Part shown: positions 1 through 64,000 of the stretch, piece by piece
How the letters are laid out: every line of letters starts with the position of its first letter
How positions within the stretch are numbered: the stretch's first letter is position 1
Assembly (NCBI RefSeq): GCF_012034175.1
Contig: NZ_JAATEJ010000007.1
Location: forward strand, 1 to 64,000
Direction: 5' to 3'
Source of the DNA: Actinacidiphila epipremni
Lineage (GTDB): Bacteria > Actinomycetota > Actinomycetes > Streptomycetales > Streptomycetaceae
DNA length: 64,000 bases
Notes under the pieces: generated by a model
Told to the model about the DNA's origin: nothing
Databases searched by the model: none
What the model saw: only the letters and a program-made list of their open reading frames with translations
Program-made: the position numbers and the translations under genes

Positions 1-2
1 CT

Positions 3-911
3 CCCTCGGTGGGCTTCCCCGAAGTGTCGGCCCTCCGGCGCAAGCTGGACGCTTTGAACGCTCTGGACCAAGAACAGGGCGGGCACGACCGGCTGGAAAG
101 AGCGGCCTTGAACGCGGCATCGGAGGCGCTGGCGCTGCAACAGCGGAACGCCGCCCAGAGCATCCGGCGCAAGTTGTTCAGCCTGGCCGCAGATCTCACC
201 GCGACTGCCGCGTGGACGGCTCTCGACGCCCGCGCGTTCGCCCGTGCACGTGAGCATCTCGACTCGGCTCTCGTGCTGGCCGGCATGGGGCAAGACAGCG
301 TGACCGAGCTGCACGTGTGGAAGACGATGGCCATGCTCGGTTACAACACGCACCGGTACACCGACTCGCTCGCGGCGGCACAAGCCGCACAGCGAACCGG
401 CGTTGCTCGTCGTGATCCGCTGTACGCGGCACTCGGCCACACGCAAGCCGCAGTGGGCCATGCGGCCCTGGGCGATCGGCAGGCGACTCTTCGCAGCATC
501 GGGTACGCCGAAGAGGCCCTGGGTAAAACGTCGGAAACCCGGGGGCCCACCTGGGTGTCGTTCTTCGGACCCGGCGAGTTCTACTCCGTTCTCGCCAGCA
601 CGCAACAGGATTTGGCAAGGCCCGCGGAGGCCGAAGCCGCCTCGTACCGGGCCCTCGCTGCCCTGCCCGACGGGTTCCGGCGCAACAGGGCATCCGTGAC
701 GGCACGGCTCGCCATCGCTCTGCTCCATCAGGGAGAGGTGGAGCAAGGGTGTGTCATGGCCGAGGAGGTCTTCCGGCTCATGGGTAGTGACCCGCTACCG
801 GGCCGTCTACGCTCCTTGATCGGTGACTTCCACCGCGATCTCCTGACGGTGGCGCCCGACTCCAGGGCCGCGACCGACTGGGCGGATCGCTTCCGAACCG
901 AATGGATATAG
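3..911 (+). CDS. TPR-type transcriptional regulator, C-terminal part (5' truncated by window edge)
   Basis: The reading frame is open to the left window edge, so only the C-terminal part is present; the first possible internal start is a GTG at 9. About 300 residues are visible. They are alpha-helical and Ala/Arg/Leu-rich, of the tetratricopeptide-like kind that follows an N-terminal helix-turn-helix in many Streptomyces regulators (compare the regulator at 49088). No DNA-binding domain lies in the window. The last 10 bases overlap the start of the GNAT gene at 902, which suggests translational coupling. The family assignment is inferred from composition and helix pattern. Confidence 0.6.
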   Translation, partial: PSVGFPEVSALRRKLDALNALDQEQGGHDRLERAALNAASEALALQQRNAAQSIRRKLFSLAADLTATAAWTALDARAFARAREHLDSALVLAGMGQDSVTELHVWKTMAMLGYNTHRYTDSLAAAQAAQRTGVARRDPLYAALGHTQAAVGHAALGDRQATLRSIGYAEEALGKTSETRGPTWVSFFGPGEFYSVLASTQQDLARPAEAEAASYRALAALPDGFRRNRASVTARLAIALLHQGEVEQGCVMAEEVFRLMGSDPLPGRLRSLIGDFHRDLLTVAPDSRAATDWADRFRTEWI

Positions 912-1447
912 CCGACGTGACCGAGCTGCGTAGCTACACCACCGAGGATCTGGCGTCGATTCGGCAACTGCTGATCGACGTGCACGCCGATGCCTTCGCC
1001 GACCAGATGGACGACGAGTTCCACCGGCGCTTCCCGTGGTTCGTGGACCAGTGGGGTGGGCGCGAGGGCTTCGCCTGCGTGGTCGGGTACGACACTGACG
1101 AGCCCATGGGGTACGCGTACGGTGCGCCGTCCGCCGCGGGGCGCGAGTGGTGGCGTCCCTTCATGGCGGAGCCGGCGGATCCCTCGACCTTCTCCCTCTC
1201 GGAGCTGATGGTGCGCCCGCGCTGGCGCAAGCAGGGCGTCTCCGAGGTGCTGCACAAAGCCCTGCTCGAAGGCCGGCCCGAAGCGATGGTCGCCCTGTCG
1301 GTGGACACCGCCCACCCGAAGGTGCAGGGACTCTACGAGTCCTGGGGGTACCGGAAAGTCGGGGAGTCGAGGCCCTTTGCCGACTCCCCGCTGTACGCAG
1401 TGATGGTCGCCGACCTTCCGCTGACCACGGGCACAGCAGGTTCTTGA
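902..1447 (+). CDS. GNAT family N-acetyltransferase
   Basis: 181 residues. The acetyl-CoA binding motif A is visible as R-W-R-K-Q-G-V-S-E (about residues 104-112), followed by the typical later part containing LYESWGYRKVGE. The ATG at 902 lies inside the 3' end of the upstream regulator gene (10-base overlap), so the two are probably translated from one mRNA. The substrate cannot be read from the sequence. A small-molecule or antibiotic acetyltransferase is as likely as a protein acetyltransferase. Confidence 0.8.
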   Translation: MDIADVTELRSYTTEDLASIRQLLIDVHADAFADQMDDEFHRRFPWFVDQWGGREGFACVVGYDTDEPMGYAYGAPSAAGREWWRPFMAEPADPSTFSLSELMVRPRWRKQGVSEVLHKALLEGRPEAMVALSVDTAHPKVQGLYESWGYRKVGESRPFADSPLYAVMVADLPLTTGTAGS

Positions 1448-1627
1448 CCCTCATCGCCAGGCGTGATGATCGGTCCCTCAGAGGGGACTTGACGTGGTGT
1501 CCTCGAAGGCGTGGGGCGGTGCGTCGACCGAACTCGGCTCGGCGAGAGGCGGATTCGGGGCGCGGCGGTACTGCCGGGTCGGTAAACCGGTCGAGCGGGT
1601 GGGGGAGGGGCCGGTACGGTGCGGGGT

Positions 1628-2362
1628 GTGGCGAAACTCAATCAGATCATCGCGGTCGAGAAGGGCGTCAAGACCAAGGCGCAGCAGGAGTTGACGTCGG
1701 CTCAGCATGACCTGGCCAAGCCCGCGCTGCTGTCCGGGATATCCCGGACGTACCAGGCGAAGGACGAGGAGGGCGAGCAGCTGCCGCCCGAGTCGACGCG
1801 GGTGCAGGTGCAGGCCGAGGGGGTGCTGCGGTCCGCGGTGGCGGCGCTCACCCGGCTGTTCGACGTGACCGCCACGAAGGACTGGGCCAACTGCGAGGCG
1901 CGCGCGGACGTCACCGTGGACGGGCGGGTGGTCGTCGCGGCCGTGCCGGTGTCGTATCTGCTGTTCCTGGAGAAGCAGCTCACCGACCTGCACGCCTTCG
2001 TACGCCGGCTGCCGGTGCTGGACGCCGCCGAGTCGTGGACGCAGGACCCGTCGACCGACGCGTGGAAGACCGAGCCGGTGCGCACGATCCGCACCCGCAA
2101 GGTGCCGCGCAACCATGTCAAGGCCGAGGCGACCGAGAACCACCCGGCGCAGGTGGAGGTGTACTACGAGGACGTGCCGGTGGGCTACTGGACCACCGTC
2201 AAGTTCTCCGGCGCGCTGCCCGCCCGCCGGGTCAACGAGCTGCTGGACCGGGTCGAGAAGCTGCAGACGGCGGTGAAGTTCGCCCGCGAGGAGGCGAACG
2301 GCACCGAGGTCACCGACCGGCGGGTCGGCGAGGCGGTACTCGGGTACGTGTTCGGCGGCTGA
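1628..2362 (+). CDS. DUF7873-type conserved actinobacterial protein
   Basis: About 244 residues starting MAKLNQIIAVEKGVK when the GTG at 1628 is used. A GTG at 1619 is in frame, but the purine-rich stretch at 1600-1611 is better spaced for 1628. The protein is soluble and charged with no signal peptide. I recognise it as the actinobacterial conserved family labelled DUF7873; its function is unknown to me. A strong hairpin follows at 2373-2396, and then the permuted tRNA-like RNA. The adjacency is visible, but a functional link is only a hypothesis. Confidence 0.75.
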   Translation: MAKLNQIIAVEKGVKTKAQQELTSAQHDLAKPALLSGISRTYQAKDEEGEQLPPESTRVQVQAEGVLRSAVAALTRLFDVTATKDWANCEARADVTVDGRVVVAAVPVSYLLFLEKQLTDLHAFVRRLPVLDAAESWTQDPSTDAWKTEPVRTIRTRKVPRNHVKAEATENHPAQVEVYYEDVPVGYWTTVKFSGALPARRVNELLDRVEKLQTAVKFAREEANGTEVTDRRVGEAVLGYVFGG

Positions 2363-2372
2363 CCCCCAAGAC

Positions 2373-2396
2373 CCCCTCCGCCTGGGTGCGGAGGGG
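2373..2396 (+). terminator. Hairpin terminator after the DUF7873 gene
   Basis: Perfect 9-bp stem CCCCTCCGC (2373-2381) / GCGGAGGGG (2388-2396) with a 6-base loop, 10 bases after the stop codon. No T-run follows, as is usual in streptomycetes. Confidence 0.75.
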
Positions 2397-2491
2397 TGCG
2401 CGAGGAGCGCAAAGCTGAAGCTGAAGCTCGTCGTGAGCGACGCGATCACCGTCGCCGTCAATCTCAGACTCTCGCTCCAGGCTCAGCATTC

Positions 2492-2651
2492 GCCGCCGCT
2501 CGCCGCACCGCCCGGCCACGGTCCGGGTCGTCAGGTGCCGGTTCGACTCCGGCCCGCCGCTCTTCCTCGTGCGGCGGTAGTTCAATGGCAGAACGCGACG
2601 ACATGAGAAGTGAACCGTGCGCCATCGGGTGCGAGCAGGTACATCGGCGGC
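2492..2651 (+). ncRNA. Circularly permuted tRNA-Gly-like RNA (candidate)
   Basis: The 3' half of a tRNA precedes its 5' half. In order: possible anticodon-stem 3' strand 2527-2532; variable AGGT 2533-2536; T-arm GCCGG-TTCGACT-CCGGC 2537-2553; acceptor 3' strand CCGCCGC 2554-2560 with discriminator T at 2561; 9-base linker 2562-2570; acceptor 5' strand GCGGCGG 2571-2577; TA; D-arm GTTC-AATGGCA-GAAC 2580-2594; GACGAC 2597-2602, which pairs back to 2527-2532. The acceptor strands match over 7 bp. The hallmark bases T8, A14, G18G19, TTC and A58 are present, and a 15/48 Levitt pair (A2585/T2536) is possible. U73 with a G1-C72/C2-G71 acceptor points to glycine identity. The flanks also pair: CACGGT 2517-2522 with ACCGTG 2614-2619, GGC 2514-2516 with GCC 2621-2623, GCTCGC 2498-2503 with GCGAGC 2631-2636, and GCCGCC 2492-2497 with GGCGGC 2646-2651. 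No canonical anticodon loop with U33 can be read. The true 5' and 3' ends are unknown. Confidence 0.65.
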
Positions 2652-2656
2652 ATCCA

Positions 2657-2690
2657 GGGACCCGGAGGATGGACAAAACCTCCGGGTCCC
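2657..2690 (+). terminator. 12-bp hairpin downstream of the permuted tRNA-like RNA
   Basis: Perfect stem GGGACCCGGAGG (2657-2668) / CCTCCGGGTCCC (2679-2690) around a 10-base A-rich loop. It sits just after the tRNA-like fold and about 110 bases before the methyltransferase start. It is best read as the terminator of an independent RNA transcript. Confidence 0.7.
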
Positions 2691-2803
2691 GCTCCGTCCC
2701 CCCGGGGCCCTTGCACCCCCGGCCCGTACGCCTCCGGCCCGCACGCTCGCGGCCCCGCGCGGCGGCCGGGACCCGCCCGTACAGGCCCTACGCTGGGGGG
2801 ATC

Positions 2804-3955
2804 ATGCACCGATTCAGCACCCCGTGGGGCGAACTCGACCTCACGCGCCACCCCGCGGACCCCCGCGACCAGTTGCGGGCGTGGGACGCCGCGGACGACT
2901 ACCTGCTGCGGCACCTCGCGCAGGAGGGCCCGGGCCCCGAGGGCGGCGGCACCACCGTGCTGCTCGGCGACCGCTGGGGCGCCCTGGCCACCGCGCTCGC
3001 CGCCCGCCACCCGGTGCAGATCTCCGACTCCTACCTCGGCCAGCAGGCCACCCGGGCGAACCTGCGCCGGATCGGCGCCGAGGACCAGGTGCGGCTGCTG
3101 TCCACGCGGGACGCCCCGCCCGAGCGCGTCGACCTGCTCGTCGTACGGGTCCCCAAGAGCCTCGCGCTGCTGGAGGACCGGCTGCACGCCCTCGCGCCCG
3201 CCGTGCACGCCGGCACGGTGGTGGTCGGCGCCGGCATGGTCACCGAGATCCACACCTCGACGCTCGCCCTCTTCGAGCGCATCCTCGGCCCGACCCGCAC
3301 CTCGCTCGCCGTCCGCAAGGCCCGCCTCGTCCACTGCACCCCCGACCCGGACCTGCCCCGCACCCCGAGCCCCTGGCCGCTGCGGTACGCGCTGCCCGAC
3401 GGCATCGGCGCGATGTCGGGCCGCGAGGTCACCAACCACGCCGGGGTCTTCTGCGCCGACCGGCTCGATCTCGGCACCCGGCTGCTGCTCACCCACCTGC
3501 CCCGACGCGAGGGCCAGGACCGCGTCATCGACCTGGGCTGCGGCAACGGCGTCCTCGGTACGGCCGCGGCGGTCGCCAACCCCGGCTCCGAGGTGGTCTT
3601 CACCGACGAGTCCCACCAGGCGCTCGCCTCCGCCGAGGCGACCTTCCACGCCAACGCGGCACTGGAGGCCCGCGAGCGCGCCCGCTTCGTGCTCGCCGAC
3701 GCCGCGGCCGGCGTCCCGGCGGGCAGCGCGGACCTCGTGCTGAACAACCCGCCCTTCCACTCCCACCGGGCCACCACCGACGCCACCGCCCGCCGCATGT
3801 TCGGCACCGCCCGCGCGGCCCTGCACCCCGGCGGCGAGCTGTGGGTCGTCGCCAACCGCCACCTCGGCCACCACACCCGGCTGCGCCGGCTGTTCGGCAA
3901 CTGCGAGGTGCTGTCCTCCGACCCGAAGTTCGTGGTGCTGCGCGCGGTGCGCTGA
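2804..3955 (+). CDS. RlmG/RsmC-type rRNA (guanine-N2) methyltransferase
   Basis: 383 residues from the ATG at 2804, preceded by a G-run at 2795-2800. The frame is open far upstream, but that part crosses the tRNA-like RNA and its terminator, so the long form is unlikely. The N-terminal half is a degenerate methyltransferase-like domain. The C-terminal half holds SAM motif I (VIDLGCGNGVLG) and the catalytic NPPFH motif, then an ATARRMF segment typical of RsmC/RlmG enzymes. The length matches RlmG (about 378) better than RsmC (about 343). These enzymes methylate guanine N2 in rRNA; which nucleotide is modified cannot be decided here. Confidence 0.8.
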   Translation: MHRFSTPWGELDLTRHPADPRDQLRAWDAADDYLLRHLAQEGPGPEGGGTTVLLGDRWGALATALAARHPVQISDSYLGQQATRANLRRIGAEDQVRLLSTRDAPPERVDLLVVRVPKSLALLEDRLHALAPAVHAGTVVVGAGMVTEIHTSTLALFERILGPTRTSLAVRKARLVHCTPDPDLPRTPSPWPLRYALPDGIGAMSGREVTNHAGVFCADRLDLGTRLLLTHLPRREGQDRVIDLGCGNGVLGTAAAVANPGSEVVFTDESHQALASAEATFHANAALEARERARFVLADAAAGVPAGSADLVLNNPPFHSHRATTDATARRMFGTARAALHPGGELWVVANRHLGHHTRLRRLFGNCEVLSSDPKFVVLRAVR

Positions 3956-4049
3956 CCCGGCCCGGACCCCGGATGCCGCGCACAGCGCGCCGACCGCCTA
4001 CCCGGCGCCGGCGCCGGCCCCGGCCCCGGCCCCGCCCCCGGTGGCGCGG

Positions 4050-5369
4050 TCAGCTGAAGCGCGAGCTGCCGACCGGCCCCGCGGAGCGGACGCGGTCGCG
4101 CGGGCCCTGGAGCCAGCTGCCGCGGACGGCGGCGGCGAAGGCGGTGAAGGCCGCGTCGGTGTCGGCCGGGGCGTCCTCGTCGCCCTCCGCCGGTGCGGGG
4201 TCGGCCGCGGCGATGTCCGCGGCGATCTCGGCGTCCGGCCGGTCGTCGGACTCGGACCGCTCGACGCCGCCGCCCTCGGTGACCCGCATCCGGCTCTCCC
4301 ACGGCGCCACGACCGACTGCCGCAGCAGCGCGGCGCTGTCCGGCGTGACGACGGGGGTGTCGGTCCAGCAGCTCGCGTGCTCGTGCAGCACCTGGCCCGG
4401 CGCCCGCTCCCGCAGGCTCATGAGCGCGTCGCGGCCCTCGTCCGTCTCCGCCAGCGCCTCCAGGTCGTACGCGACGACGAGGGTGTCGGCGGCGCCGGCC
4501 GCGAAGGGCTCGGCGGGCAGGCCCAGCACATCGGCGGCGGCCGTGCCGAGGATACGGCTGCCCCGGTCGGGCAGCAGCGCGACGGACCGGGGCCGTACCT
4601 CCGCCGCCTCCAGCAGCGCGCGCAGCCGCAGCAGGCCGGCCAGGCACAGCTCGGGGCTGTCCTGGAGCCAGGCATAGCGGCCGGTCATGCCGGCGGAGAA
4701 GCCGTACGGCGACAGCGTCCCCAGCACGGTGCCGCCGATGACGTACTGCCAGCCGCGCAGGTCCGTGCCGTCCAGCGGGCTCACCGCCGCAGCGGCGCCG
4801 GCCCGCGCCAGCATCAGCCGCTGCCGGGCCTGCGCCGGCAGCCACACCGGGTCCTCGGGGTCGGGCAGCCCCGCGTGCCGGTCGCGGGCCAGCGCCAGGT
4901 CACCGGACATGAGCGCGTTGAAGACCAGCAGATAGCGGTCCGGCCAGGGCGCGAGCCCGCTCTCGTGCGCCAGCAGCACCTCGACGGCCTCCCGGTGCCT
5001 GCCCTCCCGCTCGTACGCCGTGACCAGCTCCCGCAGCACCCCCGGCTTACCGGGCAGCTGCCGCAGCGCCTCCCGCAGCGCGGGCACCGCGAGGAAGGCC
5101 AGCCCCCGCTCCACGCACGCGTACCCGTACCCGGCGAGCGCCCGCGCGTCACCGGGATCGGCGGCCACCGCCGCGGCGGCGCCCTCCAGATCCTCGAACC
5201 CCACCATCCCGGCGGCCCGCCGGACGACCATCGCGACATCCCCGAGCGCCGCGTCCTCCCCGGCACCCCGCAACTCCCGTATCCCCGCGGGCACATCCCC
5301 CGCCTCCAGGCACTCCCACGCCTTGAGCGCCCCGGCGGACTTCGGACGACGATTTCTGCGCGCAAACAT
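4050..5369 (-). CDS. Tetratricopeptide-like conserved protein
   Basis: 439 residues from the ATG at 5369 (MFARRNRRPKSAG), with GGGAGG about 10 bases upstream on the reverse strand. A further in-frame start at 5435 lacks a ribosome binding site. Residues about 10-200 are Ala/Leu/Arg-rich helical repeats resembling TPRs. The middle (about 220-360) looks globular, and the last 60 residues are acidic and low-complexity. No signal peptide or membrane segment. Function unknown. Convergent with the methyltransferase gene; the 94 bases between them are a low-complexity C/G stretch. Confidence 0.7.
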   Translation of the reverse strand: MFARRNRRPKSAGALKAWECLEAGDVPAGIRELRGAGEDAALGDVAMVVRRAAGMVGFEDLEGAAAAVAADPGDARALAGYGYACVERGLAFLAVPALREALRQLPGKPGVLRELVTAYEREGRHREAVEVLLAHESGLAPWPDRYLLVFNALMSGDLALARDRHAGLPDPEDPVWLPAQARQRLMLARAGAAAAVSPLDGTDLRGWQYVIGGTVLGTLSPYGFSAGMTGRYAWLQDSPELCLAGLLRLRALLEAAEVRPRSVALLPDRGSRILGTAAADVLGLPAEPFAAGAADTLVVAYDLEALAETDEGRDALMSLRERAPGQVLHEHASCWTDTPVVTPDSAALLRQSVVAPWESRMRVTEGGGVERSESDDRPDAEIAADIAAADPAPAEGDEDAPADTDAAFTAFAAAVRGSWLQGPRDRVRSAGPVGSSRFS

Positions 5370-5487
5370 CCCCGCATCCTCCCGGCAATCCGCCACCCGC
5401 TCAACGTGATTACCGAGGGCGCCCCGCCCCACCACTGCGCCGAAGGCGCCCCGTGCCGGCGGGGTGGCCGGCCGGTCAGGGCAGAGC

Positions 5488-7717
<2,230 letters not shown>

Positions 7718-7721
<4 letters not shown>

Positions 7722-8670
7722 CCGCACGCAAGCACTCCGCCCTGCCCAAGGCCCAGGTCCTCATCGAGGCCCTGCCGTGGCTGACCGCCCACAACGGCCG
7801 TACCGTCGTCATCAAGTTCGGCGGCAACGCCATGGTCGACGACGCCCTGAAAGCCGCCTTCGCCCAGGACGTGGTCTTCCTGCGGCAGGCCGGCCTCAAG
7901 CCGGTCGTCGTGCACGGCGGCGGCCCGCAGATCAGCGCCCAGCTCGACCGGCACGGCCTGGTCAGCGAGTTCAAAGCGGGCCTGCGCGTCACCACGCCGG
8001 AGGCCATGGACGTGGTCCGGATGGTGCTCGCCGGGCAGGTGCAGCGCGAGCTCGTCGGGCTGCTCAACCAGCACGGGCCGCTCGCGGTCGGCCTGACCGG
8101 CGAGGACGCCCACACCATCACCGCCGTCAAGCACCTGCCGACCATCGACGGCGAGAGCGTCGACATCGGCCGGGTCGGCGAGATCACCGCGATCGACACC
8201 GGCGCGATCGACGCGCTGCTCGCCGACGGCCGGATCCCGGTCGTCTCCTCGATCGCCCGCGCCTCCGACGACGGCCACATCTACAACGTCAACGCCGACA
8301 CCGCCGCCGCCGCGCTCGCCGCCGCCCTCGGCGCCGAGACGCTGATGGTCCTCACCGACGTCGAGGGCCTGTACGAGGACTGGCCCCACAGCGACGACGT
8401 GATCAGCCGGCTCACCGCGAGCGAGCTGGAGAAGCTGCTGCCGGAGCTGGCCAGCGGCATGGTCCCGAAGATGCAGGGCTGCCTGCACGCGGTACGGGGC
8501 GGGGTCCGCACCGCCCGCGTCATCGACGGCCGGGTCCCGCACTCGATCCTGCTGGAGATCTTCACCGACGAGGGCATCGGCACGATGGTCGTCCCCGACG
8601 ACCCGCCGGCGCCCGCCGCCGCCACGACCGAGCACGTACCGCAGCAGGCAGCCGCAGAAGGGGGAGTACG

Positions 8671-8674
<4 letters not shown>
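7718..8674 (+). CDS. argB: N-acetylglutamate kinase
   Basis: 318 residues, ATG at 7718 overlapping the argJ stop by ATGA. Phosphorylates N-acetylglutamate; second step of arginine synthesis and the usual feedback-control point. The amino-acid kinase fold is shown by [10 protein letters not shown] near the start, the glycine-rich [10 protein letters not shown] and the nucleotide-binding [12 protein letters not shown] segment. The C-terminal 20 residues are a Pro/Ala-rich tail. Confidence 0.97.
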
Positions 8675-9912
<1,238 letters not shown>

Positions 9913-9919
9913 CCAGACG

Positions 9920-10453
9920 ATGAGCGAGGCGCAGCAGCACGGCGGCGGCCCGGCCGTACCGCAGACCCGTACCGCCCGGCACCGCAGGATCGTGGACATC
10001 CTCGGCCGGCAGCCGGTGCGGTCCCAGAGCCAGCTCGCCAAGCTGCTCGCCGACGACGGGCTGAGCGTCACCCAGGCGACGCTCAGCCGGGACCTGGACG
10101 AACTGGGCGCGGTCAAGATCCGCACCAACGACGGGGAGCTGATCTACGCCGTCCCCTCCGAGGGCGGCTTCCGCACCCCGCAGGCGCCGCTCGGCGAGTC
10201 CGTCAAGGAGGAGCGGATGCGCCGGCTGGCCGGCGAGCTGCTGATCTCCGCCGAGGCGTCGGCCAACCTGGTGGTGGTACGGACCCCGCCGGGCGCGGCG
10301 CAGTTCCTGGCGTCGGCGATCGACACCGCCGAGGTCCACGACATCCTCGGCACGATCGCCGGCGACGACACCGTGGTGCTGATCAGCCGGGACCCCACCG
10401 GCGGCCAGAAGCTCGCCGACCACCTGCTGCGGCTCGCCCAGGGCGAGGGCTGA
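9920..10453 (+). CDS. argR: Arginine repressor
   Basis: 177 residues, ATG at 9920. N-terminal winged helix (RQLVRSQ-type region, here [11 protein letters not shown] then [17 protein letters not shown]) and a C-terminal oligomerisation/arginine-binding domain ending in a [11 protein letters not shown] segment. Binds ARG boxes with arginine as corepressor and probably controls its own operon and argGH. Last gene of the argCJBDR unit. Confidence 0.96.
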
Positions 10454-10555
10454 CGCCTTCGGGCGCACCTGCCTTCTGACGCACCCGCCGGCTGACGCAC
10501 CTGCCGGTCGTCTCCGCAAGAGCGCACTGACCTGCCGCTTTGGCGTTCCATACGC

Positions 10556-10590
10556 TGGAGTGCATACTTATACCAGTCAGTGGATGCACC
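10556..10590 (+). promoter_or_regulatory. argG promoter with ARG-box-like operator
   Basis: The AT-rich stretch TGCATACTTATACCA (10561-10575) fits the loose ARG-box pattern TGnAT-spacer-ATnCA, and a second half GTGGATGCAC follows at 10580-10589. It ends 30 bases before argG and is the only AT-rich patch in the argR-argG gap. Inferred ArgR target. Confidence 0.6.
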
Positions 10591-10604
10591 CTAAGGAGAG
10601 CCCC

Positions 10605-13246
<2,642 letters not shown>

Positions 13247-13250
13247 CCCG

Positions 13251-13284
13251 AAGGGGGGCGCCGGGCCAAGCCCGGCGCCCCCTT
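13251..13284. terminator. Bidirectional terminator between argH and the acyltransferase
   Basis: Near-perfect hairpin: AAGGGGGGCGCCGGGC (13251-13266) pairs with GCCCGGCGCCCCCTT (13270-13284), loop CAA, one extra G. Separates convergent genes. Confidence 0.85.
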
Positions 13285-13288
13285 CCCG

Positions 13289-13957
13289 TCAGGCGGCCTT
13301 CGCCTTGGTGGCGTACATGTCGACGTACTCCTGGCCGCCCAGCCGCATGACCTCGCTCATCACCTCGTCGGTGACGGCCCGCAGGACGTAGCGGTCGCGG
13401 TCCATGCCCTCGTAGCGGGCGAACTCCAGCGGGCGGCCGAAGCGGATGGTGACCGGCGCGATGCGCAGCATGCCCGAGCCGCCGGGCTGCACCTTGTCCG
13501 TGCCGACCATCGCGAACGGCACCACCGGCGCGCCGGTCATCAGCGCCAGCCGGGCGACGCCGGTGCGCCCGCGGTACAGGCGGCCGTCGGGGGAGCGGGT
13601 GCCCTCGGGGTAGATGCCGAAGATCCGGCCCTCCTCCAGCACCCGGCGGCCCGTCATGAGCGCCGCGACCCCGCCGTGCCCGCCGTCCCGGTCCACCGGG
13701 ATCATGCCGCAGGTGGTGAAGAACCACGCCATCAGCCGGCCCTTGAGGCCCTTGCCGGTGACGTACTCGTCCTTGCCGATGAAGTACACCTGCCGCTCGA
13801 CCACCAGCGACAGGAACAGCGAGTCCACGAACGTCACGTGGTTGCCCGCGACGATCACCGGCCCGTCGCCCGGGATGTGCTCGACGCCTTCGACCACGGG
13901 CCGGTACAGCACCCGCATCAGCAGTCCGAGAATCACCTTGAGCACACTGCGGGACAC
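13289..13957 (-). CDS. 1-acyl-sn-glycerol-3-phosphate acyltransferase family (PlsC-like)
   Basis: 222 residues, GTG start at 13957 with GGAGG upstream. Contains the acyltransferase box NHVTFVD (about residues 39-45, NHx4D type) and the glycerophosphate-binding YPEGTRS (about 117-123). Probably a membrane-surface enzyme of phospholipid synthesis or remodelling. Exact acceptor not decidable. Confidence 0.88.
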   Translation of the reverse strand: MSRSVLKVILGLLMRVLYRPVVEGVEHIPGDGPVIVAGNHVTFVDSLFLSLVVERQVYFIGKDEYVTGKGLKGRLMAWFFTTCGMIPVDRDGGHGGVAALMTGRRVLEEGRIFGIYPEGTRSPDGRLYRGRTGVARLALMTGAPVVPFAMVGTDKVQPGGSGMLRIAPVTIRFGRPLEFARYEGMDRDRYVLRAVTDEVMSEVMRLGGQEYVDMYATKAKAA

Positions 13958-14173
13958 CGCGTTCCTCCGGTTTCACGGTCAGGCCGGCCGGACCCTACCG
14001 GTCCGTATGTACAGCAGGACGATACTTCCTCCGCCGCGACTTCGCCTGTGAGGTACCCCTCGGCGCTCCCCGCACGCCGCCGTCACGGGAAAGCCATCCG
14101 GTGTTGACGTGTGTTACGGATGTGTTCCGTGCGCCGTCGGGTGGACGCAAGGTGTCCGGGGCACGATGCCCGC

Positions 14174-15337
14174 ATGACGGATGACCAGCACACAACGGGC
14201 CCCGGCAGGCGCGCCCTGCTGTCCGCGGCGGCGCTCGGCGCCGGCGGCGCGGTGATCGGCACGGCGACCTCGGCGCAGGCCCGGCCCGCGCAGGGCGGCG
14301 GCCCGGGGCACGGCGCTCCCCAGCTGCCGGTGCCGACCATCGTGGGCCACCGCGGCAGCGCGGGCTACCGCCCCGAACACACCTTCGGATCGTACGAGTA
14401 CGGCCTGGCCATCGGCGCCGACGTCGTCGAGCAGGACGTCGTCCCCACCCGCGACGGGCACCTGGTGTGCCGTCACGAGCCGGAGATCGGCGGCACCACC
14501 GACGTCGCCGACCACCCGGAGTTCGCGCACCGCAAGACGACCAAGACCATCGACGGCACCCCCACCACCGGCTGGTTCACCGAGGACTTCACCCTCGCCG
14601 AGCTCAAGCGGCTGCGCGCCGTGGAGCGGCTGCCCGACGTGCGCCCGCACAACACGATCTACAACGGCCGCTGGGACATCCCGACCTTCGCCGAGGTCCT
14701 GGAGTGGGCCGAGAAGGAGGGCCGCAAGCGCGGCAAGCCGGTGTGGCTGCACACCGAGACCAAGCACCCCAGCTACTTCCGCGGCATCGGCCTGCCGCTG
14801 GAGGAGCGGCTGGTGGCGCTGCTCAAGCCGTACGGGCGGCACCGCGCCGACGCCCCGCAGTTCCTGCAGTCCTTCGAGGCGCAGAGCCTCCAGCGGCTGG
14901 GGAGGCTGGGCGCGAAGGCCACCAAGATCTTCCTGCTCAACGGGCTCACCAGCCGGCCGTGGGACTTCGTCGTCTCCGGCGACCAGCGGACCGTGGCCGA
15001 CCTCGTCACCCCCGCCGGCCTGAAGTGGATCGCCGGCTTCGCGCAGGGCATCGGCCCGACCACCGACGTCATCATCCCGCGCGACGCCGCCGGCAAGCTG
15101 CTGCAGCCCACCGCCGTGGTGCGCGACGCCCACCGGGCCGGCCTGGTGCTGCACCCCTTCACCGCGCGCAACGAGAACCAGTTCCTGCCCGCGGACTTCC
15201 AGGTCGGCACCGACCCGAACGCCTACGGCGACCCGATCGCGGCCTTCCGCACCTGGTTCGCCACCGGCATCGACGGCCTGTTCACCGACAACGCCGACAC
15301 CGCGGTGCTCGCCCGCGAGGACTACTGGGCCTCCTGA
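14174..15337 (+). CDS. Secreted glycerophosphodiester phosphodiesterase
   Basis: 387 residues from the ATG at 14174; the open frame upstream has no ribosome binding site. The N-terminus has a Tat-type signal (GRRALLSAAALGAGG, about residues 12-26), so export in folded form is likely. The GDPD fold is shown by GHRGSAGYRPEHTFGSYEYG and by the metal-binding ExD-type residues in EQDVVPTRDGHLVCRH. Hydrolyses deacylated phospholipid head groups to glycerol-3-phosphate. Divergent from the acyltransferase across 216 bases that contain TTGACG at 14103 and otherwise nothing distinct. Confidence 0.92.
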   Translation: MTDDQHTTGPGRRALLSAAALGAGGAVIGTATSAQARPAQGGGPGHGAPQLPVPTIVGHRGSAGYRPEHTFGSYEYGLAIGADVVEQDVVPTRDGHLVCRHEPEIGGTTDVADHPEFAHRKTTKTIDGTPTTGWFTEDFTLAELKRLRAVERLPDVRPHNTIYNGRWDIPTFAEVLEWAEKEGRKRGKPVWLHTETKHPSYFRGIGLPLEERLVALLKPYGRHRADAPQFLQSFEAQSLQRLGRLGAKATKIFLLNGLTSRPWDFVVSGDQRTVADLVTPAGLKWIAGFAQGIGPTTDVIIPRDAAGKLLQPTAVVRDAHRAGLVLHPFTARNENQFLPADFQVGTDPNAYGDPIAAFRTWFATGIDGLFTDNADTAVLAREDYWAS

Positions 15338-15723
15338 CACCCCCCGCGCCCCGCGCCGGCCCTGTTGTCCGGATCCGACCCCTCTTACCGGGAAATCTCC
15401 CGGGAGTTGGGAATCTCACAGGGCGGCGCGGGGCCGCTGCGCGCGCGCTGACCCGACGGTGTGCGACCGATCCTGAATTCGAGGGTTGGATCCCCGGTGA
15501 GACGGGGTAATGCACGGTAAACAGTCGGCGGCAGTGGGCACCCTTGGCACGCCCGGACAGGACTGGGGCGGGCAGTGCGAGCCACTGACCCGCGCGGATG
15601 TTTGTGCGATCATCGGCGCCACGGAGACGGCGCCGACCGGCACCAACTCCGTTCAGGCACACGTCCCGGGCGCATACCTCACCCTCAAACTGCCCGGACG
15701 GATTCGAAGGGGAGGCCTGCGCT
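15338..15723. other. Intergenic region before GNAT gene
   Basis: 386 bases. The only distinct element is a short inverted repeat, CCGGGAAATCTCCCGG, near 15389-15404. Open frames crossing it look like shadow translations. The region probably holds the promoter and leader of the GNAT gene. Confidence 0.4.
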
Positions 15724-16230
15724 ATGGGCATGAGCGTGACCATCTCTACGGCGGAAGCGAGCGACGCCGAGAAGATCCTGAAACTCCAGTACCTCTGCTA
15801 CCAAAGCGAAGCCGAGCTGTACGGCGACTACAGCATCGAACCGCTGACCCAGACCCTCGACGAACTGCGCTCCGAACTGGCCGAGGGCTGTGTGCTCGTG
15901 GCCCGGCTCGGCGCGGAGGTCGTCGGTTCCGTGCGGGGGACCGTCGACGAGGACGGGACCGCCAAGATCGGCAAGCTCATCGTGCATCCGCGCCTCCAGC
16001 GGCACGGCCTCGGCGGCCGGCTGCTGGCGGCCCTGGAGGACCGCCTCGCGGCGGAGCGGGAGGCCAAGGTGTACCAGCTGTCCACCGGCCACCGCAGCGA
16101 GGTCAACCTGCGGATGTACCGCAAGCTCGGCTACGAGCAGGTGGGCGCCGCCCGCCCGGTCAGCCGCCGGCTGAGCATGGTCACCCTGGAAAAGCCCGCG
16201 GAGCCGGCCCGTTACGCCGCCACCGCCTGA
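15724..16230 (+). CDS. GNAT family N-acetyltransferase
   Basis: 168 residues, ATG at 15724 behind GGGGAGG. Motif A is well formed: KLIVHPRLQRHGLGGRLLAAL with R-x-x-G-x-G-like spacing, followed by LSTGHRSEVNLRMYRKLGYE. A short N-terminal strand-helix region precedes it. Stand-alone gene; substrate unknown. Confidence 0.85.
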   Translation: MGMSVTISTAEASDAEKILKLQYLCYQSEAELYGDYSIEPLTQTLDELRSELAEGCVLVARLGAEVVGSVRGTVDEDGTAKIGKLIVHPRLQRHGLGGRLLAALEDRLAAEREAKVYQLSTGHRSEVNLRMYRKLGYEQVGAARPVSRRLSMVTLEKPAEPARYAATA

Positions 16231-16243
16231 CCCGTACGGCCCA

Positions 16244-16266
16244 GGGGGCGTCCACCAGGCGCCCCC
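16244..16266. terminator. Hairpin between convergent genes
   Basis: GGGGGCG (16244-16250) pairs with CGCCCCC (16260-16266). Sits between the GNAT gene and the reverse-strand membrane protein. Confidence 0.55.
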
Positions 16267-16311
16267 GGGGCCGCTCCGGCTCCGGCCGCTCCGGCCCCCT
16301 GTCGCGGGGTG

Positions 16312-16881
16312 CTACGCGGCGCCCGCCGCCTCGCGCCCGGACCTGCGCAGCCACAGCAGGCCCATGACGGGCAGGATCAGCGGCAGGAAGACATAGCCGA
16401 CGCCGAAGTCCGACCAGACGGTGGCGTCGGGGAAGGCCGAGGAGTCGGCCACGGTGAGGATGCCGACCGCGATCACCCCGGCCAGCTCCGCCGAGCACGA
16501 CACCAGCGCGACCTTGCGCGCCTGGTCGCCGCCGCGCCACAGCGCCACCGTGATGACCGCGTAGACGATGCCCGCCGCGAGCGAGAGCACGTACGCCAGC
16601 GGCGCGTCATGGAACTTGGTCGAGATCTGCACGATCGAGCGGGAGAGCGCGGCGACGGTGAAGACGCCGTAGAACCACAGCAGCAGCCGCCCGGGCCCCT
16701 GCCCGAGCTTCACCGTGCCCGTGCCCTTGTCCGTGCCCGCTTCCGTGCCCGTATCCGCCGTCGCGCCGGTGTCCGGGGCGGCGTCCTGCCGTGCCGCCGG
16801 GGCGGGCTGTGTGCGCTGCTGCGCCATGTCCTCGGCCTCCGTGCCGTCCGCGGGGATGCCCGGGTGGATGTCCTCAGCCAT
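16312..16881 (-). CDS. Small integral membrane protein
   Basis: 189 residues. Residues 1-58 are a disordered Thr/Gly/Ala/Asp-rich cytoplasmic tail. Then about four hydrophobic segments (near 68-82, 95-113, 124-142, 155-175). The start ATG overlaps the 3' end of the next upstream membrane gene by 8 bases, so they form a two-gene operon. I do not recognise the family. Confidence 0.75.
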   Translation of the reverse strand: MAEDIHPGIPADGTEAEDMAQQRTQPAPAARQDAAPDTGATADTGTEAGTDKGTGTVKLGQGPGRLLLWFYGVFTVAALSRSIVQISTKFHDAPLAYVLSLAAGIVYAVITVALWRGGDQARKVALVSCSAELAGVIAVGILTVADSSAFPDATVWSDFGVGYVFLPLILPVMGLLWLRRSGREAAGAA

Positions 16882-17242
16882 GACCGGCTCCCCAGATGTC
16901 GTGCAGCCGCAGTTCCAGCACGGCCAGGATCAGCCCGCCGGCCGCCACCACCGCGGTGCCCCAGCGGCTGCGCTCGGCCAGCGACATGAACGCCGCCGCC
17001 GGGATGGTGAACACCGCGCCGATCAGGTAGCCGATGAAGACCGGCACCCCCTGCTCCGGGCGGTCGCCGTGCCCGAGCTGCACCAGCGAGACCACCAGCT
17101 GCACCAGCGTGGCGAGGGTGACCACCGCCATGCCGGCGAAATGCCGGTCGTTGGTCGGCTCGTCGCGGTACGCGGCGTAGGCGCACCACGCCGCGAGCAG
17201 CAGCGCCGTGACCGAGACCGTGAGGGTGACCGCGTCGAGCAT
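16874..17242 (-). CDS. Small four-helix membrane protein
   Basis: 122 residues, almost entirely four hydrophobic helices (about 5-24, 38-60, 67-88, 93-112). First gene of a two-gene operon with 16312-16881; both are probably subunits of or partners in one membrane function. No recognisable catalytic motif. Confidence 0.75.
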   Translation of the reverse strand: MLDAVTLTVSVTALLLAAWCAYAAYRDEPTNDRHFAGMAVVTLATLVQLVVSLVQLGHGDRPEQGVPVFIGYLIGAVFTIPAAAFMSLAERSRWGTAVVAAGGLILAVLELRLHDIWGAGHG

Positions 17243-17396
17243 GGGCCGACTGTATTACGGCCGCGGTGCCGCCCTTCCTCCCACCCCCGTCCCGCCGCCC
17301 GCCGACCGTCACGCCGCCATGGCCACCCTGTGTCCGGATAATGAACAAGGCGCCCGGATTTCGGGACGGCGCGCGGGGTCTGGTTTACTGGGACCC

Positions 17397-17495
17397 ATGA
17401 CCACGACGAAACGCCGCAATCGCGCCACCGAGGCAGCCATGCCCGGTGTTCGTCGTATGTGTCGCATGTGCCACATGTGCCGAATGTGTGCCTGA
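17397..17495 (+). CDS. Met/Cys-rich leader peptide (candidate attenuator uORF)
   Basis: 32 codons, ending with the pattern MCRMCHMCRMC (four Met-Cys pairs) just before the stop, 173 bases upstream of metN. A TTTACT box at 17382-17387 ends 9 bases before the ATG, so the mRNA may be leaderless. A GATAAT at 17336-17341 is an alternative promoter. Leaderless poly-Cys uORFs acting as cysteine-responsive attenuators are known in mycobacteria. Here Met and Cys codons alternate, which fits control of a methionine importer. No peptide evidence is possible from sequence. Confidence 0.65.
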   Translation: MTTTKRRNRATEAAMPGVRRMCRMCHMCRMCA

Positions 17496-17550
17496 CCTGA
17501 GGCCCTGAGCGGCGCCCCGCCCGGCGCCGCCGCCCACGTCGGACCCTCCC

Positions 17551-17586
17551 GTTCCGGAGCGGCGCGCCACGCCGCGCCGCCGGAAC
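17551..17586 (+). promoter_or_regulatory. Leader hairpin between the Met/Cys uORF and metN
   Basis: GCGGCGCG (17559-17566) pairs with CGCGCCGC (17573-17580), and GTTCCG (17551-17556) with CGGAAC (17581-17586), around a GA bulge and a 6-base loop. A shorter GGCGCC/GGCGCC repeat lies at 17511-17528. Likely terminator or anti-terminator of a ribosome-controlled leader. Confidence 0.55.
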
Positions 17587-17668
17587 CCCGTGGCAGCCGG
17601 CCGACCCGCGCCACGCCTTCCGAGCACACCCCCTGCGCGGTGGTCCGTCCACCGCGCGCCCGACCACC

Positions 17669-18730
17669 ATGGACACCCCTGTGATCACCACCACCGCCCT
17701 GCGCAAGGTCTACCGCTCGCGCGACCGCGAGATCACCGCACTCGACGGCGTGGACCTCACCGTCCGCGAAGGCGAGGTCTACGGCGTCGTCGGCCGCAGC
17801 GGCGCCGGCAAGAGCACCTTGATCCGCTGCGTCAACCTGCTGGAGCGCCCCACCTCCGGCACCGTCGAGGTCGCCGGGCGCGACCTGACCGCGCTCGCCG
17901 GCCGCTCCGACCGCGCGCCCGCCGCGCTGCGCGCCGCCCGGGCCGGCATCGGCATGGTCTTCCAGCACTTCAACCTGCTCTCCTCGCGCACCGTCCAGGA
18001 CAACGTCGAGCTGCCGCTGGAGATCCTCGGCGTCACCCGCCGCGAGCGCGCCGCCCGGGCCCGCGACCTGCTCGACCTCGTCGGGCTCGCCGACAAGGCC
18101 CGCGCCTACCCCGCGCAGCTGTCCGGCGGCCAGAAGCAGCGCGTCGGCATCGCCCGCGCGCTCGCCGGCCGGCCGCGGGTGCTGCTCTCCGACGAGGCCA
18201 CCTCGGCGCTCGACCCGGAGACCACCCGCTCGGTCCTGGAACTGCTGCGCGACCTCAACCGGCAGCTCGGCCTGACCGTGCTGCTCATCACCCACGAGAT
18301 GGATGTCGTCAAGGCCGTGTGCGACTCGGCGGCCCTCATGAAAGGCGGACGCGTGGTGGAATCCGGCACCGTCGCGGAACTGCTGGCCACTCCCGGCTCG
18401 GAGCTGGCCGACGCGCTCTTCCCGGTCGGCGGCACCGCCTCCGGGCCCGACCGCACCGTCGTGGACCTCACCTTCCACGGCGACAGCGCGACCCGGCCGG
18501 TGATCTCCCGGCTGGCCCGTACGTACAACGTCGACGTGTCGATCCTCGGCGCGGCCATGGAGACCTACGACGGCCGGCAGATCGGCCGGATGCGCATCGA
18601 GCTGCCCGGGCGCTTCGAGGACAACGTCGTGCCCATCGGCTACCTGCGCGAGCAGGGCCTCCAGGTCGACATCGCGCCGGAGGCGACCGCGGAACCCGTC
18701 ACCGGGGAGCCGGCGGCGGTGGGCAAGTGA
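17669..18730 (+). CDS. metN: Methionine ABC transporter ATP-binding protein
   Basis: 353 residues from the ATG at 17669. Walker A GRSGAGKST (about 43-51), Q-loop near MVFQHFNLL, signature LSGGQKQR, Walker B LLSDEAT and H-loop THEMD are all present. The C-terminal region (about 260-340) is the NIL domain that senses methionine and inhibits transport. Overlaps metI by GTGA. Confidence 0.95.
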   Translation: MDTPVITTTALRKVYRSRDREITALDGVDLTVREGEVYGVVGRSGAGKSTLIRCVNLLERPTSGTVEVAGRDLTALAGRSDRAPAALRAARAGIGMVFQHFNLLSSRTVQDNVELPLEILGVTRRERAARARDLLDLVGLADKARAYPAQLSGGQKQRVGIARALAGRPRVLLSDEATSALDPETTRSVLELLRDLNRQLGLTVLLITHEMDVVKAVCDSAALMKGGRVVESGTVAELLATPGSELADALFPVGGTASGPDRTVVDLTFHGDSATRPVISRLARTYNVDVSILGAAMETYDGRQIGRMRIELPGRFEDNVVPIGYLREQGLQVDIAPEATAEPVTGEPAAVGK

Positions 18731-19464
18731 CCTGGTCCGAGATGCACCCGCTGCTCACCCAGGCGCTCGGCGACACGCTGCGGATGGTCGGCTGGTCCGC
18801 CGCCGTCACCGTCGCCGCCGGGCTGCCGCTCGGGGTGCTGCTGGTGCTCACCGACCGCGGCGGGCTGCTGCGCAACCTCGCCGTCAACAAGGTCCTCGCC
18901 GCGGTGGTCAACCTCGGCAGGTCGCTGCCGTTCGTGATCCTCATGATCGCCCTGATGTCCTTCACCCGGGCGGTCGTCGGCACCACCATCGGCTGGCAGG
19001 CCGCCGTCGTCCCGCTGTCGGTCGGCGCCGTCCCGTTCTTCGCCCGGCTCGTGGAGACCTCGCTGCGCGAGGTCGACCACGGCCTGGTCGAGGCCGTCCA
19101 GGCGATGGGCGGCAGTACGTGGACGGTCGTCCGCAAGGTGCTGCTGCCCGAATCCCTCGCCTCGCTCGTCGCCGGCGCCACCACCACCGTCATCGCGCTC
19201 ATCGGCTACTCCGCGATGGCCGGCGTGGTCGGCGGCGGCGGGCTCGGCGACCTGGCGCTGCGCTACGGCTACCAGCGCTTCGAGACCGGCTTCATGTGGG
19301 TCATCGTCGCCGTCCTCGTCGTGCTCGTCACCCTCGTCCAGCTCGCCGGCGACCTCGCCGCCCGGGCCGTCGCCCGCCGCGGCCGGACCTCCGCCGCGCC
19401 CCGGCTGCGCCTGCTGCGCACGGGCGCGGCCCCCTCGTCCCCCTCGGCCCCCTCGACCACCTGA
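18727..19464 (+). CDS. metI: Methionine ABC transporter permease
   Basis: 245 residues, GTG at 18727 overlapping the metN stop. About five membrane segments, with the permease EAA motif visible as EAVQAMGGSTWTVVRKVLLP. The cytoplasmic C-terminal tail (about 215-245) is Ser/Pro/Arg-rich and longer than in typical MetI. Confidence 0.94.
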   Translation: MTWSEMHPLLTQALGDTLRMVGWSAAVTVAAGLPLGVLLVLTDRGGLLRNLAVNKVLAAVVNLGRSLPFVILMIALMSFTRAVVGTTIGWQAAVVPLSVGAVPFFARLVETSLREVDHGLVEAVQAMGGSTWTVVRKVLLPESLASLVAGATTTVIALIGYSAMAGVVGGGGLGDLALRYGYQRFETGFMWVIVAVLVVLVTLVQLAGDLAARAVARRGRTSAAPRLRLLRTGAAPSSPSAPSTT

Positions 19465-19524
19465 CCCACCGCACCACCGGGCAGCACCAGAACACCCGGG
19501 AAACACAAGAAAGAGGCACTTTTC

Positions 19525-20397
19525 GTGCGTAGCACCGTCAAGATCACGACCGTCGCCGCCGTCGCGGCAGCCCTCGCGCTGGGCCTGGCCGCCTGCGGCT
19601 CGGGCTCCGGCTCCGGGACCTCCAGCAAGGCCGACGGCAAGGCCGCCCAGGACGCCTCGGCGCCGCTGGTCGTCGCCGCCAGCCCCACCCCGCACGCCCG
19701 CATCCTGGACTACGTCCGCGACCACCTCGCCAAGAGCGCGGGCCTGGACCTCCAGGTCAAGGAGTTCTCCGACTACGTCCTGCCCAACACCGCCACCGAG
19801 CAGGGCCAGGTCGACGCCAACTTCTTCCAGCACAAGCCGTACCTCGACGACTTCAACAAGAAGAACGGCACCCACCTGGTGCCGGTCGCCGACGTCGAAC
19901 TCGAACCGCTCGGCCTGTACTCGCACAAGGCCGGCTCGCTGTCCGCGCTCAAGGACGGCGCCACGATCGAGGTGCCCAACGACACCACCAACGAGGCCCG
20001 CGCGCTGGACCTGCTCGCCGCGGGCGGCCTGATCACGCTGCGGGACGGCGCCGGCCAGAGCGCCACCCCGGCCGACATCACCGGCAACCCCAGGCACCTG
20101 AAGTTCAAGGAACTGGAGGCGGCCCAGCTGCCGCGCTCCCTCGGCGACGTCGACGCCGGCGTCATCAACGGCAACTACGCCATCGAGGGCGGCCTGAACC
20201 CCGCCAAGGACGCGCTGGTGACGGAGAAGGCCGCCGGCAACCCGTACGCCAACATCCTGGTCGTCAAGCAGGGCAGGGAGAACGACCCGCGGGTGCGCAA
20301 GCTCGTCGAGCTGCTGAACTCGCCGCAGGTCGAGCAGTTCATCAAGGACACCTTCAAGGGCGCGGTCGTCCCGGCGTTCGGCACCCCCGCCGCCTGA
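19525..20397 (+). CDS. metQ: Methionine-binding lipoprotein (NlpA/MetQ family)
   Basis: 290 residues, GTG at 19525. A lipoprotein signal peptide with lipobox LAAC (Cys24) anchors it outside the membrane. The NlpA-type body includes ASPTPHARILDYV and QVDANFFQHKPYLDDF, typical of MetQ. Sixty bases downstream of metI in the same transcription unit. Ends before a 16-bp terminator. Confidence 0.94.
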   Translation: MRSTVKITTVAAVAAALALGLAACGSGSGSGTSSKADGKAAQDASAPLVVAASPTPHARILDYVRDHLAKSAGLDLQVKEFSDYVLPNTATEQGQVDANFFQHKPYLDDFNKKNGTHLVPVADVELEPLGLYSHKAGSLSALKDGATIEVPNDTTNEARALDLLAAGGLITLRDGAGQSATPADITGNPRHLKFKELEAAQLPRSLGDVDAGVINGNYAIEGGLNPAKDALVTEKAAGNPYANILVVKQGRENDPRVRKLVELLNSPQVEQFIKDTFKGAVVPAFGTPAA

Positions 20398-20414
20398 CAC
20401 CCGGGCCCGTCACC

Positions 20415-20448
20415 TACGGCAGCGGCGTCCCCGGACGCCGCTGCCGTA
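20415..20448. terminator. Bidirectional terminator after metQ
   Basis: Perfect 16-bp inverted repeat TACGGCAGCGGCGTCC (20415-20430) / GGACGCCGCTGCCGTA (20433-20448), with only two bases between arms. Lies between convergent genes. Confidence 0.85.
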
Positions 20449-20494
20449 CCGTTTCTGCCGGTTCGGGCGGGGGCGCGGAAAGCTCTCGGGGGGC

Positions 20495-21307
20495 TCAGAC
20501 CGGGCGCACCCAGTAGACGTCCGTGGTGTACGGCATCTCTATCCGGCCGCTGCCGCGCGTCGCGTCGTGCGCCCCCAGCACCGCCTCGACCTCCGCGCGC
20601 ACCCGGGCCTGCGCCGCCGCGTCCAGCACCGCGATATGGCTCGACGACATCATCCGCTCCACCACGTCCGCCACCGTCGTCGGATGCGGGTTCGGCCAGT
20701 GCCGCTCGGCGATCTCCCCCCAGCCCGACCCCGGCTCCTCGAACACCGCCCGCCACCCGGCGCCCGGCCACTCGCCCGGACCGGCGTCCCCCGGGCCCGC
20801 CGACAGCGGCGGACTGGGCAGATCGCGCGGCGCGAGCCGGAAGTAGATGTCCTGGAAGTCCCGTACCCACGGCACCGACGTGTCGTAGGTGTTCCACACC
20901 AGCGTCAGCGCCCCGCCCGGCCTGAGCAGCCGCCGCACCTCCGCGAGCGCGGCCCGCTCGTCGAACCAGTGCCACGACTGCGCCGCCACCACCGCGTCCG
21001 CGCATCCCGCCGGCAGCCCCGTCGCCTCCGCCGTGCCCGCCGTCACCGCCACCCCCGGCAGCAGCCCGGCCAGCGTCTCGCGCATCTCCCGGACCGGCTC
21101 CACCGCCAGCACCTCGGCGCCGGTCAGCGCCAGCAGCCGGGTGAACTTGCCCGTCCCCGCGCCCAGGTCGACCACCGTACGGCCCGCCTCCAGCGGCAGG
21201 GCGTCGGCGAGCGCGGCAAGCGCGGCGAGCGGATAGGAAGGGCGGGAGCGCTCGTAGACGCCGGCGGCCCGCTGATAACCGACTCCTGCTGCGTGGTGCA
21301 CCGTCAC
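20495..21307 (-). CDS. Class I SAM-dependent methyltransferase
   Basis: 270 residues from the GTG at 21307 (VTVHHAAGVGYQRAAG). The longer open frame to 21466 is not supported by a ribosome binding site. SAM motif I VVDLGAGTGKFTRLL (about 42-56) and the post-motif GGALTLVWNTYD place it in the Methyltransf_11/25 group. The YERSRPSYP segment near the N-terminus is typical of streptomycete small-molecule-type methyltransferases. Substrate unknown. Confidence 0.85.
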   Translation of the reverse strand: MTVHHAAGVGYQRAAGVYERSRPSYPLAALAALADALPLEAGRTVVDLGAGTGKFTRLLALTGAEVLAVEPVREMRETLAGLLPGVAVTAGTAEATGLPAGCADAVVAAQSWHWFDERAALAEVRRLLRPGGALTLVWNTYDTSVPWVRDFQDIYFRLAPRDLPSPPLSAGPGDAGPGEWPGAGWRAVFEEPGSGWGEIAERHWPNPHPTTVADVVERMMSSSHIAVLDAAAQARVRAEVEAVLGAHDATRGSGRIEMPYTTDVYWVRPV

Positions 21308-21505
21308 GCGGGCTGACGGTAGCAGGATCGGATGACGTCCACGGATACCTGCCCTGACCGCCATCCGCCCTACTCTGGAAGGGCGTTCGCCGTCAGGGCC
21401 CGCCTCGGGCCCACCCGCGCCAGGCGCGTCGGACCCGCCCGGCGGACGCCGCGCGCGATGCTGCATGCTGTGCAGTCCACCCTTGCCCTGGTTACGGAGC
21501 AGTGA

Positions 21506-22204
21506 ATGACCGCCACCTTTCCGGACATCTCACTCAGTACGGAGCGGCTGCTGCTGCGGCCGTACGACGAGGCCGACATCCCCGAGCTCGTCGAGATGAT
21601 GAACGACGACCTGGTGACCGCCTGGACCGGGGCGCCACGGCCGTACACCGAGGCCACCGCCCGGGCGTTCACCACCGGAGGGGCCGCCGCAGAGCGCACC
21701 AGCGGCCGGGGACTCGTGCTCGCCGTCACCGAACTGCTCACCCAGCGCCTGGTCGGCACCGTCCAGCTGCAGAACACCGACTGGCGCATCCGCGGCACCG
21801 AGGTCGGCTACCTGACCGCCTCCTGGGCCCGTGGCGAGGGATACGCCGGCGAGTCCGTGCTCGCCGTGGTGCGCTGGCTGTTCGGCAGCCTCGGCTTCGA
21901 GCGGGTCGAACTGCGCACCGCCGCCGACAACAGCGCCTCCCAGCAGGTCGCCCAGAAGATCGGCTGCATCAGCGAGGGCGTGCTGCGCGGCGCCGGCCTC
22001 ATCCGCTCCCGCGCCGGCGACGACCCCGAGGGCCGCTGGGTGGAGACCCGCACCGACCTGCTGGTGTGGAGCCTGCTGCCGGAAGACCTCGACGACGCCG
22101 ACGACGCCGACGGCTCCGGCACCGCCGCCGGCGAGGTCTACGAGACCGGTTACGCCCCCTATCCCGACTACGCCGACTACTCCGCCGCCGCGCAGCGCCG
22201 CTGA
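21506..22204 (+). CDS. GNAT acetyltransferase, RimJ/RimL type
   Basis: 232 residues, ATG at 21506 with a GGAG at 21497. Starts with LSTERLLLRPYDEADIPEL, the usual beginning of the RimJ/RimL-like group, followed by the EVGYLTASWARGEGYAGESV acetyl-CoA region. The last 45 residues are an acidic and Tyr-rich tail with no known function. Substrate could be a ribosomal protein N-terminus or a small molecule. Confidence 0.85.
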   Translation: MTATFPDISLSTERLLLRPYDEADIPELVEMMNDDLVTAWTGAPRPYTEATARAFTTGGAAAERTSGRGLVLAVTELLTQRLVGTVQLQNTDWRIRGTEVGYLTASWARGEGYAGESVLAVVRWLFGSLGFERVELRTAADNSASQQVAQKIGCISEGVLRGAGLIRSRAGDDPEGRWVETRTDLLVWSLLPEDLDDADDADGSGTAAGEVYETGYAPYPDYADYSAAAQRR

Positions 22205-22344
22205 CCCGCCGCACGCGTACCGGACGCGGGGCACCGCGGCGCCCGCCGCCGGGTTAGGGTTCTCACCCGGGCCGTGCCTGCGCCCGCCGCGAGGCGGCCC
22301 GAACGGCACCCCCGCGACCCCACAGGCATGAGAGGCGGACGACG

Positions 22345-23580
22345 ATGGCCGACCGGGTCACGGTGATCGGATGGGACGGCTCGCCCCCCTCCGAGGCCGC
22401 CCGTGCCGCACTGGACGCCGCCACGCTCGTCGCCGGCACCCGCCACCACCTCGCGCTGCCGTACGTACCGGGGAACGCCGAGCACATCGTGCTGGGCAGC
22501 ATCGACATCGCCGCTCGCCGGATCGCCGGCCACCGCGGCACCGCGGTCGTCCTGGCCGACGGCGACCCCGGCTTCTTCGGCGTCGTCCGCGCCCTGCGCG
22601 ACCCCGAGCACGGCCTGGAGGTCGAGGTCATCCCCGGCGTCTCCGCCGTCGCCCGGGCCTTCGCCCGCGCCGGCATGCCCTGGGACGACGCCCGCGTCGT
22701 CGTCGCCACCGGCCGGACCCTGCGCCGCGCGGTCAACGTCTGCCGCTCCTACCCCAAGGTCGCCGTGCTCACCGCGCCCGGCGCAGGACCCGCCGAACTC
22801 GCCCTGATGCTCACCGGGGTCCACCGCACCTTCGTCATCTGCGAGGCCCTCGGCTCCGAGCGCGAGCAGGTCACCGTGCTGACCTCCGACAAGGTCGCCG
22901 ACCACATATGGCGCGACCCCAACATCGTGCTCGTCGTCGGCGGCAGCACCGCGGCCCCCGGCCTCCTGCCCGCGCCCTCCGTCGGCGCCCGCCCCGCGAC
23001 CTCCCGCGGCGGCGGCTGGATCGCCGGCCGCGACCCCAACTTCCCCGGCCCGGTGCGCGGCTGGGCGCTGCCCTCGGCCGAATACGGCGGCCATGTGCCG
23101 GTACCCGTCCGGGCCGTCCAACTCGCCCGGCTCGGCCCGCGCACCGGCGACCTGGTGTGGGACATCGGCGCCGCCGACGGCTCCGTCGCCGTCGAGGCCG
23201 CACGGCTCGGCGCCGCCGTCATCGCCGTCGACCGCGACCCGCAGGCGTGCGACTGGGTCGCCGCCACCGGGCGCCGGGCCGGCGTCCAGCTCCAGGTCGT
23301 GCACGGCACCGCGCCGCAGGCGCTGGAGGACCTGCCCGAGCCCGACGTGGTCCGCGTCGGCTGCGCCGACCCCGCCGTCGTCGCCGCGTGCGCGGCCCGC
23401 CGCCCCGAGCGGATCGTCGTCGCGGCGCCCGGCCGGGAGTCGGCGGAAGCACTCGACCGGGCGCTCGCAGAAGGCGGTTACACCGTCGAACGGATGTTGC
23501 TGCACTGCGTCGAACTCGGCGACGGATGGCACCCCAGGGACGGCTCGGAGATCTACGTCCTGAGCGGTACCCGGCCCTGA
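22345..23580 (+). CDS. cobL: Precorrin-6Y C5,15-methyltransferase (decarboxylating), CbiE-CbiT fusion
   Basis: 411 residues, ATG at 22345. The N-terminal domain (about 1-200) is a tetrapyrrole methylase (CbiE): DGDPGFFGVVRAL is the typical GDP motif region. The C-terminal domain (about 240-410) is CbiT-like, with SAM motif DIGAADGSVAVEAARLGA. Methylates corrin C5 and C15 and decarboxylates the acetate chain in aerobic or anaerobic B12 synthesis. Neighbours the BluB-CobT fusion and CobA genes. Confidence 0.93.
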   Translation: MADRVTVIGWDGSPPSEAARAALDAATLVAGTRHHLALPYVPGNAEHIVLGSIDIAARRIAGHRGTAVVLADGDPGFFGVVRALRDPEHGLEVEVIPGVSAVARAFARAGMPWDDARVVVATGRTLRRAVNVCRSYPKVAVLTAPGAGPAELALMLTGVHRTFVICEALGSEREQVTVLTSDKVADHIWRDPNIVLVVGGSTAAPGLLPAPSVGARPATSRGGGWIAGRDPNFPGPVRGWALPSAEYGGHVPVPVRAVQLARLGPRTGDLVWDIGAADGSVAVEAARLGAAVIAVDRDPQACDWVAATGRRAGVQLQVVHGTAPQALEDLPEPDVVRVGCADPAVVAACAARRPERIVVAAPGRESAEALDRALAEGGYTVERMLLHCVELGDGWHPRDGSEIYVLSGTRP

Positions 23581-23884
23581 TCCACGGCTGATCCGTACAT
23601 GATCAAAGTGCCGTCCGCGGCGGCGTTTGCGCATGTCGGGGCGGTGTACGGGCGCGGCATGTGAGATACGTCCCGAGGTGCGGACTTCGGCACGGAGCGC
23701 GGTGCCCCGGGGGGTAGGCTGACGGATCGTTGTGCCGTCGTCGTGCGTTGACGGGGCGTCGATACCACCGGCGTTCCCGGCGCCCGACGTGCCGCATCAC
23801 AGGCCCGCTCGTTGAAGTCTGTGAGGGGTGGGGTGTGCGAGGCGCAGCGCTGGAAGGAGCGACACCGATGGGCGAGGGGCACGC
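23581..23884 (+). other. Intergenic region between cobL and the bluB-cobT fusion
   Basis: 304 bases. It contains no recognisable cobalamin riboswitch core. A GGAAGGAG run at 23852-23859 precedes several close start codons. Probably promoter and leader only. Confidence 0.4.
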
Positions 23885-26800
23885 ATGACGGACACCGCTC
23901 GGATCCCCGGCGAGGGGCAGCCGGAGAACGCGGTCGGCGACACGGCTCACCAGCCGCACACCGGCGCGACCGGCGCACCGCACGCCGCCGCCCCCGGCTG
24001 GGGCGCCCCCGCCGACCCCGGCTACGCCTACCTCGACCAGCCCGCCCCCGCCGGGCTCGACGAGGACGACGACGTGCTCCTCATGCCCGGCCCCCAGGGC
24101 ACCTGGAGCGACCCGCAGCCCGTCCCGCCGCAGCCCGAGCCGCACCTGGCCGGGGGCGAAGCGGCGCCGCCCGCACCGGGGTTCGCCGGCGCCGGGGCCG
24201 CCGGCGGGAGCGAGGGCGCCGGTTTCCCGGCGCCGGACGCGGGGTTCACCGCGGGGGGGCCGCAGGCGGGGCAGGGGTTTGCGCCGCAGCAGGTGGCGGG
24301 CGCGGAGGGCGCGCAGGGGTTCGCGGGCCAGGGGTTCGCGGTGCCGGGGTCTGAGCAGGGGTTCGCCGCGGCGGGCGCCGAGCAGGGGTTTGTTGCGCCG
24401 GGGCAGCTGCCGGGCGGTGAGCCGGGCGCCGCGTTCGCCGCGCCGGGGCAGGTGCCGGGTTCGGAGCAGGGCGCGGGGTTCGCCGCGCCGGGTGAGGGCT
24501 TCCCGGGGTTCGCCGGGCCCGGTGCGGTGCCGGGTGCCGAGGCCGCCGCGGGGTTCGCCGGGGCGGAGCAGGGGCTCGCGGCGCCGGGACAGCCGGCCGG
24601 TGACGCCTCGGGGGCGGGCTTCACCGCGCCGGGGCAGGGACCTGACGGCGAGTCGGGCGGGGGCTCCGGCTTCGGCGCCGAGGTCGCGCCGGGCTTCACC
24701 ACGCAGGGGCAGGGCGGCTTCGCCGCCGCGCAGGACGCGGCTTCCGGCGCTGCGGGGCAGGGCGCCGACGCGGCCGGGTTCATGGCGCCGGGCGGCGAGC
24801 AGGCGGGGCCGCAGGGCCCGGGCTCCGTCCCGGGAGGGCAGGAGCAGGCTGCGGGCCATCTCCCCGCCGGGCAGCCGGAGTCCGGGGGCCGGCCGGAGAC
24901 CGCCGGGCCGGCCGCGCAGGGGCACACGCCCGCGCAGGGCACGCCCCGTCCCGCCGCCGAGCCGGGCACGGGCGACGACGCCGGGCGCCCCCGCGGCGCC
25001 GACAGCCCGCCGCGCCGCCCGCTGCACATGGGCCCGCCGGTCAACGACACCCCGAGCGGCGGCGTGTCCGTACGCTCCCTCGCCGACCGCGGACCCGCGG
25101 CCACGCCCGTACGGGTCCAGGGCCCGCCCACCGCGGGGCCCGAATACCTCGACGTGCTCCCGGACGGCACCCGCGCCATCCCCGCCCAGCAGAACGGCGA
25201 TCCGGCCGACCAGGGCGCCGCGGCGCAGAACGGCTGGCCGTCCGCGCAGACCCCGTCGCAGCAGTCGCTGATCCCGCACGCCGACAGCATCATCCCCTCC
25301 CAGCCGGCCCCCGGGACGCAGCCGCCGGCCGCGCAGGACGCCGCCGCTACGGCCGCGCCCGCAGCGCAGGCCGCGGAGGGCGCCGCCGGTACGGGCACGC
25401 CCGCGACGCAGGCCGCGGAGGGCGCCGCGCCCGCGCCGGACGCGGGGGAGCACACGCCGTCCGCGCAGGAGTCGGGAGCCGGGACGGCGACGACCGGGCA
25501 GGTGCCGGGCGCCGGGGATGCGACGTCCACGCGGAAGTCGGGGCAAACGCCCGCCGCCCAGGCGCCCGCGCCCGCGCCCGCGCGGGAGCAGCAGACGCCG
25601 CCCGCGCAGGAGCCGGCGCCGCACACACCGGCCGCCGGTGTGGCCGCGCCCGCCGCCGAGCCGGTCCAGGCGACGCCGCCGCAGGGCACGGGCTCCGAGC
25701 TGGCCGGACCCGCGGCTTCCGGCGCCGCGCCCGCCCCGATCGGCCTCGACCTGGCCACCCCGCCGTCCGGCCCCGCCTTCGACGCGCAGGCCGCGACCGC
25801 CCAGGCCGCGCCGGTCGAGAACGGCCAGGGCGGCGCCCCGAGCCTCGCCTCCCTCGTCGCCGACTCCGCCGCCCCCGCGGCGCAGCCCGAGCCGTCGCCG
25901 GAGCCCGCCGCCGACGCCCCGTCAGCCCCCGCCGCCCCGGCGCGTACGCCCGCGGCCGAAGCGCCCAAGAGCGGTGGCCGCAGGGCCCGCCGCGAGGCCA
26001 AGGCCGCCGCGGCGGCCGTACAGCCCGCCGCGGAAGCCGCAGCGCCCGAGCCGGCGGAAGCGGCCGTACCCGCCGAGCCTGCCGCGCCCGCGGAGCCGGC
26101 CGTGGCCGAGGCCGAAGCCGCCCCCGTACCGGCGCCGTCGCCCGAGCCGGCGGAGACCGCCGAGGTGCCCGCCCCGGCGACCGAGCCCGCGGAGGCGTAC
26201 GAGCCCGCCGTGCGCGACGCCGTGCACCGGGTCATCCGCGAACGCCGCGACATCCGCAACGGCTTCCGCCCCGACCCCATCCCGCACGACGTGCTGCTGC
26301 GCGTCCTGGAGGCCGCGCACACCGCGCCCAGCGTCGGGCACTCGCAGCCGTGGGACTTCGTCGTCATCCGCTCCGAGAAGACCCGCGAGAAGATGCACGA
26401 GCTGGCCATGGCGCAGCGCGAGGCGTACGCCAAGTCGCTGCCCAAGGGCCGGGCCCGGCAGTTCCGCGAGCTCAAGATCGAGGCGATCCTCGACACGCCC
26501 GTCAACATCGTGGTCACCGCCGACCCCACCCGCGGCGGCCGGCACACCCTCGGCCGGCACACCCAGCCGCAGATGGCGCCCTACAGCTCCGCGCTGGCCG
26601 TGGAGAACCTGTGGCTCGCCGCCCGGGCCGAAGGGCTCGGCGTGGGGTGGGTCAGCTTCTTCGACGAGCGCCAGATGGTCGCCGAACTCGGCCTGCCCGA
26701 GCACCTGGAGGTCGTGGCGTACCTGTGCGTGGGGTACGTCGACGAATTCCCCGAGGAGCCCGAGCTGATGCAGGCGGGCTGGTCGCAGCGCCGCCCGCTG

Positions 26801-27916
26801 TCCTGGGTCGTCCACGAGGAGGAGTACGGCAACCGGGCGCTGCCCGGCGAGGAGCCGCACGACCTGCTCGACGAGACGCTGCGCGGCATCCGCCCGCTGG
26901 ACGCGAAGGCGCTCGGCGAGGCGTGGGAGCGGCAGAAGCGGATGACCAAGCCGGCCGGGGCGCTGGGCATGCTGGAGATCATCTCCGCGCAGCTCGCCGG
27001 GCTCTCCCGGCAGTGCCCGCCGCCGCTCCCGGAGCCGGCCGCCGTGGCGATCTTCGCCGGCGACCACGGGGTGCACGCGCAGGGCGTCACCGCGTGGCCG
27101 CAGGAGGTCACCGGGCAGATGGTCGCCAACTTCCTCGGCGGCGGGGCGGTGTGCAACGCCTTCGCCAACCAGGTCGGGGCGGAGGTGTGCGTCGTCGACG
27201 TCGGCGTGGCCTCCGAACTGCCCAGCACGCCGGGGCTGCTGCCGCGCAAGGTGCGGGCCGGGACGGCGGACTTCACCGCGGGGCCGGCGATGACGAAGGA
27301 AGAGGCGCTGCGCGCGATCGAGGTCGGCATCGAGACCGCGCGCGACCTGGTGGCGGCGGGCAACAAGGCGCTGCTCACCGGGGAGATGGGCATCGCCAAC
27401 ACGACGACGTCCGCGGCGCTGATCGCCGTCTACACCGGGGCGGACCCGGCGGAGGTCACCGGGCGCGGCACCGGCATCAACGACGAGATGCACGCCCGCA
27501 AGGTGGAGGTCGTACGGCGGGCGCTGGAGCTGCACCGGCCCGACCCGGCCGACCCCATCGCCGTCCTCACGGCGGTCGGCGGGCTCGAACACGCCGCGAT
27601 GGTCGGCCTGCTGCTCGGCGCGGCTGCGCTGCGCACGCCGGTGATCCTCGACGGCGTGAGCGCGGGCGCGGCGGCGCTGGTCGCCCGGGCGATCGCGCCC
27701 GAGGTGCTCGCCGCGTGCATCGCCGGCCACCGCAGCGCCGAGCCCGGCCACGTCGCCGCCCTCACCGCGCTGGGGCTCCGCCCCCTGGTCGACCTCGACC
27801 TCCGCCTCGGCGAAGGCACCGGCGCGCTTCTTGCCCTCCCGCTGGTCCAAAGCGCCGCCCGCGTCATGCACGAGGTCGCCACCTTCGACGCGGCGGGCGT
27901 CACCGAAAAGGCGTAA
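23885..27916 (+). CDS. cobT: BluB-CobT fusion with very long disordered N-terminus
   Basis: About 1343 residues from the ATG at 23885. Residues 1 to about 770 are low-complexity Gly/Ala/Pro/Gln, with degenerate GAGFAAPGQ-like repeats in the first 300. Residues about 770-985 are a nitroreductase-like BluB domain (RDIRNGFRPDPIP, APSVGHSQPWDFV), which makes 5,6-dimethylbenzimidazole from FMN. Residues about 990-1340 are CobT, which activates that base with nicotinate mononucleotide; its catalytic Glu is in LGEGTGALLALPL. Both steps of lower-ligand synthesis are thus in one chain. An upstream ATG at 23869 is in another frame. Confidence 0.88.
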   Translation: MTDTARIPGEGQPENAVGDTAHQPHTGATGAPHAAAPGWGAPADPGYAYLDQPAPAGLDEDDDVLLMPGPQGTWSDPQPVPPQPEPHLAGGEAAPPAPGFAGAGAAGGSEGAGFPAPDAGFTAGGPQAGQGFAPQQVAGAEGAQGFAGQGFAVPGSEQGFAAAGAEQGFVAPGQLPGGEPGAAFAAPGQVPGSEQGAGFAAPGEGFPGFAGPGAVPGAEAAAGFAGAEQGLAAPGQPAGDASGAGFTAPGQGPDGESGGGSGFGAEVAPGFTTQGQGGFAAAQDAASGAAGQGADAAGFMAPGGEQAGPQGPGSVPGGQEQAAGHLPAGQPESGGRPETAGPAAQGHTPAQGTPRPAAEPGTGDDAGRPRGADSPPRRPLHMGPPVNDTPSGGVSVRSLADRGPAATPVRVQGPPTAGPEYLDVLPDGTRAIPAQQNGDPADQGAAAQNGWPSAQTPSQQSLIPHADSIIPSQPAPGTQPPAAQDAAATAAPAAQAAEGAAGTGTPATQAAEGAAPAPDAGEHTPSAQESGAGTATTGQVPGAGDATSTRKSGQTPAAQAPAPAPAREQQTPPAQEPAPHTPAAGVAAPAAEPVQATPPQGTGSELAGPAASGAAPAPIGLDLATPPSGPAFDAQAATAQAAPVENGQGGAPSLASLVADSAAPAAQPEPSPEPAADAPSAPAAPARTPAAEAPKSGGRRARREAKAAAAAVQPAAEAAAPEPAEAAVPAEPAAPAEPAVAEAEAAPVPAPSPEPAETAEVPAPATEPAEAYEPAVRDAVHRVIRERRDIRNGFRPDPIPHDVLLRVLEAAHTAPSVGHSQPWDFVVIRSEKTREKMHELAMAQREAYAKSLPKGRARQFRELKIEAILDTPVNIVVTADPTRGGRHTLGRHTQPQMAPYSSALAVENLWLAARAEGLGVGWVSFFDERQMVAELGLPEHLEVVAYLCVGYVDEFPEEPELMQAGWSQRRPLSWVVHEEEYGNRALPGEEPHDLLDETLRGIRPLDAKALGEAWERQKRMTKPAGALGMLEIISAQLAGLSRQCPPPLPEPAAVAIFAGDHGVHAQGVTAWPQEVTGQMVANFLGGGAVCNAFANQVGAEVCVVDVGVASELPSTPGLLPRKVRAGTADFTAGPAMTKEEALRAIEVGIETARDLVAAGNKALLTGEMGIANTTTSAALIAVYTGADPAEVTGRGTGINDEMHARKVEVVRRALELHRPDPADPIAVLTAVGGLEHAAMVGLLLGAAALRTPVILDGVSAGAAALVARAIAPEVLAACIAGHRSAEPGHVAALTALGLRPLVDLDLRLGEGTGALLALPLVQSAARVMHEVATFDAAGVTEKA

Positions 27917-28305
27917 CCCCCCAGGGGCTCACCGGTTACCCGCCGGGCTGCCCCTTCCTGCCGGTGCCGGGATCTTCCCGCCGTTGTGGCTTGTCGCTCC
28001 GTTCTCCCCCAGAGCTTCGCCTGGGGGTACCCCCACGCGCCCCTGAAATGCTCACCCGGCGCGGCAGCAGTGAGCTGCTCCAGCGCCGGAGGTCGGCAAA
28101 CCCAGGGGCGCGTGGGGGTACCGGCGTAACCCCCCAGGGGCTCACCGGTTACCCGCCGGGCTGCCCCTTCCTGCCGGTGCCGGATCTTCCCGCCGTTGTG
28201 GCTTGTCGCGCAGTTCCCCGCGCCCCTGAAATACTCGCCCGGCGCGGCAGCAGTGAGCTGCTTCCGCGCCGGAGGTCAGCAAACCCAGGGGCGCGTGGGG
28301 GTACC
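27910..28305. repeat. Two direct copies of a Streptomyces-type palindromic intergenic repeat
   Basis: Copy 1 is 27910-28121 and copy 2 is 28123-28305. Both begin GGCGTAACCCCCCAGGGG, share the GCCGTTGTGGCTTGTCGC and GCGCCCCTGAAAT cores, and end with AAACCCAGGGGCGCGTGG. Copy 1 carries an additional insert of about 30 bases. The same family of repeats is common between genes in Streptomyces. The duplicated unit includes the last two codons of the bluB-cobT gene. Confidence 0.85.
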
Positions 28306-28355
28306 CCCAGGCGAAGCTCTGGGGGAGAACGGAGCGACCAGCCACGACGGGCGGA
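28298..28355. repeat. Inverted copy of part of the repeat unit
   Basis: The segment GTGGGGGTACCCCCAGGCG and onward to about 28355 is the reverse complement of the extra block in copy 1 (about 27985-28043). The cluster can therefore fold into a large cruciform or mRNA hairpin. May act as a terminator for the cobT fusion. Confidence 0.75.
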
Positions 28356-28492
28356 TGGTCGCGACGGGACAGGACGGGGCAGCTCGCGGCGTACGCGCCG
28401 GGCGCGGGCGTACACAGGCGCGGCGGGACCGGCGGGGGCGGGAACGTAAGATCGGGGGGTTCGGGGTTGGGCTCAGGAAGGAGCGCCACGCA

Positions 28493-29725
28493 GTGGAGGA
28501 CGCACCCGCGTATCCCGTTGGGCTGCGGCTGAAAGGCCGCCGCGTCGTCGTGATCGGCGGCGGCCAGGTCGCCCAGCGGCGGCTGCCCGCGCTGCTGACG
28601 GCGGGCGCCGACATCGTGCTGGTCGCGCCGGAGGCGACCGCCTCCGTGGAGGCGATGGCGGACGCCGGCGAGCTGCGCTGGGAGCGGCGGGCCTACCGGG
28701 AGGGCGACCTGGAGGGAGCCTGGTACGCCCTGGTCGCCACGAAGGATTCCGCCGCGAACGCCGCCGCCTCTGCGGAAGCGGAAGCCCGCCGCGTATGGTG
28801 CGTCCGCAGCGACGACGCCGGCGCCGCCACCGCCTGGACGCCGGCCACCGGCCGCACCGACGGAGTCACCGTCGCCGTCCTGACCGGCCGCGACCCGCGC
28901 CGCTCCGCCGCCGTGCGGGACGCCGTCGTCGAGGGGCTGCGCGACGGCAGCCTCGTCGCGCCCCGGCACCGGGCCCGTACCGCGGGCGTCGCCCTGGTCG
29001 GGGGCGGCCCCGGCGACCCCGACCTCATCACCGTCCGCGGGCGCCGGCTGCTCGCCGAGGCCGACGTCGTCATCGCCGACCGGCTCGGCCCGCGCGACCT
29101 GCTGGACGAACTGCCGCCGCACGTCGAGGTGATCGACGCGGCGAAGATCCCGTACGGCCGGGCGATGGCCCAGGAGGCGATCAACGCCGCGCTGATCGAG
29201 CACGCCAGGGCCGGCAAGGCCGTCGTACGGCTCAAGGGCGGCGACCCGTTCGTCTTCGGCCGCGGCATGGAGGAGGCCGAGGCGCTGGCCGCGGCGGGCG
29301 TCGCGGTCACCGTCGTGCCGGGCATCTCCAGCTCCATCAGCGTGCCCGGCGCGGCCGGCATCCCGGTCACGCACCGCGGGGTCGCGCATGAGTTCACCGT
29401 GGTCAGCGGGCATGTCGCGCCGGACGACGCGCGCTCGCTGGTCGACTGGCCCGCGCTCGCCCGGCTGCGCGGCACCCTCGTGCTGCTGATGGCGGTGGAG
29501 CGGATCGGCGCGATCGCCGGCACCCTGATCGCCGGTGGCCGCCCGGCCTGCACGCCGGTCGCCGTGGTGCAGGAGGGCACGACCGCCGCGCAGCGCCGGG
29601 TGGACGCCACGCTGGCGACGGTCGCGGAGGCCGTCGCGACCGAGGGCGTACGGCCGCCCGCCGTCATCGTCATCGGCGACGTGGTGAACGTCGGCCCCGC
29701 CGCCGCGGCGAGCGCCCGTGGCTGA
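28493..29725 (+). CDS. cobA: Uroporphyrinogen-III C-methyltransferase / precorrin-2 dehydrogenase (CobA/CysG type)
   Basis: 410 residues from the GTG at 28493, with AAGGAG upstream. The N-terminal part (about 1-150) is the NAD-binding precorrin-2 dehydrogenase/ferrochelatase-like domain with VVVIGGGQVAQRRLPALL. Residues about 160-405 are the SUMT methylase with VGGGPGDPDLITVRG and RLKGGDPFVFGRG. Makes precorrin-2 and sirohydrochlorin, feeding both B12 and siroheme. The stop overlaps the next gene by 8 bases. Confidence 0.93.
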   Translation: MEDAPAYPVGLRLKGRRVVVIGGGQVAQRRLPALLTAGADIVLVAPEATASVEAMADAGELRWERRAYREGDLEGAWYALVATKDSAANAAASAEAEARRVWCVRSDDAGAATAWTPATGRTDGVTVAVLTGRDPRRSAAVRDAVVEGLRDGSLVAPRHRARTAGVALVGGGPGDPDLITVRGRRLLAEADVVIADRLGPRDLLDELPPHVEVIDAAKIPYGRAMAQEAINAALIEHARAGKAVVRLKGGDPFVFGRGMEEAEALAAAGVAVTVVPGISSSISVPGAAGIPVTHRGVAHEFTVVSGHVAPDDARSLVDWPALARLRGTLVLLMAVERIGAIAGTLIAGGRPACTPVAVVQEGTTAAQRRVDATLATVAEAVATEGVRPPAVIVIGDVVNVGPAAAASARG

Positions 29726-30533
29726 ACCGGTCGCCGTCACCGACCCGCACGACCCGCGGCTGCACGACTACACCTCGCTCACCGACGTCGAGCTGCGCCG
29801 CCGCCGCGAACCGGCCGAAGGGCTCTTCATCGCCGAGGGCGAGAAGGTCATCCGGCGGGCGCTCCAGGCCGGTTACCCGATGCGCTCGATGCTGCTCGGC
29901 GACAAGTGGCTGGACGCCCTGCGCGATGTCGTCGACGAGGCCGAGGCGCCGGTCTACGTCGTCGGCGACGACCTCGCCGAGCAGGTCACCGGCTACCACG
30001 TGCACCGCGGCGCGCTCGCCTCGATGCAGCGCAAGCCCCTGCCGGACCCGGCCGGGGTGCTGGCCGGCGCCCGCCGGGTCGTGGTTATGGAGGCGGTCAA
30101 CGACCACACCAACATCGGCGCGATCTTCCGCAGCGCCGCCGCCCTCGGCATGGACGCGGTGCTGCTCTCGCCGGACTGCGCCGACCCGCTCTACCGCCGC
30201 TCGGTGAAGGTGTCGATGGGCGCGGTCTTCTCCGTGCCGTACGCGCGGCTGGCCGCCTGGCCGCGCGACCTGTACGGCACGGTGAAGGACGCCGGCTTCC
30301 GGCTGCTGGCCCTCACCCCGGCCGAGCGGGCGACCGCCCTGCCGGACCTCCCCGTACGCGAACTCCCGCGCCTGGCGCTGCTGCTGGGCGCGGAGGGCCC
30401 GGGCCTGTCGCCGAAGGCGCTCGCGGCGGCCGACACCCTGGTCCGTATCCCGATGGCCCACGGCATCGACTCCCTCAACGTCGGGGCCGCCGCGGCGGTC
30501 GCCTTCTACGCGGTGGCCCGCGGCCCGCAGTAG
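29718..30533 (+). CDS. TrmH/SpoU family RNA 2'-O-methyltransferase
   Basis: 271 residues, GTG at 29718 overlapping the cobA end. SpoU fold with the three conserved motifs: NDHTNIGAIFRSAAALG (motif 1), LLLGAEGPGLS (motif 2) and IPMAHGIDSLNVGAAAAV (motif 3). An N-terminal substrate-binding region precedes it. Methylates ribose 2'-OH in rRNA or tRNA; the target nucleotide is not known. Confidence 0.92.
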   Translation: MAEPVAVTDPHDPRLHDYTSLTDVELRRRREPAEGLFIAEGEKVIRRALQAGYPMRSMLLGDKWLDALRDVVDEAEAPVYVVGDDLAEQVTGYHVHRGALASMQRKPLPDPAGVLAGARRVVVMEAVNDHTNIGAIFRSAAALGMDAVLLSPDCADPLYRRSVKVSMGAVFSVPYARLAAWPRDLYGTVKDAGFRLLALTPAERATALPDLPVRELPRLALLLGAEGPGLSPKALAAADTLVRIPMAHGIDSLNVGAAAAVAFYAVARGPQ

Positions 30534-30536
30534 GCG

Positions 30537-31688
30537 TCAGCCCGCCGCCGCCGGGAGGTCGACCAGGCCGGCCAGGGCGCGGCGGTGCCGGCCCGGGGTG
30601 CCCAGCGCGATCTCGTCGGCCTTCGCGCGCTTGAGGTACAGATGCGCCGGGTGCTCCCACGTCATGCCGATGCCGCCGTGCAGCTGCACCGCCTCCTCGG
30701 CCGCGTGCACCGCGGCGGGGGAGACGTACGCCTGCGCGACCGCCACCGCGAGCGCGACCTCCGCCGGGTCGTCCCAGGCGGCCAGCGCGCCCGCCGCGTT
30801 GCGGGCCGCGGCACGCGCCGAGACGACCTCCAGCCACAGGTCGGCGAGCCGGTGCTTGAGGGACTGGAAGGAGCCGACGACCCGGCCGAACTGGTGGCGC
30901 TGCTTCAGGTAGCCGGTCGTCTCGTCCAGGCACCACTGCGCCAGGCCCAGTTGCTCCGACGCCAGCAGCCCCGCCCCGGTCAGCAGCGCCCGCTCCAGCG
31001 CGGCGCGGGCCGCCCCGCCCGCCGCCAGCAGCCGCCCGGGCGCCCCGTCCAGCGTGAGGTCGGCCAGCGGCCGGGTCAGGTCCAGCGACACCGGCGCCGC
31101 CAACGCCGCGGCGTCCGCGGCCACTTCGTAGAGCGCGGGCCCGTCGGGGCCGGCCGCCGGCACGACCAGCGCCGCCGCGCCCAGCGCGTCCACCACGCTG
31201 GTGACCCGGCCCGTGAGCCGGCCCGCGGCGTCCGCCCGTACGCCCTGGGGGAAGGCGTCGCCCGGCGCGGCGGTCAGCGGCACCGCGAGCGCCGCCGTGA
31301 CCTCGCCCGCGGCGAGCCGCCCCAGCAGGTCCGGCGCCCCGGCCTCGGCGCAGCCCAGCAGCGCCGAGGCCGCCAGCACCGCGCTGCCCAGGAACGGCGT
31401 CGGCGCGACCGCCCCGCCCAGCTCCTCCAGCACCACCGCGGCCTCCCGCGCCGAGGCGCCCTGCCCGCCGTACTCCTCGGGCACCAGCAGCCCGGCCAGG
31501 CCCAGATCCGCGCCCAGCACCTTCCACAGCCCCGGGTCGTACGGCTCGGCGGTCTCGATCCGGCCCAGCACCGCGGCCGGCCCGCAGCGGTCGGCGAGGA
31601 CCGCGCGCACCGCGGCGCGCAGGTCGTCCTCGACCTCGGAGTAGAGCAGGTCGGGGACGGCGGGGGAGGGGCGCTTCGCGGTCGTCAT
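30537..31688 (-). CDS. Acyl-CoA dehydrogenase family protein (short form)
   Basis: 383 residues, ATG at 31688 overlapping the upstream dehydrogenase gene by ATGA. Shows the N-terminal helical domain (LLVPEEYGGQGAS), a middle domain that is weak, and a C-terminal domain with AEEAVQLHGGIGMTWEHPAHLYLKR. The usual catalytic Glu of the EGT motif is not evident, so it may be the partner subunit of a heteromeric ACAD pair. Translationally coupled to the next gene. Confidence 0.88.
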   Translation of the reverse strand: MTTAKRPSPAVPDLLYSEVEDDLRAAVRAVLADRCGPAAVLGRIETAEPYDPGLWKVLGADLGLAGLLVPEEYGGQGASAREAAVVLEELGGAVAPTPFLGSAVLAASALLGCAEAGAPDLLGRLAAGEVTAALAVPLTAAPGDAFPQGVRADAAGRLTGRVTSVVDALGAAALVVPAAGPDGPALYEVAADAAALAAPVSLDLTRPLADLTLDGAPGRLLAAGGAARAALERALLTGAGLLASEQLGLAQWCLDETTGYLKQRHQFGRVVGSFQSLKHRLADLWLEVVSARAAARNAAGALAAWDDPAEVALAVAVAQAYVSPAAVHAAEEAVQLHGGIGMTWEHPAHLYLKRAKADEIALGTPGRHRRALAGLVDLPAAAG

Positions 31689-32947
31689 CGGGGCAGGTCC
31701 TTCCACGGGACGTCCTTGTCGGTGCGGGGCTCGGCGGGCAGGCCCAGCACCCGCTCGGCGACGATGTTGCGCAGGATCTCGGACGTGCCGCCCTCGATCG
31801 AGTTGCCCTTGGCCCGCAGGTAGCGGTAGCCGGCGTCGCGCCCGTAGAAGTCGACGCTTCCCGGCCGCACCATCGTCCAGTCGCCGTAGCGCAGCCCCTG
31901 CTCGCCCAGCAACTCGACCTCCAGGCCGCTCAGTTGCTGGTTCAGCCGGGCCATCGACAGCTTCAGGCCCGAGCCCTCGGGGCCCGGCGTGCCCACCGCC
32001 ATCTGCTGGCGCACCCGCTCGGCGGTGAGCCGGGCCACCTCGGCGTCCACCCACAGCCGCAGCAGCCGGTCGTGCAGCTCGGGGGTGCGCAGCTCAGGGC
32101 GCTCCCGCCAGGTCGCCGCGACCGGGCCGACCATGCCGCTCTCGCGCGGGACGGCGGAGCCGCCGCCGATCGCGACCCGCTCGTTCATGAGCGTCGCCTG
32201 CGCCACCCGCCAGCCGTCGCCGACCGCGCCGAGCCGGTGCGCGTCGGGGATCCGCACCCCGGTCAGGAAGACCTCGTTGAACTCCGCCTCGCCGGTGATC
32301 TGCCGCAGCGGCCTGACCTCCACACCCGGGTCGGTCATGTCGCACACGAAGTAGGTGATGCCGCGGTGCTTGGGCACGTCCGGGTCGGTGCGGGCGATGA
32401 GGATCGCCCAGCGGGCGGTGTGCGCGCTGGACGTCCACACCTTCTGGCCGTCCACCACCCAGTCGCCGCCGTCGCGCACCGCGCGGGTCCGCAGGCCCGC
32501 GAGGTCGGAGCCGGCACCGGGCTCGCTGAACAGCTGGCACCACACCTCCTCGCCGGTCCACAGCGGGCGCAGGAAGCGGGCGCGCTGCTCGGGGGTGCCG
32601 TAGGCGAGGATCGTCGGCGCCGCCATGCCGAGGCCGATGCCGATACGCCGCGGGTCGTTGTCCGGCGCGCCGGCCGCGGCCAGTTCCGCGTCGGCCACCG
32701 CCTGGAGGGCGCGCGGGGCGTCGAGGCCGCCGAGGCCGGCGGGGAAGTGGACCCAGGCGAGCCCGGCGTCGAAGCGGGCCCGCAGGAAGTCCCGCCGGCC
32801 GGTGGTACGCGGCGGGCAGGCCGCGAGCAGCGCCCGGGCCCGCTCCCGCACCTCCGCCGCGCCGACACCGCCGGCGCCGCCCGTACTCCCTGTGCCGCCT
32901 GCGCCGGGCATGCCGCCCGTACCGTTCGCGCTGCCCGTACCCGCCAT
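31685..32947 (-). CDS. Acyl-CoA dehydrogenase family protein
   Basis: 420 residues, ATG at 32947. The first 30 residues are a Gly-rich low-complexity tag. Contains WCQLFSEPGAGSDLAGLRTRA (FAD/substrate loop) and the C-terminal IEGGTSEILRNIVAERVLGLP motif, with the catalytic-site Glu of EGGT. Together with the downstream gene it looks like the paired ACADs used for long-chain, steroid or dicarboxylic-type acyl-CoA substrates. Regulated by a palindromic operator at 33008-33025. Confidence 0.9.
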   Translation of the reverse strand: MAGTGSANGTGGMPGAGGTGSTGGAGGVGAAEVRERARALLAACPPRTTGRRDFLRARFDAGLAWVHFPAGLGGLDAPRALQAVADAELAAAGAPDNDPRRIGIGLGMAAPTILAYGTPEQRARFLRPLWTGEEVWCQLFSEPGAGSDLAGLRTRAVRDGGDWVVDGQKVWTSSAHTARWAILIARTDPDVPKHRGITYFVCDMTDPGVEVRPLRQITGEAEFNEVFLTGVRIPDAHRLGAVGDGWRVAQATLMNERVAIGGGSAVPRESGMVGPVAATWRERPELRTPELHDRLLRLWVDAEVARLTAERVRQQMAVGTPGPEGSGLKLSMARLNQQLSGLEVELLGEQGLRYGDWTMVRPGSVDFYGRDAGYRYLRAKGNSIEGGTSEILRNIVAERVLGLPAEPRTDKDVPWKDLPR

Positions 32948-33007
32948 ACCCGCGCCGTCCCTTCCGCCGCCGGGCCCGCCGGAGGCTCCGGCGCCGCTCC
33001 TGCGTGC

Positions 33008-33025
33008 TAAGCAAGCGCTTGGTAA
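33008..33025 (-). promoter_or_regulatory. Palindromic operator in the promoter of the acyl-CoA dehydrogenase pair
   Basis: CAAGCGCTTG (33012-33021) is a perfect 10-bp palindrome, flanked by imperfect continuation in TAAG/GGTA. Sits about 60-80 bases upstream of the 32947 ATG, and reads as GTTACCAAGCGCTTGCTTAG on the coding strand. Length and symmetry suit a TetR-family regulator of acyl-CoA metabolism. No TetR gene is in the window, so the regulator is unknown. Confidence 0.6.
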
Positions 33026-33035
33026 CGTACTCCCC

Positions 33036-34502
33036 TCAGAGCCTCACGGCCAGCGAGTACAGCCGGGTGATCTGGTTCGCGCTGTTGTTGTCGTCCGACA
33101 CCATCAGCAACGGCCGCCACCCCTTGCGCGGCCCGTCCCGCCACACCGGCCCCAGCGCCATGCCCTCGACGTTGTCCAGCAGCGGGTTGCGCTGGTCCGG
33201 CTCGGAGCGCGCGACCCGGCCCCGGCCGCCCGCCGGGCAGTCCGCGAGGTCGAACAGCAGCGCGCGCTGCACGTACGTGTTCGCCGGCAGGTTGTACAGC
33301 GACGTCATACGGGAGACGTCCCGGGCGCCGGCCAGCGACAGCTCCGCCACCTGGATCGCGTTGCCGAGCCCGCCCACGTACTGCCGCTCCAGCGCCAGCA
33401 GGTGGTCGTCGTCCACGGCCACCAGGTCCGCGAGGTTCAGCCCGTCCCCTGACCGGTAGGCGTACTGCCCGGCGGGGACGTACGCGCCGCCCGGCGAGCC
33501 CTGGTAGCGCTGGATGCGCAGCACGTTCGCCCCGCGGTTGTCGCCGTCCTGCGCCAGCGGCGCCTCCCAGCCCGCGTACAGGTACCTCCCGTCCGGCGAG
33601 ACCGTCAGCGACTCGATGCTGCGGCCCTGCTGGGCGCTGCCCTTGGGCGGATAGGACAGGTTGTCCGGGATCGTGAGGTCCGGGCCGACCTGCCGGCCGG
33701 TGGCCGTGTCGAAGCGGCGGATCGCCGGGCCGGTCTCCGAGCCGATCAGCATCGTGCCCAGGGCCTTGCCCGCCGCCTGCTCGACGACCATCGACTCGGC
33801 GTCGTACCAGCTGTCCGGGAAGGGCGAGCCGTCCGCGCGCCGCAGGGCGATCGCGGTGGACGGCCGCGGGTCGAGGTCGGTCAGCGAGCCGAGCCGCAGC
33901 GGGAAGACCCGGCCGGAGTCGTTGTCGGCGACGGTGAGGGCGCGCGTCTGGTCGCCGGGCAGGAAGGCGATCGCCGACAGGCCGCCGATCGGCTCGTTGT
34001 CGACCTGCTTCTTGTTCAACGCGTCGGAGTGGTCCAGCAGTTCGGCGTGCGAGCCGCACATCCCGGCCGCCGCGCCCGGATGCGCGTCGCGCCACCATGT
34101 CAGGCCCGGCTGCGCCAGCAGCCCCAGCGCCAGCCCGGCCGCCCCCGCCGCCAGCGACCAGCGCACCCGGTGCCGCGGCGGCACCGGCGGCGGGGCCTCG
34201 GGGAAGAGTGCCGGCAGCACCGCCCGGTTGCGGACGAAGTCCAGGCCGCCGACCCCGTTGTGGTCCTCGTCCTGCGGCGTCTGCGGCGCCGCCGGCTTCA
34301 GCGCCGCGATGCGCTGCGCGACCGCCTCGCACACCGCGTGCAGCCCGAGCATGCCCGGCCCGCCCTCCACGCCGCCGTCGAGCACGTCCACCAGTGCGCC
34401 GGTGAAGACCGTGCAGCGGTCCGGGTAGGGCGCGTGCGAGGGCCGGTCGCGCGGCGAGGACGCCATCGTGTACGACCCGCTGACATCCCGCAGCGTCTGC
34501 AC
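33036..34502 (-). CDS. Caspase C-terminal fragment - TM - phytase/esterase-like propeller
   Basis: About 488 residues from a GTG at 34502; the frame is open to the MITE at 34513. Residues 1-70 continue the caspase fold (SYTMASSPRD, CTVFTGALVDVLDGG). A membrane helix lies about 110-130 (WSLAAGAAGLALGLLAQPG), and about 145-480 is a beta-rich phytase-like/esterase-like module with GGLSAIAFLPGDQTRALTVAD. This is the distal part of the caspase gene at 35185, cut off by the MITE. Whether it is still translated, from the GTG or by reinitiation, is unknown. Confidence 0.7.
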   Translation of the reverse strand: MQTLRDVSGSYTMASSPRDRPSHAPYPDRCTVFTGALVDVLDGGVEGGPGMLGLHAVCEAVAQRIAALKPAAPQTPQDEDHNGVGGLDFVRNRAVLPALFPEAPPPVPPRHRVRWSLAAGAAGLALGLLAQPGLTWWRDAHPGAAAGMCGSHAELLDHSDALNKKQVDNEPIGGLSAIAFLPGDQTRALTVADNDSGRVFPLRLGSLTDLDPRPSTAIALRRADGSPFPDSWYDAESMVVEQAAGKALGTMLIGSETGPAIRRFDTATGRQVGPDLTIPDNLSYPPKGSAQQGRSIESLTVSPDGRYLYAGWEAPLAQDGDNRGANVLRIQRYQGSPGGAYVPAGQYAYRSGDGLNLADLVAVDDDHLLALERQYVGGLGNAIQVAELSLAGARDVSRMTSLYNLPANTYVQRALLFDLADCPAGGRGRVARSEPDQRNPLLDNVEGMALGPVWRDGPRKGWRPLLMVSDDNNSANQITRLYSLAVRL

Positions 34503-35185
34503 CGCGGCCTCGGGCCTGTTTTAAAAGTCCCGTCTGCCCGGAGGGGCTGGGCACGCACGCTTGCCGCGTTGTCGGTCGTCGGCGCAGCCCGCTGCGCTCT
34601 CCTCCCTCCGCCTTGCAATCGCACGCACCCAGCCCCTCCGGCCCCCGCCCTTACGGGCGGGACGACGCTACTTTTAAAACAGGCCCGGCGCCCCCGGATG
34701 CCGCGGTCGGCCGCGGACATGCCCGCGATGGCCTGGCCGCTGTAGCAGCAGTCCAGCACCAGGACGCGGCGCTGCGGGGCGCCGGTGTCGCTGATCGCCC
34801 GCCGTACGTGCCCGATCGGCACGCAGGTGTCCGGGTAGTCCTCGACGGAGCCGGGCAGCGTCAGGTGCAGGTCGTTGTCGTCGCGGTCCAGCAGCCCGTG
34901 GCCCGCGTAGTAGACCAGCAGCGTGTCCTTGGCCAGCAGCGCCGCCTTGCGGATCGGCTCCACGAGCTCGTACGGCGTCGCCGGGTTCGCCACGACGATG
35001 ACCCGCTCCTGCGGGACGCCCCAGATCTCCGGGCTGGTCAGCGCCTTCTTCAGCTCGGTGAGGTTGTGCCGGACGCTGCGCAGGGGATCGAGCCTGGCGT
35101 AGTCGTCCACGCCGATCAGCACGCACGCCGACAGCTCCGGCTCGATCCGCCGCGAGCCCGTCCCGGCGGTGCCCGGCTCGCTCAC
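34298..35185 (-). pseudogene. EACC1-associated caspase-like protease, interrupted N-terminal part
   Basis: Starts with a GTG at 35185 that overlaps the EACC1 stop (GTGA). Residues 1-165 are native: the caspase fold with catalytic His96 in YYAGHG and Cys147 in LVLDCCYSG. Then the reading frame enters the MITE at 34685 and continues out of frame to a stop at 34298. The rest of the caspase and its C-terminal domain is in another frame at 33036-34511. Removing the MITE plus a 4-base duplication (169 bases) leaves the two parts one base out of phase, so a further small change has occurred. Confidence 0.75.
34513..34685. mobile_element. MITE inserted in the caspase gene
   Basis: A 173-base segment with terminal inverted repeats GGCCTGTTTTAAAAGT / ACTTTTAAAACAGGCC. 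Including the next bases, the match CGGGCCTGTTTTAAAAGT extends to 18 bp. The flanking bases GGCC can be read as a 4-base target duplication. Internal arms (CGGAGGGGCTGGG near 34540; CCCAGCCCCTCCGG near 34628) let the whole element fold as one long hairpin. No transposase is encoded. Confidence 0.85.
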
Positions 35186-35577
35186 CGCGCCCCGCCTTCC
35201 GCATCCTCCTGCGGGGCCGGCTCCTGCCCGCCGTCCGGGGGTGCCGCGCCCGCGAGGATGCCCAGGTCGCGCAACACCGCCTCCGCCCGGGCCCGTTCGG
35301 CGTCCGGGGCGATCACCACCACCGTCACCGGTGGGGCGGTACGGCGGTCGCGGTGGCGCCAGGCCAGATACGACCGCGCCAGCTCGCCCAGCGCTGCGCC
35401 CGACGACAGCACCGCGCTCACCGCCTCCAGCGCCGGCGACATCCGCCCGGGCTGCGCCCCTGGCACCGGTGTGACGTCGACGGTTCCGCGTAACGCGCGG
35501 TCGCCGGCGAGCCACGCCCGCAGCGAGCGCAGCTCCCGCTCCGCCCCGGCGCCCGCCACCTCGAACCTGATCTCCAC
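35182..35577 (-). CDS. Effector-associated constant component EACC1
   Basis: About 131 residues from the GTG at 35577 (VEIRFEVAGAGAEREL); upstream in-frame starts at 35592, 35610 and 35622 are possible. The sequence follows the EACC1 pattern: a short beta-rich N-terminus, LRSLRAWLAGDRALRG, PGRMSPALEAVSAVLSSGAALGELARSYLAWRH and a TVVVIAPD strand. EACC1 is known as the constant component of actinobacterial conflict systems paired with caspases or trypsins. Overlaps the caspase gene by GTGA. Confidence 0.8.
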   Translation of the reverse strand: MEIRFEVAGAGAERELRSLRAWLAGDRALRGTVDVTPVPGAQPGRMSPALEAVSAVLSSGAALGELARSYLAWRHRDRRTAPPVTVVVIAPDAERARAEAVLRDLGILAGAAPPDGGQEPAPQEDAEGGAR

Positions 35578-35750
35578 GGCCTCCCCCTTCACGGCCTCGA
35601 AATCCCGCACCAAAGGGTGCACGTTCGACGTAGCACAGCCATGGTAGGCGGCGCGGCCACTCTCCTACCGGCCTTATCGCGTTGGCCCGTCGGCCACCCG
35701 GCGGTCGCCGCGCGGACACGCAGGCGAAGAGGTCGGCGTGCGGCGGCGGG

Positions 35751-37025
<1,275 letters not shown>

Positions 37026-37287
37026 GTCCGTTCCCCTACCCTCCGGTGGGGAGGACCCCACTGCCGCTCGCCTGCTCGCGTGTCTGCCTGCCGGTGCCGG
37101 GCCGCCCGGGCAGCCGCCCACAGCTTACGGACTCCGCTCCCGAAGCGGCGTGAAGCCCCGCAGGCGGCGGGCGGTGAATTGTCAGTGCCGGGTGGGATTC
37201 TTGACGGGTGGCGCGAGGCCCGTCCGACGGGCCGTCACCGCCGTGCACGATCTGCCAACGGCCCGCCGAGCAAGGGGGATTGACGCC

Positions 37288-37542
37288 GTGAAAGGTGATC
37301 GCGTGGAGATAGTCGTCGACGCCGGGGACAGCACCCGTACGTATGAGGTGGTGGCCACCCGGGCCGGCCGCCGGGTGGAGACCGCGGTACGCCGCGGGGT
37401 GGTGGAAGTGAGCGAGGTCACCCGCAGCGGGACGGTGGTGCGCACCGCCCGCTTCATGGCCACCCGGGTGCTCGCCCTGGTCGAGCAGCCCGTCCCGCGG
37501 GACGACGAGTCGGTCGCCGCCGCCGCCGAGTCTCGGGGATGA
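37288..37542 (+). CDS. Small conserved protein
   Basis: 84 residues from the GTG at 37288 behind AAGGGGG. Beta-rich N-terminus (KGDRVEIVVDAGDSTRTYEVV), with an Arg/Val-rich middle and an acidic Ala-rich end. Looks like a single small barrel or ribbon. No family recognised. An in-frame ORF from 36943 is rejected because it overlaps the kinase. Confidence 0.6.
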   Translation: MKGDRVEIVVDAGDSTRTYEVVATRAGRRVETAVRRGVVEVSEVTRSGTVVRTARFMATRVLALVEQPVPRDDESVAAAAESRG

Positions 37543-37774
37543 CCCCGGGAAGGCGGAGGCCGGTGTCCACCCAGGGGAGTACGCCGGGGGTCCGCCGTCA
37601 TCCTCCGGGATGCCCGCGAAGGGGTACCGCAGCCTGACGTGCGGGAGCCGCGGCGGCCCTAGATTTGAGGTCAAGCGGCGGGCGGAGCACTCGTCCCCCG
37701 AGGTCAAACGCCCGCCGCCCCCGACGACTGCTGGACGCGACCGACCGCACCGCACACCCCGGGAGGGGGCAGGC
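37543..37774 (+). other. Intergenic region with paired GAGGTCAA direct repeats
   Basis: GAGGTCAAGCG (37668-37678) and GAGGTCAAACG (37700-37710) are direct repeats 32 bases apart, flanked by complementary CGGCGGGCG/CGCCCGCCG. Possible operator for the small membrane protein gene at 37775. Confidence 0.35.
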
Positions 37775-37957
37775 ATGGCGAACACGGTGACCCGCACCGC
37801 ACGCGCCGTGCGCGGCACCCGGCGCACCGGGCCCCGCCACCCGCTGGTGGCGGCGGCCATGGTGCTGCCGCTGGCCGCCCTGCTCGCCTACCTCTTCGGC
37901 GGAGTCGACGCGGTGGTCACCCAGGCGTCGTCCGTGGCCGGCCTGATGGGGCGCTGA
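37775..37957 (+). CDS. Small membrane protein
   Basis: 60 residues from the ATG at 37775 behind GGGAGGGGG. Basic N-terminus (about 1-22) then one hydrophobic helix (about 24-42) and a short tail. Signal-anchor topology likely. Too short to assign. Confidence 0.55.
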   Translation: MANTVTRTARAVRGTRRTGPRHPLVAAAMVLPLAALLAYLFGGVDAVVTQASSVAGLMGR

Positions 37958-38043
37958 AAGGCGCTCCCGACCTGGAAGAGCGGTCCGGGTCAGGGACTCA
38001 CCGGTGGACCCCGTGGGGACGGGGGTAGGCGGACGACTGTGCT

Positions 38044-38071
38044 TGCCCGGGCATCATCCGATGCCCGGGCA
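38044..38071 (+). terminator. Perfect hairpin after the small membrane protein gene
   Basis: TGCCCGGGCATC (38044-38055) / GATGCCCGGGCA (38060-38071), 12 bp, loop ATCC. Related CCGGGCAT words follow at 38086. Confidence 0.75.
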
Positions 38072-38190
38072 TTGCGCTGTCCGGGCATGGGGCGACGCCC
38101 GGCGCCGAAGCCAGGTGCCGACCCCCGGTGCCGACGTCGGGTGCCGACGCGCGTCGCCGGCCCCGGGGAGCCCGCCGCGGGCGCCGCCCC

Positions 38191-38320
38191 GCGCTGCCCG
38201 GGCCCCGCGCCACCCCGCCCCGCGCTGCCCGGGCCCCGCGCCACCCCGCCCCGCGCCGTCCGGGTCCCGCGCCGCCCTGCGCTGTCCGGGCCCCGCGCCA
38301 CCCCGCCCCGCGCCGCCCGG
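38191..38320. repeat. Degenerate GC-rich tandem repeat
   Basis: About four imperfect units of 25-31 bases, built around CGGGCCCCGCGCCACCCCGC. Lies between the terminator at 38044 and the phosphotransferase start. Probably replication slippage in a non-coding stretch; no RNA structure was evident beyond base composition. Confidence 0.6.
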
Positions 38321-38381
38321 CCCGCCGCCGGACGGCCCCCTTCGCCGGGCCGGGCAGGCGGCGGGATGCTTGACTGGGCCG

Positions 38382-39452
38382 ATGACGACCACGGGGGAGC
38401 AGTCCGGGGCCCGGCGCGGCGGCACCGTCCGTATCGACCGGCAGGCGGCCCGCCGCGGCGCCGGCCCGGCCGCCGACGACGCCCTGATCGCGGCGCTCGC
38501 CGCCACCGCCGCAGCAGCCGCCCGCCGCACCGCCCGCCCCCCGGGCGCCGCCCCCGCCCCGCCCACCGTCCCGGCCGCCACCACCGTGCTGGCCGACCGC
38601 CCCGACGGCACGGTCGTACGGGTCGGGTCCGTCGTCGCCAAGGCCCACGCCCCCGGCACCGACGCCGCCGCCCTCGCCGTCCGGGTCGCCGTCGCCGCCC
38701 ACCCGGCGCTGCGCGGCATCCTGCTCGCCCCGCTCCCGCCCGAGCCGGCCGCCGAGGGTGCCTGCGGCGTCCTGGAGCCCGCGGCCGGCGGCGGCCGGCC
38801 CGTCACCGCCTGGCCCTACGGCCTGCCCGTCGACCGGCACGACCCCGCCGCCGCCCCCTGGGCCGAGGCGGCCGTGCTGCTCGCCCGGCTGCACAACGTG
38901 CCGCCCGCCGCGCTCCCCGGCCCGCTGCCGCCGATGCGCGGCCCCGCCAAGGCCGCCCTCGCCGTCGCCCGGCTGCGGGCCGTACCGGACTGCGCGGCGG
39001 CCCGTACCGTACGGCGGGCCTGGCGGCGGCTGCCCGCGTGGGCCAGGGACGAGGCGCCGCACCCCGGGCCCGCCGCCCTCTGCCACGGCGACCTGCACCT
39101 CGGCCAGCTCGTCCGGCACCCCGCCCCCGACGGCCCCTGGCTGCTCATCGACGTCGACGACCTCGGCACCGGCCCGGCCGCCTGGGACCTCGCCCGCCCC
39201 GCCATGTGGTTCGCCGCCGGCCTGCTGGAACCCGACGCCTGGGCCCGCTTCCTGGCCGCCTACCGCGCCGCCGGCGGCCCCGCGGTGCCGCACACCGGCG
39301 ACCCGTGGGCGCAACTGGACGTACCCGCCCGCGCGTTGGCCGTACAGACCGCGGCGATAGGTGTCGCCAAGGCGGCCCGGGAGGGACGCGAACTCGACGA
39401 GGCGGAGTCCGAACTCGTGGCCACCTGCGCCCGTATCGCCCAACTAGAGTGA
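38382..39452 (+). CDS. Phosphotransferase family protein (APH-like)
   Basis: 356 residues, ATG at 38382 with a weak ribosome site. The kinase-like core shows the Brenner motif ALCHGDLHLGQLV (catalytic Asp) and the metal-binding LIDVDDLGTGPAAWDLA. The N-terminal nucleotide-binding lobe is unusually Ala/Pro-rich and lacks an obvious P-loop. Could phosphorylate an antibiotic, sugar or other hydroxyl compound; the gene gives no hint which. Confidence 0.8.
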   Translation: MTTTGEQSGARRGGTVRIDRQAARRGAGPAADDALIAALAATAAAAARRTARPPGAAPAPPTVPAATTVLADRPDGTVVRVGSVVAKAHAPGTDAAALAVRVAVAAHPALRGILLAPLPPEPAAEGACGVLEPAAGGGRPVTAWPYGLPVDRHDPAAAPWAEAAVLLARLHNVPPAALPGPLPPMRGPAKAALAVARLRAVPDCAAARTVRRAWRRLPAWARDEAPHPGPAALCHGDLHLGQLVRHPAPDGPWLLIDVDDLGTGPAAWDLARPAMWFAAGLLEPDAWARFLAAYRAAGGPAVPHTGDPWAQLDVPARALAVQTAAIGVAKAAREGRELDEAESELVATCARIAQLE

Positions 39453-39487
39453 ACTCACGTGTTCGACGCGAGGAGTTGATTTCGACG

Positions 39488-39802
39488 ATGTTGGTCTGCC
39501 CCAAGTGCCACGGCCAGATGCAGACGTACAACCGCAGTGGCGTCCAGATCGAGCAGTGCACCAACTGCCGCGGCATCTTTCTCGACTACGGCGAGCTCGA
39601 AGCCCTGACCCAGCTCGAAGGCAAGTGGCAGCAGCCCGCCCCGCCGCCCGCCTACCCCGCCCCGCCCATGCAGCCCGGCTACCCGCAGCCCCCGGCCCCC
39701 GCCTGGGGCGCCCCGCAGCACTACGGCCACGGGCACGGGCACGGCCACGGCCACAAGCACCACGGCCACGGCGGCTTCGCCCACATGCTCTTCTCGTCCT
39801 GA
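39488..39802 (+). CDS. TFIIB-type zinc-ribbon protein with His-rich tail
   Basis: 104 residues from the ATG at 39488, GAGGAG upstream. Residues 4-27 are a zinc ribbon CPKC-x(n)-CTNC of the zf-TFIIB group. The middle is Pro/Tyr-rich, and residues about 79-97 are an almost pure Gly-His repeat (GHGHGHGHKHHGHGG), a likely metal-binding tail. Known relatives are of unknown function. Followed by a bidirectional terminator before the tRNA cluster. Confidence 0.8.
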   Translation: MLVCPKCHGQMQTYNRSGVQIEQCTNCRGIFLDYGELEALTQLEGKWQQPAPPPAYPAPPMQPGYPQPPAPAWGAPQHYGHGHGHGHGHKHHGHGGFAHMLFSS

Positions 39803-39825
39803 CGACCCGCGCCGCGCACACGGCG

Positions 39826-39856
39826 AAGGGCCCGCAAGCGGTGCTTGCGGGCCCTT
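39826..39856. terminator. Bidirectional terminator between zinc-ribbon gene and tRNA cluster
   Basis: 14-bp perfect stem AAGGGCCCGCAAGC (39826-39839) / GCTTGCGGGCCCTT (39843-39856), loop GGT. T-run on one side. Confidence 0.85.
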
Positions 39857-39872
39857 CGGCCGTAGCTGCTGG

Positions 39873-39944
39873 TGGACGATACTGGGATTGAACCAGTGAC
39901 CTCTTCCGTGTCAGGGAAGCGCTCTCCCGCTGAGCTAATCGTCC
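39873..39944 (-). tRNA. tRNA-Val (GAC)
   Basis: 72 nt on the reverse strand. Acceptor GGACGAT/ATCGTCC, anticodon loop with GAC, T-arm TGGTTCAATCC type. Last of three tandem Val(GAC) genes. The 3' CCA is not encoded. Confidence 0.95.
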
Positions 39945-39978
39945 TCGGGTCCCGGCCGCCGGGGGCGCCGGTGCCTGG

Positions 39979-40050
39979 TGCGCGATACTGGGATTGAACC
40001 AGTGACCTCTTCCGTGTCAGGGAAGCGCTCTCCCGCTGAGCTAATCGCGC
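39979..40050 (-). tRNA. tRNA-Val (GAC), variant acceptor stem
   Basis: 72 nt. The body is identical to its two neighbours, but the acceptor is GCGCGAT/ATCGCGC, with compensated changes at pairs 2 and 3. Confidence 0.95.
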
Positions 40051-40081
40051 GGGTCTCCTGCTCGGGGCCGGTGGGCCCCCG

Positions 40082-40153
40082 TGGACGATACTGGGATTGA
40101 ACCAGTGACCTCTTCCGTGTCAGGGAAGCGCTCTCCCGCTGAGCTAATCGTCC
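40082..40153 (-). tRNA. tRNA-Val (GAC)
   Basis: 72 nt, acceptor GGACGAT/ATCGTCC; same as the copy at 39873. Confidence 0.95.
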
Positions 40154-40157
40154 TTGG

Positions 40158-40228
40158 AGGTGGAGACGGGATTTGAACCCGTGTAGACGGCTTTGCAGGC
40201 CGTTGCCTCGCCTCTCGGCCACTCCACC
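40158..40228 (-). tRNA. tRNA-Cys (GCA)
   Basis: 71 nt, acceptor GGTGGAG/CTCCACC with discriminator T; anticodon GCA in the CTGCAAA loop. Four bases separate it from the next tRNA-Val. Confidence 0.95.
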
Positions 40229-40264
40229 ACAGCGCGGAGGGTCCCGGGAGGATCCCCCACATCG

Positions 40265-40337
40265 AGCGGACGACGAGATTCGAACTCGCGACCCTCACCT
40301 TGGCAAGGTGATGCTCTACCAACTGAGCCACGTCCGC
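40265..40337 (-). tRNA. tRNA-Gly (GCC)
   Basis: 73 nt, acceptor GCGGACG/CGTCCGC, discriminator T, anticodon GCC. First gene of the Gly-Cys-Val-Val-Val transcript. Useful comparison for the permuted Gly-like RNA at 2492, which shares U73 and the C2-G71 acceptor. Confidence 0.95.
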
Positions 40338-40529
40338 CTGCCGGCCCTCGAAACACGTTCCCGGGCGACGGGTTGAACTCTAGCGGATTCCCGGTCCAGC
40401 TCAAAAACCGGTTTCCGCAGCGTGCCGGGCCAATGACCGGCAGTTGACGCGCGGGGAGCCCTGCGACCTCCCGCGACCGGCCCGGCCTAGACTCGGCTCA
40501 CGCCCCTCCCCGGACCCCAGGAAGGCACC

Positions 40530-41618
40530 GTGCGCGATCTTCCTCCGCTGGCCCGGTTCCCCGGAATCGTCGCCCGCGACCTGCGGGATGTCACCGCGGA
40601 CCCGGCCGCGCTGGACTCCGCCGGCTTCTGGGCGGTCGCCGTGGACTTCGAGGGCCGCACCGTCTGCGCCCGCTTCGGCGACGTCCGCCGCACCGGCGCC
40701 CCGCCCGACACCGGCGCAGGGACCGCCGCGCGGGCCGCCCGCTGGCGCGGCCCAGAACCGGACGCCTGGACCTCCTCCATGGACAGCGCCGCCTACCAGG
40801 CGGGCGTACGGACCATCCGCGAGCACATCGCCGCCGGCGACGTCTACCAGGTCAACCTCTGCCGCGTCCTGCACGCCCCGCTGCCGCCCGGCCCCGGCGG
40901 CGAGCGCCCCGACATCGACGCCCTCGCCGCCGTCCTCGCGCTCGGCAACCCGGCCCCGTACGCCGGCACGATCCGGCTGCCCGCGCACGGCGTCGAGATC
41001 GCCACCGCCTCGCCCGAGCTCTTCCTGCGGCGCGACGGCAGTACCGTCGAATCCGGCCCCATCAAGGGCACCGCGCCCACCGCCGGCGGCTTCCTGCCCA
41101 AGGACCGCGCCGAGAACGTCATGATCGTCGACCTGGTCCGCAACGACCTCGGCCGGGTCTGCGCCACCGGCACGGTCACCGTGCCCGCGCTGTGCGCCGT
41201 CGAACCGCACCCGGGGCTCGTCCACCTGGTCTCCACCGTGCGCGGCGAGCTGCGCGCCGGCGCCGGCTGGCCGCAGCTGCTGGCCGCCGCCTTCCCGCCC
41301 GGCTCGGTCACCGGCGCCCCCAAGGCCGCCGCCCTGCGCATGATCGGCGAGCTGGAGACCGCGCTGCGCGGCCCCTACTGCGGCGCCCTCGGCTGGGTCG
41401 ACGCCGACCGGCGCACCGCCGCGCTCGCCGTCGGCATCCGCACCTTCTGGATCGGCCGCGACGCCGCCGACCGCCCGGAGCTGCGCTTCGGCACCGGCGC
41501 CGGCATCACCTGGGGCTCGGACCCGGCGGGCGAGTGGGCGGAGACCGAACTCAAGGCCAGGCGCCTGCTGGCGGTAGCGTCGCAGGCACACCACGACAGC
41601 GGGAGGTCACTGCGGTGA
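40530..41618 (+). CDS. pabB: Aminodeoxychorismate synthase component I
   Basis: 362 residues, GTG at 40530 with AGGAAGG upstream. A chorismate-utilising enzyme with the ASPELFLRRDG, PIKGTAPT, MIVDLVRNDLGRV and GSVTGAPKAAALRMI motifs. Carries no glutaminase domain, so it needs a separate PabA. Overlaps the downstream aminotransferase gene by GTGA; both make p-aminobenzoate for folate. An anthranilate-synthase-like or secondary role cannot be fully excluded. Confidence 0.88.
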   Translation: MRDLPPLARFPGIVARDLRDVTADPAALDSAGFWAVAVDFEGRTVCARFGDVRRTGAPPDTGAGTAARAARWRGPEPDAWTSSMDSAAYQAGVRTIREHIAAGDVYQVNLCRVLHAPLPPGPGGERPDIDALAAVLALGNPAPYAGTIRLPAHGVEIATASPELFLRRDGSTVESGPIKGTAPTAGGFLPKDRAENVMIVDLVRNDLGRVCATGTVTVPALCAVEPHPGLVHLVSTVRGELRAGAGWPQLLAAAFPPGSVTGAPKAAALRMIGELETALRGPYCGALGWVDADRRTAALAVGIRTFWIGRDAADRPELRFGTGAGITWGSDPAGEWAETELKARRLLAVASQAHHDSGRSLR

Positions 41619-42436
41619 AGATCTGGGTGGACGGCGCACTGCGGGAGACCGCGGACGCCACCGTGTCGGTCCTCGACCACGGCCTGACGGTCGGCGACGG
41701 CGTCTTCGAGACGCTGAAGTCCACCGGCGGCCACGCCTTCGCCCTCACCCGGCACCTGCGCCGGCTCGCCCGCTCCGCGCGCGGCATGGGCCTGCCCGAG
41801 CCCGACGAGGCCGAGGTCGCCCGCGCCTGCGAGGCCGTGCTCGCCGCCAACCCCATGCCGCACGGCCGGCTCCGTATCACCTACACCGGCGGCATCTCCC
41901 CGCTCGGCTCCGACCGCGGCGAGGCCGGCGCCACCCTCGTCGTCGCCGCCGGGCCCGTCCCCGGGCACCCCGCGGCCGGCGCGGTCGTCACCGTGCCCTG
42001 GACCCGCAACGAGCGCGGCGCCCTGACCGGCCTGAAGACCACCTCGTACGGCGAGAACGTCGTCGCGCTCGCCCGGGCCCGGGAGCAGGGCGCGACCGAG
42101 GCGGTCTTCGCCAACACCACCGGGCGGCTGTGCGAGGGCACCGGCTCCAACGTCTTCGTCGTCCTCGACGGCCGGCTGCTCACCCCGCCGCTGTCCTCCG
42201 GCTGCCTGGCCGGCATCACCCGCGAGCTGGTCATCGAGTGGGCCGGCGCGCACGAGGAGGACCTGCCGTACGAGGCGCTGGGCGAGGCGGAGGAGGTCTT
42301 CATCACCTCCTCGCTGCGCGACGTCCAGCCGGTCAGCCGGGTCGACGCCCGCGAACTGCCCGGTGCGCCCGGGCCGGTCACCGCGAAGGTCATGGAGGTC
42401 TTCGCCGAACGCGCGGCGGCCGACCCCAACCCCTGA
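41615..42436 (+). CDS. pabC: Class IV aminotransferase / aminodeoxychorismate lyase
   Basis: 273 residues, GTG at 41615 overlapping pabB. Fold-type IV PLP enzyme: DHGLTVGDGVFETLK near the N-terminus, PLP lysine in TGLKTTSYGENV, and EGTGSNVFVV. Coupling to pabB argues for 4-amino-4-deoxychorismate lyase rather than a branched-chain aminotransferase. Confidence 0.88.
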   Translation: MKIWVDGALRETADATVSVLDHGLTVGDGVFETLKSTGGHAFALTRHLRRLARSARGMGLPEPDEAEVARACEAVLAANPMPHGRLRITYTGGISPLGSDRGEAGATLVVAAGPVPGHPAAGAVVTVPWTRNERGALTGLKTTSYGENVVALARAREQGATEAVFANTTGRLCEGTGSNVFVVLDGRLLTPPLSSGCLAGITRELVIEWAGAHEEDLPYEALGEAEEVFITSSLRDVQPVSRVDARELPGAPGPVTAKVMEVFAERAAADPNP

Positions 42437-42559
42437 CCGGGGGCGCTCCGGTACGCCGGTACGCCCGTCGTACGGGCCGCGTCCGCGCCGGGCGGGTGAC
42501 CGTACACTCGACCGCACCCCAGCGGGGGGCAGCTCGGGCGGCGGACGGGAGCGCGACGC

Positions 42560-43384
42560 ATGACGACGACCCTCAGACCTGCGGGCCCCGAACAGCGCGA
42601 CGCCGACGGCGGCCGGGCGCGCGACTTCACCGTCGCCGTCAACGGCCGCCCCGTCGGCGGCATCCGGCTCGGCGCCGACCCGCACGGCGACCCCGGCCGG
42701 ATCGACGCCCTCACGATCGACGAGCCCGACCGGCGCCGTGGCCGCGGCACCGTCGCGGCGCTCGCCGCGGAGGAGGTGCTGCGGCAGTGGGGCTGCACAC
42801 GCGTCCTGGTCTCGGTGCCGGCGCAGGCGGCGTACGGGCTGCGGATCGCGCTCGCGCTCGGCTACACCGAGACCAACCGCACCCTGCACAAGGACCTGGA
42901 GCCGGGCCCGCGCGAGGCGGTCCTGCCGCCGGGCGCGCGGCTGCGGGAGGTGACCGTCGAGGAGAGCGCGCCCTGGCTCGCCAGCTCCCGTACCGGTTTC
43001 GTCGCCGCCCTCACCGCCTCCGGCGTCCCCGAGCACGCCGCGCAGGCCCACGCGGCGGCCTCCTACGCCAGCGCCTTCCCCGGCGGCCGTCCCGCGCCGG
43101 GCAGCGTACTGCTGGCCCTGGACGTCGACGGGCGGACCGCGGGCCGGCTGTGGCTGCACACCGCGCCCGCGCCCGGCTGGGTCCAGGTCGTCGAGGTCGC
43201 GCCCGAGCACCGGGGCAGGGGCCACGGCCGCACGCTGATGCTCGCCGCGGAGGCGTACTGCCGGGCGGCGGGCACCCGGGGGCTCGGGCTCAACGTCTTC
43301 ACCGCCAACACCGTCGCCCTGGGCCTGTACGCCTCGCTCGGCTACGGGGTGCGGATGCGCCAGCTCTGGAAGCCGCTGAGCTGA
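42560..43384 (+). CDS. Double-GNAT acetyltransferase
   Basis: 274 residues, ATG at 42560. Two GNAT modules: residues about 20-115 (TIDEPDRRRGRGTVAALAAEEV) and about 130-270 (VEVAPEHRGRGHGRTLMLAAEAY, NVFTANTVALGLYASLGY). The acetyl-CoA motif is complete in both, so either or both may be active. Resembles MshD-like bidomain enzymes in plan, but a mycothiol link is not evident. Confidence 0.85.
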   Translation: MTTTLRPAGPEQRDADGGRARDFTVAVNGRPVGGIRLGADPHGDPGRIDALTIDEPDRRRGRGTVAALAAEEVLRQWGCTRVLVSVPAQAAYGLRIALALGYTETNRTLHKDLEPGPREAVLPPGARLREVTVEESAPWLASSRTGFVAALTASGVPEHAAQAHAAASYASAFPGGRPAPGSVLLALDVDGRTAGRLWLHTAPAPGWVQVVEVAPEHRGRGHGRTLMLAAEAYCRAAGTRGLGLNVFTANTVALGLYASLGYGVRMRQLWKPLS

Positions 43385-43546
43385 GGGGGCGGTCCCGGGG
43401 GTGGCCCGGGGGCCTGGGGCGTACGGCCGCGAGTGCCGGGGCGGCTGCCCGGGCGGTACGAGGTGAGCCCGGGGCCGGCTGCTCGCGGCGTAGGGCTGCG
43501 GGCCCGGGGCTCGGCTGCTCCGGCCGTACGGTCGCCGGGTCGGCCG

Positions 43547-44074
43547 CTACTGCTGGCGGCCGGCCAGCAGTCCGTCCACCAGGGACTCGATGCGCGCCCG
43601 CAGGCCCTCCTGCGACGTGCCGCCGTCCAGCCGCTCGCCGGCGACGACGTACGTGGGCGTACCGGTCACGCCGATCGCCTTGCCCTCGGCCTCGTCCGCG
43701 TCGACGACCAGCAGGTGGCGGCCGTCGACCAGCGCGGTGTCGACCTCCTCGGCGTCCAGGCCCAGCTCACGGGCGATCTCGACGAGCAGCGGCTCGCCCT
43801 CCAGCGCCAGCGCCTCCGCCCGGCCCAGCACCGCCTCGGCGTACTCCCAGCCGCGGCCCTGCGCCTGGGCTTCCTCGAACGCCTGGGCGGCGGCCATCGC
43901 GTGCTGGTGCTTGGGCAGCGGGAAGTGCCGCAGCTGGATGTCGAGCGCGTCGCCGTACCGCTCGCGCAGGGCGGCGATGTCGCCGAGGGCGGTGCGGCAG
44001 TCCGGGCACTGCAGCTCGCACCAGACCTCCAGGACGGCGGGGCGGGCGGCGGGGGCGGAAGCGGGAAGATCCAT
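43547..44074 (-). CDS. DsbA-family thioredoxin-like protein
   Basis: 175 residues, ATG at 44074. Thioredoxin fold with CPDC (about residues 23-26), a helical insert, and TGTPTYVVAG including the cis-Pro. No signal peptide, so probably cytoplasmic. Resembles the 2-hydroxychromene isomerase/DsbA group. Confidence 0.88.
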   Translation of the reverse strand: MDLPASAPAARPAVLEVWCELQCPDCRTALGDIAALRERYGDALDIQLRHFPLPKHQHAMAAAQAFEEAQAQGRGWEYAEAVLGRAEALALEGEPLLVEIARELGLDAEEVDTALVDGRHLLVVDADEAEGKAIGVTGTPTYVVAGERLDGGTSQEGLRARIESLVDGLLAGRQQ

Positions 44075-44271
44075 GCGGCCAGTCTCCCACCCCGGGCGGC
44101 CACCCCGGGCGCTCTCCCACCCCGGGCACCCACCTCGGGCTACTACCGCGGGCGCTCTCCCACTCCGGGAGGAGCCGCCCCGGAGATCCCCCTGAACCTG
44201 CCCGCGGACCGTGGCCGTACGGGCCCGGCGCGAGGCACGATGGACGGACCCGAACGAACGGGAGTCGCAGC
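44075..44271 (+). repeat. Short degenerate tandem repeat before a membrane protein gene
   Basis: Four units of about 20 bases with the core CCCCGGGCGCTCTCCCAC occupy about 44090-44170. Non-coding. The remaining bases contain the ribosome site for the next gene. Confidence 0.5.
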
Positions 44272-44742
44272 ATGCTGACCACGACCCTTTGCGCCGCGCT
44301 GTCCGCGGGCGGCCTGGGCATCGCGATGATGACCGCCTACCGGCGCAGATTCCTCGCGGCCACCAGGATCGCCGCGCTGTCCCTCGTGCCCGTGGGCCTG
44401 GCCATGGCCGGGCTCGTCACGCTGGGCCGCAAGGTCGGCACGGCCGTGGGCCACTGGGGCGCGGACCTGGTCTTCAAGCCCACGGTGTGGGTCGGCTTCG
44501 GCGTCCTCGCGGTCGCCGCGCTGCTCTACGGCATCACGCGCCTGATCTCCGCGCGCCTCCCGGAGGGCTCGGCCGCGGCATCCCGGTCCGCCGCTCGCGC
44601 CGCCGGCCCGTCCGCCGCCCCCGCCGGAGCCCCGGCCCCGGCGGCCCTGCCCGCGTCCGACCGCCGCGCCCGCCGCTCGTCCGGCTCGGGGCTGTCGGAG
44701 TTCGCCGACGTCGAGGAGATCCTCAAGCGCCGCGGCATCTGA
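44272..44742 (+). CDS. Membrane protein with C-terminal disordered tail
   Basis: 156 residues, ATG at 44272 after GGGAG. Three hydrophobic segments (about 4-20, 31-52, 72-92), then a low-complexity Ala/Ser/Pro-rich stretch and a conserved-looking end LSEFADVEEILKRRGI. The C-terminal motif suggests a partner-binding peptide. Function unknown. Confidence 0.7.
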   Translation: MLTTTLCAALSAGGLGIAMMTAYRRRFLAATRIAALSLVPVGLAMAGLVTLGRKVGTAVGHWGADLVFKPTVWVGFGVLAVAALLYGITRLISARLPEGSAAASRSAARAAGPSAAPAGAPAPAALPASDRRARRSSGSGLSEFADVEEILKRRGI

Positions 44743-44984
44743 CGGCGGGGCGCGCGGGGGCGCCCCCGAAGCTCCGGGGGGAGAACCGCGCGAGCGGCCG
44801 GCAACCGGACCGGAAGGTCCCACGGGCAACGGCACCGCCCCTCCCGGCGGGCTGACCTAGGGCCGCCGGCCGCCGGCACCCGGGCCGTCCGGCATGCGGA
44901 CGAGCGGCGTCCGCATCGCGGAAGATCACCAGAATGTGCGCGTGTTGGTCCGCGTGCGGTCCTGGGCTACGCGAAGATCATCCC

Positions 44985-45260
44985 GTGCTGCCCATGTCCG
45001 GCGACCGCGTCGCCGCCGAGCGGCGCCCGGAGCCCGTGCGGCCGGCCGCCACCCCCGATGACCTCTCCGCCCGCACGACCGTCCCGGCCCAGGGCGGCGC
45101 CCCCCGGCAGGAGGCCGCCGGCCGGCCGGCGCCACCGCTGCCCGCGCCGGAGGCGCAAGGGTGCCTCTACGCGCTGTCGCAGCCGCCGCTGATGCTCTTC
45201 CTGCTGGTGATCGGCGGGCTGCTGGGGCTCGGCGCGGCGTACGACCTGATCTTCCTCTGA
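44985..45260 (+). CDS. Small tail-anchored membrane protein
   Basis: 91 residues from the GTG at 44985; an ATG at 44994 is equally possible. The N-terminal 60 residues are polar Pro/Ala/Arg-rich, and one hydrophobic helix lies at the C-terminal end (LMLFLLVIGGLLGLGAAYDL). Tail-anchor topology inferred. Confidence 0.6.
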   Translation: MLPMSGDRVAAERRPEPVRPAATPDDLSARTTVPAQGGAPRQEAAGRPAPPLPAPEAQGCLYALSQPPLMLFLLVIGGLLGLGAAYDLIFL

Positions 45261-45350
45261 GCTGCCCCGTAAGGCGCGGGCCGGCTCGGTACGCGCCCGG
45301 CGCGGGGGCGCTCGAAGCCCGGGGCGCAGGTGTGCGCGCAGGCGTACGCC

Positions 45351-45959
45351 TCAGGACGCGGCGGCCTCGCCCGCGACCTGGCCCTCCGCCGAGGAGTCCG
45401 CGCCGTCGCCCGCCTCGCGCCGCCGGGCGCGGTACGCGGCGACGTGCAGCCGGTTGCCGCACGTACGGCTGTCGCAGTAGCGCCGGGAGCGGTTGCGGGA
45501 GAGGTCGACGAAGGCGCGGCGGCAGTCGGGCGCGTCGCAGCGGCGCAGCCGTTCGCGTTCGCCGGCGACGATCAGGAAGGCCAGCGCCATGCCGCAGTCC
45601 GCGGCCAGGTGGTCCGACAGCGACGCGCCCGGCGCGAAGTAGTGCACGTGCCAGTCGTAGCCGTCGTGGTCGGTCAGCCGCGGTGTCGTGCCGGCCTCGG
45701 CGATCATCGCGTTGAGCATGCCGGAGGCGGTCGCGTCGTCGGGCGCGGCGAAGACCTCGGTGAACCGGCCGCGTACCGCGTGCACCGCGGTGATGTCGTG
45801 GCGGTCGAGCCGCCCTATCTCGCTGACCCGGTTGCGCTCCACGAAGGCCCGCAGGTCCGCGACCTCGGCGAGGCCCTCGCGGCCCTCGATCGCCGGCGCG
45901 GTGTTGAGCAGGTCGACCACGCTGTCGAGCGCGCATCGGGTGTCATGGTTGATCAGCAC
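45351..45959 (-). CDS. CGNR zinc-finger protein (ABATE-type regulator)
   Basis: 202 residues from the GTG at 45959. N-terminal ABATE-like domain, then a C-terminal zinc finger CDAPDCRRAFVDLSRNRSRRY-CDS-x-TCGNR (about 143-172). The CGNR motif is a DNA-binding element in actinobacterial transcription factors. A 26-residue disordered tail follows. Divergently placed relative to no neighbour; reads in the same direction as ssgB. Confidence 0.88.
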   Translation of the reverse strand: MLINHDTRCALDSVVDLLNTAPAIEGREGLAEVADLRAFVERNRVSEIGRLDRHDITAVHAVRGRFTEVFAAPDDATASGMLNAMIAEAGTTPRLTDHDGYDWHVHYFAPGASLSDHLAADCGMALAFLIVAGERERLRRCDAPDCRRAFVDLSRNRSRRYCDSRTCGNRLHVAAYRARRREAGDGADSSAEGQVAGEAAAS

Positions 45960-46157
45960 GGAACGCTCCCTGCCGGCGTCGTCGAGCGGCTGCGTTCCGG
46001 TGACTCTAGCGCGCGAGAGCCGCCGCCGTGGGATCGCGGGTCCCACGGCGGCGGCTGTCGTTCCTGCGGTGTCAGGCGGTCGGGCAGGCCCTGTGCCGCC
46101 TTGGGCGTCCGGGCGGTCCCCCCGAGTAGGACGGCCGCGGACGGTCGGGGACCGGGC

Positions 46158-46571
46158 TCAGCTCTCCGCGAGGATGTGCGAGAGCTCGGTGTCGAGGTCG
46201 AAGTGACGATGCTCGGTGCCCGGCGGGACCGCGGCGTCCGTCCGCTTCAGGAAGGACTCCAGGGCCCGCGCCGGGGCTTCGAGCAGGGCTTCGCCCTCGG
46301 GGGAGCTGAGGGCGATGCACACGACGCCCTGACCGTGGCTGCGGGACGGCCAGACTCTGACGTCGCCGGTGCCGGTCGGGCGGTGCAGGCCCTCGGCGAG
46401 CAGGTCGCGGGCGAAGACCCATTCGACTGTCTCTTCGGCTCCGGTGTGGAAGGTGGCGTGCACGGCATACGGATCGGCCGTGTCGTACCGCAAGCCCGCG
46501 GGTACGGGCAGTGAGGATTCGCTCGACACAACGAGGCGCAGGTGCAGCTCGCAGCTGACCGTGGTGTTCAT
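46158..46571 (-). CDS. ssgB: Sporulation-specific cell division protein SsgB
   Basis: 137 residues from the ATG at 46571; longer starts are not supported. SsgA-like fold with the near-invariant SsgB sequence (MNTTVSCELHLRLV, FHTGAEETVEWVFARDLLAEG). SsgB recruits FtsZ to sporulation septa in streptomycetes. Divergent from the TIGR02611 gene across a region with a perfect palindrome. Confidence 0.95.
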   Translation of the reverse strand: MNTTVSCELHLRLVVSSESSLPVPAGLRYDTADPYAVHATFHTGAEETVEWVFARDLLAEGLHRPTGTGDVRVWPSRSHGQGVVCIALSSPEGEALLEAPARALESFLKRTDAAVPPGTEHRHFDLDTELSHILAES

Positions 46572-46652
46572 AAGCGCCAGGGCCTTTCGCTCAGTGTGCG
46601 CTCGGGGATTCGCACGTCGGCGAAATCGACATGCCACCTGCGGGGACGTTGT

Positions 46653-46671
46653 AAACCCCTCTGAGGGGTTT
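46653..46671. promoter_or_regulatory. Perfect palindrome in the ssgB / TIGR02611 divergent promoter
   Basis: AAACCCCTCTGAGGGGTTT: 9-bp arms around one central T. It lies 82 bases upstream of the ssgB ATG and about 90 bases before the divergent gene. Good operator geometry for a dimeric regulator; which one is not known. Confidence 0.65.
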
Positions 46672-46762
46672 GTGAGGCTTCTGGTAGCTCGTACGGGCTA
46701 GTGGCGAGAAGGGCGGAACGCCTGTTTCAGCGATTGCCGCATCGTCCGGTACGTTGGCTTAT

Positions 46763-47176
46763 GTGATCGCAGAGAGTGACCAGCGCGCTGAAGCCGTGGC
46801 CAACGATTCACGGCTCGGCTCGAAGGCCCCCGCCTTCGTGCAGCGGCACGGGACGTTGCACGGGGCGTGGCGGGTCATGATCTTCGTCTTCGGCCTCGCG
46901 GTGATCGGCGGCGGCGTGATCCTGCTGCCGCTGCCCGGGCCCGGCTGGCTGATCATCTTCGGCGGCATGGCGATCTGGGGGACGGAGTTCGTCTGGGCGC
47001 AGAAGGTCCTGCTCTGGACGAAGACGAAGGTCACGGAGTACGCCAAGCGCGCCGCCGACCCGCGGGTGCGCCGCCGCAACCTGCTGATCACCTCGGCGGT
47101 CGTGGTCGTCCTGGCGGGCCTGGCCATCTGGTACGTCACCAGCTACGGCTTCACGCTGCCGTGGGACATCTCCTGA
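46763..47176 (+). CDS. TIGR02611 family membrane protein
   Basis: About 137 residues from the GTG at 46763; a TTG at 46754 is also in frame. Three membrane segments (about 36-52, 58-76, 108-128), with a conserved GxGxILLPLPGPGWLIIFGGMAIWGTEF loop-helix. Family known only by name. TACGTT lies 12 bases before the GTG, so a leaderless mRNA is possible. Confidence 0.85.
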   Translation: MIAESDQRAEAVANDSRLGSKAPAFVQRHGTLHGAWRVMIFVFGLAVIGGGVILLPLPGPGWLIIFGGMAIWGTEFVWAQKVLLWTKTKVTEYAKRAADPRVRRRNLLITSAVVVVLAGLAIWYVTSYGFTLPWDIS

Positions 47177-47251
47177 GCGGACCGCCCGCGCGGAGCCGGT
47201 CCGGGCTGGTCGGGAGGGCCGCCGGGGTGCGGTAAAGTAGTCCGCACGCCG

Positions 47252-47323
47252 GGGCGATTAGCTCAGCGGGAGAGCACTTCGTTCACACCGAAGGGGTCAC
47301 TGGTTCGATCCCAGTATCGCCCA
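47252..47323 (+). tRNA. tRNA-Val (CAC)
   Basis: 72 nt, acceptor GGGCGAT/ATCGCCC, anticodon CAC in the TTCACAC loop, discriminator A. Identical to the copy at 47961. Confidence 0.95.
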
Positions 47324-47329
47324 CCCGGA

Positions 47330-47371
47330 CCGAGGGTCCCGGAGCCGTTCCTACAGCTCCGGGACCCTCGG
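47330..47371 (+). terminator. Terminator after first tRNA-Val(CAC)
   Basis: 16-bp perfect stem CCGAGGGTCCCGGAGC (47330-47345) / GCTCCGGGACCCTCGG (47356-47371), 10-base loop. Confidence 0.85.
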
Positions 47372-47448
47372 CGTTCTCCTGCCCCGGACGAGCGCCCCGC
47401 TGCGTGGAATCCACCCCGGGCGGCCCGCCCACCGCGCACACTGAGCCC

Positions 47449-47922
47449 ATGGACTGGTCCATGGACTGGAGTCACTACCGATTCCACAGCGTCTGGCCGC
47501 TGGAGGCCGACCCCGACGCCGTCTACCGCGTCCTGGAACGCCCCGACTTCTACCCCCAGTGGTGGCCGCAGATCCGCGAGGTCACCCAGACCGGCGAGAC
47601 CACCGGCATCCTGCGCTTCCGCTCCGTCCTCCCGTACGACCTCGTCGTCACCGCCCGCTCCACCCGCCAGGACCCCGCCCGCCGCATCCTCGAAGTCGCC
47701 ATGACCGGCGACCTGGAGGGCTGGGTCCGCTGGACCGTCACCCCCGCCCGCCCCGGCACCCTCCTCCACTTCGACCAGGAAGTCGACGTCCGCAAACCCC
47801 TGATGCGCCGCCTCGCCCTCCCCGGCCGCCCCTTCTTCCTCGCCAACCACACCCTGATGATGCGCGCCGGCCACCACGGCCTCCGCACCCGCCTCCAGGC
47901 CCCGCCACCCCATGTCATTTGA
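47449..47922 (+). CDS. SRPBCC family (START-like) protein
   Basis: 157 residues, ATG at 47449. The SRPBCC/polyketide-cyclase-like helix-grip pattern is visible: SVWPLEADPDAVYRVLERPDFYPQWWPQIREV, followed by alternating strands and a long C-terminal helix with FLANHTLMMRAGHHGLR. Ligand unknown. Lies between the two identical tRNA-Val copies. Confidence 0.85.
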   Translation: MDWSMDWSHYRFHSVWPLEADPDAVYRVLERPDFYPQWWPQIREVTQTGETTGILRFRSVLPYDLVVTARSTRQDPARRILEVAMTGDLEGWVRWTVTPARPGTLLHFDQEVDVRKPLMRRLALPGRPFFLANHTLMMRAGHHGLRTRLQAPPPHVI

Positions 47923-47960
47923 ACGCGGCCCGCGTTCACCTGTAAGGTTCTTCCCATCCC

Positions 47961-48032
47961 GGGCGATTAGCTCAGCGGGAGAGCACTTCGTTCACACCGA
48001 AGGGGTCACTGGTTCGATCCCAGTATCGCCCA
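47961..48032 (+). tRNA. tRNA-Val (CAC), second copy
   Basis: 72 nt, identical to 47252-47323. Marks the edge of the decayed accessory patch that begins about 48.1 kb. Confidence 0.95.
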
Positions 48033-48044
48033 CCGTTTTTTCCG

Positions 48045-48070
48045 AGAGGCCGCCTTTCCGGGCGGCCTCT
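48045..48070. terminator. Terminator after second tRNA-Val(CAC)
   Basis: 10-bp stem AGAGGCCGCC (48045-48054) / GGCGGCCTCT (48061-48070), loop TTTCCG, with T-rich flanks on both sides. Confidence 0.85.
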
Positions 48071-48104
48071 TCCTTTTCCCGCCTCCCGGCGGCCGGTGGG
48101 CAGT

Positions 48105-48515
48105 TCAGCCCGTCAGCGCGATCGTGCACCACACGACTTTGCCGCCGGTGGGCAGGAGGTAGTAGTCCCACTCCTTGGAGATCTCGCCCACGATGAACAG
48201 CCCCCGGCCGCTCTCGGTGTCCTCGGACATCGTCGTGTCGGCAACGGGCGGGCGGTCGCTGGGGTCGGCGACTTCGGCGATGAGCTGTGATTCGTCGTGG
48301 CGCAGCGTCAGAGTGACGTGTGCGTGGGGGGCGTCGGGGGCGACGTGCTGCACGGCGTTCGAGACCAGCTCGCAGACCGCCAGCTCCGTCGTGTCGATGC
48401 ACGCGCCGGCGACGTTCCAGGCGCTGAGCACGTCGCGGACGTGCCGTCTGGCCCACGGTGTCGCTTCGGCCCTGGCGTCGAGTTCGAGAGTGCTGACGTA
48501 GCGCTCAGCGGTCAC
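48105..48515 (-). CDS. HATPase anti-sigma-type kinase (ATP-binding protein)
   Basis: 136 residues from the GTG at 48515. RsbW-like GHKL fold: ELAVCELVSNAVQHV (N-box), DESQLIAEVADPSDRPP (G1-like) and GRGLFIVGEI (G2). Streptomycetes have many such orphan genes, usually acting on sigma-factor antagonists or as signalling switches. Its start overlaps the end of the frameshifted gene at 48505 by 11 bases. Confidence 0.9.
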   Translation of the reverse strand: MTAERYVSTLELDARAEATPWARRHVRDVLSAWNVAGACIDTTELAVCELVSNAVQHVAPDAPHAHVTLTLRHDESQLIAEVADPSDRPPVADTTMSEDTESGRGLFIVGEISKEWDYYLLPTGGKVVWCTIALTG

Positions 48516-48905
48516 GGCCGCCTGCTTCGAACGGCGGCGCCGGCCAACTCGTGTCGGCGTCGTCGGCGAGCCATACCGTGCCGCGGATCTTCTCGGCCAG
48601 CTCCTCACGCATATAGGCGGCGACCACGGGGTCGTGGTGGAAGTGCCCGGCGCTCGGCACCAGGACGTTGCCGACACCTTCGGAGCGGCAGCTCGTGATG
48701 AGCCCCATCCATGTGCCGAGCCGCTCGCTCGGGCGTTCCTCGTAGTGGACGCCGGCCAGGCTGAGACCCCGGTCGACCGAAAAGGCCACCAACGCGGCGA
48801 TCGCCTCCCGCACGGCTCCATCCCCATGCCGGGAAGACGCCGGAGGTAGCCGAACGCACTGCTGAGGTCGCCTTCGGGGTGTGATCGAGTTGCCGCTGCG
48901 GTCAT
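48505..48905 (-). pseudogene. Frameshifted recombinase-fold-like gene
   Basis: The N-terminal frame from the ATG at 48905 (SSAFGYLRRLPG) and the C-terminal frame ending at 48505 (LVAFSVDRGLSLAGVHYEE, VPSAGHFHHDP, MREELAEKI) together look like one protein, but they are in different frames. The shift falls near 48818-48832. Similarity to resolvase-like streptomycete proteins is by pattern only. Sequencing error is an alternative. Confidence 0.55.
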
Positions 48906-49087
48906 GCGATAGCTCCTGTGCCTGGGGGCTCGGCCATGGGGAGCGTGGCCGCGGATGCCACCCGGGCGTCACGCCGGCGCCGTATGGGGCGGCCATACGC
49001 CGGACGCATGGACTGCCAGGCACGGCACGGCTACTGTCCGTAGGCTTGGCCTTTGGCACTGGCGATCGGGCGGCCCTGGGGTACGGA

Positions 49088-50693
49088 ATGGCACAGCAGC
49101 AGGTCCGGCACTGCTCCTGCGGTACGCGGCTGGCCCGCGACAACCGGGGCACTTCATGCGCATCCTGCCTGCGACGACGGCCCACGACGGCCATGAGCCA
49201 ACCACCGCGGGTGCCCCCGGAGTTCTGGCAGGACGACCGGCTGCGCGCCGCTCTGGCGAGCTGGCACATGGGCCAGGTCTTCTACGCCTACCGCGTCCAC
49301 CCCTGGCACACCCGCGTCGTGTCGCAGGAAACCCTCGCCGGGTGGCTCGGCCTCACCCAGGCGCAGCTCAGCCGTATCGAAAGCGCCACTACCGCACCGC
49401 AGGACCTCGGCAAGCTCATGAGCTGGGCGCATAGCCTGCGCATTCCGGGCGACCTACTGTGGTTCAAGCTGCCGAGCGACAAGCCGGCAGTGCCGGCTGT
49501 CACCAACGACGCGGACCCCGTACCCGGAGACGCAAGGAAGCCTCGCGGTCGTGCAGTGCTGCCGGTCGTCGTGAACGGCCGTCCGGTGCTTGTTCCAGTC
49601 GATGCTCAAGCGCTCGTCGCCGGCGGTCCGGGCGGCTTGCTCGACGTGTCGGTGGTGCCTGCCGACGACCCGAGTACAACGGAGCACGAGGCCATGAGCC
49701 CACTCGACCGTCGGTCACTGCTGAAAGGCGGCGTTGCCGCCGCAGCTCTGCCGGGTCTCGGCCTGGACGAACTCCAGCACGTTGCCGCTGCCCTGGAGGA
49801 CGCGCGCCGCTACCTCGACATGCCTGTGGTGGACTACTTCCGCCGTCGGCTCGATGGCGCCAAGCACGACGACGGCGTACAGGGGCCGCGCAAGACACTC
49901 CCTGTCGTGCTCGGCCTGCTCGGCGCAATCGACCAGTACGCCCGCGAGGTGAAACCGACCGTGCGCCGGCAGCTGCTGTCAGTCGGGGCGGACGGTGCGG
50001 AGTTCGCCGGCTGGCTGTATCGCGATCTGCACCAACCGAGCACCGCGACGTTCTGGTACGACCGTGCGATGGAGTGGGCGCAGGAAGCCGACAACCCGGC
50101 CCTGCAAGGCTATGTGCTGCTCAAGAAGTCCCAGATGGCGTATGACGAGGGACGCCGTGCGGGTCCTGACCCTTGCTCAAGCGGCTGGTCACGAGCGCTG
50201 GCGGTTGCCGCTGCGCGTCCAAGCCGAAGTGACCCAACAGGAGGCCTTGGGCGCTGCGATGGTCGGCGACTCCCTGGCAACCGTACGAGACAAGTTGGCG
50301 ACCGCTCAGGACTTGCTCTCACGGGCCGGTGGAGGCGACCCACAGGACTTTGGCGCGTATTTCACCGAGCACACCTTGATGCTGCGCAACGCGATCAGCG
50401 TCACGGAGGCCGGTAAGCCGGGTCTGGCCGTTGAGCTGTTCAACGAGGCGATGCGCGCCGGAACGCTCTCGGTACGGGACGGTGGCTTCTTCAACGCACG
50501 CCGTGCTGCTGCGCTGGCACTGAGCGGGGAGCCTGACGAAGCGGCGCGGATCGGGACTGCTTCCGCCAGGGTTGCGCGCGAGATGAAGTCGGCACGCACC
50601 GTACGGGTACTCGGGGAGACGTTGCAGACGCTCGCCCGCTGGGACAGTCGGCCGGCGGTTCGGGAATTCCGCGAAGTGCTGCGGGTCGCCTAG
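49088..50693 (+). pseudogene. HTH-TPR transcriptional regulator, frameshifted
   Basis: Starts MAQQQVRHCSCGTRLARDN at 49088. A short zinc-ribbon-like start (CSC...CASC) is followed by a helix-turn-helix (LAGWLGLTQAQLSRIES, about 90-106), then an RRSLLKGG segment and TPR-like helices. After KKSQMAYDEG near 50146 the frame is lost. The continuation DAVRVLTLAQAAGHERW is one frame over and runs to the stop at 50693. A lost pair or gained base in GAGGGACGCC would explain it. Gene probably dead or sequence error. Shares the stop tetramer CTAG with the hydrolase gene. Confidence 0.75.
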
Positions 50694-51505
50694 CCCGTCA
50701 GCCAATCGGTCACGTTGCGGATGACAAACGCCTGATATTCCTGGCTCTTGGGATTGAGGTACTGCGGATCGTCGTGGACCGCGAAACCGTGCTGCGAGCC
50801 CGGTACCTCGATGAGCTTGACGGGCGCCGTGAACTTCGGCACGGCCGCGCGTGACGACTCGATGGGTACCAGCGTGTCAGCGTCACCGTGGACGATGAGG
50901 GTCGGCGCCTGCACGAGGCTCAGGGCTTCCTGCGTCGGGAACCAGAAGGCTTCGTTGAGCATGGCCCTGCCGTGGACGAGCGTCGGCGTGAACTGGATGG
51001 CGCCACGCTCGCTGAGCCCTTGGGCCGCCTCCTCGGTGATGGAGTCGTTCACCCAGTACGGCCGGGAGTCGATCGTGCGCCACTTGTAGTCCAACTGCGG
51101 GTTGAACAGCAGCAGGCGCGACACCTCCTGCGGCCGGTGCGCGGCGTAGTACGCGGCAACGCCCCCGGTGAAGCTCGTACCGTTCAAGGTGACCTGCTCG
51201 GCTCCGGTGGCTTCGCGGACATACGCCAGCACCACCCGAATGTCGTTGAGGATGGTCGAGAGCGTCAGCTCCTCCTGTCGGCCCTCGCTCTCTCCGTGGC
51301 CGCGAAGGTCGAAGCGCAGGGATGCCACGCCGGCGTCCGCCAGGCCGTCAGCCAGCCGCGTGAAGAAGCCGCCCTCTTCCCGGGTGACGCCACCGCCATG
51401 GACCAGCACAACGGCGCGGGTGGTGGCTTCCCGGGGCTGGGTCAGCGTGCCTGCGAGCTGCTGGCCGTCGAGGGTACGAACCGTCACGTGGTTGCTGGCT
51501 GGCAT
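50690..51505 (-). CDS. Alpha/beta hydrolase (carboxylesterase-like)
   Basis: 271 residues from the ATG at 51505 (MPASNHVTVRTLDG). HGGGVTREEG oxyanion region, nucleophile Ser in NGTSFTGGVAA, Asp in HGDADTLVP and His in GSQHGFAVHD make a complete triad. RFDLRGHGES is typical of serine aminopeptidase/esterase S33-like enzymes. Substrate unknown. Convergent with the frameshifted regulator. Confidence 0.85.
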   Translation of the reverse strand: MPASNHVTVRTLDGQQLAGTLTQPREATTRAVVLVHGGGVTREEGGFFTRLADGLADAGVASLRFDLRGHGESEGRQEELTLSTILNDIRVVLAYVREATGAEQVTLNGTSFTGGVAAYYAAHRPQEVSRLLLFNPQLDYKWRTIDSRPYWVNDSITEEAAQGLSERGAIQFTPTLVHGRAMLNEAFWFPTQEALSLVQAPTLIVHGDADTLVPIESSRAAVPKFTAPVKLIEVPGSQHGFAVHDDPQYLNPKSQEYQAFVIRNVTDWLTG

Positions 51506-51629
51506 GGAGCCAACGGTAGTGCGGTCCTGGAGCGGGCGACAGCGCGTCGGGAGATACATAAGCCGGGCCGCAACGGAGGAACTGCGCAGTCCCACGCGGA
51601 GCGCGCCAGTCGAGTTCCGCTACTTCTGG

Positions 51630-52056
51630 TCCCTGTTCAGCCCCCGCCTCCGCGGCCGTCGAGGCCGAGGTACGCAAGGCACTCGACGTCGGCGCCCTGG
51701 TGGCGCACAACGCACACGTGGACGTGGGCGTGCTCCAGCTGCGGCTGGCAACGCACGACGACGCCGGTCCGCGCACGCTCGCAGAACTGCGCGACGACCC
51801 ACCGGAAGGTGATCGACCGCTGTTCCGCGACGGCCTGACGCCGGCAGCGCTGCCGGCGACGGTCCGCTTGGACGGCGAGGTCGAGCGTGCCTGCCAGGTC
51901 GGGCACGACGCCTTGGCGCTCAGCCGGACGATCGGGTCGGCGCGTGTCACCGAACGCCGCGGCGAACCGGACACAGCTCCTGCGCCGTACGGACAGCTCT
52001 CCTACGTGCAGGAGTTCAAGGAGTTGTTCCGCCTGGTGACGGCGGACGCCGCATGA
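51630..52056 (+). pseudogene. Chimeric remnant: exonuclease-like segment joined to regulator tail
   Basis: The frame containing ALDVGALVAHNAHVDVGVL reads like the core of a DnaQ-type 3'-5' exonuclease (HNAxxD). Downstream, ALALSRTIGSARVTER and YGQLSYVQEFKELFRLV look like the C-terminal end of a TPR regulator. Neither is complete, and a GTG at 51700 is the only start. Best read as a join of two gene fragments. Assignment is tentative. Confidence 0.45.
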
Positions 52057-52059
52057 GAA

Positions 52060-52776
52060 TCACCAACCGAACGCCTTGCCACAGCGGTCGGCGAACTCGG
52101 TGAGACCTGCCAGTACGACATGCGCCCCGGCCTGGCGCAGCTCGTCAGAAGTGTGCCTGCCACTGGCGACGCCCACGGCCAGGGCGTCGGCGTCGAGGGC
52201 GCCGCGGACATCGTGGGGCGTATCGCCGATGACGACGGCCCGGGTGCCGGCGAAGTCGTGACCGTACTTCTCCGACGCCCGCTTCCGAGCCAGGCGGACG
52301 AGGTCGGCACGGTCACTGCCGTCGTCGCCGTAGCCGCCGACCGAGAAGTCGAGGCCGTCGCCGAGGCCCAGCGCGGTGAGCTTGGCCGTGGCCACGGGAC
52401 GTATGTTGCCGGTGACGGGCGACTGCACGGCGCCTCGGGCCGCGCACGACTCGACGGCTTCCCGCGCGCCGGGGAGAACGATGCCAATCTCACGCATACG
52501 GCCAGTGAGCTGTTCGGCGGCCACTGCCAAGGCGGCGTAGAAGTCGTCGAACCGCGCTTCCGGCTCACGGACACCGTTCAGACGCAGCGTCTCCGCCGTG
52601 ATCGCCTGATCCGTGCGGCCCGACATGTCCGCAAGCTCGCCGAGCGGCCTGCCCGTCACCCGGTGGAAGGCCCGCTCATAGACGCTGCGGCTGACGCCCC
52701 CGCCGATCCGGACCAAGGTGTGGTCGATGTCCCACAGGATGAGCAAGGGGCCGAGGGTGTGCTGTTCAGTTGGCAT
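52060..52776 (-). CDS. HAD-family hydrolase
   Basis: 238 residues, ATG at 52776. HAD motif I DIDHTLVRIGG (nucleophile Asp), motif II region SPVTGN, Lys in ATAKLTALGLG and motif IV VIGDTPHDVRGA. Phosphoglycolate phosphatase-like layout with a helical cap. Likely a cytosolic phosphatase; ends 3 bases from the chimeric remnant. Confidence 0.88.
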   Translation of the reverse strand: MPTEQHTLGPLLILWDIDHTLVRIGGGVSRSVYERAFHRVTGRPLGELADMSGRTDQAITAETLRLNGVREPEARFDDFYAALAVAAEQLTGRMREIGIVLPGAREAVESCAARGAVQSPVTGNIRPVATAKLTALGLGDGLDFSVGGYGDDGSDRADLVRLARKRASEKYGHDFAGTRAVVIGDTPHDVRGALDADALAVGVASGRHTSDELRQAGAHVVLAGLTEFADRCGKAFGW

Positions 52777-52890
52777 ACGACAAGGCTACGGGTTGTCCCG
52801 TAACTGACTTCGGATGGCTTGGGCGAGATCAATTGTTGTCCTGCTCGCTCGTATGTCCGGAGAGAACGGGGTTGTGGAGGCGTATGGCCT

Positions 52891-53184
52891 CCTGGTGGTT
52901 GGTGGAGTACCGGTAGTTTTTCGATTGCTCGGCGACCGTGTGATCACGGGTGGGAACCAGGCTGGCCTCCACGATCAGCACGGCCCCCTTGCGGAATCGC
53001 TTGCGCTCCCGCAGGGCCGGCAAAGGCCCGAGCTGATCGACTATCCGGTCCGAGTCGACTTGGATACTCCAAATAGCGGAGCGAGTTGCCGCATCGTGTT
53101 GACCAGCTTGCCGAACTGTCGCGGGCTCAGCCCCGTGAACGGAGCTATCCAGGACGGCTCGGACGCCGTGATTGCACCGGACAC
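52891..53184 (-). pseudogene. IS5-family transposase remnant
   Basis: Reading on the reverse strand from a GTG near 53184: SGAITASEPSWIAPFTGLSP, then a junction that skips part of the protein (GKLV|NTMRQLAPLFGVSKS), then a frameshift to DRIVDQLGPLPALRERKRF and VLIVEASLVPTRDHTVAEQ, followed by SKNYRYSTNHQ. These are typical IS5/IS112-type transposase segments. The DDE core is incomplete. No terminal repeats could be fixed. Confidence 0.7.
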
Positions 53185-53346
53185 AGCAAGATCACCTCAA
53201 CTGCCGACTATTCGCGGTGGCCTCTCGTGGCTGGCACCGTTCGATTGCTTGAGCAGCAGTGGCCTGTGAGCCAGGGGCGGAGGCAGCGGAAACGGCCTTG
53301 CGCCCGGTGTGGTCGGCGTGGATGCTGGCCCGCCGGAGGTAGTGAG

Positions 53347-53835
53347 GTGATCAACGTTGTGTTGAAGCTGTCAGCCCGGGATTTGGTGCATGCGGACCTG
53401 GCGTCGTGCGGGTGGGCAGGGTCTGACCATCATCTGGCCGGCGTCGCCGCGCAGTTGGAGCGGGTCCGGACCGGCGGGGTCGACTACCTTGCGGTGTGTC
53501 CGGCAACGGACATCCCCGTGGCGAAAGGCGGTGTCGACTACCAGGTCAAGGCGGGGGTCGGCACTTTGTGGCAGCTGGCGGTCCACCCCGCATTGCAGTC
53601 CTGCGGGATCGGCACGTTCCTTGTCGGAGCCGCAGAACTGCGGATCAGGAACCGCGGTCTGCGGCAGGCCGAGCTCAGTGTGGAGGAAACCAACCCGCGG
53701 GCACGTGCGCTGTACGAACGGCTGGGCTATGTCGCGTACGACCGTCAGCCGGACTCGTGGGACGAGCAAGCCCCTGATGGATCGTTGCGCCGCTACGAGA
53801 CGATGTGCACGGTGATGCGGAAGGACCTTGCGTAG
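53347..53835 (+). CDS. GNAT family acetyltransferase
   Basis: 162 residues from the GTG at 53347 with GTGAGG upstream. Motif A is seen in LWQLAVHPALQSCGIGTFLVGAAEL, and SVEETNPRARALYERLGYVAYD completes the fold. Sits at the end of the decayed patch and looks intact. Substrate unknown. Confidence 0.8.
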   Translation: MINVVLKLSARDLVHADLASCGWAGSDHHLAGVAAQLERVRTGGVDYLAVCPATDIPVAKGGVDYQVKAGVGTLWQLAVHPALQSCGIGTFLVGAAELRIRNRGLRQAELSVEETNPRARALYERLGYVAYDRQPDSWDEQAPDGSLRRYETMCTVMRKDLA

Positions 53836-54047
53836 GCCTCCCGGGGTCTCCCGGTGGACGCGGCTTCCCAGGTCGTGTACGGGCGTCCCTCCGGGGAGCG
53901 CGACCGGCTCGCGCTCGCCCACCGGGCCACCGGGCCGCCGAGGAGCGCGGGGGAGCGGGACCGGGCTCGCAGGGTTCAGCGCGTGTGGGTGGGTACGCGA
54001 GATGGGTGCCGTGGGGGGTGATTCGCGGAGTGGACGGAGAGGTGAGT

Positions 54048-55094
54048 ATGGAAGGCGCGTTGCGGCCACTGGTCGTGGTGGGGGCCGCGCTCGCGGTCAC
54101 CGTTGCCGTGGGGTACGCGGTGGACAAGTCGTTGCAGGCGGTCGACGCGCGGCATCCGGAGACCCCGTTGTGGCATCTGCTGCGGCGGTGCCGGGTGCCG
54201 TTGCAGGTGGTGATCTGCGCGGCGGTGCTGCGCGGCGGGTACCGGGCCGCGCATGTGGTGCACGGGCACCTCACGGCGGTGGGGGAGGGGCTCGCCCTCG
54301 TGCTGATCGCCGCCACCGCGTGGCTGACGGTACGGGTCGCCGCGGCGATCACCGACTCGACGTACGCCCGGTACGCGGTGGTCTCGCGGGACGTGGCGAA
54401 GATCCGCCGGCTGCGCACGCAGTCGACGCTGATCCAGCGGGTGTTCACCGCGATCGTCGGCGTCATCGCCGTCGCCTCGATGCTCTTCAGCTTCCCGGAG
54501 ATGCGCACGCTCGGCGCCTCGATGCTCGCGTCGGCCGGCATCATCGGCATCGTCGCCGGCGTGGCCGCGCAGTCCACGCTGGGCAACCTCTTCGCCGGGC
54601 TGCAGATCGCCTTCGGCGACATGGTGCGCATCGGCGACACCGTGGTGGTGGACGGCGAGTGGGGCACCGTCGAGGAGATCACCCTGACGTATCTGAGCGT
54701 CCGCACCTGGGACGAGCGGCGGATCACGATGCCGGTGTCGTACTTCACCAGCAAGCCGTTCGAGAACTGGACCCGCGGCGACCCGCAGATGACCGGCACG
54801 GTCTTCCTGCACGTGGACCCCGCGACGCCGCTGGACGCCATGCGCAAGCGGCTGCACGAGATCCTGGAGCAGGCCGCCGAGTGGGACCGCAGGGCGTGGA
54901 ATCTGGTCGTCATCGACAGCACGCCGACCACCATGCAGCTGCGCGCGCTGGTCACCGCGAAGGACGCCGGCGACCTGTTCGACCTGCGCTGCATCGTGCG
55001 CGAGCGGCTCATCGAGTGGCTGCGCGACGAGCACCCGTACGCGCTGCCCCGGGTCAGCACCGCCGACGCGCCGGGCGCCCCGATGTCGGACTAG
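54048..55094 (+). CDS. MscS-family mechanosensitive ion channel
   Basis: 348 residues from the ATG at 54048 (GGAGAGGTG upstream). About four membrane segments in the first 180 residues; the pore helix LASAGIIGIVAGVAAQSTLGNLFAGLQIA is clear, and the beta domain starts at IRIGDTVVV-like (here MVRIGDTVVVDGEWGTVEEI). Releases solutes on osmotic downshift. A longer N-terminal frame is not supported. Confidence 0.9.
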   Translation: MEGALRPLVVVGAALAVTVAVGYAVDKSLQAVDARHPETPLWHLLRRCRVPLQVVICAAVLRGGYRAAHVVHGHLTAVGEGLALVLIAATAWLTVRVAAAITDSTYARYAVVSRDVAKIRRLRTQSTLIQRVFTAIVGVIAVASMLFSFPEMRTLGASMLASAGIIGIVAGVAAQSTLGNLFAGLQIAFGDMVRIGDTVVVDGEWGTVEEITLTYLSVRTWDERRITMPVSYFTSKPFENWTRGDPQMTGTVFLHVDPATPLDAMRKRLHEILEQAAEWDRRAWNLVVIDSTPTTMQLRALVTAKDAGDLFDLRCIVRERLIEWLRDEHPYALPRVSTADAPGAPMSD

Positions 55095-55223
55095 GGGAGC
55101 AGCGCCAAGGGCGGGTTTCGGCCAGGCGCAATGGACGCTTCGCCGGATGTGCGGATATTTGCGCGGGCGATATGTGAATTCTCGCGGCGTTCCGCTGCTG
55201 GCCGGAAAAGATCATACGAAGCT

Positions 55224-55233
55224 CGAAGTTCAT
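55224..55233 (+). promoter_or_regulatory. Element complementary to the start region of the 55307 gene
   Basis: CGAAGTTCAT here is the exact reverse complement of ATGAACTTCG at 55307-55316, so the leader could pair with and cover the start codon, if it is in the mRNA. Both sites also match half of the palindrome GAACTTCGAAGTTC (55309-55322). Confidence 0.45.
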
Positions 55234-55306
55234 TGGTCGCGTGCCAAACGTTCACCTAGGGTGCGTGGTGCCGGCAACGCACGCCAGAACGCAACGGAGG
55301 AGTAAT

Positions 55307-55747
55307 ATGAACTTCGAAGTTCGTAAAAAGGGAATCGCCCTGGTCGCGACGGTCGCCGCGGTCTCGGGACTGGCTCTGACCGCAGGTACCGTAAACGCTT
55401 CCGCCGCCACGCCGAAGGCGGTCGCCCCCGCGGCCAGCGGCATCCTGACCGTGCCGATCTACAACGGCAGCACCTGGCTCGGCGACTTCGAGTGGAGCGC
55501 GAACCCCAACGGCAGCAACCCCGGCGACGCCTTCCGCGTGCGGGACACCGTCGCCGACGGCGTCGGCCTGCGGGCGGAGCTGCTGACCAACCCGGTGCGG
55601 GTGGCCACCACCGCCGGCCACAACTCGCCGTACACGAGCCCGTGGAACACCGGCAACCTCACCGAGGGCAGCAAGTGGACGGTATACGTCTACTCGACGA
55701 AGGGCGGCGTCCTCACTTACCGGACGACGCTCACCGTCACCGCCTGA
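55307..55747 (+). CDS. Small secreted protein
   Basis: 146 residues from the ATG at 55307, GGAGGAG at 55297-55303. Signal peptide: basic MNFEVRKKG, hydrophobic core to about residue 24, likely cleavage after the ASA near 32-34. The mature part is beta-rich with Tyr/Trp/Gly/Asn (YNGSTWLGDFEWSANPNGSN). No cysteine. Unknown function, extracellular. Codons 1-6 form a perfect palindrome. Confidence 0.75.
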   Translation: MNFEVRKKGIALVATVAAVSGLALTAGTVNASAATPKAVAPAASGILTVPIYNGSTWLGDFEWSANPNGSNPGDAFRVRDTVADGVGLRAELLTNPVRVATTAGHNSPYTSPWNTGNLTEGSKWTVYVYSTKGGVLTYRTTLTVTA

Positions 55748-55768
55748 CCGCATCCGGAGCCACGTAAG

Positions 55769-55804
55769 AAGCGGACCGCCGCGAAGAACCGCAGCGGTCC
55801 GCTT
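55769..55804 (+). terminator. Rho-independent terminator after the secreted protein gene
   Basis: AAGCGGACCGC (55769-55779) / GCGGTCCGCTT (55794-55804), then TTTT. An unusually classical form for this genome. Confidence 0.9.
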
Positions 55805-55846
55805 TTACGTGCCCGCGCACCGGCCGCGCGGAATCCGGCCCCCGGC

Positions 55847-56287
55847 TCAGTCCTCCTGGAGCGGCACGGTCGCGGTCTCCAGGAAGAACTGGTCGATGCT
55901 GCGCACCGACTCCAGGAAGTCGTCCAGGTTCACCGGCTTGGTCACGTACGCGTTGGCGTGCCGCTGGTAGGCCGCGCTCACGTCGTCCGGCGTGGAGGAC
56001 GTGGTGAGGACCACAACCGGGATGCTGCGCAGCTCCGCGTCCTGCTTGAGCACGCCGAGCAGTTCACGGCCGTTCATCCGGGGCATGTTGAGATCGAGAA
56101 CGATCAGGTCGGGCCGCGGGTTGGAGGCGTCACGCAGGTATTCCAGCGCCTCCACGCCGTCGTCGGCGCGCCCTATGGCACGGGCGATGCCCCGGTCCGT
56201 CAGGGCTTCCTCGATCAGCAGCGCGTCGGCCGCGTCGTCCTCGACCAGCAGGACGTGGTAGGCGCGTTGCGGAAGAAGGGAGTTCAC
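55847..56287 (-). CDS. Rcp1-like single-domain response regulator
   Basis: 146 residues from the GTG at 56287. Receiver fold: LLVEDDAADALL, phosphoacceptor Asp65 in LIVLDLNMPRMNG, Thr/Lys switch in VVLTTSS and VTKPVNLDDF. No output domain. This is the phytochrome/CHASE3-kinase associated type. Divergent from the kinase gene across 186 bases. Confidence 0.92.
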   Translation of the reverse strand: MNSLLPQRAYHVLLVEDDAADALLIEEALTDRGIARAIGRADDGVEALEYLRDASNPRPDLIVLDLNMPRMNGRELLGVLKQDAELRSIPVVVLTTSSTPDDVSAAYQRHANAYVTKPVNLDDFLESVRSIDQFFLETATVPLQED

Positions 56288-56473
56288 AGCGGTGCTCCTC
56301 GGGGTCTGTACGCCGTACCGCCCGGCTCGGCCAAAGGAGAATACGCAGCACCGCCGACCGGCGACAACCGCGACCGCCGTCCAGGTACGATGGCGCGGCC
56401 AAGCTGGAGCGGCGGCGTCCTCGGGCACGGCCCCCAGCAGGGCTGACGGCACCCCCGTGAGGACGGCACACAC

Positions 56474-58357
56474 GTGACGACGGGCCGTGATGGGGGCAGG
56501 ATGTCAACCTCGGACGAGCAGACGGCGGCGGACGCCGTACGGCGGCGGGCGGGCGTACCGCACCAGGCCGCCGCACCGCACACCGGCACGCCGCACGCCG
56601 GTACGCCGCGGCAGGCGGCGGACGAGCCGGCCGCCGGCACCCCGCCGCAGCCGGACCCGGCCGGCAAGCCCGCCCCGACGGGCGACCCCGCCCCGGCGGC
56701 CAAGCCCGCCGCAGCCGGCGACCCCGCTCCCACGGCCAAGCCCGCCGCGCACGGCGACCCCGCCCCGCTCCCCGCAGCCCGCCCCGCGCGGCCCCCGCGC
56801 CGCCCCGCCGCCGGCCGCTGGACCACGCGGCGCTGGCTCACCGCCGGCGTCGCCGCCTCCCTCGCCGTGCTGCTCGTGCTCGGCATCGCCGGCGGCTGGG
56901 TCCTCGCCCGCTCCTCGACGCTGTCCGGCCGGGTCCTGGACGCCGACTCCTCCCTGGTCACCGCCGTACGCCTGGAGTCCGCGCTCACCGACCAGGAGAC
57001 CGGCATCCGCGGCTACGGCCTCACCGGCCAGCCCGACTTCCTCGACCCCTACCGCAGCGGCGTCACCGACGAGCGCGCGTACACCACCCGGCTGCGCACC
57101 ACCATGAGTGACCGGCCCGACGTCCTGCGCGACCTCGACGCCCTCCAGCGGCAGGCCCAGGCGTGGCAGCAGCGGATCGCCCTGCCGGTGGCCGCCACCC
57201 CGCCCGGCGCGCCCGTCGCCCTGGCCACCCAGCGCGCCGACGAGGGAAAGCGCGACTTCGACCGGATCCGCGCCGCCACCACCCGGCTCCAGCAGACCCT
57301 CCAGACCACCCGCGACCACTCCCGCGCGCAGCTGCGCACCGCCTACACCGAGCGCAACGCGATCTTCAGCGCCATCGCCGCGGTCATCCTCGTCCTGACC
57401 GCCGGCGTCGTCACCGGCCTGCGCCGCGGCGTCAGCCGGCCCCTGGAGCAGGTCTCCAGCGACGTACGCCTGGTCGCCGACGGCATGTTCGACCACCCCG
57501 TCACCCCCACCGGCCCCGCCGACATGCGGCAACTGGCCGGCGACGTGGAATCCATGCGCCGCCGGCTCGTCCACGAGCTCGCCTTCTCCGACGCCGCCCG
57601 GCTGCAACTGGACGAGCAGGCCACCGAGCTGCGCCGCTCCAACGCCGAGCTGGAGCAGTTCGCCTACGTCGCCTCGCACGACCTCCAGGAACCGCTGCGC
57701 AAGGTCGCCAGCTTCTGCCAGCTGCTCCAGCGCCGCTACGCCGACCAGCTCGACGACCGCGCCGGGCAGTACATCGGCTTCGCCGTCGACGGCGCCAACC
57801 GCATGCAGACCCTCATCAACGACCTGCTGGCCTTCTCCCGGGTCGGCCGGCTGCACACCGAACTGGCCTCGGTCGACCTGGAGAAGCTGTACGCGCGCAC
57901 CGCCGACGTCCTCAGCGTCGCCGTCGAGGAGTCCGGCGCCGAGCTCACCCACGACCCGCTGCCCACCATCACCGGCGACGCCACGCAGCTGGGCATGCTG
58001 CTGCAGAACCTGCTCTCCAACGCCCTGAAGTTCCGCAGCCCCGACCGCCCGCCGCGGATCCACCTCAGCGCCCGCGCCGACGACGACGGCCTGTGGCACT
58101 TCGCCGTCGCCGACAACGGCATCGGCATCAGCCCGGAGTTCGCCGAGCAGGTCTTCGTCATCTTCCAGCGGCTGCACACCCGCGAGGCCTACCCCGGCAA
58201 CGGCATCGGCCTGGCCCTGTGCAAGAAGATCGTCGAGTTCCACGGCGGGACCATCGCCGTCGACCCCGCCCACAGCCCCGGGACGCGTATCGCCTTCACG
58301 CTGCCCGGGCCGGCCCCCGCAGCGGTCGCCGCCGCGGCACAGGAGAACCAGCGGTGA
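56474..58357 (+). CDS. CHASE3-HAMP-type sensor histidine kinase
   Basis: 627 residues from the GTG at 56474 (GAGGA upstream); an ATG at 56501 is an alternative. A Pro/Ala-rich cytoplasmic stretch of about 110 residues precedes the first membrane helix (about 123-145). CHASE3 domain, second helix about 300-318, HAMP, then HisKA with His402 in YVASHDLQEPLRKV and a full HATPase (N-box LLSNALKF, G2 GNGIGLALCK). Overlaps the next gene by GTGA, so its partner is the REC-PP2C protein. Confidence 0.93.
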   Translation: MTTGRDGGRMSTSDEQTAADAVRRRAGVPHQAAAPHTGTPHAGTPRQAADEPAAGTPPQPDPAGKPAPTGDPAPAAKPAAAGDPAPTAKPAAHGDPAPLPAARPARPPRRPAAGRWTTRRWLTAGVAASLAVLLVLGIAGGWVLARSSTLSGRVLDADSSLVTAVRLESALTDQETGIRGYGLTGQPDFLDPYRSGVTDERAYTTRLRTTMSDRPDVLRDLDALQRQAQAWQQRIALPVAATPPGAPVALATQRADEGKRDFDRIRAATTRLQQTLQTTRDHSRAQLRTAYTERNAIFSAIAAVILVLTAGVVTGLRRGVSRPLEQVSSDVRLVADGMFDHPVTPTGPADMRQLAGDVESMRRRLVHELAFSDAARLQLDEQATELRRSNAELEQFAYVASHDLQEPLRKVASFCQLLQRRYADQLDDRAGQYIGFAVDGANRMQTLINDLLAFSRVGRLHTELASVDLEKLYARTADVLSVAVEESGAELTHDPLPTITGDATQLGMLLQNLLSNALKFRSPDRPPRIHLSARADDDGLWHFAVADNGIGISPEFAEQVFVIFQRLHTREAYPGNGIGLALCKKIVEFHGGTIAVDPAHSPGTRIAFTLPGPAPAAVAAAAQENQR

Positions 58358-59574
58358 ACCACGCAGAACCCGGGCCGGCGCCGGCCCCGGCCATCCGCAG
58401 CGTGCGCGTCCTGCTCATCGAGGACGACCCGGGTGACGCGCTGCTCGTCGAGGAATACTTCGCCGACTCCACCCTGACCGTCGAGCTGCACTGGGTGCAG
58501 CGCCTGACCGACGGCCTGGCCGAGGCCGCCCGCGCCACGCCCGACTGCGTCCTGCTGGACCTGCACCTGCCCGACGCCACCGGCATCGGCGCGGTCCGCC
58601 GGGTCCAGGAGGCCTGCCCCGCCGCCGCCGTGATCGTGCTCACCGGGCTCGCCGAGGACAGCGCGGGCCCCGAGGCGGTCGCCTCCGGCGCCCAGGACTA
58701 CCTGGTCAAGGGCTCGGTCTCCGGCGAACTGCTGGACCGCGCCGTCCGCTACGCCGTCCACCGCAAGCAGGCCGAGCAGACCGCGACGCAGCTGCGGGTC
58801 AACCAGCACCGCGCGCAGGAGAACCAGCGCCTGGAGCGCGGCCTGCTGCCGGTCCCGATGCTGTCGGACGACCCGCAGGTGCTGCCCACCTCCTGCTACC
58901 TGCCCGGGCGGGAGGGCGCGCTGCTCGCCGGCGACTTCCTCGACGTCGTCGAGACCGCCGACGGCACCGTGCACGCCGTCATCGGCGACGTCAGCGGCCA
59001 TGGCCCGGACGAGGCCGCGATCGGGGTGTGCCTGCGCATCGCCTGGCGCACCCTGGTGCTCGGCGGCCACCGCGACGCCGGGCTGCTCGCCCTCATGGAG
59101 CGCATTCTGGTCGCCGAGCGCACCTACACCGCGATGTTCGCCACCGTCGCGACCCTGCGGCTGGACCCGGCCGCCGGCAGCGCCGACATCACGCTGGCCG
59201 GGCACGACGCGCCGCTGCTCATCGCCAAGGGCCAGGCCACCCCGGTCGAGGCCCGGCCCGGTATCGCGCTCGGCCTGCTGCCCGGCACCGACGACTGGCA
59301 CACCACCCGGATCGCGCTGCCCGCCGCCGGCGCGCTGCTGCTGCACACCGACGGCCTCACCGAGGGGCACACCGGGCCGGGACCCGAGCGGCTCGGCACC
59401 GACGGCCTGATCTCGGTCATCGGCTCGGCCCCAGAACCGCACGGCCAGGCCCTCATCGACCACCTCACCGCCGTCTCCCGGCGGATGGACGCGGGACGGC
59501 ACCTGGACGACATCGCCGTCCTGCTGCTGACCTGGGGCGCCGGCCACCGGCTGCCGCCGCAGCGGACACCCTGA
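58354..59574 (+). CDS. Receiver-PP2C (SpoIIE-type) phosphatase
   Basis: 406 residues, GTG at 58354 overlapping the kinase stop. Receiver with phosphoacceptor Asp69 in VLLDLHLPD, a helical linker, then a SpoIIE/RsbU PP2C domain (GDFLDVVE, GDVSGHGPDEAA, LHTDGLTEG, DDIAVLLL). Likely takes phosphate from the kinase and dephosphorylates an anti-anti-sigma factor. Confidence 0.93.
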   Translation: MNHAEPGPAPAPAIRSVRVLLIEDDPGDALLVEEYFADSTLTVELHWVQRLTDGLAEAARATPDCVLLDLHLPDATGIGAVRRVQEACPAAAVIVLTGLAEDSAGPEAVASGAQDYLVKGSVSGELLDRAVRYAVHRKQAEQTATQLRVNQHRAQENQRLERGLLPVPMLSDDPQVLPTSCYLPGREGALLAGDFLDVVETADGTVHAVIGDVSGHGPDEAAIGVCLRIAWRTLVLGGHRDAGLLALMERILVAERTYTAMFATVATLRLDPAAGSADITLAGHDAPLLIAKGQATPVEARPGIALGLLPGTDDWHTTRIALPAAGALLLHTDGLTEGHTGPGPERLGTDGLISVIGSAPEPHGQALIDHLTAVSRRMDAGRHLDDIAVLLLTWGAGHRLPPQRTP

Positions 59575-59689
59575 GCCGGCGCGCGGCGGCACCCGGGATG
59601 ATCTCCGTCACGCCGACTTAGGCCACCCTTCCCTGTGGCGCCGCCGCCTGGTACAGATGGAAGGGAACCCGCAGATCGGAAGTCCCGCC

Positions 59690-59959
59690 ATGAACGCCGT
59701 GAACGCCCCGAACCAGGACGACTCCGCCGGCCTCATACCCTTCGCGATCGACCTGACCGTGGAAGAGGCCAGGCGCCGCGCCGAGGTGATGGCCGCGCTC
59801 GGCCCGGACTGGGACCCGGTGGAGGTGCTGCGCGGCGAGCAGGAGGCGTACGCCCTGCTCTACTCCGGGCTCGACGAGGAGCAGCGGCGCACGTACGACG
59901 AGCTGGTCGCGGCAGGGGTACTGCCGGGGGAGGGGCCGGGCCGTGCGGCTGCCCATTGA
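59690..59959 (+). CDS. Small conserved protein (DUF6400-like)
   Basis: 89 residues from the ATG at 59690; 59657 is an alternative start. Contains IDLTVEEARRRAEVMAALGPDWDPV and LLYSGLDEEQRRTYDEL, a helical pattern found in a small streptomycete family. Overlaps the next small gene by 17 bases. Confidence 0.65.
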   Translation: MNAVNAPNQDDSAGLIPFAIDLTVEEARRRAEVMAALGPDWDPVEVLRGEQEAYALLYSGLDEEQRRTYDELVAAGVLPGEGPGRAAAH

Positions 59960-60179
59960 CCCGCACGCCGACCCCGCCCGCCGCGCCTGGGTGCCCTGCC
60001 CCGGCTGCGACGACGCCCGCGGCTGCGCCACCTGCGCCGGCCGCCGCACCTGCGCCGAGCACTGGCGCTACCTGCTGGCCAGCAAGGGGCCGGTCGTCCA
60101 CCTCCAGTGCCCGGGCTGCACGCACATGTGGACGCTGAACACCCGCCCCGGCGTCGCGGGCCGCACCTCCTGCCCCTGA
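59943..60179 (+). CDS. Small Cys-rich (zinc-ribbon-like) protein
   Basis: 78 residues, GTG at 59943. Several CxxC-type pairs (CPGC, CATC, CPGC), the first and last able to bind zinc. Basic N-terminus. Paired with the overlapping upstream gene, so the two are probably co-translated. Confidence 0.65.
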
Positions 60180-60263
60180 GCCTCACCTCGCTGCGGGCCA
60201 CCCGCAGCTCACCCGCGGCCCCTCCACGGCCCGCCTGCGCCCCGCGCTCACCCTCCGGCTCGG

Positions 60264-60269
60264 TACGAT
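60264..60269 (+). promoter_or_regulatory. Putative -10 element of thrS
   Basis: TACGAT, in an otherwise GC-rich gap, 55 bases before the thrS GTG. No T-box leader structure was recognised. Confidence 0.4.
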
Positions 60270-60324
60270 TCAGCCGTGCGGCGACGTCCGCCGCCGTCCG
60301 AGGACTTCAGTCAGGAGCAGACCG

Positions 60325-62307
60325 GTGTCAGACCTCCGTGTGATCATCAGACGCGATTCCGCCGAACCGGAAGAGCGGACGGTCACGACGGGCACGACGG
60401 CCGCCGGTCTGTTCGAGGGCGAGCGCTCGGTGGTCGCCGCCCGCGTCGGCGGCGAGCTGCGCGACCTCGCGCACGTCCTCGCCGACGGCGACACCGTCGA
60501 GCCGGTGGAGATCACCAGCCAGGACGGGCTCGACATCCTGCGGCACTCGACCGCGCACGTCATGGCGCAGGCCGTGCAGGAGCTGTTCCCGGAGGCCAAG
60601 CTCGGCATCGGCCCGCCGGTCAAGGACGGCTTCTACTACGACTTCGACGTCGACAAGCCCTTCCACCCCGATGACCTCAAGGCCATCGAGAAGAAGATGC
60701 AGGAGATCCAGAAGCGCGGCCAGCGCTTCTCCCGCCGGGTCGTCACCGACGAGCAGGCCCGCGAGGAGCTGGCGGCCGAGCCGTACAAGCTGGAGCTCAT
60801 CGGCCTCAAGGGCAGCGCGGCCGGCAGCGACGACGGCGCGGACGTCGAGGTGGGCGGCGGCGAGCTGACCATCTACGACAACCTCGACGCCAAGACCGGC
60901 GAGCTGTGCTGGAAGGACCTGTGCCGCGGCCCGCACCTGCCCAGCACCCGGTACATCCCGGCGTTCAAGCTCATGCGCAACGCCGCCGCGTACTGGCGCG
61001 GCAGCGAGAAGAACCCGATGCTCCAGCGCATCTACGGCACCGCGTGGCCGACCAAGGAAGAGCTCAAGGCGTATCTGGACTTCCTGGAGGAGGCCGCCAA
61101 GCGCGACCACCGCAAGCTCGGCACCGAACTGGACCTGTTCTCCATCCCCGAGCAGATCGGCTCGGGCCTGGCGGTCTTCCACCCCAGGGGCGGCATCGTC
61201 CGCCGGGTCATGGAGGACTACTCGCGCCGCCGGCACGAGGAGGAGGGCTACGAGTTCGTCTACACCCCGCACGCCACCAAGGGCACGCTGTTCGAGATCT
61301 CCGGCCACCTGGACTGGTACGCCGACGGCATGTACCCGCCCATGCAGCTGGACGAGGGCACGGACTACTACCTCAAGCCCATGAACTGCCCGATGCACAA
61401 CCTGATCTTCGACGCGCGCGGCCGTTCGTACCGCGAACTGCCGCTGCGGCTGTTCGAGTTCGGCACGGTCTACCGCTACGAGAAGTCCGGCGTGGTGCAC
61501 GGCCTGACCCGCGCCCGCGGCTTCACGCAGGACGACGCGCACATCTACTGCACGCGCGAGCAGATGGCCGACGAGCTCGACCGGACGCTGACCTTCGTGC
61601 TGGGCCTGCTGCGCGACTACGGGCTCACCGACTTCTACCTGGAGCTGTCCACCAAGGACCCGGAGAAGTACGTCGGGTCGGACGAGGCGTGGGAGGAGGC
61701 CACCGAGACGCTGCGCAAGGTCGCCGAGAAGCAGGGCCTGCCGCTGGTCCCGGACCCGGGCGGTGCCGCCTTCTACGGGCCGAAGATCTCCGTCCAGACC
61801 AAGGACGCGATCGGCCGCAGCTGGCAGATGTCCACGGTGCAGCTGGACTTCAACCTGCCCGAGCGCTTCGACCTGCAGTACACCGCGGCCGACGGCTCAC
61901 GGCAGCGGCCCGTCATGATCCACCGGGCGCTGTTCGGCTCGATCGAGCGGTTCTTCGCGGTGCTGCTGGAGCACTACGCGGGCGCGTTCCCGGCGTGGCT
62001 GGCGCCCGTGCAGGCGGTCGGCATCCCGGTCGGCGACGCGCATGTGCCGTACCTCCAGGAGTTCGCCGGCGAGGCCAGGCGCAAGGGGCTGCGGGTCGAG
62101 GTCGACGCGTCCTCGGACCGGATGCAGAAGAAGATCCGTACGCACCAGAAGCAGCGTGTGCCGTTCATGATCATCGTGGGCGATGAGGACATGACGAACG
62201 GCACGGTGTCCTTCCGCTACCGCGACGGCTCGCAGGAGAACGGCATCCCGCGTGACCAGGCGCTGGCCAAGCTCGTCGACATCGTCGAGCGCCGGGTCCA
62301 GGTCTGA
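60325..62307 (+). CDS. thrS: Threonyl-tRNA synthetase
   Basis: 660 residues, GTG at 60325 (TCAGGAG upstream). Full layout: TGS domain about 1-65, editing domain about 70-230 ([16 protein letters not shown]), class II core and C-terminal anticodon-binding domain. The zinc Cys is C355 in KPMNCPMHN, and motif 2 is [21 protein letters not shown]. Essential, single copy expected. Confidence 0.97.
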
Positions 62308-62334
62308 CCGCGGGCAGCGGACGCCCCCGGGCCC

Positions 62335-62994
62335 TCAGCGGCCCGGGGGTACCTCGCCCTCGCGGGCGAAGACCTGGTAGAGCCAGGAGGAGAAGGAGCC
62401 GGTCACCGCGCCGAGCAGGGCCAGGCCCATGGCCATCAGGAAACCCGCGATGACCCGCCCGCCCACCGTGACCGGCGTGACGTCGCCGTAGCCGACCGTG
62501 GTGAGCGTCTCGCACACCCACCACACCGCGTCCCCGAAGGTGCGGATCGTGGCGTGCGGCGCCCCGCGCTCCTGCTGGTAGACCGCGAGCGCGCCGGAGA
62601 AGCCCAGCAGCAGCGCCGCCATCCCCGCGTACGCGATGACCCGGCCGTACAGGCTCATCCGCGGCTGCTCGCGGCGGCGCTGGACCACCTGGTAGATCTC
62701 CACCGCCCGCAGCGGGCGCAGCAGCGGCAGCAGCAGGACGACGGTGTCCAGCAGATGGGTCGCGACATAGCGCACCCCGAAGCGCCGCCCGCTGAGCCGG
62801 ACCCGCACCACGTAATCCAGCAGGAAGCCCGCCCAGGCCGCCCCGATCACCGCCAGCAGCGTGGCGTGCGCGGCCCCCGGCAGCCCGTGGGCCAGGACGT
62901 GCACGGCGTAGGCGGCGAGGTAGACCAGGCCCAGCACGAACAGCGGGATCTCGGTGCGGTTCTCCCAGCGCAGCAGCCGGACGTCCTCCTCCAT
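62335..62994 (-). CDS. Voltage-gated-type potassium channel
   Basis: 219 residues from the ATG at 62994. Segments S1-S4-like plus the pore; selectivity filter TVGYGD at 166-171, S4 with LRPLRAVEIYQVVQRRREQ. No cytoplasmic RCK domain; the C-terminus is short. Convergent with thrS. Confidence 0.92.
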   Translation of the reverse strand: MEEDVRLLRWENRTEIPLFVLGLVYLAAYAVHVLAHGLPGAAHATLLAVIGAAWAGFLLDYVVRVRLSGRRFGVRYVATHLLDTVVLLLPLLRPLRAVEIYQVVQRRREQPRMSLYGRVIAYAGMAALLLGFSGALAVYQQERGAPHATIRTFGDAVWWVCETLTTVGYGDVTPVTVGGRVIAGFLMAMGLALLGAVTGSFSSWLYQVFAREGEVPPGR

Positions 62995-63060
62995 CGGCCC
63001 AGGATCGCGGTACGAGCCCGGCGCCGGGCCCGGCGACACGCGCCCCCGGGGGGAAGTCCT

Positions 63061-63618
63061 ATGCTGAGCGGCATGACGAGTGAGCCGGAGCACAGGAACG
63101 GAGCGGGGGCGCCGGACGCTTTCCAGCGGCTGTGGACCCCGCACCGTATGGCGTACATCCAGGGCGAGAACAAGCCCACCGGTCCCGGGGCCGGCGACGG
63201 ATGTCCGTTCTGTGCGATCCCGGCCGAGTCGGACGAGGACGGGCTGGTCATCGCGCGCGGCACGCATGTCTACGCGGTGCTCAACCTCTACCCGTACAAC
63301 AGCGGCCACCTGATGCTCGTGCCGTACCGGCATGTCGCCGACTACACCGAGCTGGACGAGCCGGAGACGCTGGAGCTCGCCGATCTGACCAAGCGGGCGA
63401 TGACGGCGCTGCGCACCGCGTCCGGCGCGCAGGGCTTCAACATCGGCATGAACCAGGGCGCGGTGGCCGGCGCCGGTATCGCCGCGCACCTGCACCAGCA
63501 CGTGGTGCCGCGGTGGGGCGGCGACGTGAACTTCATGCCGGTCGTCGGCGCGACGAAGGTGCTGCCCCAACTGCTCGCCGACACCCGCAAGATGCTCGCC
63601 GACTCCTGGCCGCGCTGA
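63061..63618 (+). CDS. HIT-family hydrolase/phosphorylase
   Basis: 185 residues from the ATG at 63061, GGGGGGAAG upstream; an ATG at 63073 is possible. HIT motif HLHQHVVP (about 143-150). An N-terminal CPFC pair suggests the zinc-binding actinobacterial type, close to the mycobacterial Ap4A phosphorylase group (LNLYPYNSGHLMLVPYRH). Likely a dinucleoside polyphosphate enzyme. Confidence 0.9.
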   Translation: MLSGMTSEPEHRNGAGAPDAFQRLWTPHRMAYIQGENKPTGPGAGDGCPFCAIPAESDEDGLVIARGTHVYAVLNLYPYNSGHLMLVPYRHVADYTELDEPETLELADLTKRAMTALRTASGAQGFNIGMNQGAVAGAGIAAHLHQHVVPRWGGDVNFMPVVGATKVLPQLLADTRKMLADSWPR

Positions 63619-63642
63619 CCTCTCCCGGCACCTGCGCCGCCG

Positions 63643-64000
63643 CTACGCGTCGTAGACGTCGGCCTTCTTCGGCGCCGCGTCCTGGACCGCGCCGCTCAGG
63701 CCGGAGGAGCGGCTGGTGAAGTGCGAGGTGTCCACGCCGTTCTCCGCCATGACCTGGATCGCCGCGGCGTGCACGGCGCGCAGTACGGGGGTCGCGGCGC
63801 GCAGCGCGTCGTCGGCCATGAAGCGGTGCGGCCACAGCTTCTCGGCCCAGGTGTGGCGCAGGCCGAACGGCTCGGGCAGGGTCAGGGTGCCGCCGAGGTG
63901 GTCCAGGATCGACGGGAACCAGGTCAGCGGGGCGCGGGCGGCGAGCCGGACGACCTCGGTGGAGTCGATCAGCGGCAGGTTGACCGACTTGGTCTCCCAG
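63643..64000 (-). CDS. Unidentified protein, C-terminal part (5' end beyond window)
   Basis: 119 residues read on the reverse strand, ending ADVYDA at 63643. No start codon inside the window. Visible sequence includes LPLIDSTEVVRLAARAPLTW and SGLSGAVQDAAPKKADVYD. I do not recognise the family. The codon pattern is native. Confidence 0.6.
   Translation of the reverse strand, partial: WETKSVNLPLIDSTEVVRLAARAPLTWFPSILDHLGGTLTLPEPFGLRHTWAEKLWPHRFMADDALRAATPVLRAVHAAAIQVMAENGVDTSHFTSRSSGLSGAVQDAAPKKADVYDA

What the first reader, a model, noticed from the sequence alone, without database searches (positions are those of the whole stretch)
2492..2690. Circularly permuted tRNA-Gly-like RNA gene
A T-arm plus acceptor 3' strand lies 9 bases before its own matching acceptor 5' strand and D-arm. 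All base pairs are compatible with one tRNA fold (7-bp acceptor, 5-bp T-stem, 4-bp D-stem, 6-bp pseudo-anticodon stem) and the invariant tRNA bases are present, including U73 and the 18-19 G pair. The flanks pair in four further blocks outside the tRNA body, so the RNA's two ends would be joined by a long helix where the anticodon arm should be. A strong hairpin follows. Bacterial permuted tRNA genes are, as far as I know, extremely rare. An anticodon loop with U33 is not obvious, so it may be a tRNA mimic or a two-piece RNA rather than a decoding tRNA.
Basis: partly seen in the sequence, partly recalled or inferred. Interest (0 to 1): 0.92.

Follow-up and report, generated by a model that had tools for sequence, protein, structure and literature searches.

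The report
tRNA-mimic RNA paired with DUF7873
Just after a gene of unknown function, in about half of the Streptomyces-order genomes sampled and in many phages, lies an RNA with one or two arms shaped like tRNAs whose halves are in swapped order; it resembles the bacterial Y RNAs that mimic tRNA but travels with a different protein, so it looks like a new RNA-protein particle worth testing.

Summary
Window 2527-2602 folds as a circularly permuted tRNA body (T-arm, acceptor hairpin, D-arm on a basal stem) inside a ~300-nt RNA. It is not a decoding tRNA-Gly gene: helices replace the anticodon arm, and acceptor sequence and discriminator base vary freely while pairing is kept (94 distinct acceptors; 151 of 168 elements pair 7/7). 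The topology is that of the tRNA-like module of bacterial Y RNAs (Rfam YrlA, 31 bits, full length, below the curated cut-off of 69). The partner differs. The RNA lies directly downstream of a DUF7873 gene in 131 of 132 loci examined (Streptomycetaceae, Nonomuraea, plasmids, phages of Arthrobacter, Gordonia, Rhodococcus, Rhizobium, Vibrio, Klebsiella, Pseudanabaena). In the window's genus all 23 genomes with DUF7873 have it and none of the 12 without. Fifteen of 18 virus records lack the Y-RNA partner Ro60, and the window's genome has a separate Ro60 locus with its own Y RNAs. Many relatives carry two tRNA-like arms; the window RNA has lost the first. Best reading: an uncharacterised, Ro60-independent, Y-RNA-like ribonucleoprotein in which DUF7873 replaces Ro60. 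Binding, expression and function are inferred, not shown.

The parts
1619..2362 (+). DUF7873 gene (PF25283), probable protein partner; true start probably GTG at 1628 by comparison with relatives
   Evidence: Pfam E 6e-118; AlphaFold model pLDDT 92
2374..2395 (+). leader hairpin 12 nt after the DUF7873 stop, probably the 5' part of the RNA
   Evidence: a hairpin at the same place in many relatives
2404..2408 (+). 5' strand of closing helix GGAGC, pairs with 2691-2695
   Evidence: minimum-energy fold; GGAGCG and CGCTCC recur in many relatives
2411..2428 (+). leader repeat AAAGCTGAAGCTGAAGCT, pairs with the core motif
2430..2458 (+). short hairpin where relatives carry the first permuted tRNA-like arm (arm 1 lost here)
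   Evidence: compare L001 with L004-L022; similar replacement in one-arm Streptomyces
2463..2488 (+). conserved core CTCAGACTCTCGCTCCAGGCTCAGCA
   Evidence: alignment A5; YGCTCYA enriched downstream of DUF7873
2492..2526 (+). 5' strands of the outer helices
   Evidence: consensus structure, minimum-energy fold
2527..2532 (+). basal stem 3' strand of the tRNA-like arm (place of the anticodon stem), GTCGTC
   Evidence: pairs with 2597-2602; compensatory changes in relatives
2537..2553 (+). T-arm GCCGG-TTCGACT-CCGGC
2554..2561 (+). acceptor 3' strand CCGCCGC plus discriminator T
2562..2570 (+). spacer CTTCCTCGT between the acceptor strands
   Evidence: length 3-120 nt in relatives; C74 90%, C(-3) 87%, R(-2) about 90%
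2571..2577 (+). acceptor 5' strand GCGGCGG
   Evidence: 94 distinct acceptor sequences; 151 of 168 unique elements pair 7/7
2578..2594 (+). U8, A9 and D-arm GTTC-AATGGCA-GAAC
2597..2602 (+). basal stem 5' strand GACGAC
2603..2656 (+). 3' strands of the outer helices; many relatives have the motif CTYAARYG in this part, window does not
2657..2690 (+). terminal hairpin with a GG(A/C)YA-type loop (GGACA here)
2691..2695 (+). 3' strand of closing helix GCTCC
   Evidence: minimum-energy fold

Best explanation
DUF7873 and the RNA form a Ro60-independent, Y-RNA-like ribonucleoprotein. The RNA (about 300-420 nt, directly downstream of the DUF7873 gene) has a conserved core and terminal hairpin, presumed to bind DUF7873, and projects one or two tRNA-like arms. 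The arms keep the tRNA elbow (T-loop/D-loop) and a 7-bp acceptor but have no anticodon and no fixed identity, so they most likely engage proteins that recognise any tRNA (processing, modification, decay or tRNA-targeting enzymes), to tether them to DUF7873 or to sequester them. In phages, where the gene often lies inside tRNA clusters, it would act on tRNA or RNA metabolism during infection; Streptomycetes keep a copy. Shown: structure, covariation, linkage, absence of Ro60 from most virus records. Inferred: binding, tethering, function.
For: Linkage: 124/132 DUF7873 loci have the element within 620 nt downstream by an anchor search that ignores the acceptor; the covariance model or the detector recovers all the rest but L053. 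Genus: RNA beside DUF7873 in 23/23 genomes that have it, strong blast hits in 0/12 without. Covariation. Y-RNA topology: YrlA hits of 28-38 bits here and 36-42 bits for the Ro60-linked RNAs of this genus. Ro60 absent from 15 of 18 DUF7873 virus records; the window genome's Ro60 locus is on another contig with its own two Y RNAs, which carry a flank motif absent from the window. Core motifs are enriched 7- to 40-fold downstream of DUF7873. Arm 1 is replaced by a plain hairpin in many species, as expected of a modular arm.
Against: No experiment shows that DUF7873 binds RNA; its predicted fold has no significant match. Expression was not tested. The YrlA cut-off is not reached. A conserved 3' neighbour could also be a cis-acting element of the DUF7873 mRNA.
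Confidence: 0.68

Rival explanations
1. Acceptor-open (two- or three-piece) tRNA-like RNA: RNase P and 3' processing cut inside the acceptor loop(s), giving CCA ends held together by base pairing, as in two-piece tmRNA; the ends might be aminoacylated.
For: CCA directly follows base 73 in 29 of 76 viral elements and C74 in about 90%; ordinary phage tRNA genes have C74 in 40/40 and CCA in 14/40, Rhizobium phage tRNAs 12/12, so the arm follows the same 3'-end habit; spacer length is unconstrained (3-120 nt).
Against: Many arms are closed by 3-5 nt loops (CGT, CTCGA), poor processing substrates; base 73 is A, U, G or C, so no constant aminoacyl identity; the Ro60-linked Y RNAs show CCA as well.
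Confidence: 0.17
2. Decoy that titrates a host defence or RNA-decay factor which binds the tRNA elbow or acceptor, with DUF7873 as stabiliser.
For: Phage genes lie in tRNA clusters; anticodon-free mimics would occupy elbow binders; PMC7790460 suggests that the YrlA tRNA-like domain might inhibit an anticodon nuclease.
Against: No anticodon stem-loop, so not a direct anticodon-nuclease substrate; retained in about half of Streptomycetales chromosomes.
Confidence: 0.25
3. Unrecognised partner swap: the RNA is an ordinary Ro60 Y RNA that happens to lie beside DUF7873.
For: Same tRNA-like module as the Ro60-linked RNAs.
Against: No Ro60 gene in 15 of 18 virus records or in several genus genomes that carry the RNA; different core and flanks.
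Confidence: 0.06
4. Deletion scar of two tandem ordinary tRNA genes.
For: Tandem tRNAs give false permuted hits up to 53 bits.
Against: Conserved with double compensatory changes across phages of several host phyla; outer helices and core conserved; tandem tRNAs give no such helices.
Confidence: 0.01

Closest known systems
Bacterial Y RNA, YrlA type (Rfam RF02553; Chen et al. 2014 RNA, cited from PMC7790460 and own knowledge)
   Same: Module order T-arm, acceptor hairpin, D-arm on a basal stem; no anticodon; gene beside a dedicated protein gene; present in phages
   Different: Partner gene is DUF7873, not Ro60/TROVE; often two tRNA-like arms in one RNA; distinct core motifs and terminal GG(A/C)YA loop; below the curated YrlA score
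Two-piece (permuted) tmRNA, RF04321
   Same: Permuted tRNA-like end with an intervening segment between acceptor strands
   Different: No permuted-tmRNA match at the window; canonical 4-bp D-stem; acceptor third pair not G-U
Circularly permuted tRNA genes of red/green algae and Thermofilum (PMC3978253, PMC3218864, title and abstract level)
   Same: 3' half encoded before 5' half
   Different: No anticodon arm; termini continue into outer helices; not a decoding tRNA

Membership tests
Bacterial Y RNA (YrlA) | Permuted tRNA-like module on a basal stem | tested here: met
Bacterial Y RNA (YrlA) | Rfam RF02553 curated score of 69 bits | tested here: not met
   31.1 bits in the window; the Ro60-linked RNAs of this genus reach only 36-42 bits
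Bacterial Y RNA (YrlA) | Encoded next to a Ro60 (TROVE) gene | tested here: not met
   DUF7873 is the neighbour; TROVE on another contig and absent from 15/18 virus records
Bacterial Y RNA (YrlA) | Ro60-binding stem; proxy tested: conserved flank GCGAAGCGCAG of the genus's Ro60-linked RNAs | tested here: not met
   present in most loci that hold the genus's Ro60 gene, 0 matches in the window; a proxy, not a binding test
Bacterial Y RNA (YrlA) | Binds Ro60 | not testable with these tools
   needs biochemistry
Decoding tRNA (permuted gene) | Anticodon loop with U33 | tested here: not met
   outer helices continue the basal stem
Decoding tRNA (permuted gene) | Constant tRNA-Gly identity (U73 and acceptor) | tested here: not met
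   base 73 A 48%, U 32%, G 18%, C 1%; 94 acceptor sequences
Permuted tmRNA | Match to permuted tmRNA model | tested here: not met
   no RF04321 match at the window

The most novel reading that the evidence does not exclude
A widespread phage-borne ribonucleoprotein, independent of Ro60, in which a two-headed tRNA-mimic RNA with matured CCA ends is displayed by DUF7873 to capture or present tRNA-handling enzymes.
Probability: 0.15. Interest if true: 0.95.

Novelty: new variant of a known kind. Interest (0 to 1): 0.78.

Why it matters
It gives a protein family of unknown function (DUF7873, 0 papers found) an RNA partner that can be tested at once, and extends tRNA mimicry of the Y-RNA type beyond Ro60 to phages of several host phyla and to about half of the Streptomycetales genomes sampled. 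Co-occurrence of both systems in one genome allows direct comparison. If the arms capture tRNA-handling enzymes, it may explain part of how tRNA-rich phages manage host tRNA decay.

Tried and rejected
ARAGORN and Rfam at curated cut-offs: no hit at the element. Paper searches for permuted tRNAs in Streptomyces or phages and for DUF7873: nothing relevant; Chen 2014 and a 2018 structure paper on YrlA could not be fetched. PHROGs: no family for DUF7873. Fold searches of the DUF7873 model in PDB and BFVD: no match with E <= 0.001; VIA-align best Z 7.3 to TolC at 13.6 A rmsd, not meaningful. RtcB co-occurrence: 3 of 18 virus records, no link. The own covariance model R1 also scores tandem tRNA pairs up to about 53 bits, so R1 hits below about 60 bits count only beside DUF7873 or TROVE. 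Minimum-energy fold of the two-arm relative L006 is only weakly better than shuffles (z -1.6).

Full report
Observation. The permuted tRNA body is at the stated coordinates and folds without constraints together with three outer helices and a terminal hairpin. One search finds it with a rule-based detector and no hit in 20 mononucleotide shuffles of 64 kb. Standard tRNA tools miss it.

Conservation. A blast search of 35 genomes of the same genus found 22 strong homologues. They keep the pairing while changing sequence: acceptor GCGGCGG/CCGCCGC becomes GGCGCGG/CTGCGCC, basal stem GACGAC/GTCGTC becomes GTCGAT/ATCGAC. Most relatives carry a second permuted tRNA-like arm just upstream (acceptor GCCGGGG/YCCCGGC, base 73 A). 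The window genome and its nearest relatives have lost it; a plain hairpin takes its place, as in many Streptomyces.

Partner gene. The gene directly upstream is DUF7873. Similar RNA turned up beside DUF7873 on Streptomyces plasmids and in Arthrobacter phages, which led to a search from the protein side: 53 viral-contig loci, 80 Streptomycetaceae loci and 73 phage records from hosts in several phyla. In phages the gene often lies in tRNA clusters. Of 132 loci, 124 have T-arm/D-arm anchors within 620 nt downstream when the acceptor is ignored; the acceptor then pairs 7/7 in 151 of 168 unique elements against 6.7% with swapped partners. The remaining loci except L053 are recovered by the detector or the covariance model. 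Within the genus the RNA is beside DUF7873 in 23 of 23 genomes that have the gene; the 12 without have no strong blast hit. DUF7873 is in 139 of 294 Streptomycetales genomes, but in only 7 of 396 sampled across the phylum.

Structure. In 38 diverse elements all 22 pairs show two-sided changes, covariation score 0.73 against 0.21 for shuffles, 0/500 reaching it. The T-stem and D-stem were used to find the elements, and loci whose anchors had joined the wrong arms were left out, so their 100% pairing is partly by construction; the acceptor was not used to anchor. The basal stem pairs in only 49% of cells in this fixed register. RNAalifold without a given structure recovers the whole architecture in 32 relatives. 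Core motifs downstream of DUF7873 (YGCTCYA, ATCRAYYG, CTYAARYG) are enriched 7- to 40-fold, and the terminal hairpin carries a GG(A/C)YA loop in 77 of 124 loci.

What it is. Rfam with relaxed thresholds matches the body to YrlA, the bacterial Y RNA, over the full model. YrlA has the same order of T-arm, acceptor hairpin and D-arm, so the permutation is a known kind of tRNA mimicry. The Ro60-linked Y RNAs of the same genus score 36-42 bits, little better than the DUF7873-linked ones (28-38 bits). The window genome has such a Ro60 locus on another contig, with two Y RNAs. Those share the tRNA-like module but not the core or flanks. Ro60 is absent from 15 of 18 virus records with DUF7873. Hence a separate, Ro60-independent system.

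Mechanism (inferred). The arm keeps elbow and acceptor, lacks an anticodon, and has no fixed identity (base 73: A, U, G, C). This fits binding by general tRNA-handling factors and argues against a dedicated aminoacylation. Whether the acceptor loop is cut is open: C74 and encoded CCA follow the habit of ordinary phage tRNA genes, but many loops have only 3-5 nt. DUF7873 is predicted with confidence (pLDDT 92) but resembles no known structure; its role as RNA binder rests on linkage alone.

Limits. No expression or binding data; the key YrlA papers are not in the library; bioRxiv was not searchable, so an unpublished description cannot be excluded.

Noticed in passing
L213 (G000:C46:11500-16265), minus strand: Ro60 (TROVE) gene of the window's genome with two Y-RNA-like permuted tRNA modules upstream, sharing GCGAAGCGCAG flanks.
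   Followed up: partly
L175:1072-1600: Gordonia phage Phendrix encodes a tmRNA (89 bits) inside its tRNA cluster.
   Followed up: no
L178:5763-5942: Weak permuted tmRNA match (31.9 bits, cut-off 47) in Pseudanabaena phage PA-SR01, apart from its DUF7873 RNA.
   Followed up: no
L054:5127-5574: Several permuted-tRNA-like hits and a Ro60-type flank motif 1.1 kb downstream of the DUF7873 RNA in a viral contig: both systems may sit side by side.
   Followed up: no
L187 (Rhizobium phage RHph_TM30): This phage carries a TROVE gene with upstream Y-RNA-like modules about 6 kb from DUF7873.
   Followed up: partly
window 2562-2570 and relatives: The acceptor spacer has conserved C74, C(-3) and purine(-2) whatever its length; unexplained, perhaps a processing signal.
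   Followed up: partly
L053: The only DUF7873 locus of 132 without a convincing tRNA-like arm.
   Followed up: partly

Follow-up and report, generated by a model that had tools for sequence, protein, structure and literature searches.

A leader peptide with Met and Cys control codons, probably leaderless, is conserved upstream of metNIQ in Streptomycetaceae

The window, i.e., the whole stretch of 64,000 nucleotides analyzed here from Actinacidiphila epipremni, carries a methionine importer operon on its plus strand, consisting of the following genes.

17681..18730, plus strand: metN, methionine ABC transporter ATPase with NIL domain, starting at a conserved GTG (TIGR02314, PF00005, PF09383)
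18727..19464, plus strand: metI, permease (PF00528)
19525..20397, plus strand: metQ, NlpA/MetQ substrate-binding lipoprotein (TIGR00363 and MetQ models; PF03180, E = 2.8e-93)

The metN product matched TIGR02314 with an E value of 9e-108, below the curated cut-off of that model, and contained both the ABC_tran (PF00005) and the NIL (PF09383) domains. Considering that GTG 17681 is conserved in the alignment of relatives and ATG 17669 is not, the former is most likely the metN start, with a GGA upstream at 17671-17673. Elsewhere in the window, a cluster of five tRNA genes was located on the minus strand (39873-40337), and the plus strand carries two equal-scoring tRNA genes separated by about 700 bases (47252-48032).

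Upstream of the operon, three features define a short leader.

17381..17389, plus strand: extended -10 element TGG-TTTACT, ending 7 nt upstream of the leader ATG, conserved in relatives
17397..17495, plus strand: leader ORF of 32 codons plus TGA, MTTTKRRNRATEAAMPGVRRMCRMCHMCRMCA, recognized from the sequence, its homologues, and frame-preserving length changes
17457..17489, plus strand: Met/Cys control-codon cluster MCRMCHMCRMC, recognized from codon counts and relatives; the core conserved elsewhere is CMCRMC

The initial annotation had described a 32-codon ORF that ends in MCRMCHMCRMCA ahead of metNIQ, and the sequence contains it exactly so. At the local codon frequencies (Met, 1.55%; Cys, 0.81%), only ∼4e-9 occurrences of an MCxMCxMCxMC run would be expected in all frames of the 8.25-Mb genome. 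The motif ATGTGYCGNATGTGY occurs at three sites genome-wide, two of which belong to the window leader, while the third lies inside a 131-codon open frame, unlike the short leader ORF. In the sampled congeners the tails are shorter, conforming to MCRMC[AD] or a variant thereof, and the window leader exceeds them by 18 bases, corresponding to two added Met-Cys pairs. Judged by these sequences, the fourfold Met-Cys run represents an expansion, specific to this lineage, of a conserved MCRMC core and is unique among the sampled species. Extra MCR units were also observed in other lineages, e.g., CMCRMCRMCAF and CMCRLMCRMCAF, and the Met-Cys unit thus seems prone to expansion.

A -10-like box had been proposed 9 bases before the ATG; the box itself, TTTACT (17384-17389), was recovered and additionally carries a TGN extension, but its end lies 7 nt from the ATG. 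Among 153 distinct relatives, the hexamer was TTTACT in 136 and otherwise TATAGT, TTAACT, or TTTAAT, with a box-to-ATG distance of 6 to 7 nt in all of them and a TGN preceding the hexamer in 146. In Streptomyces lividans TK24, the orthologous leader metL was found to be leaderless by RNA-seq and has been listed as a metNIQ attenuator without a typical terminator (PMC8079986). The suggestion of a leaderless transcript is therefore supported by both the -10 geometry conserved in relatives and the start mapped by RNA-seq in S. lividans (PMC8079986), the only organism in which this start has been measured, with the window providing an extended -10 box at matching spacing.

A covariance model of the leader, built from 20 relatives, found a single match in each of 257 Streptomycetaceae genomes out of 297 and matched 21 of the 35 species of the window's genus; in a class-wide sample, matches were found in only 3 of 91 genera, one of them through a weak partial match. 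All 21 matches in the window's genus occurred with metN or with a metN remnant or fragment, and the 14 genomes of this genus without a match had no metN orthologue, with the exception of G016. G016 (L002/L160) has an intact metN but has lost the promoter along with most of the leader ORF, of which just MCRMCA is left, constituting a natural leader deletion. In G021 (L158; G021:C1:6694900-6699500), the leader precedes a metN remnant from which a large internal part has been lost, neither metI nor metQ follows closely, and to judge from its sequence this locus is a decaying operon that has retained its control element. Divergent leader forms were detected in Kitasatospora-like genera as well as a second family (f3, eight genomes), whose leaders carry TATAGT at the same spacing from the ATG; seven of the eight f3 leaders were tied to metN, and they end in CRMCSC, CRMCGC, or CRMYGC. 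A scan of genome contigs with MetN returned mostly distant MetN proteins and few from Streptomyces. The Met-Cys pattern, which the initial annotation had singled out for comparison, proved to be conserved when the metN upstream regions of relatives were aligned.

The length changes between species point to translation of the ORF, with the distance from the CCCGGTG block to the CGAATG block being variable and yet a multiple of 3 in 140 of 141 cases. Both Met and Cys occur within the last 12 codons of all 131 distinct leaders, although this universality, like that of the -10 box, is partly built in, since the set was partly selected for Cys/Met tails and the -10 box (the covariance-model matches were chosen otherwise). 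Rare codons were strongly represented in the tails: UGU accounted for 263 of 406 Cys codons (65%, versus 4% in the window genes) and CGA for 136 of 337 Arg codons (40%, versus 1.7%). Moreover, CGAATG, in which ATG follows the rare Arg codon CGA, was invariant in 131/131 distinct leaders whether or not complementarity to the metN ribosome-binding site (RBS; see below) was present, suggesting that another constraint acts on it. The encoded tails are less uniform, with MC replaced by RC, LC, or AC in some leaders, while the nucleotides CGAATG and the pairing arms are unchanged. Such comparison supports, at the sequence level, a leader ORF that is translated and conserved across a family, i.e., a short ORF rich in the relevant codons upstream of an amino-acid gene, as would characterize an attenuator.

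The pairing arms belong to a helix within the ORF, and further hairpins occupy the 5' untranslated region (UTR) of metN.

17403..17411, plus strand: 5' arm of the in-ORF helix (codons 3 to 5), from pairing and double changes in relatives
17427..17447, plus strand: internal hairpin ACCGAGGCA-GCCA-TGCCCGGT, flanked by the two arms of the in-ORF helix, from relatives
17448..17456, plus strand: 3' arm of the in-ORF helix, immediately 5' of the Met/Cys codons, from pairing and double changes in relatives
17510..17529, plus strand: post-stop hairpin CGGCGCC/GGCGCCG, from the sequence
17551..17586, plus strand: second strong UTR hairpin GTTCCGG...CCGGAAC, from the sequence; its conservation in relatives is not clear
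17634..17659, plus strand: hairpin abutting the metN RBS on its 5' side, TGCGCGGTGG-TCCGT-CCACCGCGCG, predicted in relatives
17655..17677, plus strand: RBS box CGCGC-CCGACC-ACCATGGACACC, complementary to the Met/Cys segment in register pairing, a putative sequestration site

In 60 distinct sequences, 97% of the cells of the in-ORF helix were paired, with double changes at two base pairs (14 cells) that distinguish GAAC/GTTC in the window's genus from GAGC/GCTC in Streptomyces; 0 of 500 column shuffles was as good, a count that is not a strict probability because the sequences are related. The ACCGAGGCG/CGCCCGGT pairing of the internal hairpin was kept in 80 of 84 distinct leaders, and a G-C to A-T double change occurred in the window lineage. 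Single-sequence folding of several Kitasatospora-type and f3 leaders gave a topology resembling the in-ORF helix, with folding energies modestly better than those of shuffles, and in some cases no better. At the position of the post-stop hairpin, Streptomyces leaders carry CTCGC-GCCCCGAA-GCGAG, whereas another GC hairpin takes its place in the window's subclade; the CTCGC type or a fully paired variant was present in 121 of 156 distinct UTRs, including 4 double-changed copies. This Streptomyces hairpin (e.g., L190-L269), located ∼16 nt past the leader stop, has a near-invariant 8-nt loop and had no Rfam match. The hairpin next to the RBS was predicted for 120 of the 123 relatives, and its base pairs show exchanges of G-C to A-T and of T-A to C-G. 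Thus, the in-ORF helix and two 5'-UTR hairpins are supported by compensatory changes in the compared sequences. No terminator-like site was found on the plus strand, and T-runs of at least 4 occurred in just 6 of 123 related leaders; a classical transcription attenuator, composed of a hairpin and a U-run terminator, was rejected on these grounds.

The Met/Cys segment is complementary to the RBS box at 19 of 23 positions in the window's homologous register and at a mean of 20 of 23 positions in 141 relatives, being the best UTR window in 130 of these 141. Overall, 88% of the leader:RBS cells were paired compared with 32 to 46% in slid registers, in a register that was picked after inspecting the same sequences. 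Duplex energies of leader tail and RBS were mostly no better than those of dinucleotide shuffles, no double (compensatory) changes were found in this pairing and permutation showed no covariation, and ensemble folding with the Met/Cys segment masked gave no higher Shine-Dalgarno (SD) accessibility in Streptomyces. The pairing is therefore put forward as a hypothesis. In the window's genus, masking the early leader codons lowered SD accessibility from 0.35 to 0.20, and in Kitasatospora-type leaders RBS complementarity was not evident. In addition, the consensus fold of seven f3 sequences paired the AUGAUG (Met-Met) codons of the leader with the metN RBS and start, which is a suggestive second case of leader:RBS pairing.

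Taken by comparison, the locus shows a conserved and evidently translated ORF, control codons, a promoter placed for leaderless initiation, an in-ORF helix, and UTR hairpins, and we consider it likely that a leaderless leader peptide controls metNIQ through ribosome-mediated attenuation. The transcript would begin with the A of ATG 17397, and a ribosome would translate the short ORF. With too little charged Met-tRNA and/or Cys-tRNA available, this ribosome would stall on the terminal Met/Cys codons, which lie beside and inside an RNA segment that may otherwise pair with the start of the ORF (the in-ORF helix) and may be able to pair with the metN RBS box. The stalled ribosome would mask this segment, leaving the metN RBS free and the importer on, while with plentiful amino acids the ribosome would complete the ORF and the metN RBS could close. 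From this arrangement we infer that starvation is sensed, in which direction the importer responds, and that control is exerted at translation initiation and not on transcription. Regulation probably occurs at translation initiation, by analogy with mycobacterial polycysteine leaders, and opening of the RBS by the stalled ribosome is the most likely mode considering the lack of a terminator-like site on the plus strand and the scarcity of T-runs in relatives. The ribosome-dependent attenuation proposed initially is thus supported as far as a conserved control-codon leader upstream of metNIQ is concerned; a version that works through an intrinsic terminator is not supported. A more specific version, which we offer tentatively and regard as doubtful, is a dual sensor whose alternating Met and Cys codons would respond when either amino acid runs short, and in which the control-codon segment itself closes the metN RBS and the slow UGU-CGA-AUG serves as a built-in pause site.

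Attenuation might instead sense only Met or only Cys, with the other codon kept for RNA structure or decoding, a variant of the preferred explanation that does not exclude it and that we rate as quite possible, somewhat short of an even chance. The invariance of CGA-ATG is in keeping with such specialization, as are leaders with a single tail Met (22/131) or with only two Cys (34/131), whereas the presence of both residues in every leader, and of at least two of each in the tails of 109/131, argues against it. Transcription attenuation, in which the leader ribosome would set read-through versus Rho- or hairpin-dependent termination in the GC-rich leader rather than RBS access, appears rather unlikely. 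It could draw on the several stable and partly conserved hairpins between leader and metN, on a GC content of 75 to 85% with C over G in the 200 nt downstream of the leader, and on the Rho dependence proposed for mycobacterial cys leaders (PMC1262725); however, besides the missing intrinsic terminator and the few T-runs, the sequence around the RBS belongs to the most strongly conserved stretches of the UTR, and this conservation favors translation initiation instead.

S-box/SAM riboswitches control methionine genes, transport operons included, in Firmicutes. An incidental ORF within such a ligand-binding RNA (an unrecognized Met- or SAM-type riboswitch) might be suspected from the conserved hairpin with its near-invariant loop and from RNA-level conservation within the ORF, but is very improbable in view of the frame-keeping length changes, the Met/Cys codons in 131/131 leaders, and the conserved leaderless promoter spacing. 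Unlike those methionine-gene elements, the window leader has no Rfam match: searches of the window and eight relatives returned none even at E ≤ 1, SAM riboswitch models included, consistent with the initial annotation, in which no SAM riboswitch had been recognized. Likewise, no NCBIfam leader model matched. A peptide acting by itself, e.g., as a metal-binding, MC-rich micropeptide for which the place before metNIQ would be secondary, is the least credible reading, since the MC/CxxC-like pattern conserved in translation is outweighed by tails that vary over constant CGAATG and pairing arms and by the occurrence of the leader in the window's genus only with metN or its remnants.

The ribosome-mediated leader favored here belongs to an element type already known, because its S. 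lividans TK24 orthologue metL (SLIV_29928) has been published as a leaderless metNIQ attenuator (PMC8079986). The two share the position before metNIQ, several hairpins, the lack of a typical terminator (PMC8079986), and the same ORF design (ATEATTTPGARCMCRRMCAF against RATEAAMPGVRRMCRMCHMCRMCA), making them orthologous in position and peptide; the window leader differs by an 18-nt in-frame insertion with two more Met-Cys pairs. Cysteine, conservation, and RNA pairing do not come up in the metL report, which highlights methionine and threonine codons (PMC8079986). Mycobacterial polycysteine leaders (Canestrari et al. 2020), as described in later papers, are leaderless short ORFs with control codons, like the window leader, and act by translation attenuation, with the stalled ribosome thought to unmask a downstream Shine-Dalgarno site (PMC9031893, PMC13236596). 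According to the same papers, they have contiguous Cys codons before cysteine metabolism genes, whereas the window leader alternates Met and Cys before a methionine importer and its RBS unmasking is putative. Actinobacterial candidate cys leaders also have Cys codons near the stop and no terminators, but they precede cys/cbs genes rather than metNIQ, and for methionine operons no upstream RNA structures were reported in the survey that described these leaders (Seliverstov et al. 2005, PMC1262725). The present analysis adds the distribution of the leader, the occurrence of Cys codons in all leaders compared along with rare UGU and CGA, the covarying in-ORF helix and UTR hairpins, and the RBS complementarity. 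The suggested RBS switch thereby becomes testable with simple reporters in laboratory streptomycetes. A single S. lividans annotation turns out to belong to a family-wide element with constant Cys plus Met codons. With both kept throughout the family, uptake of methionine might be coupled through a single leader to the two sulfur amino acids.
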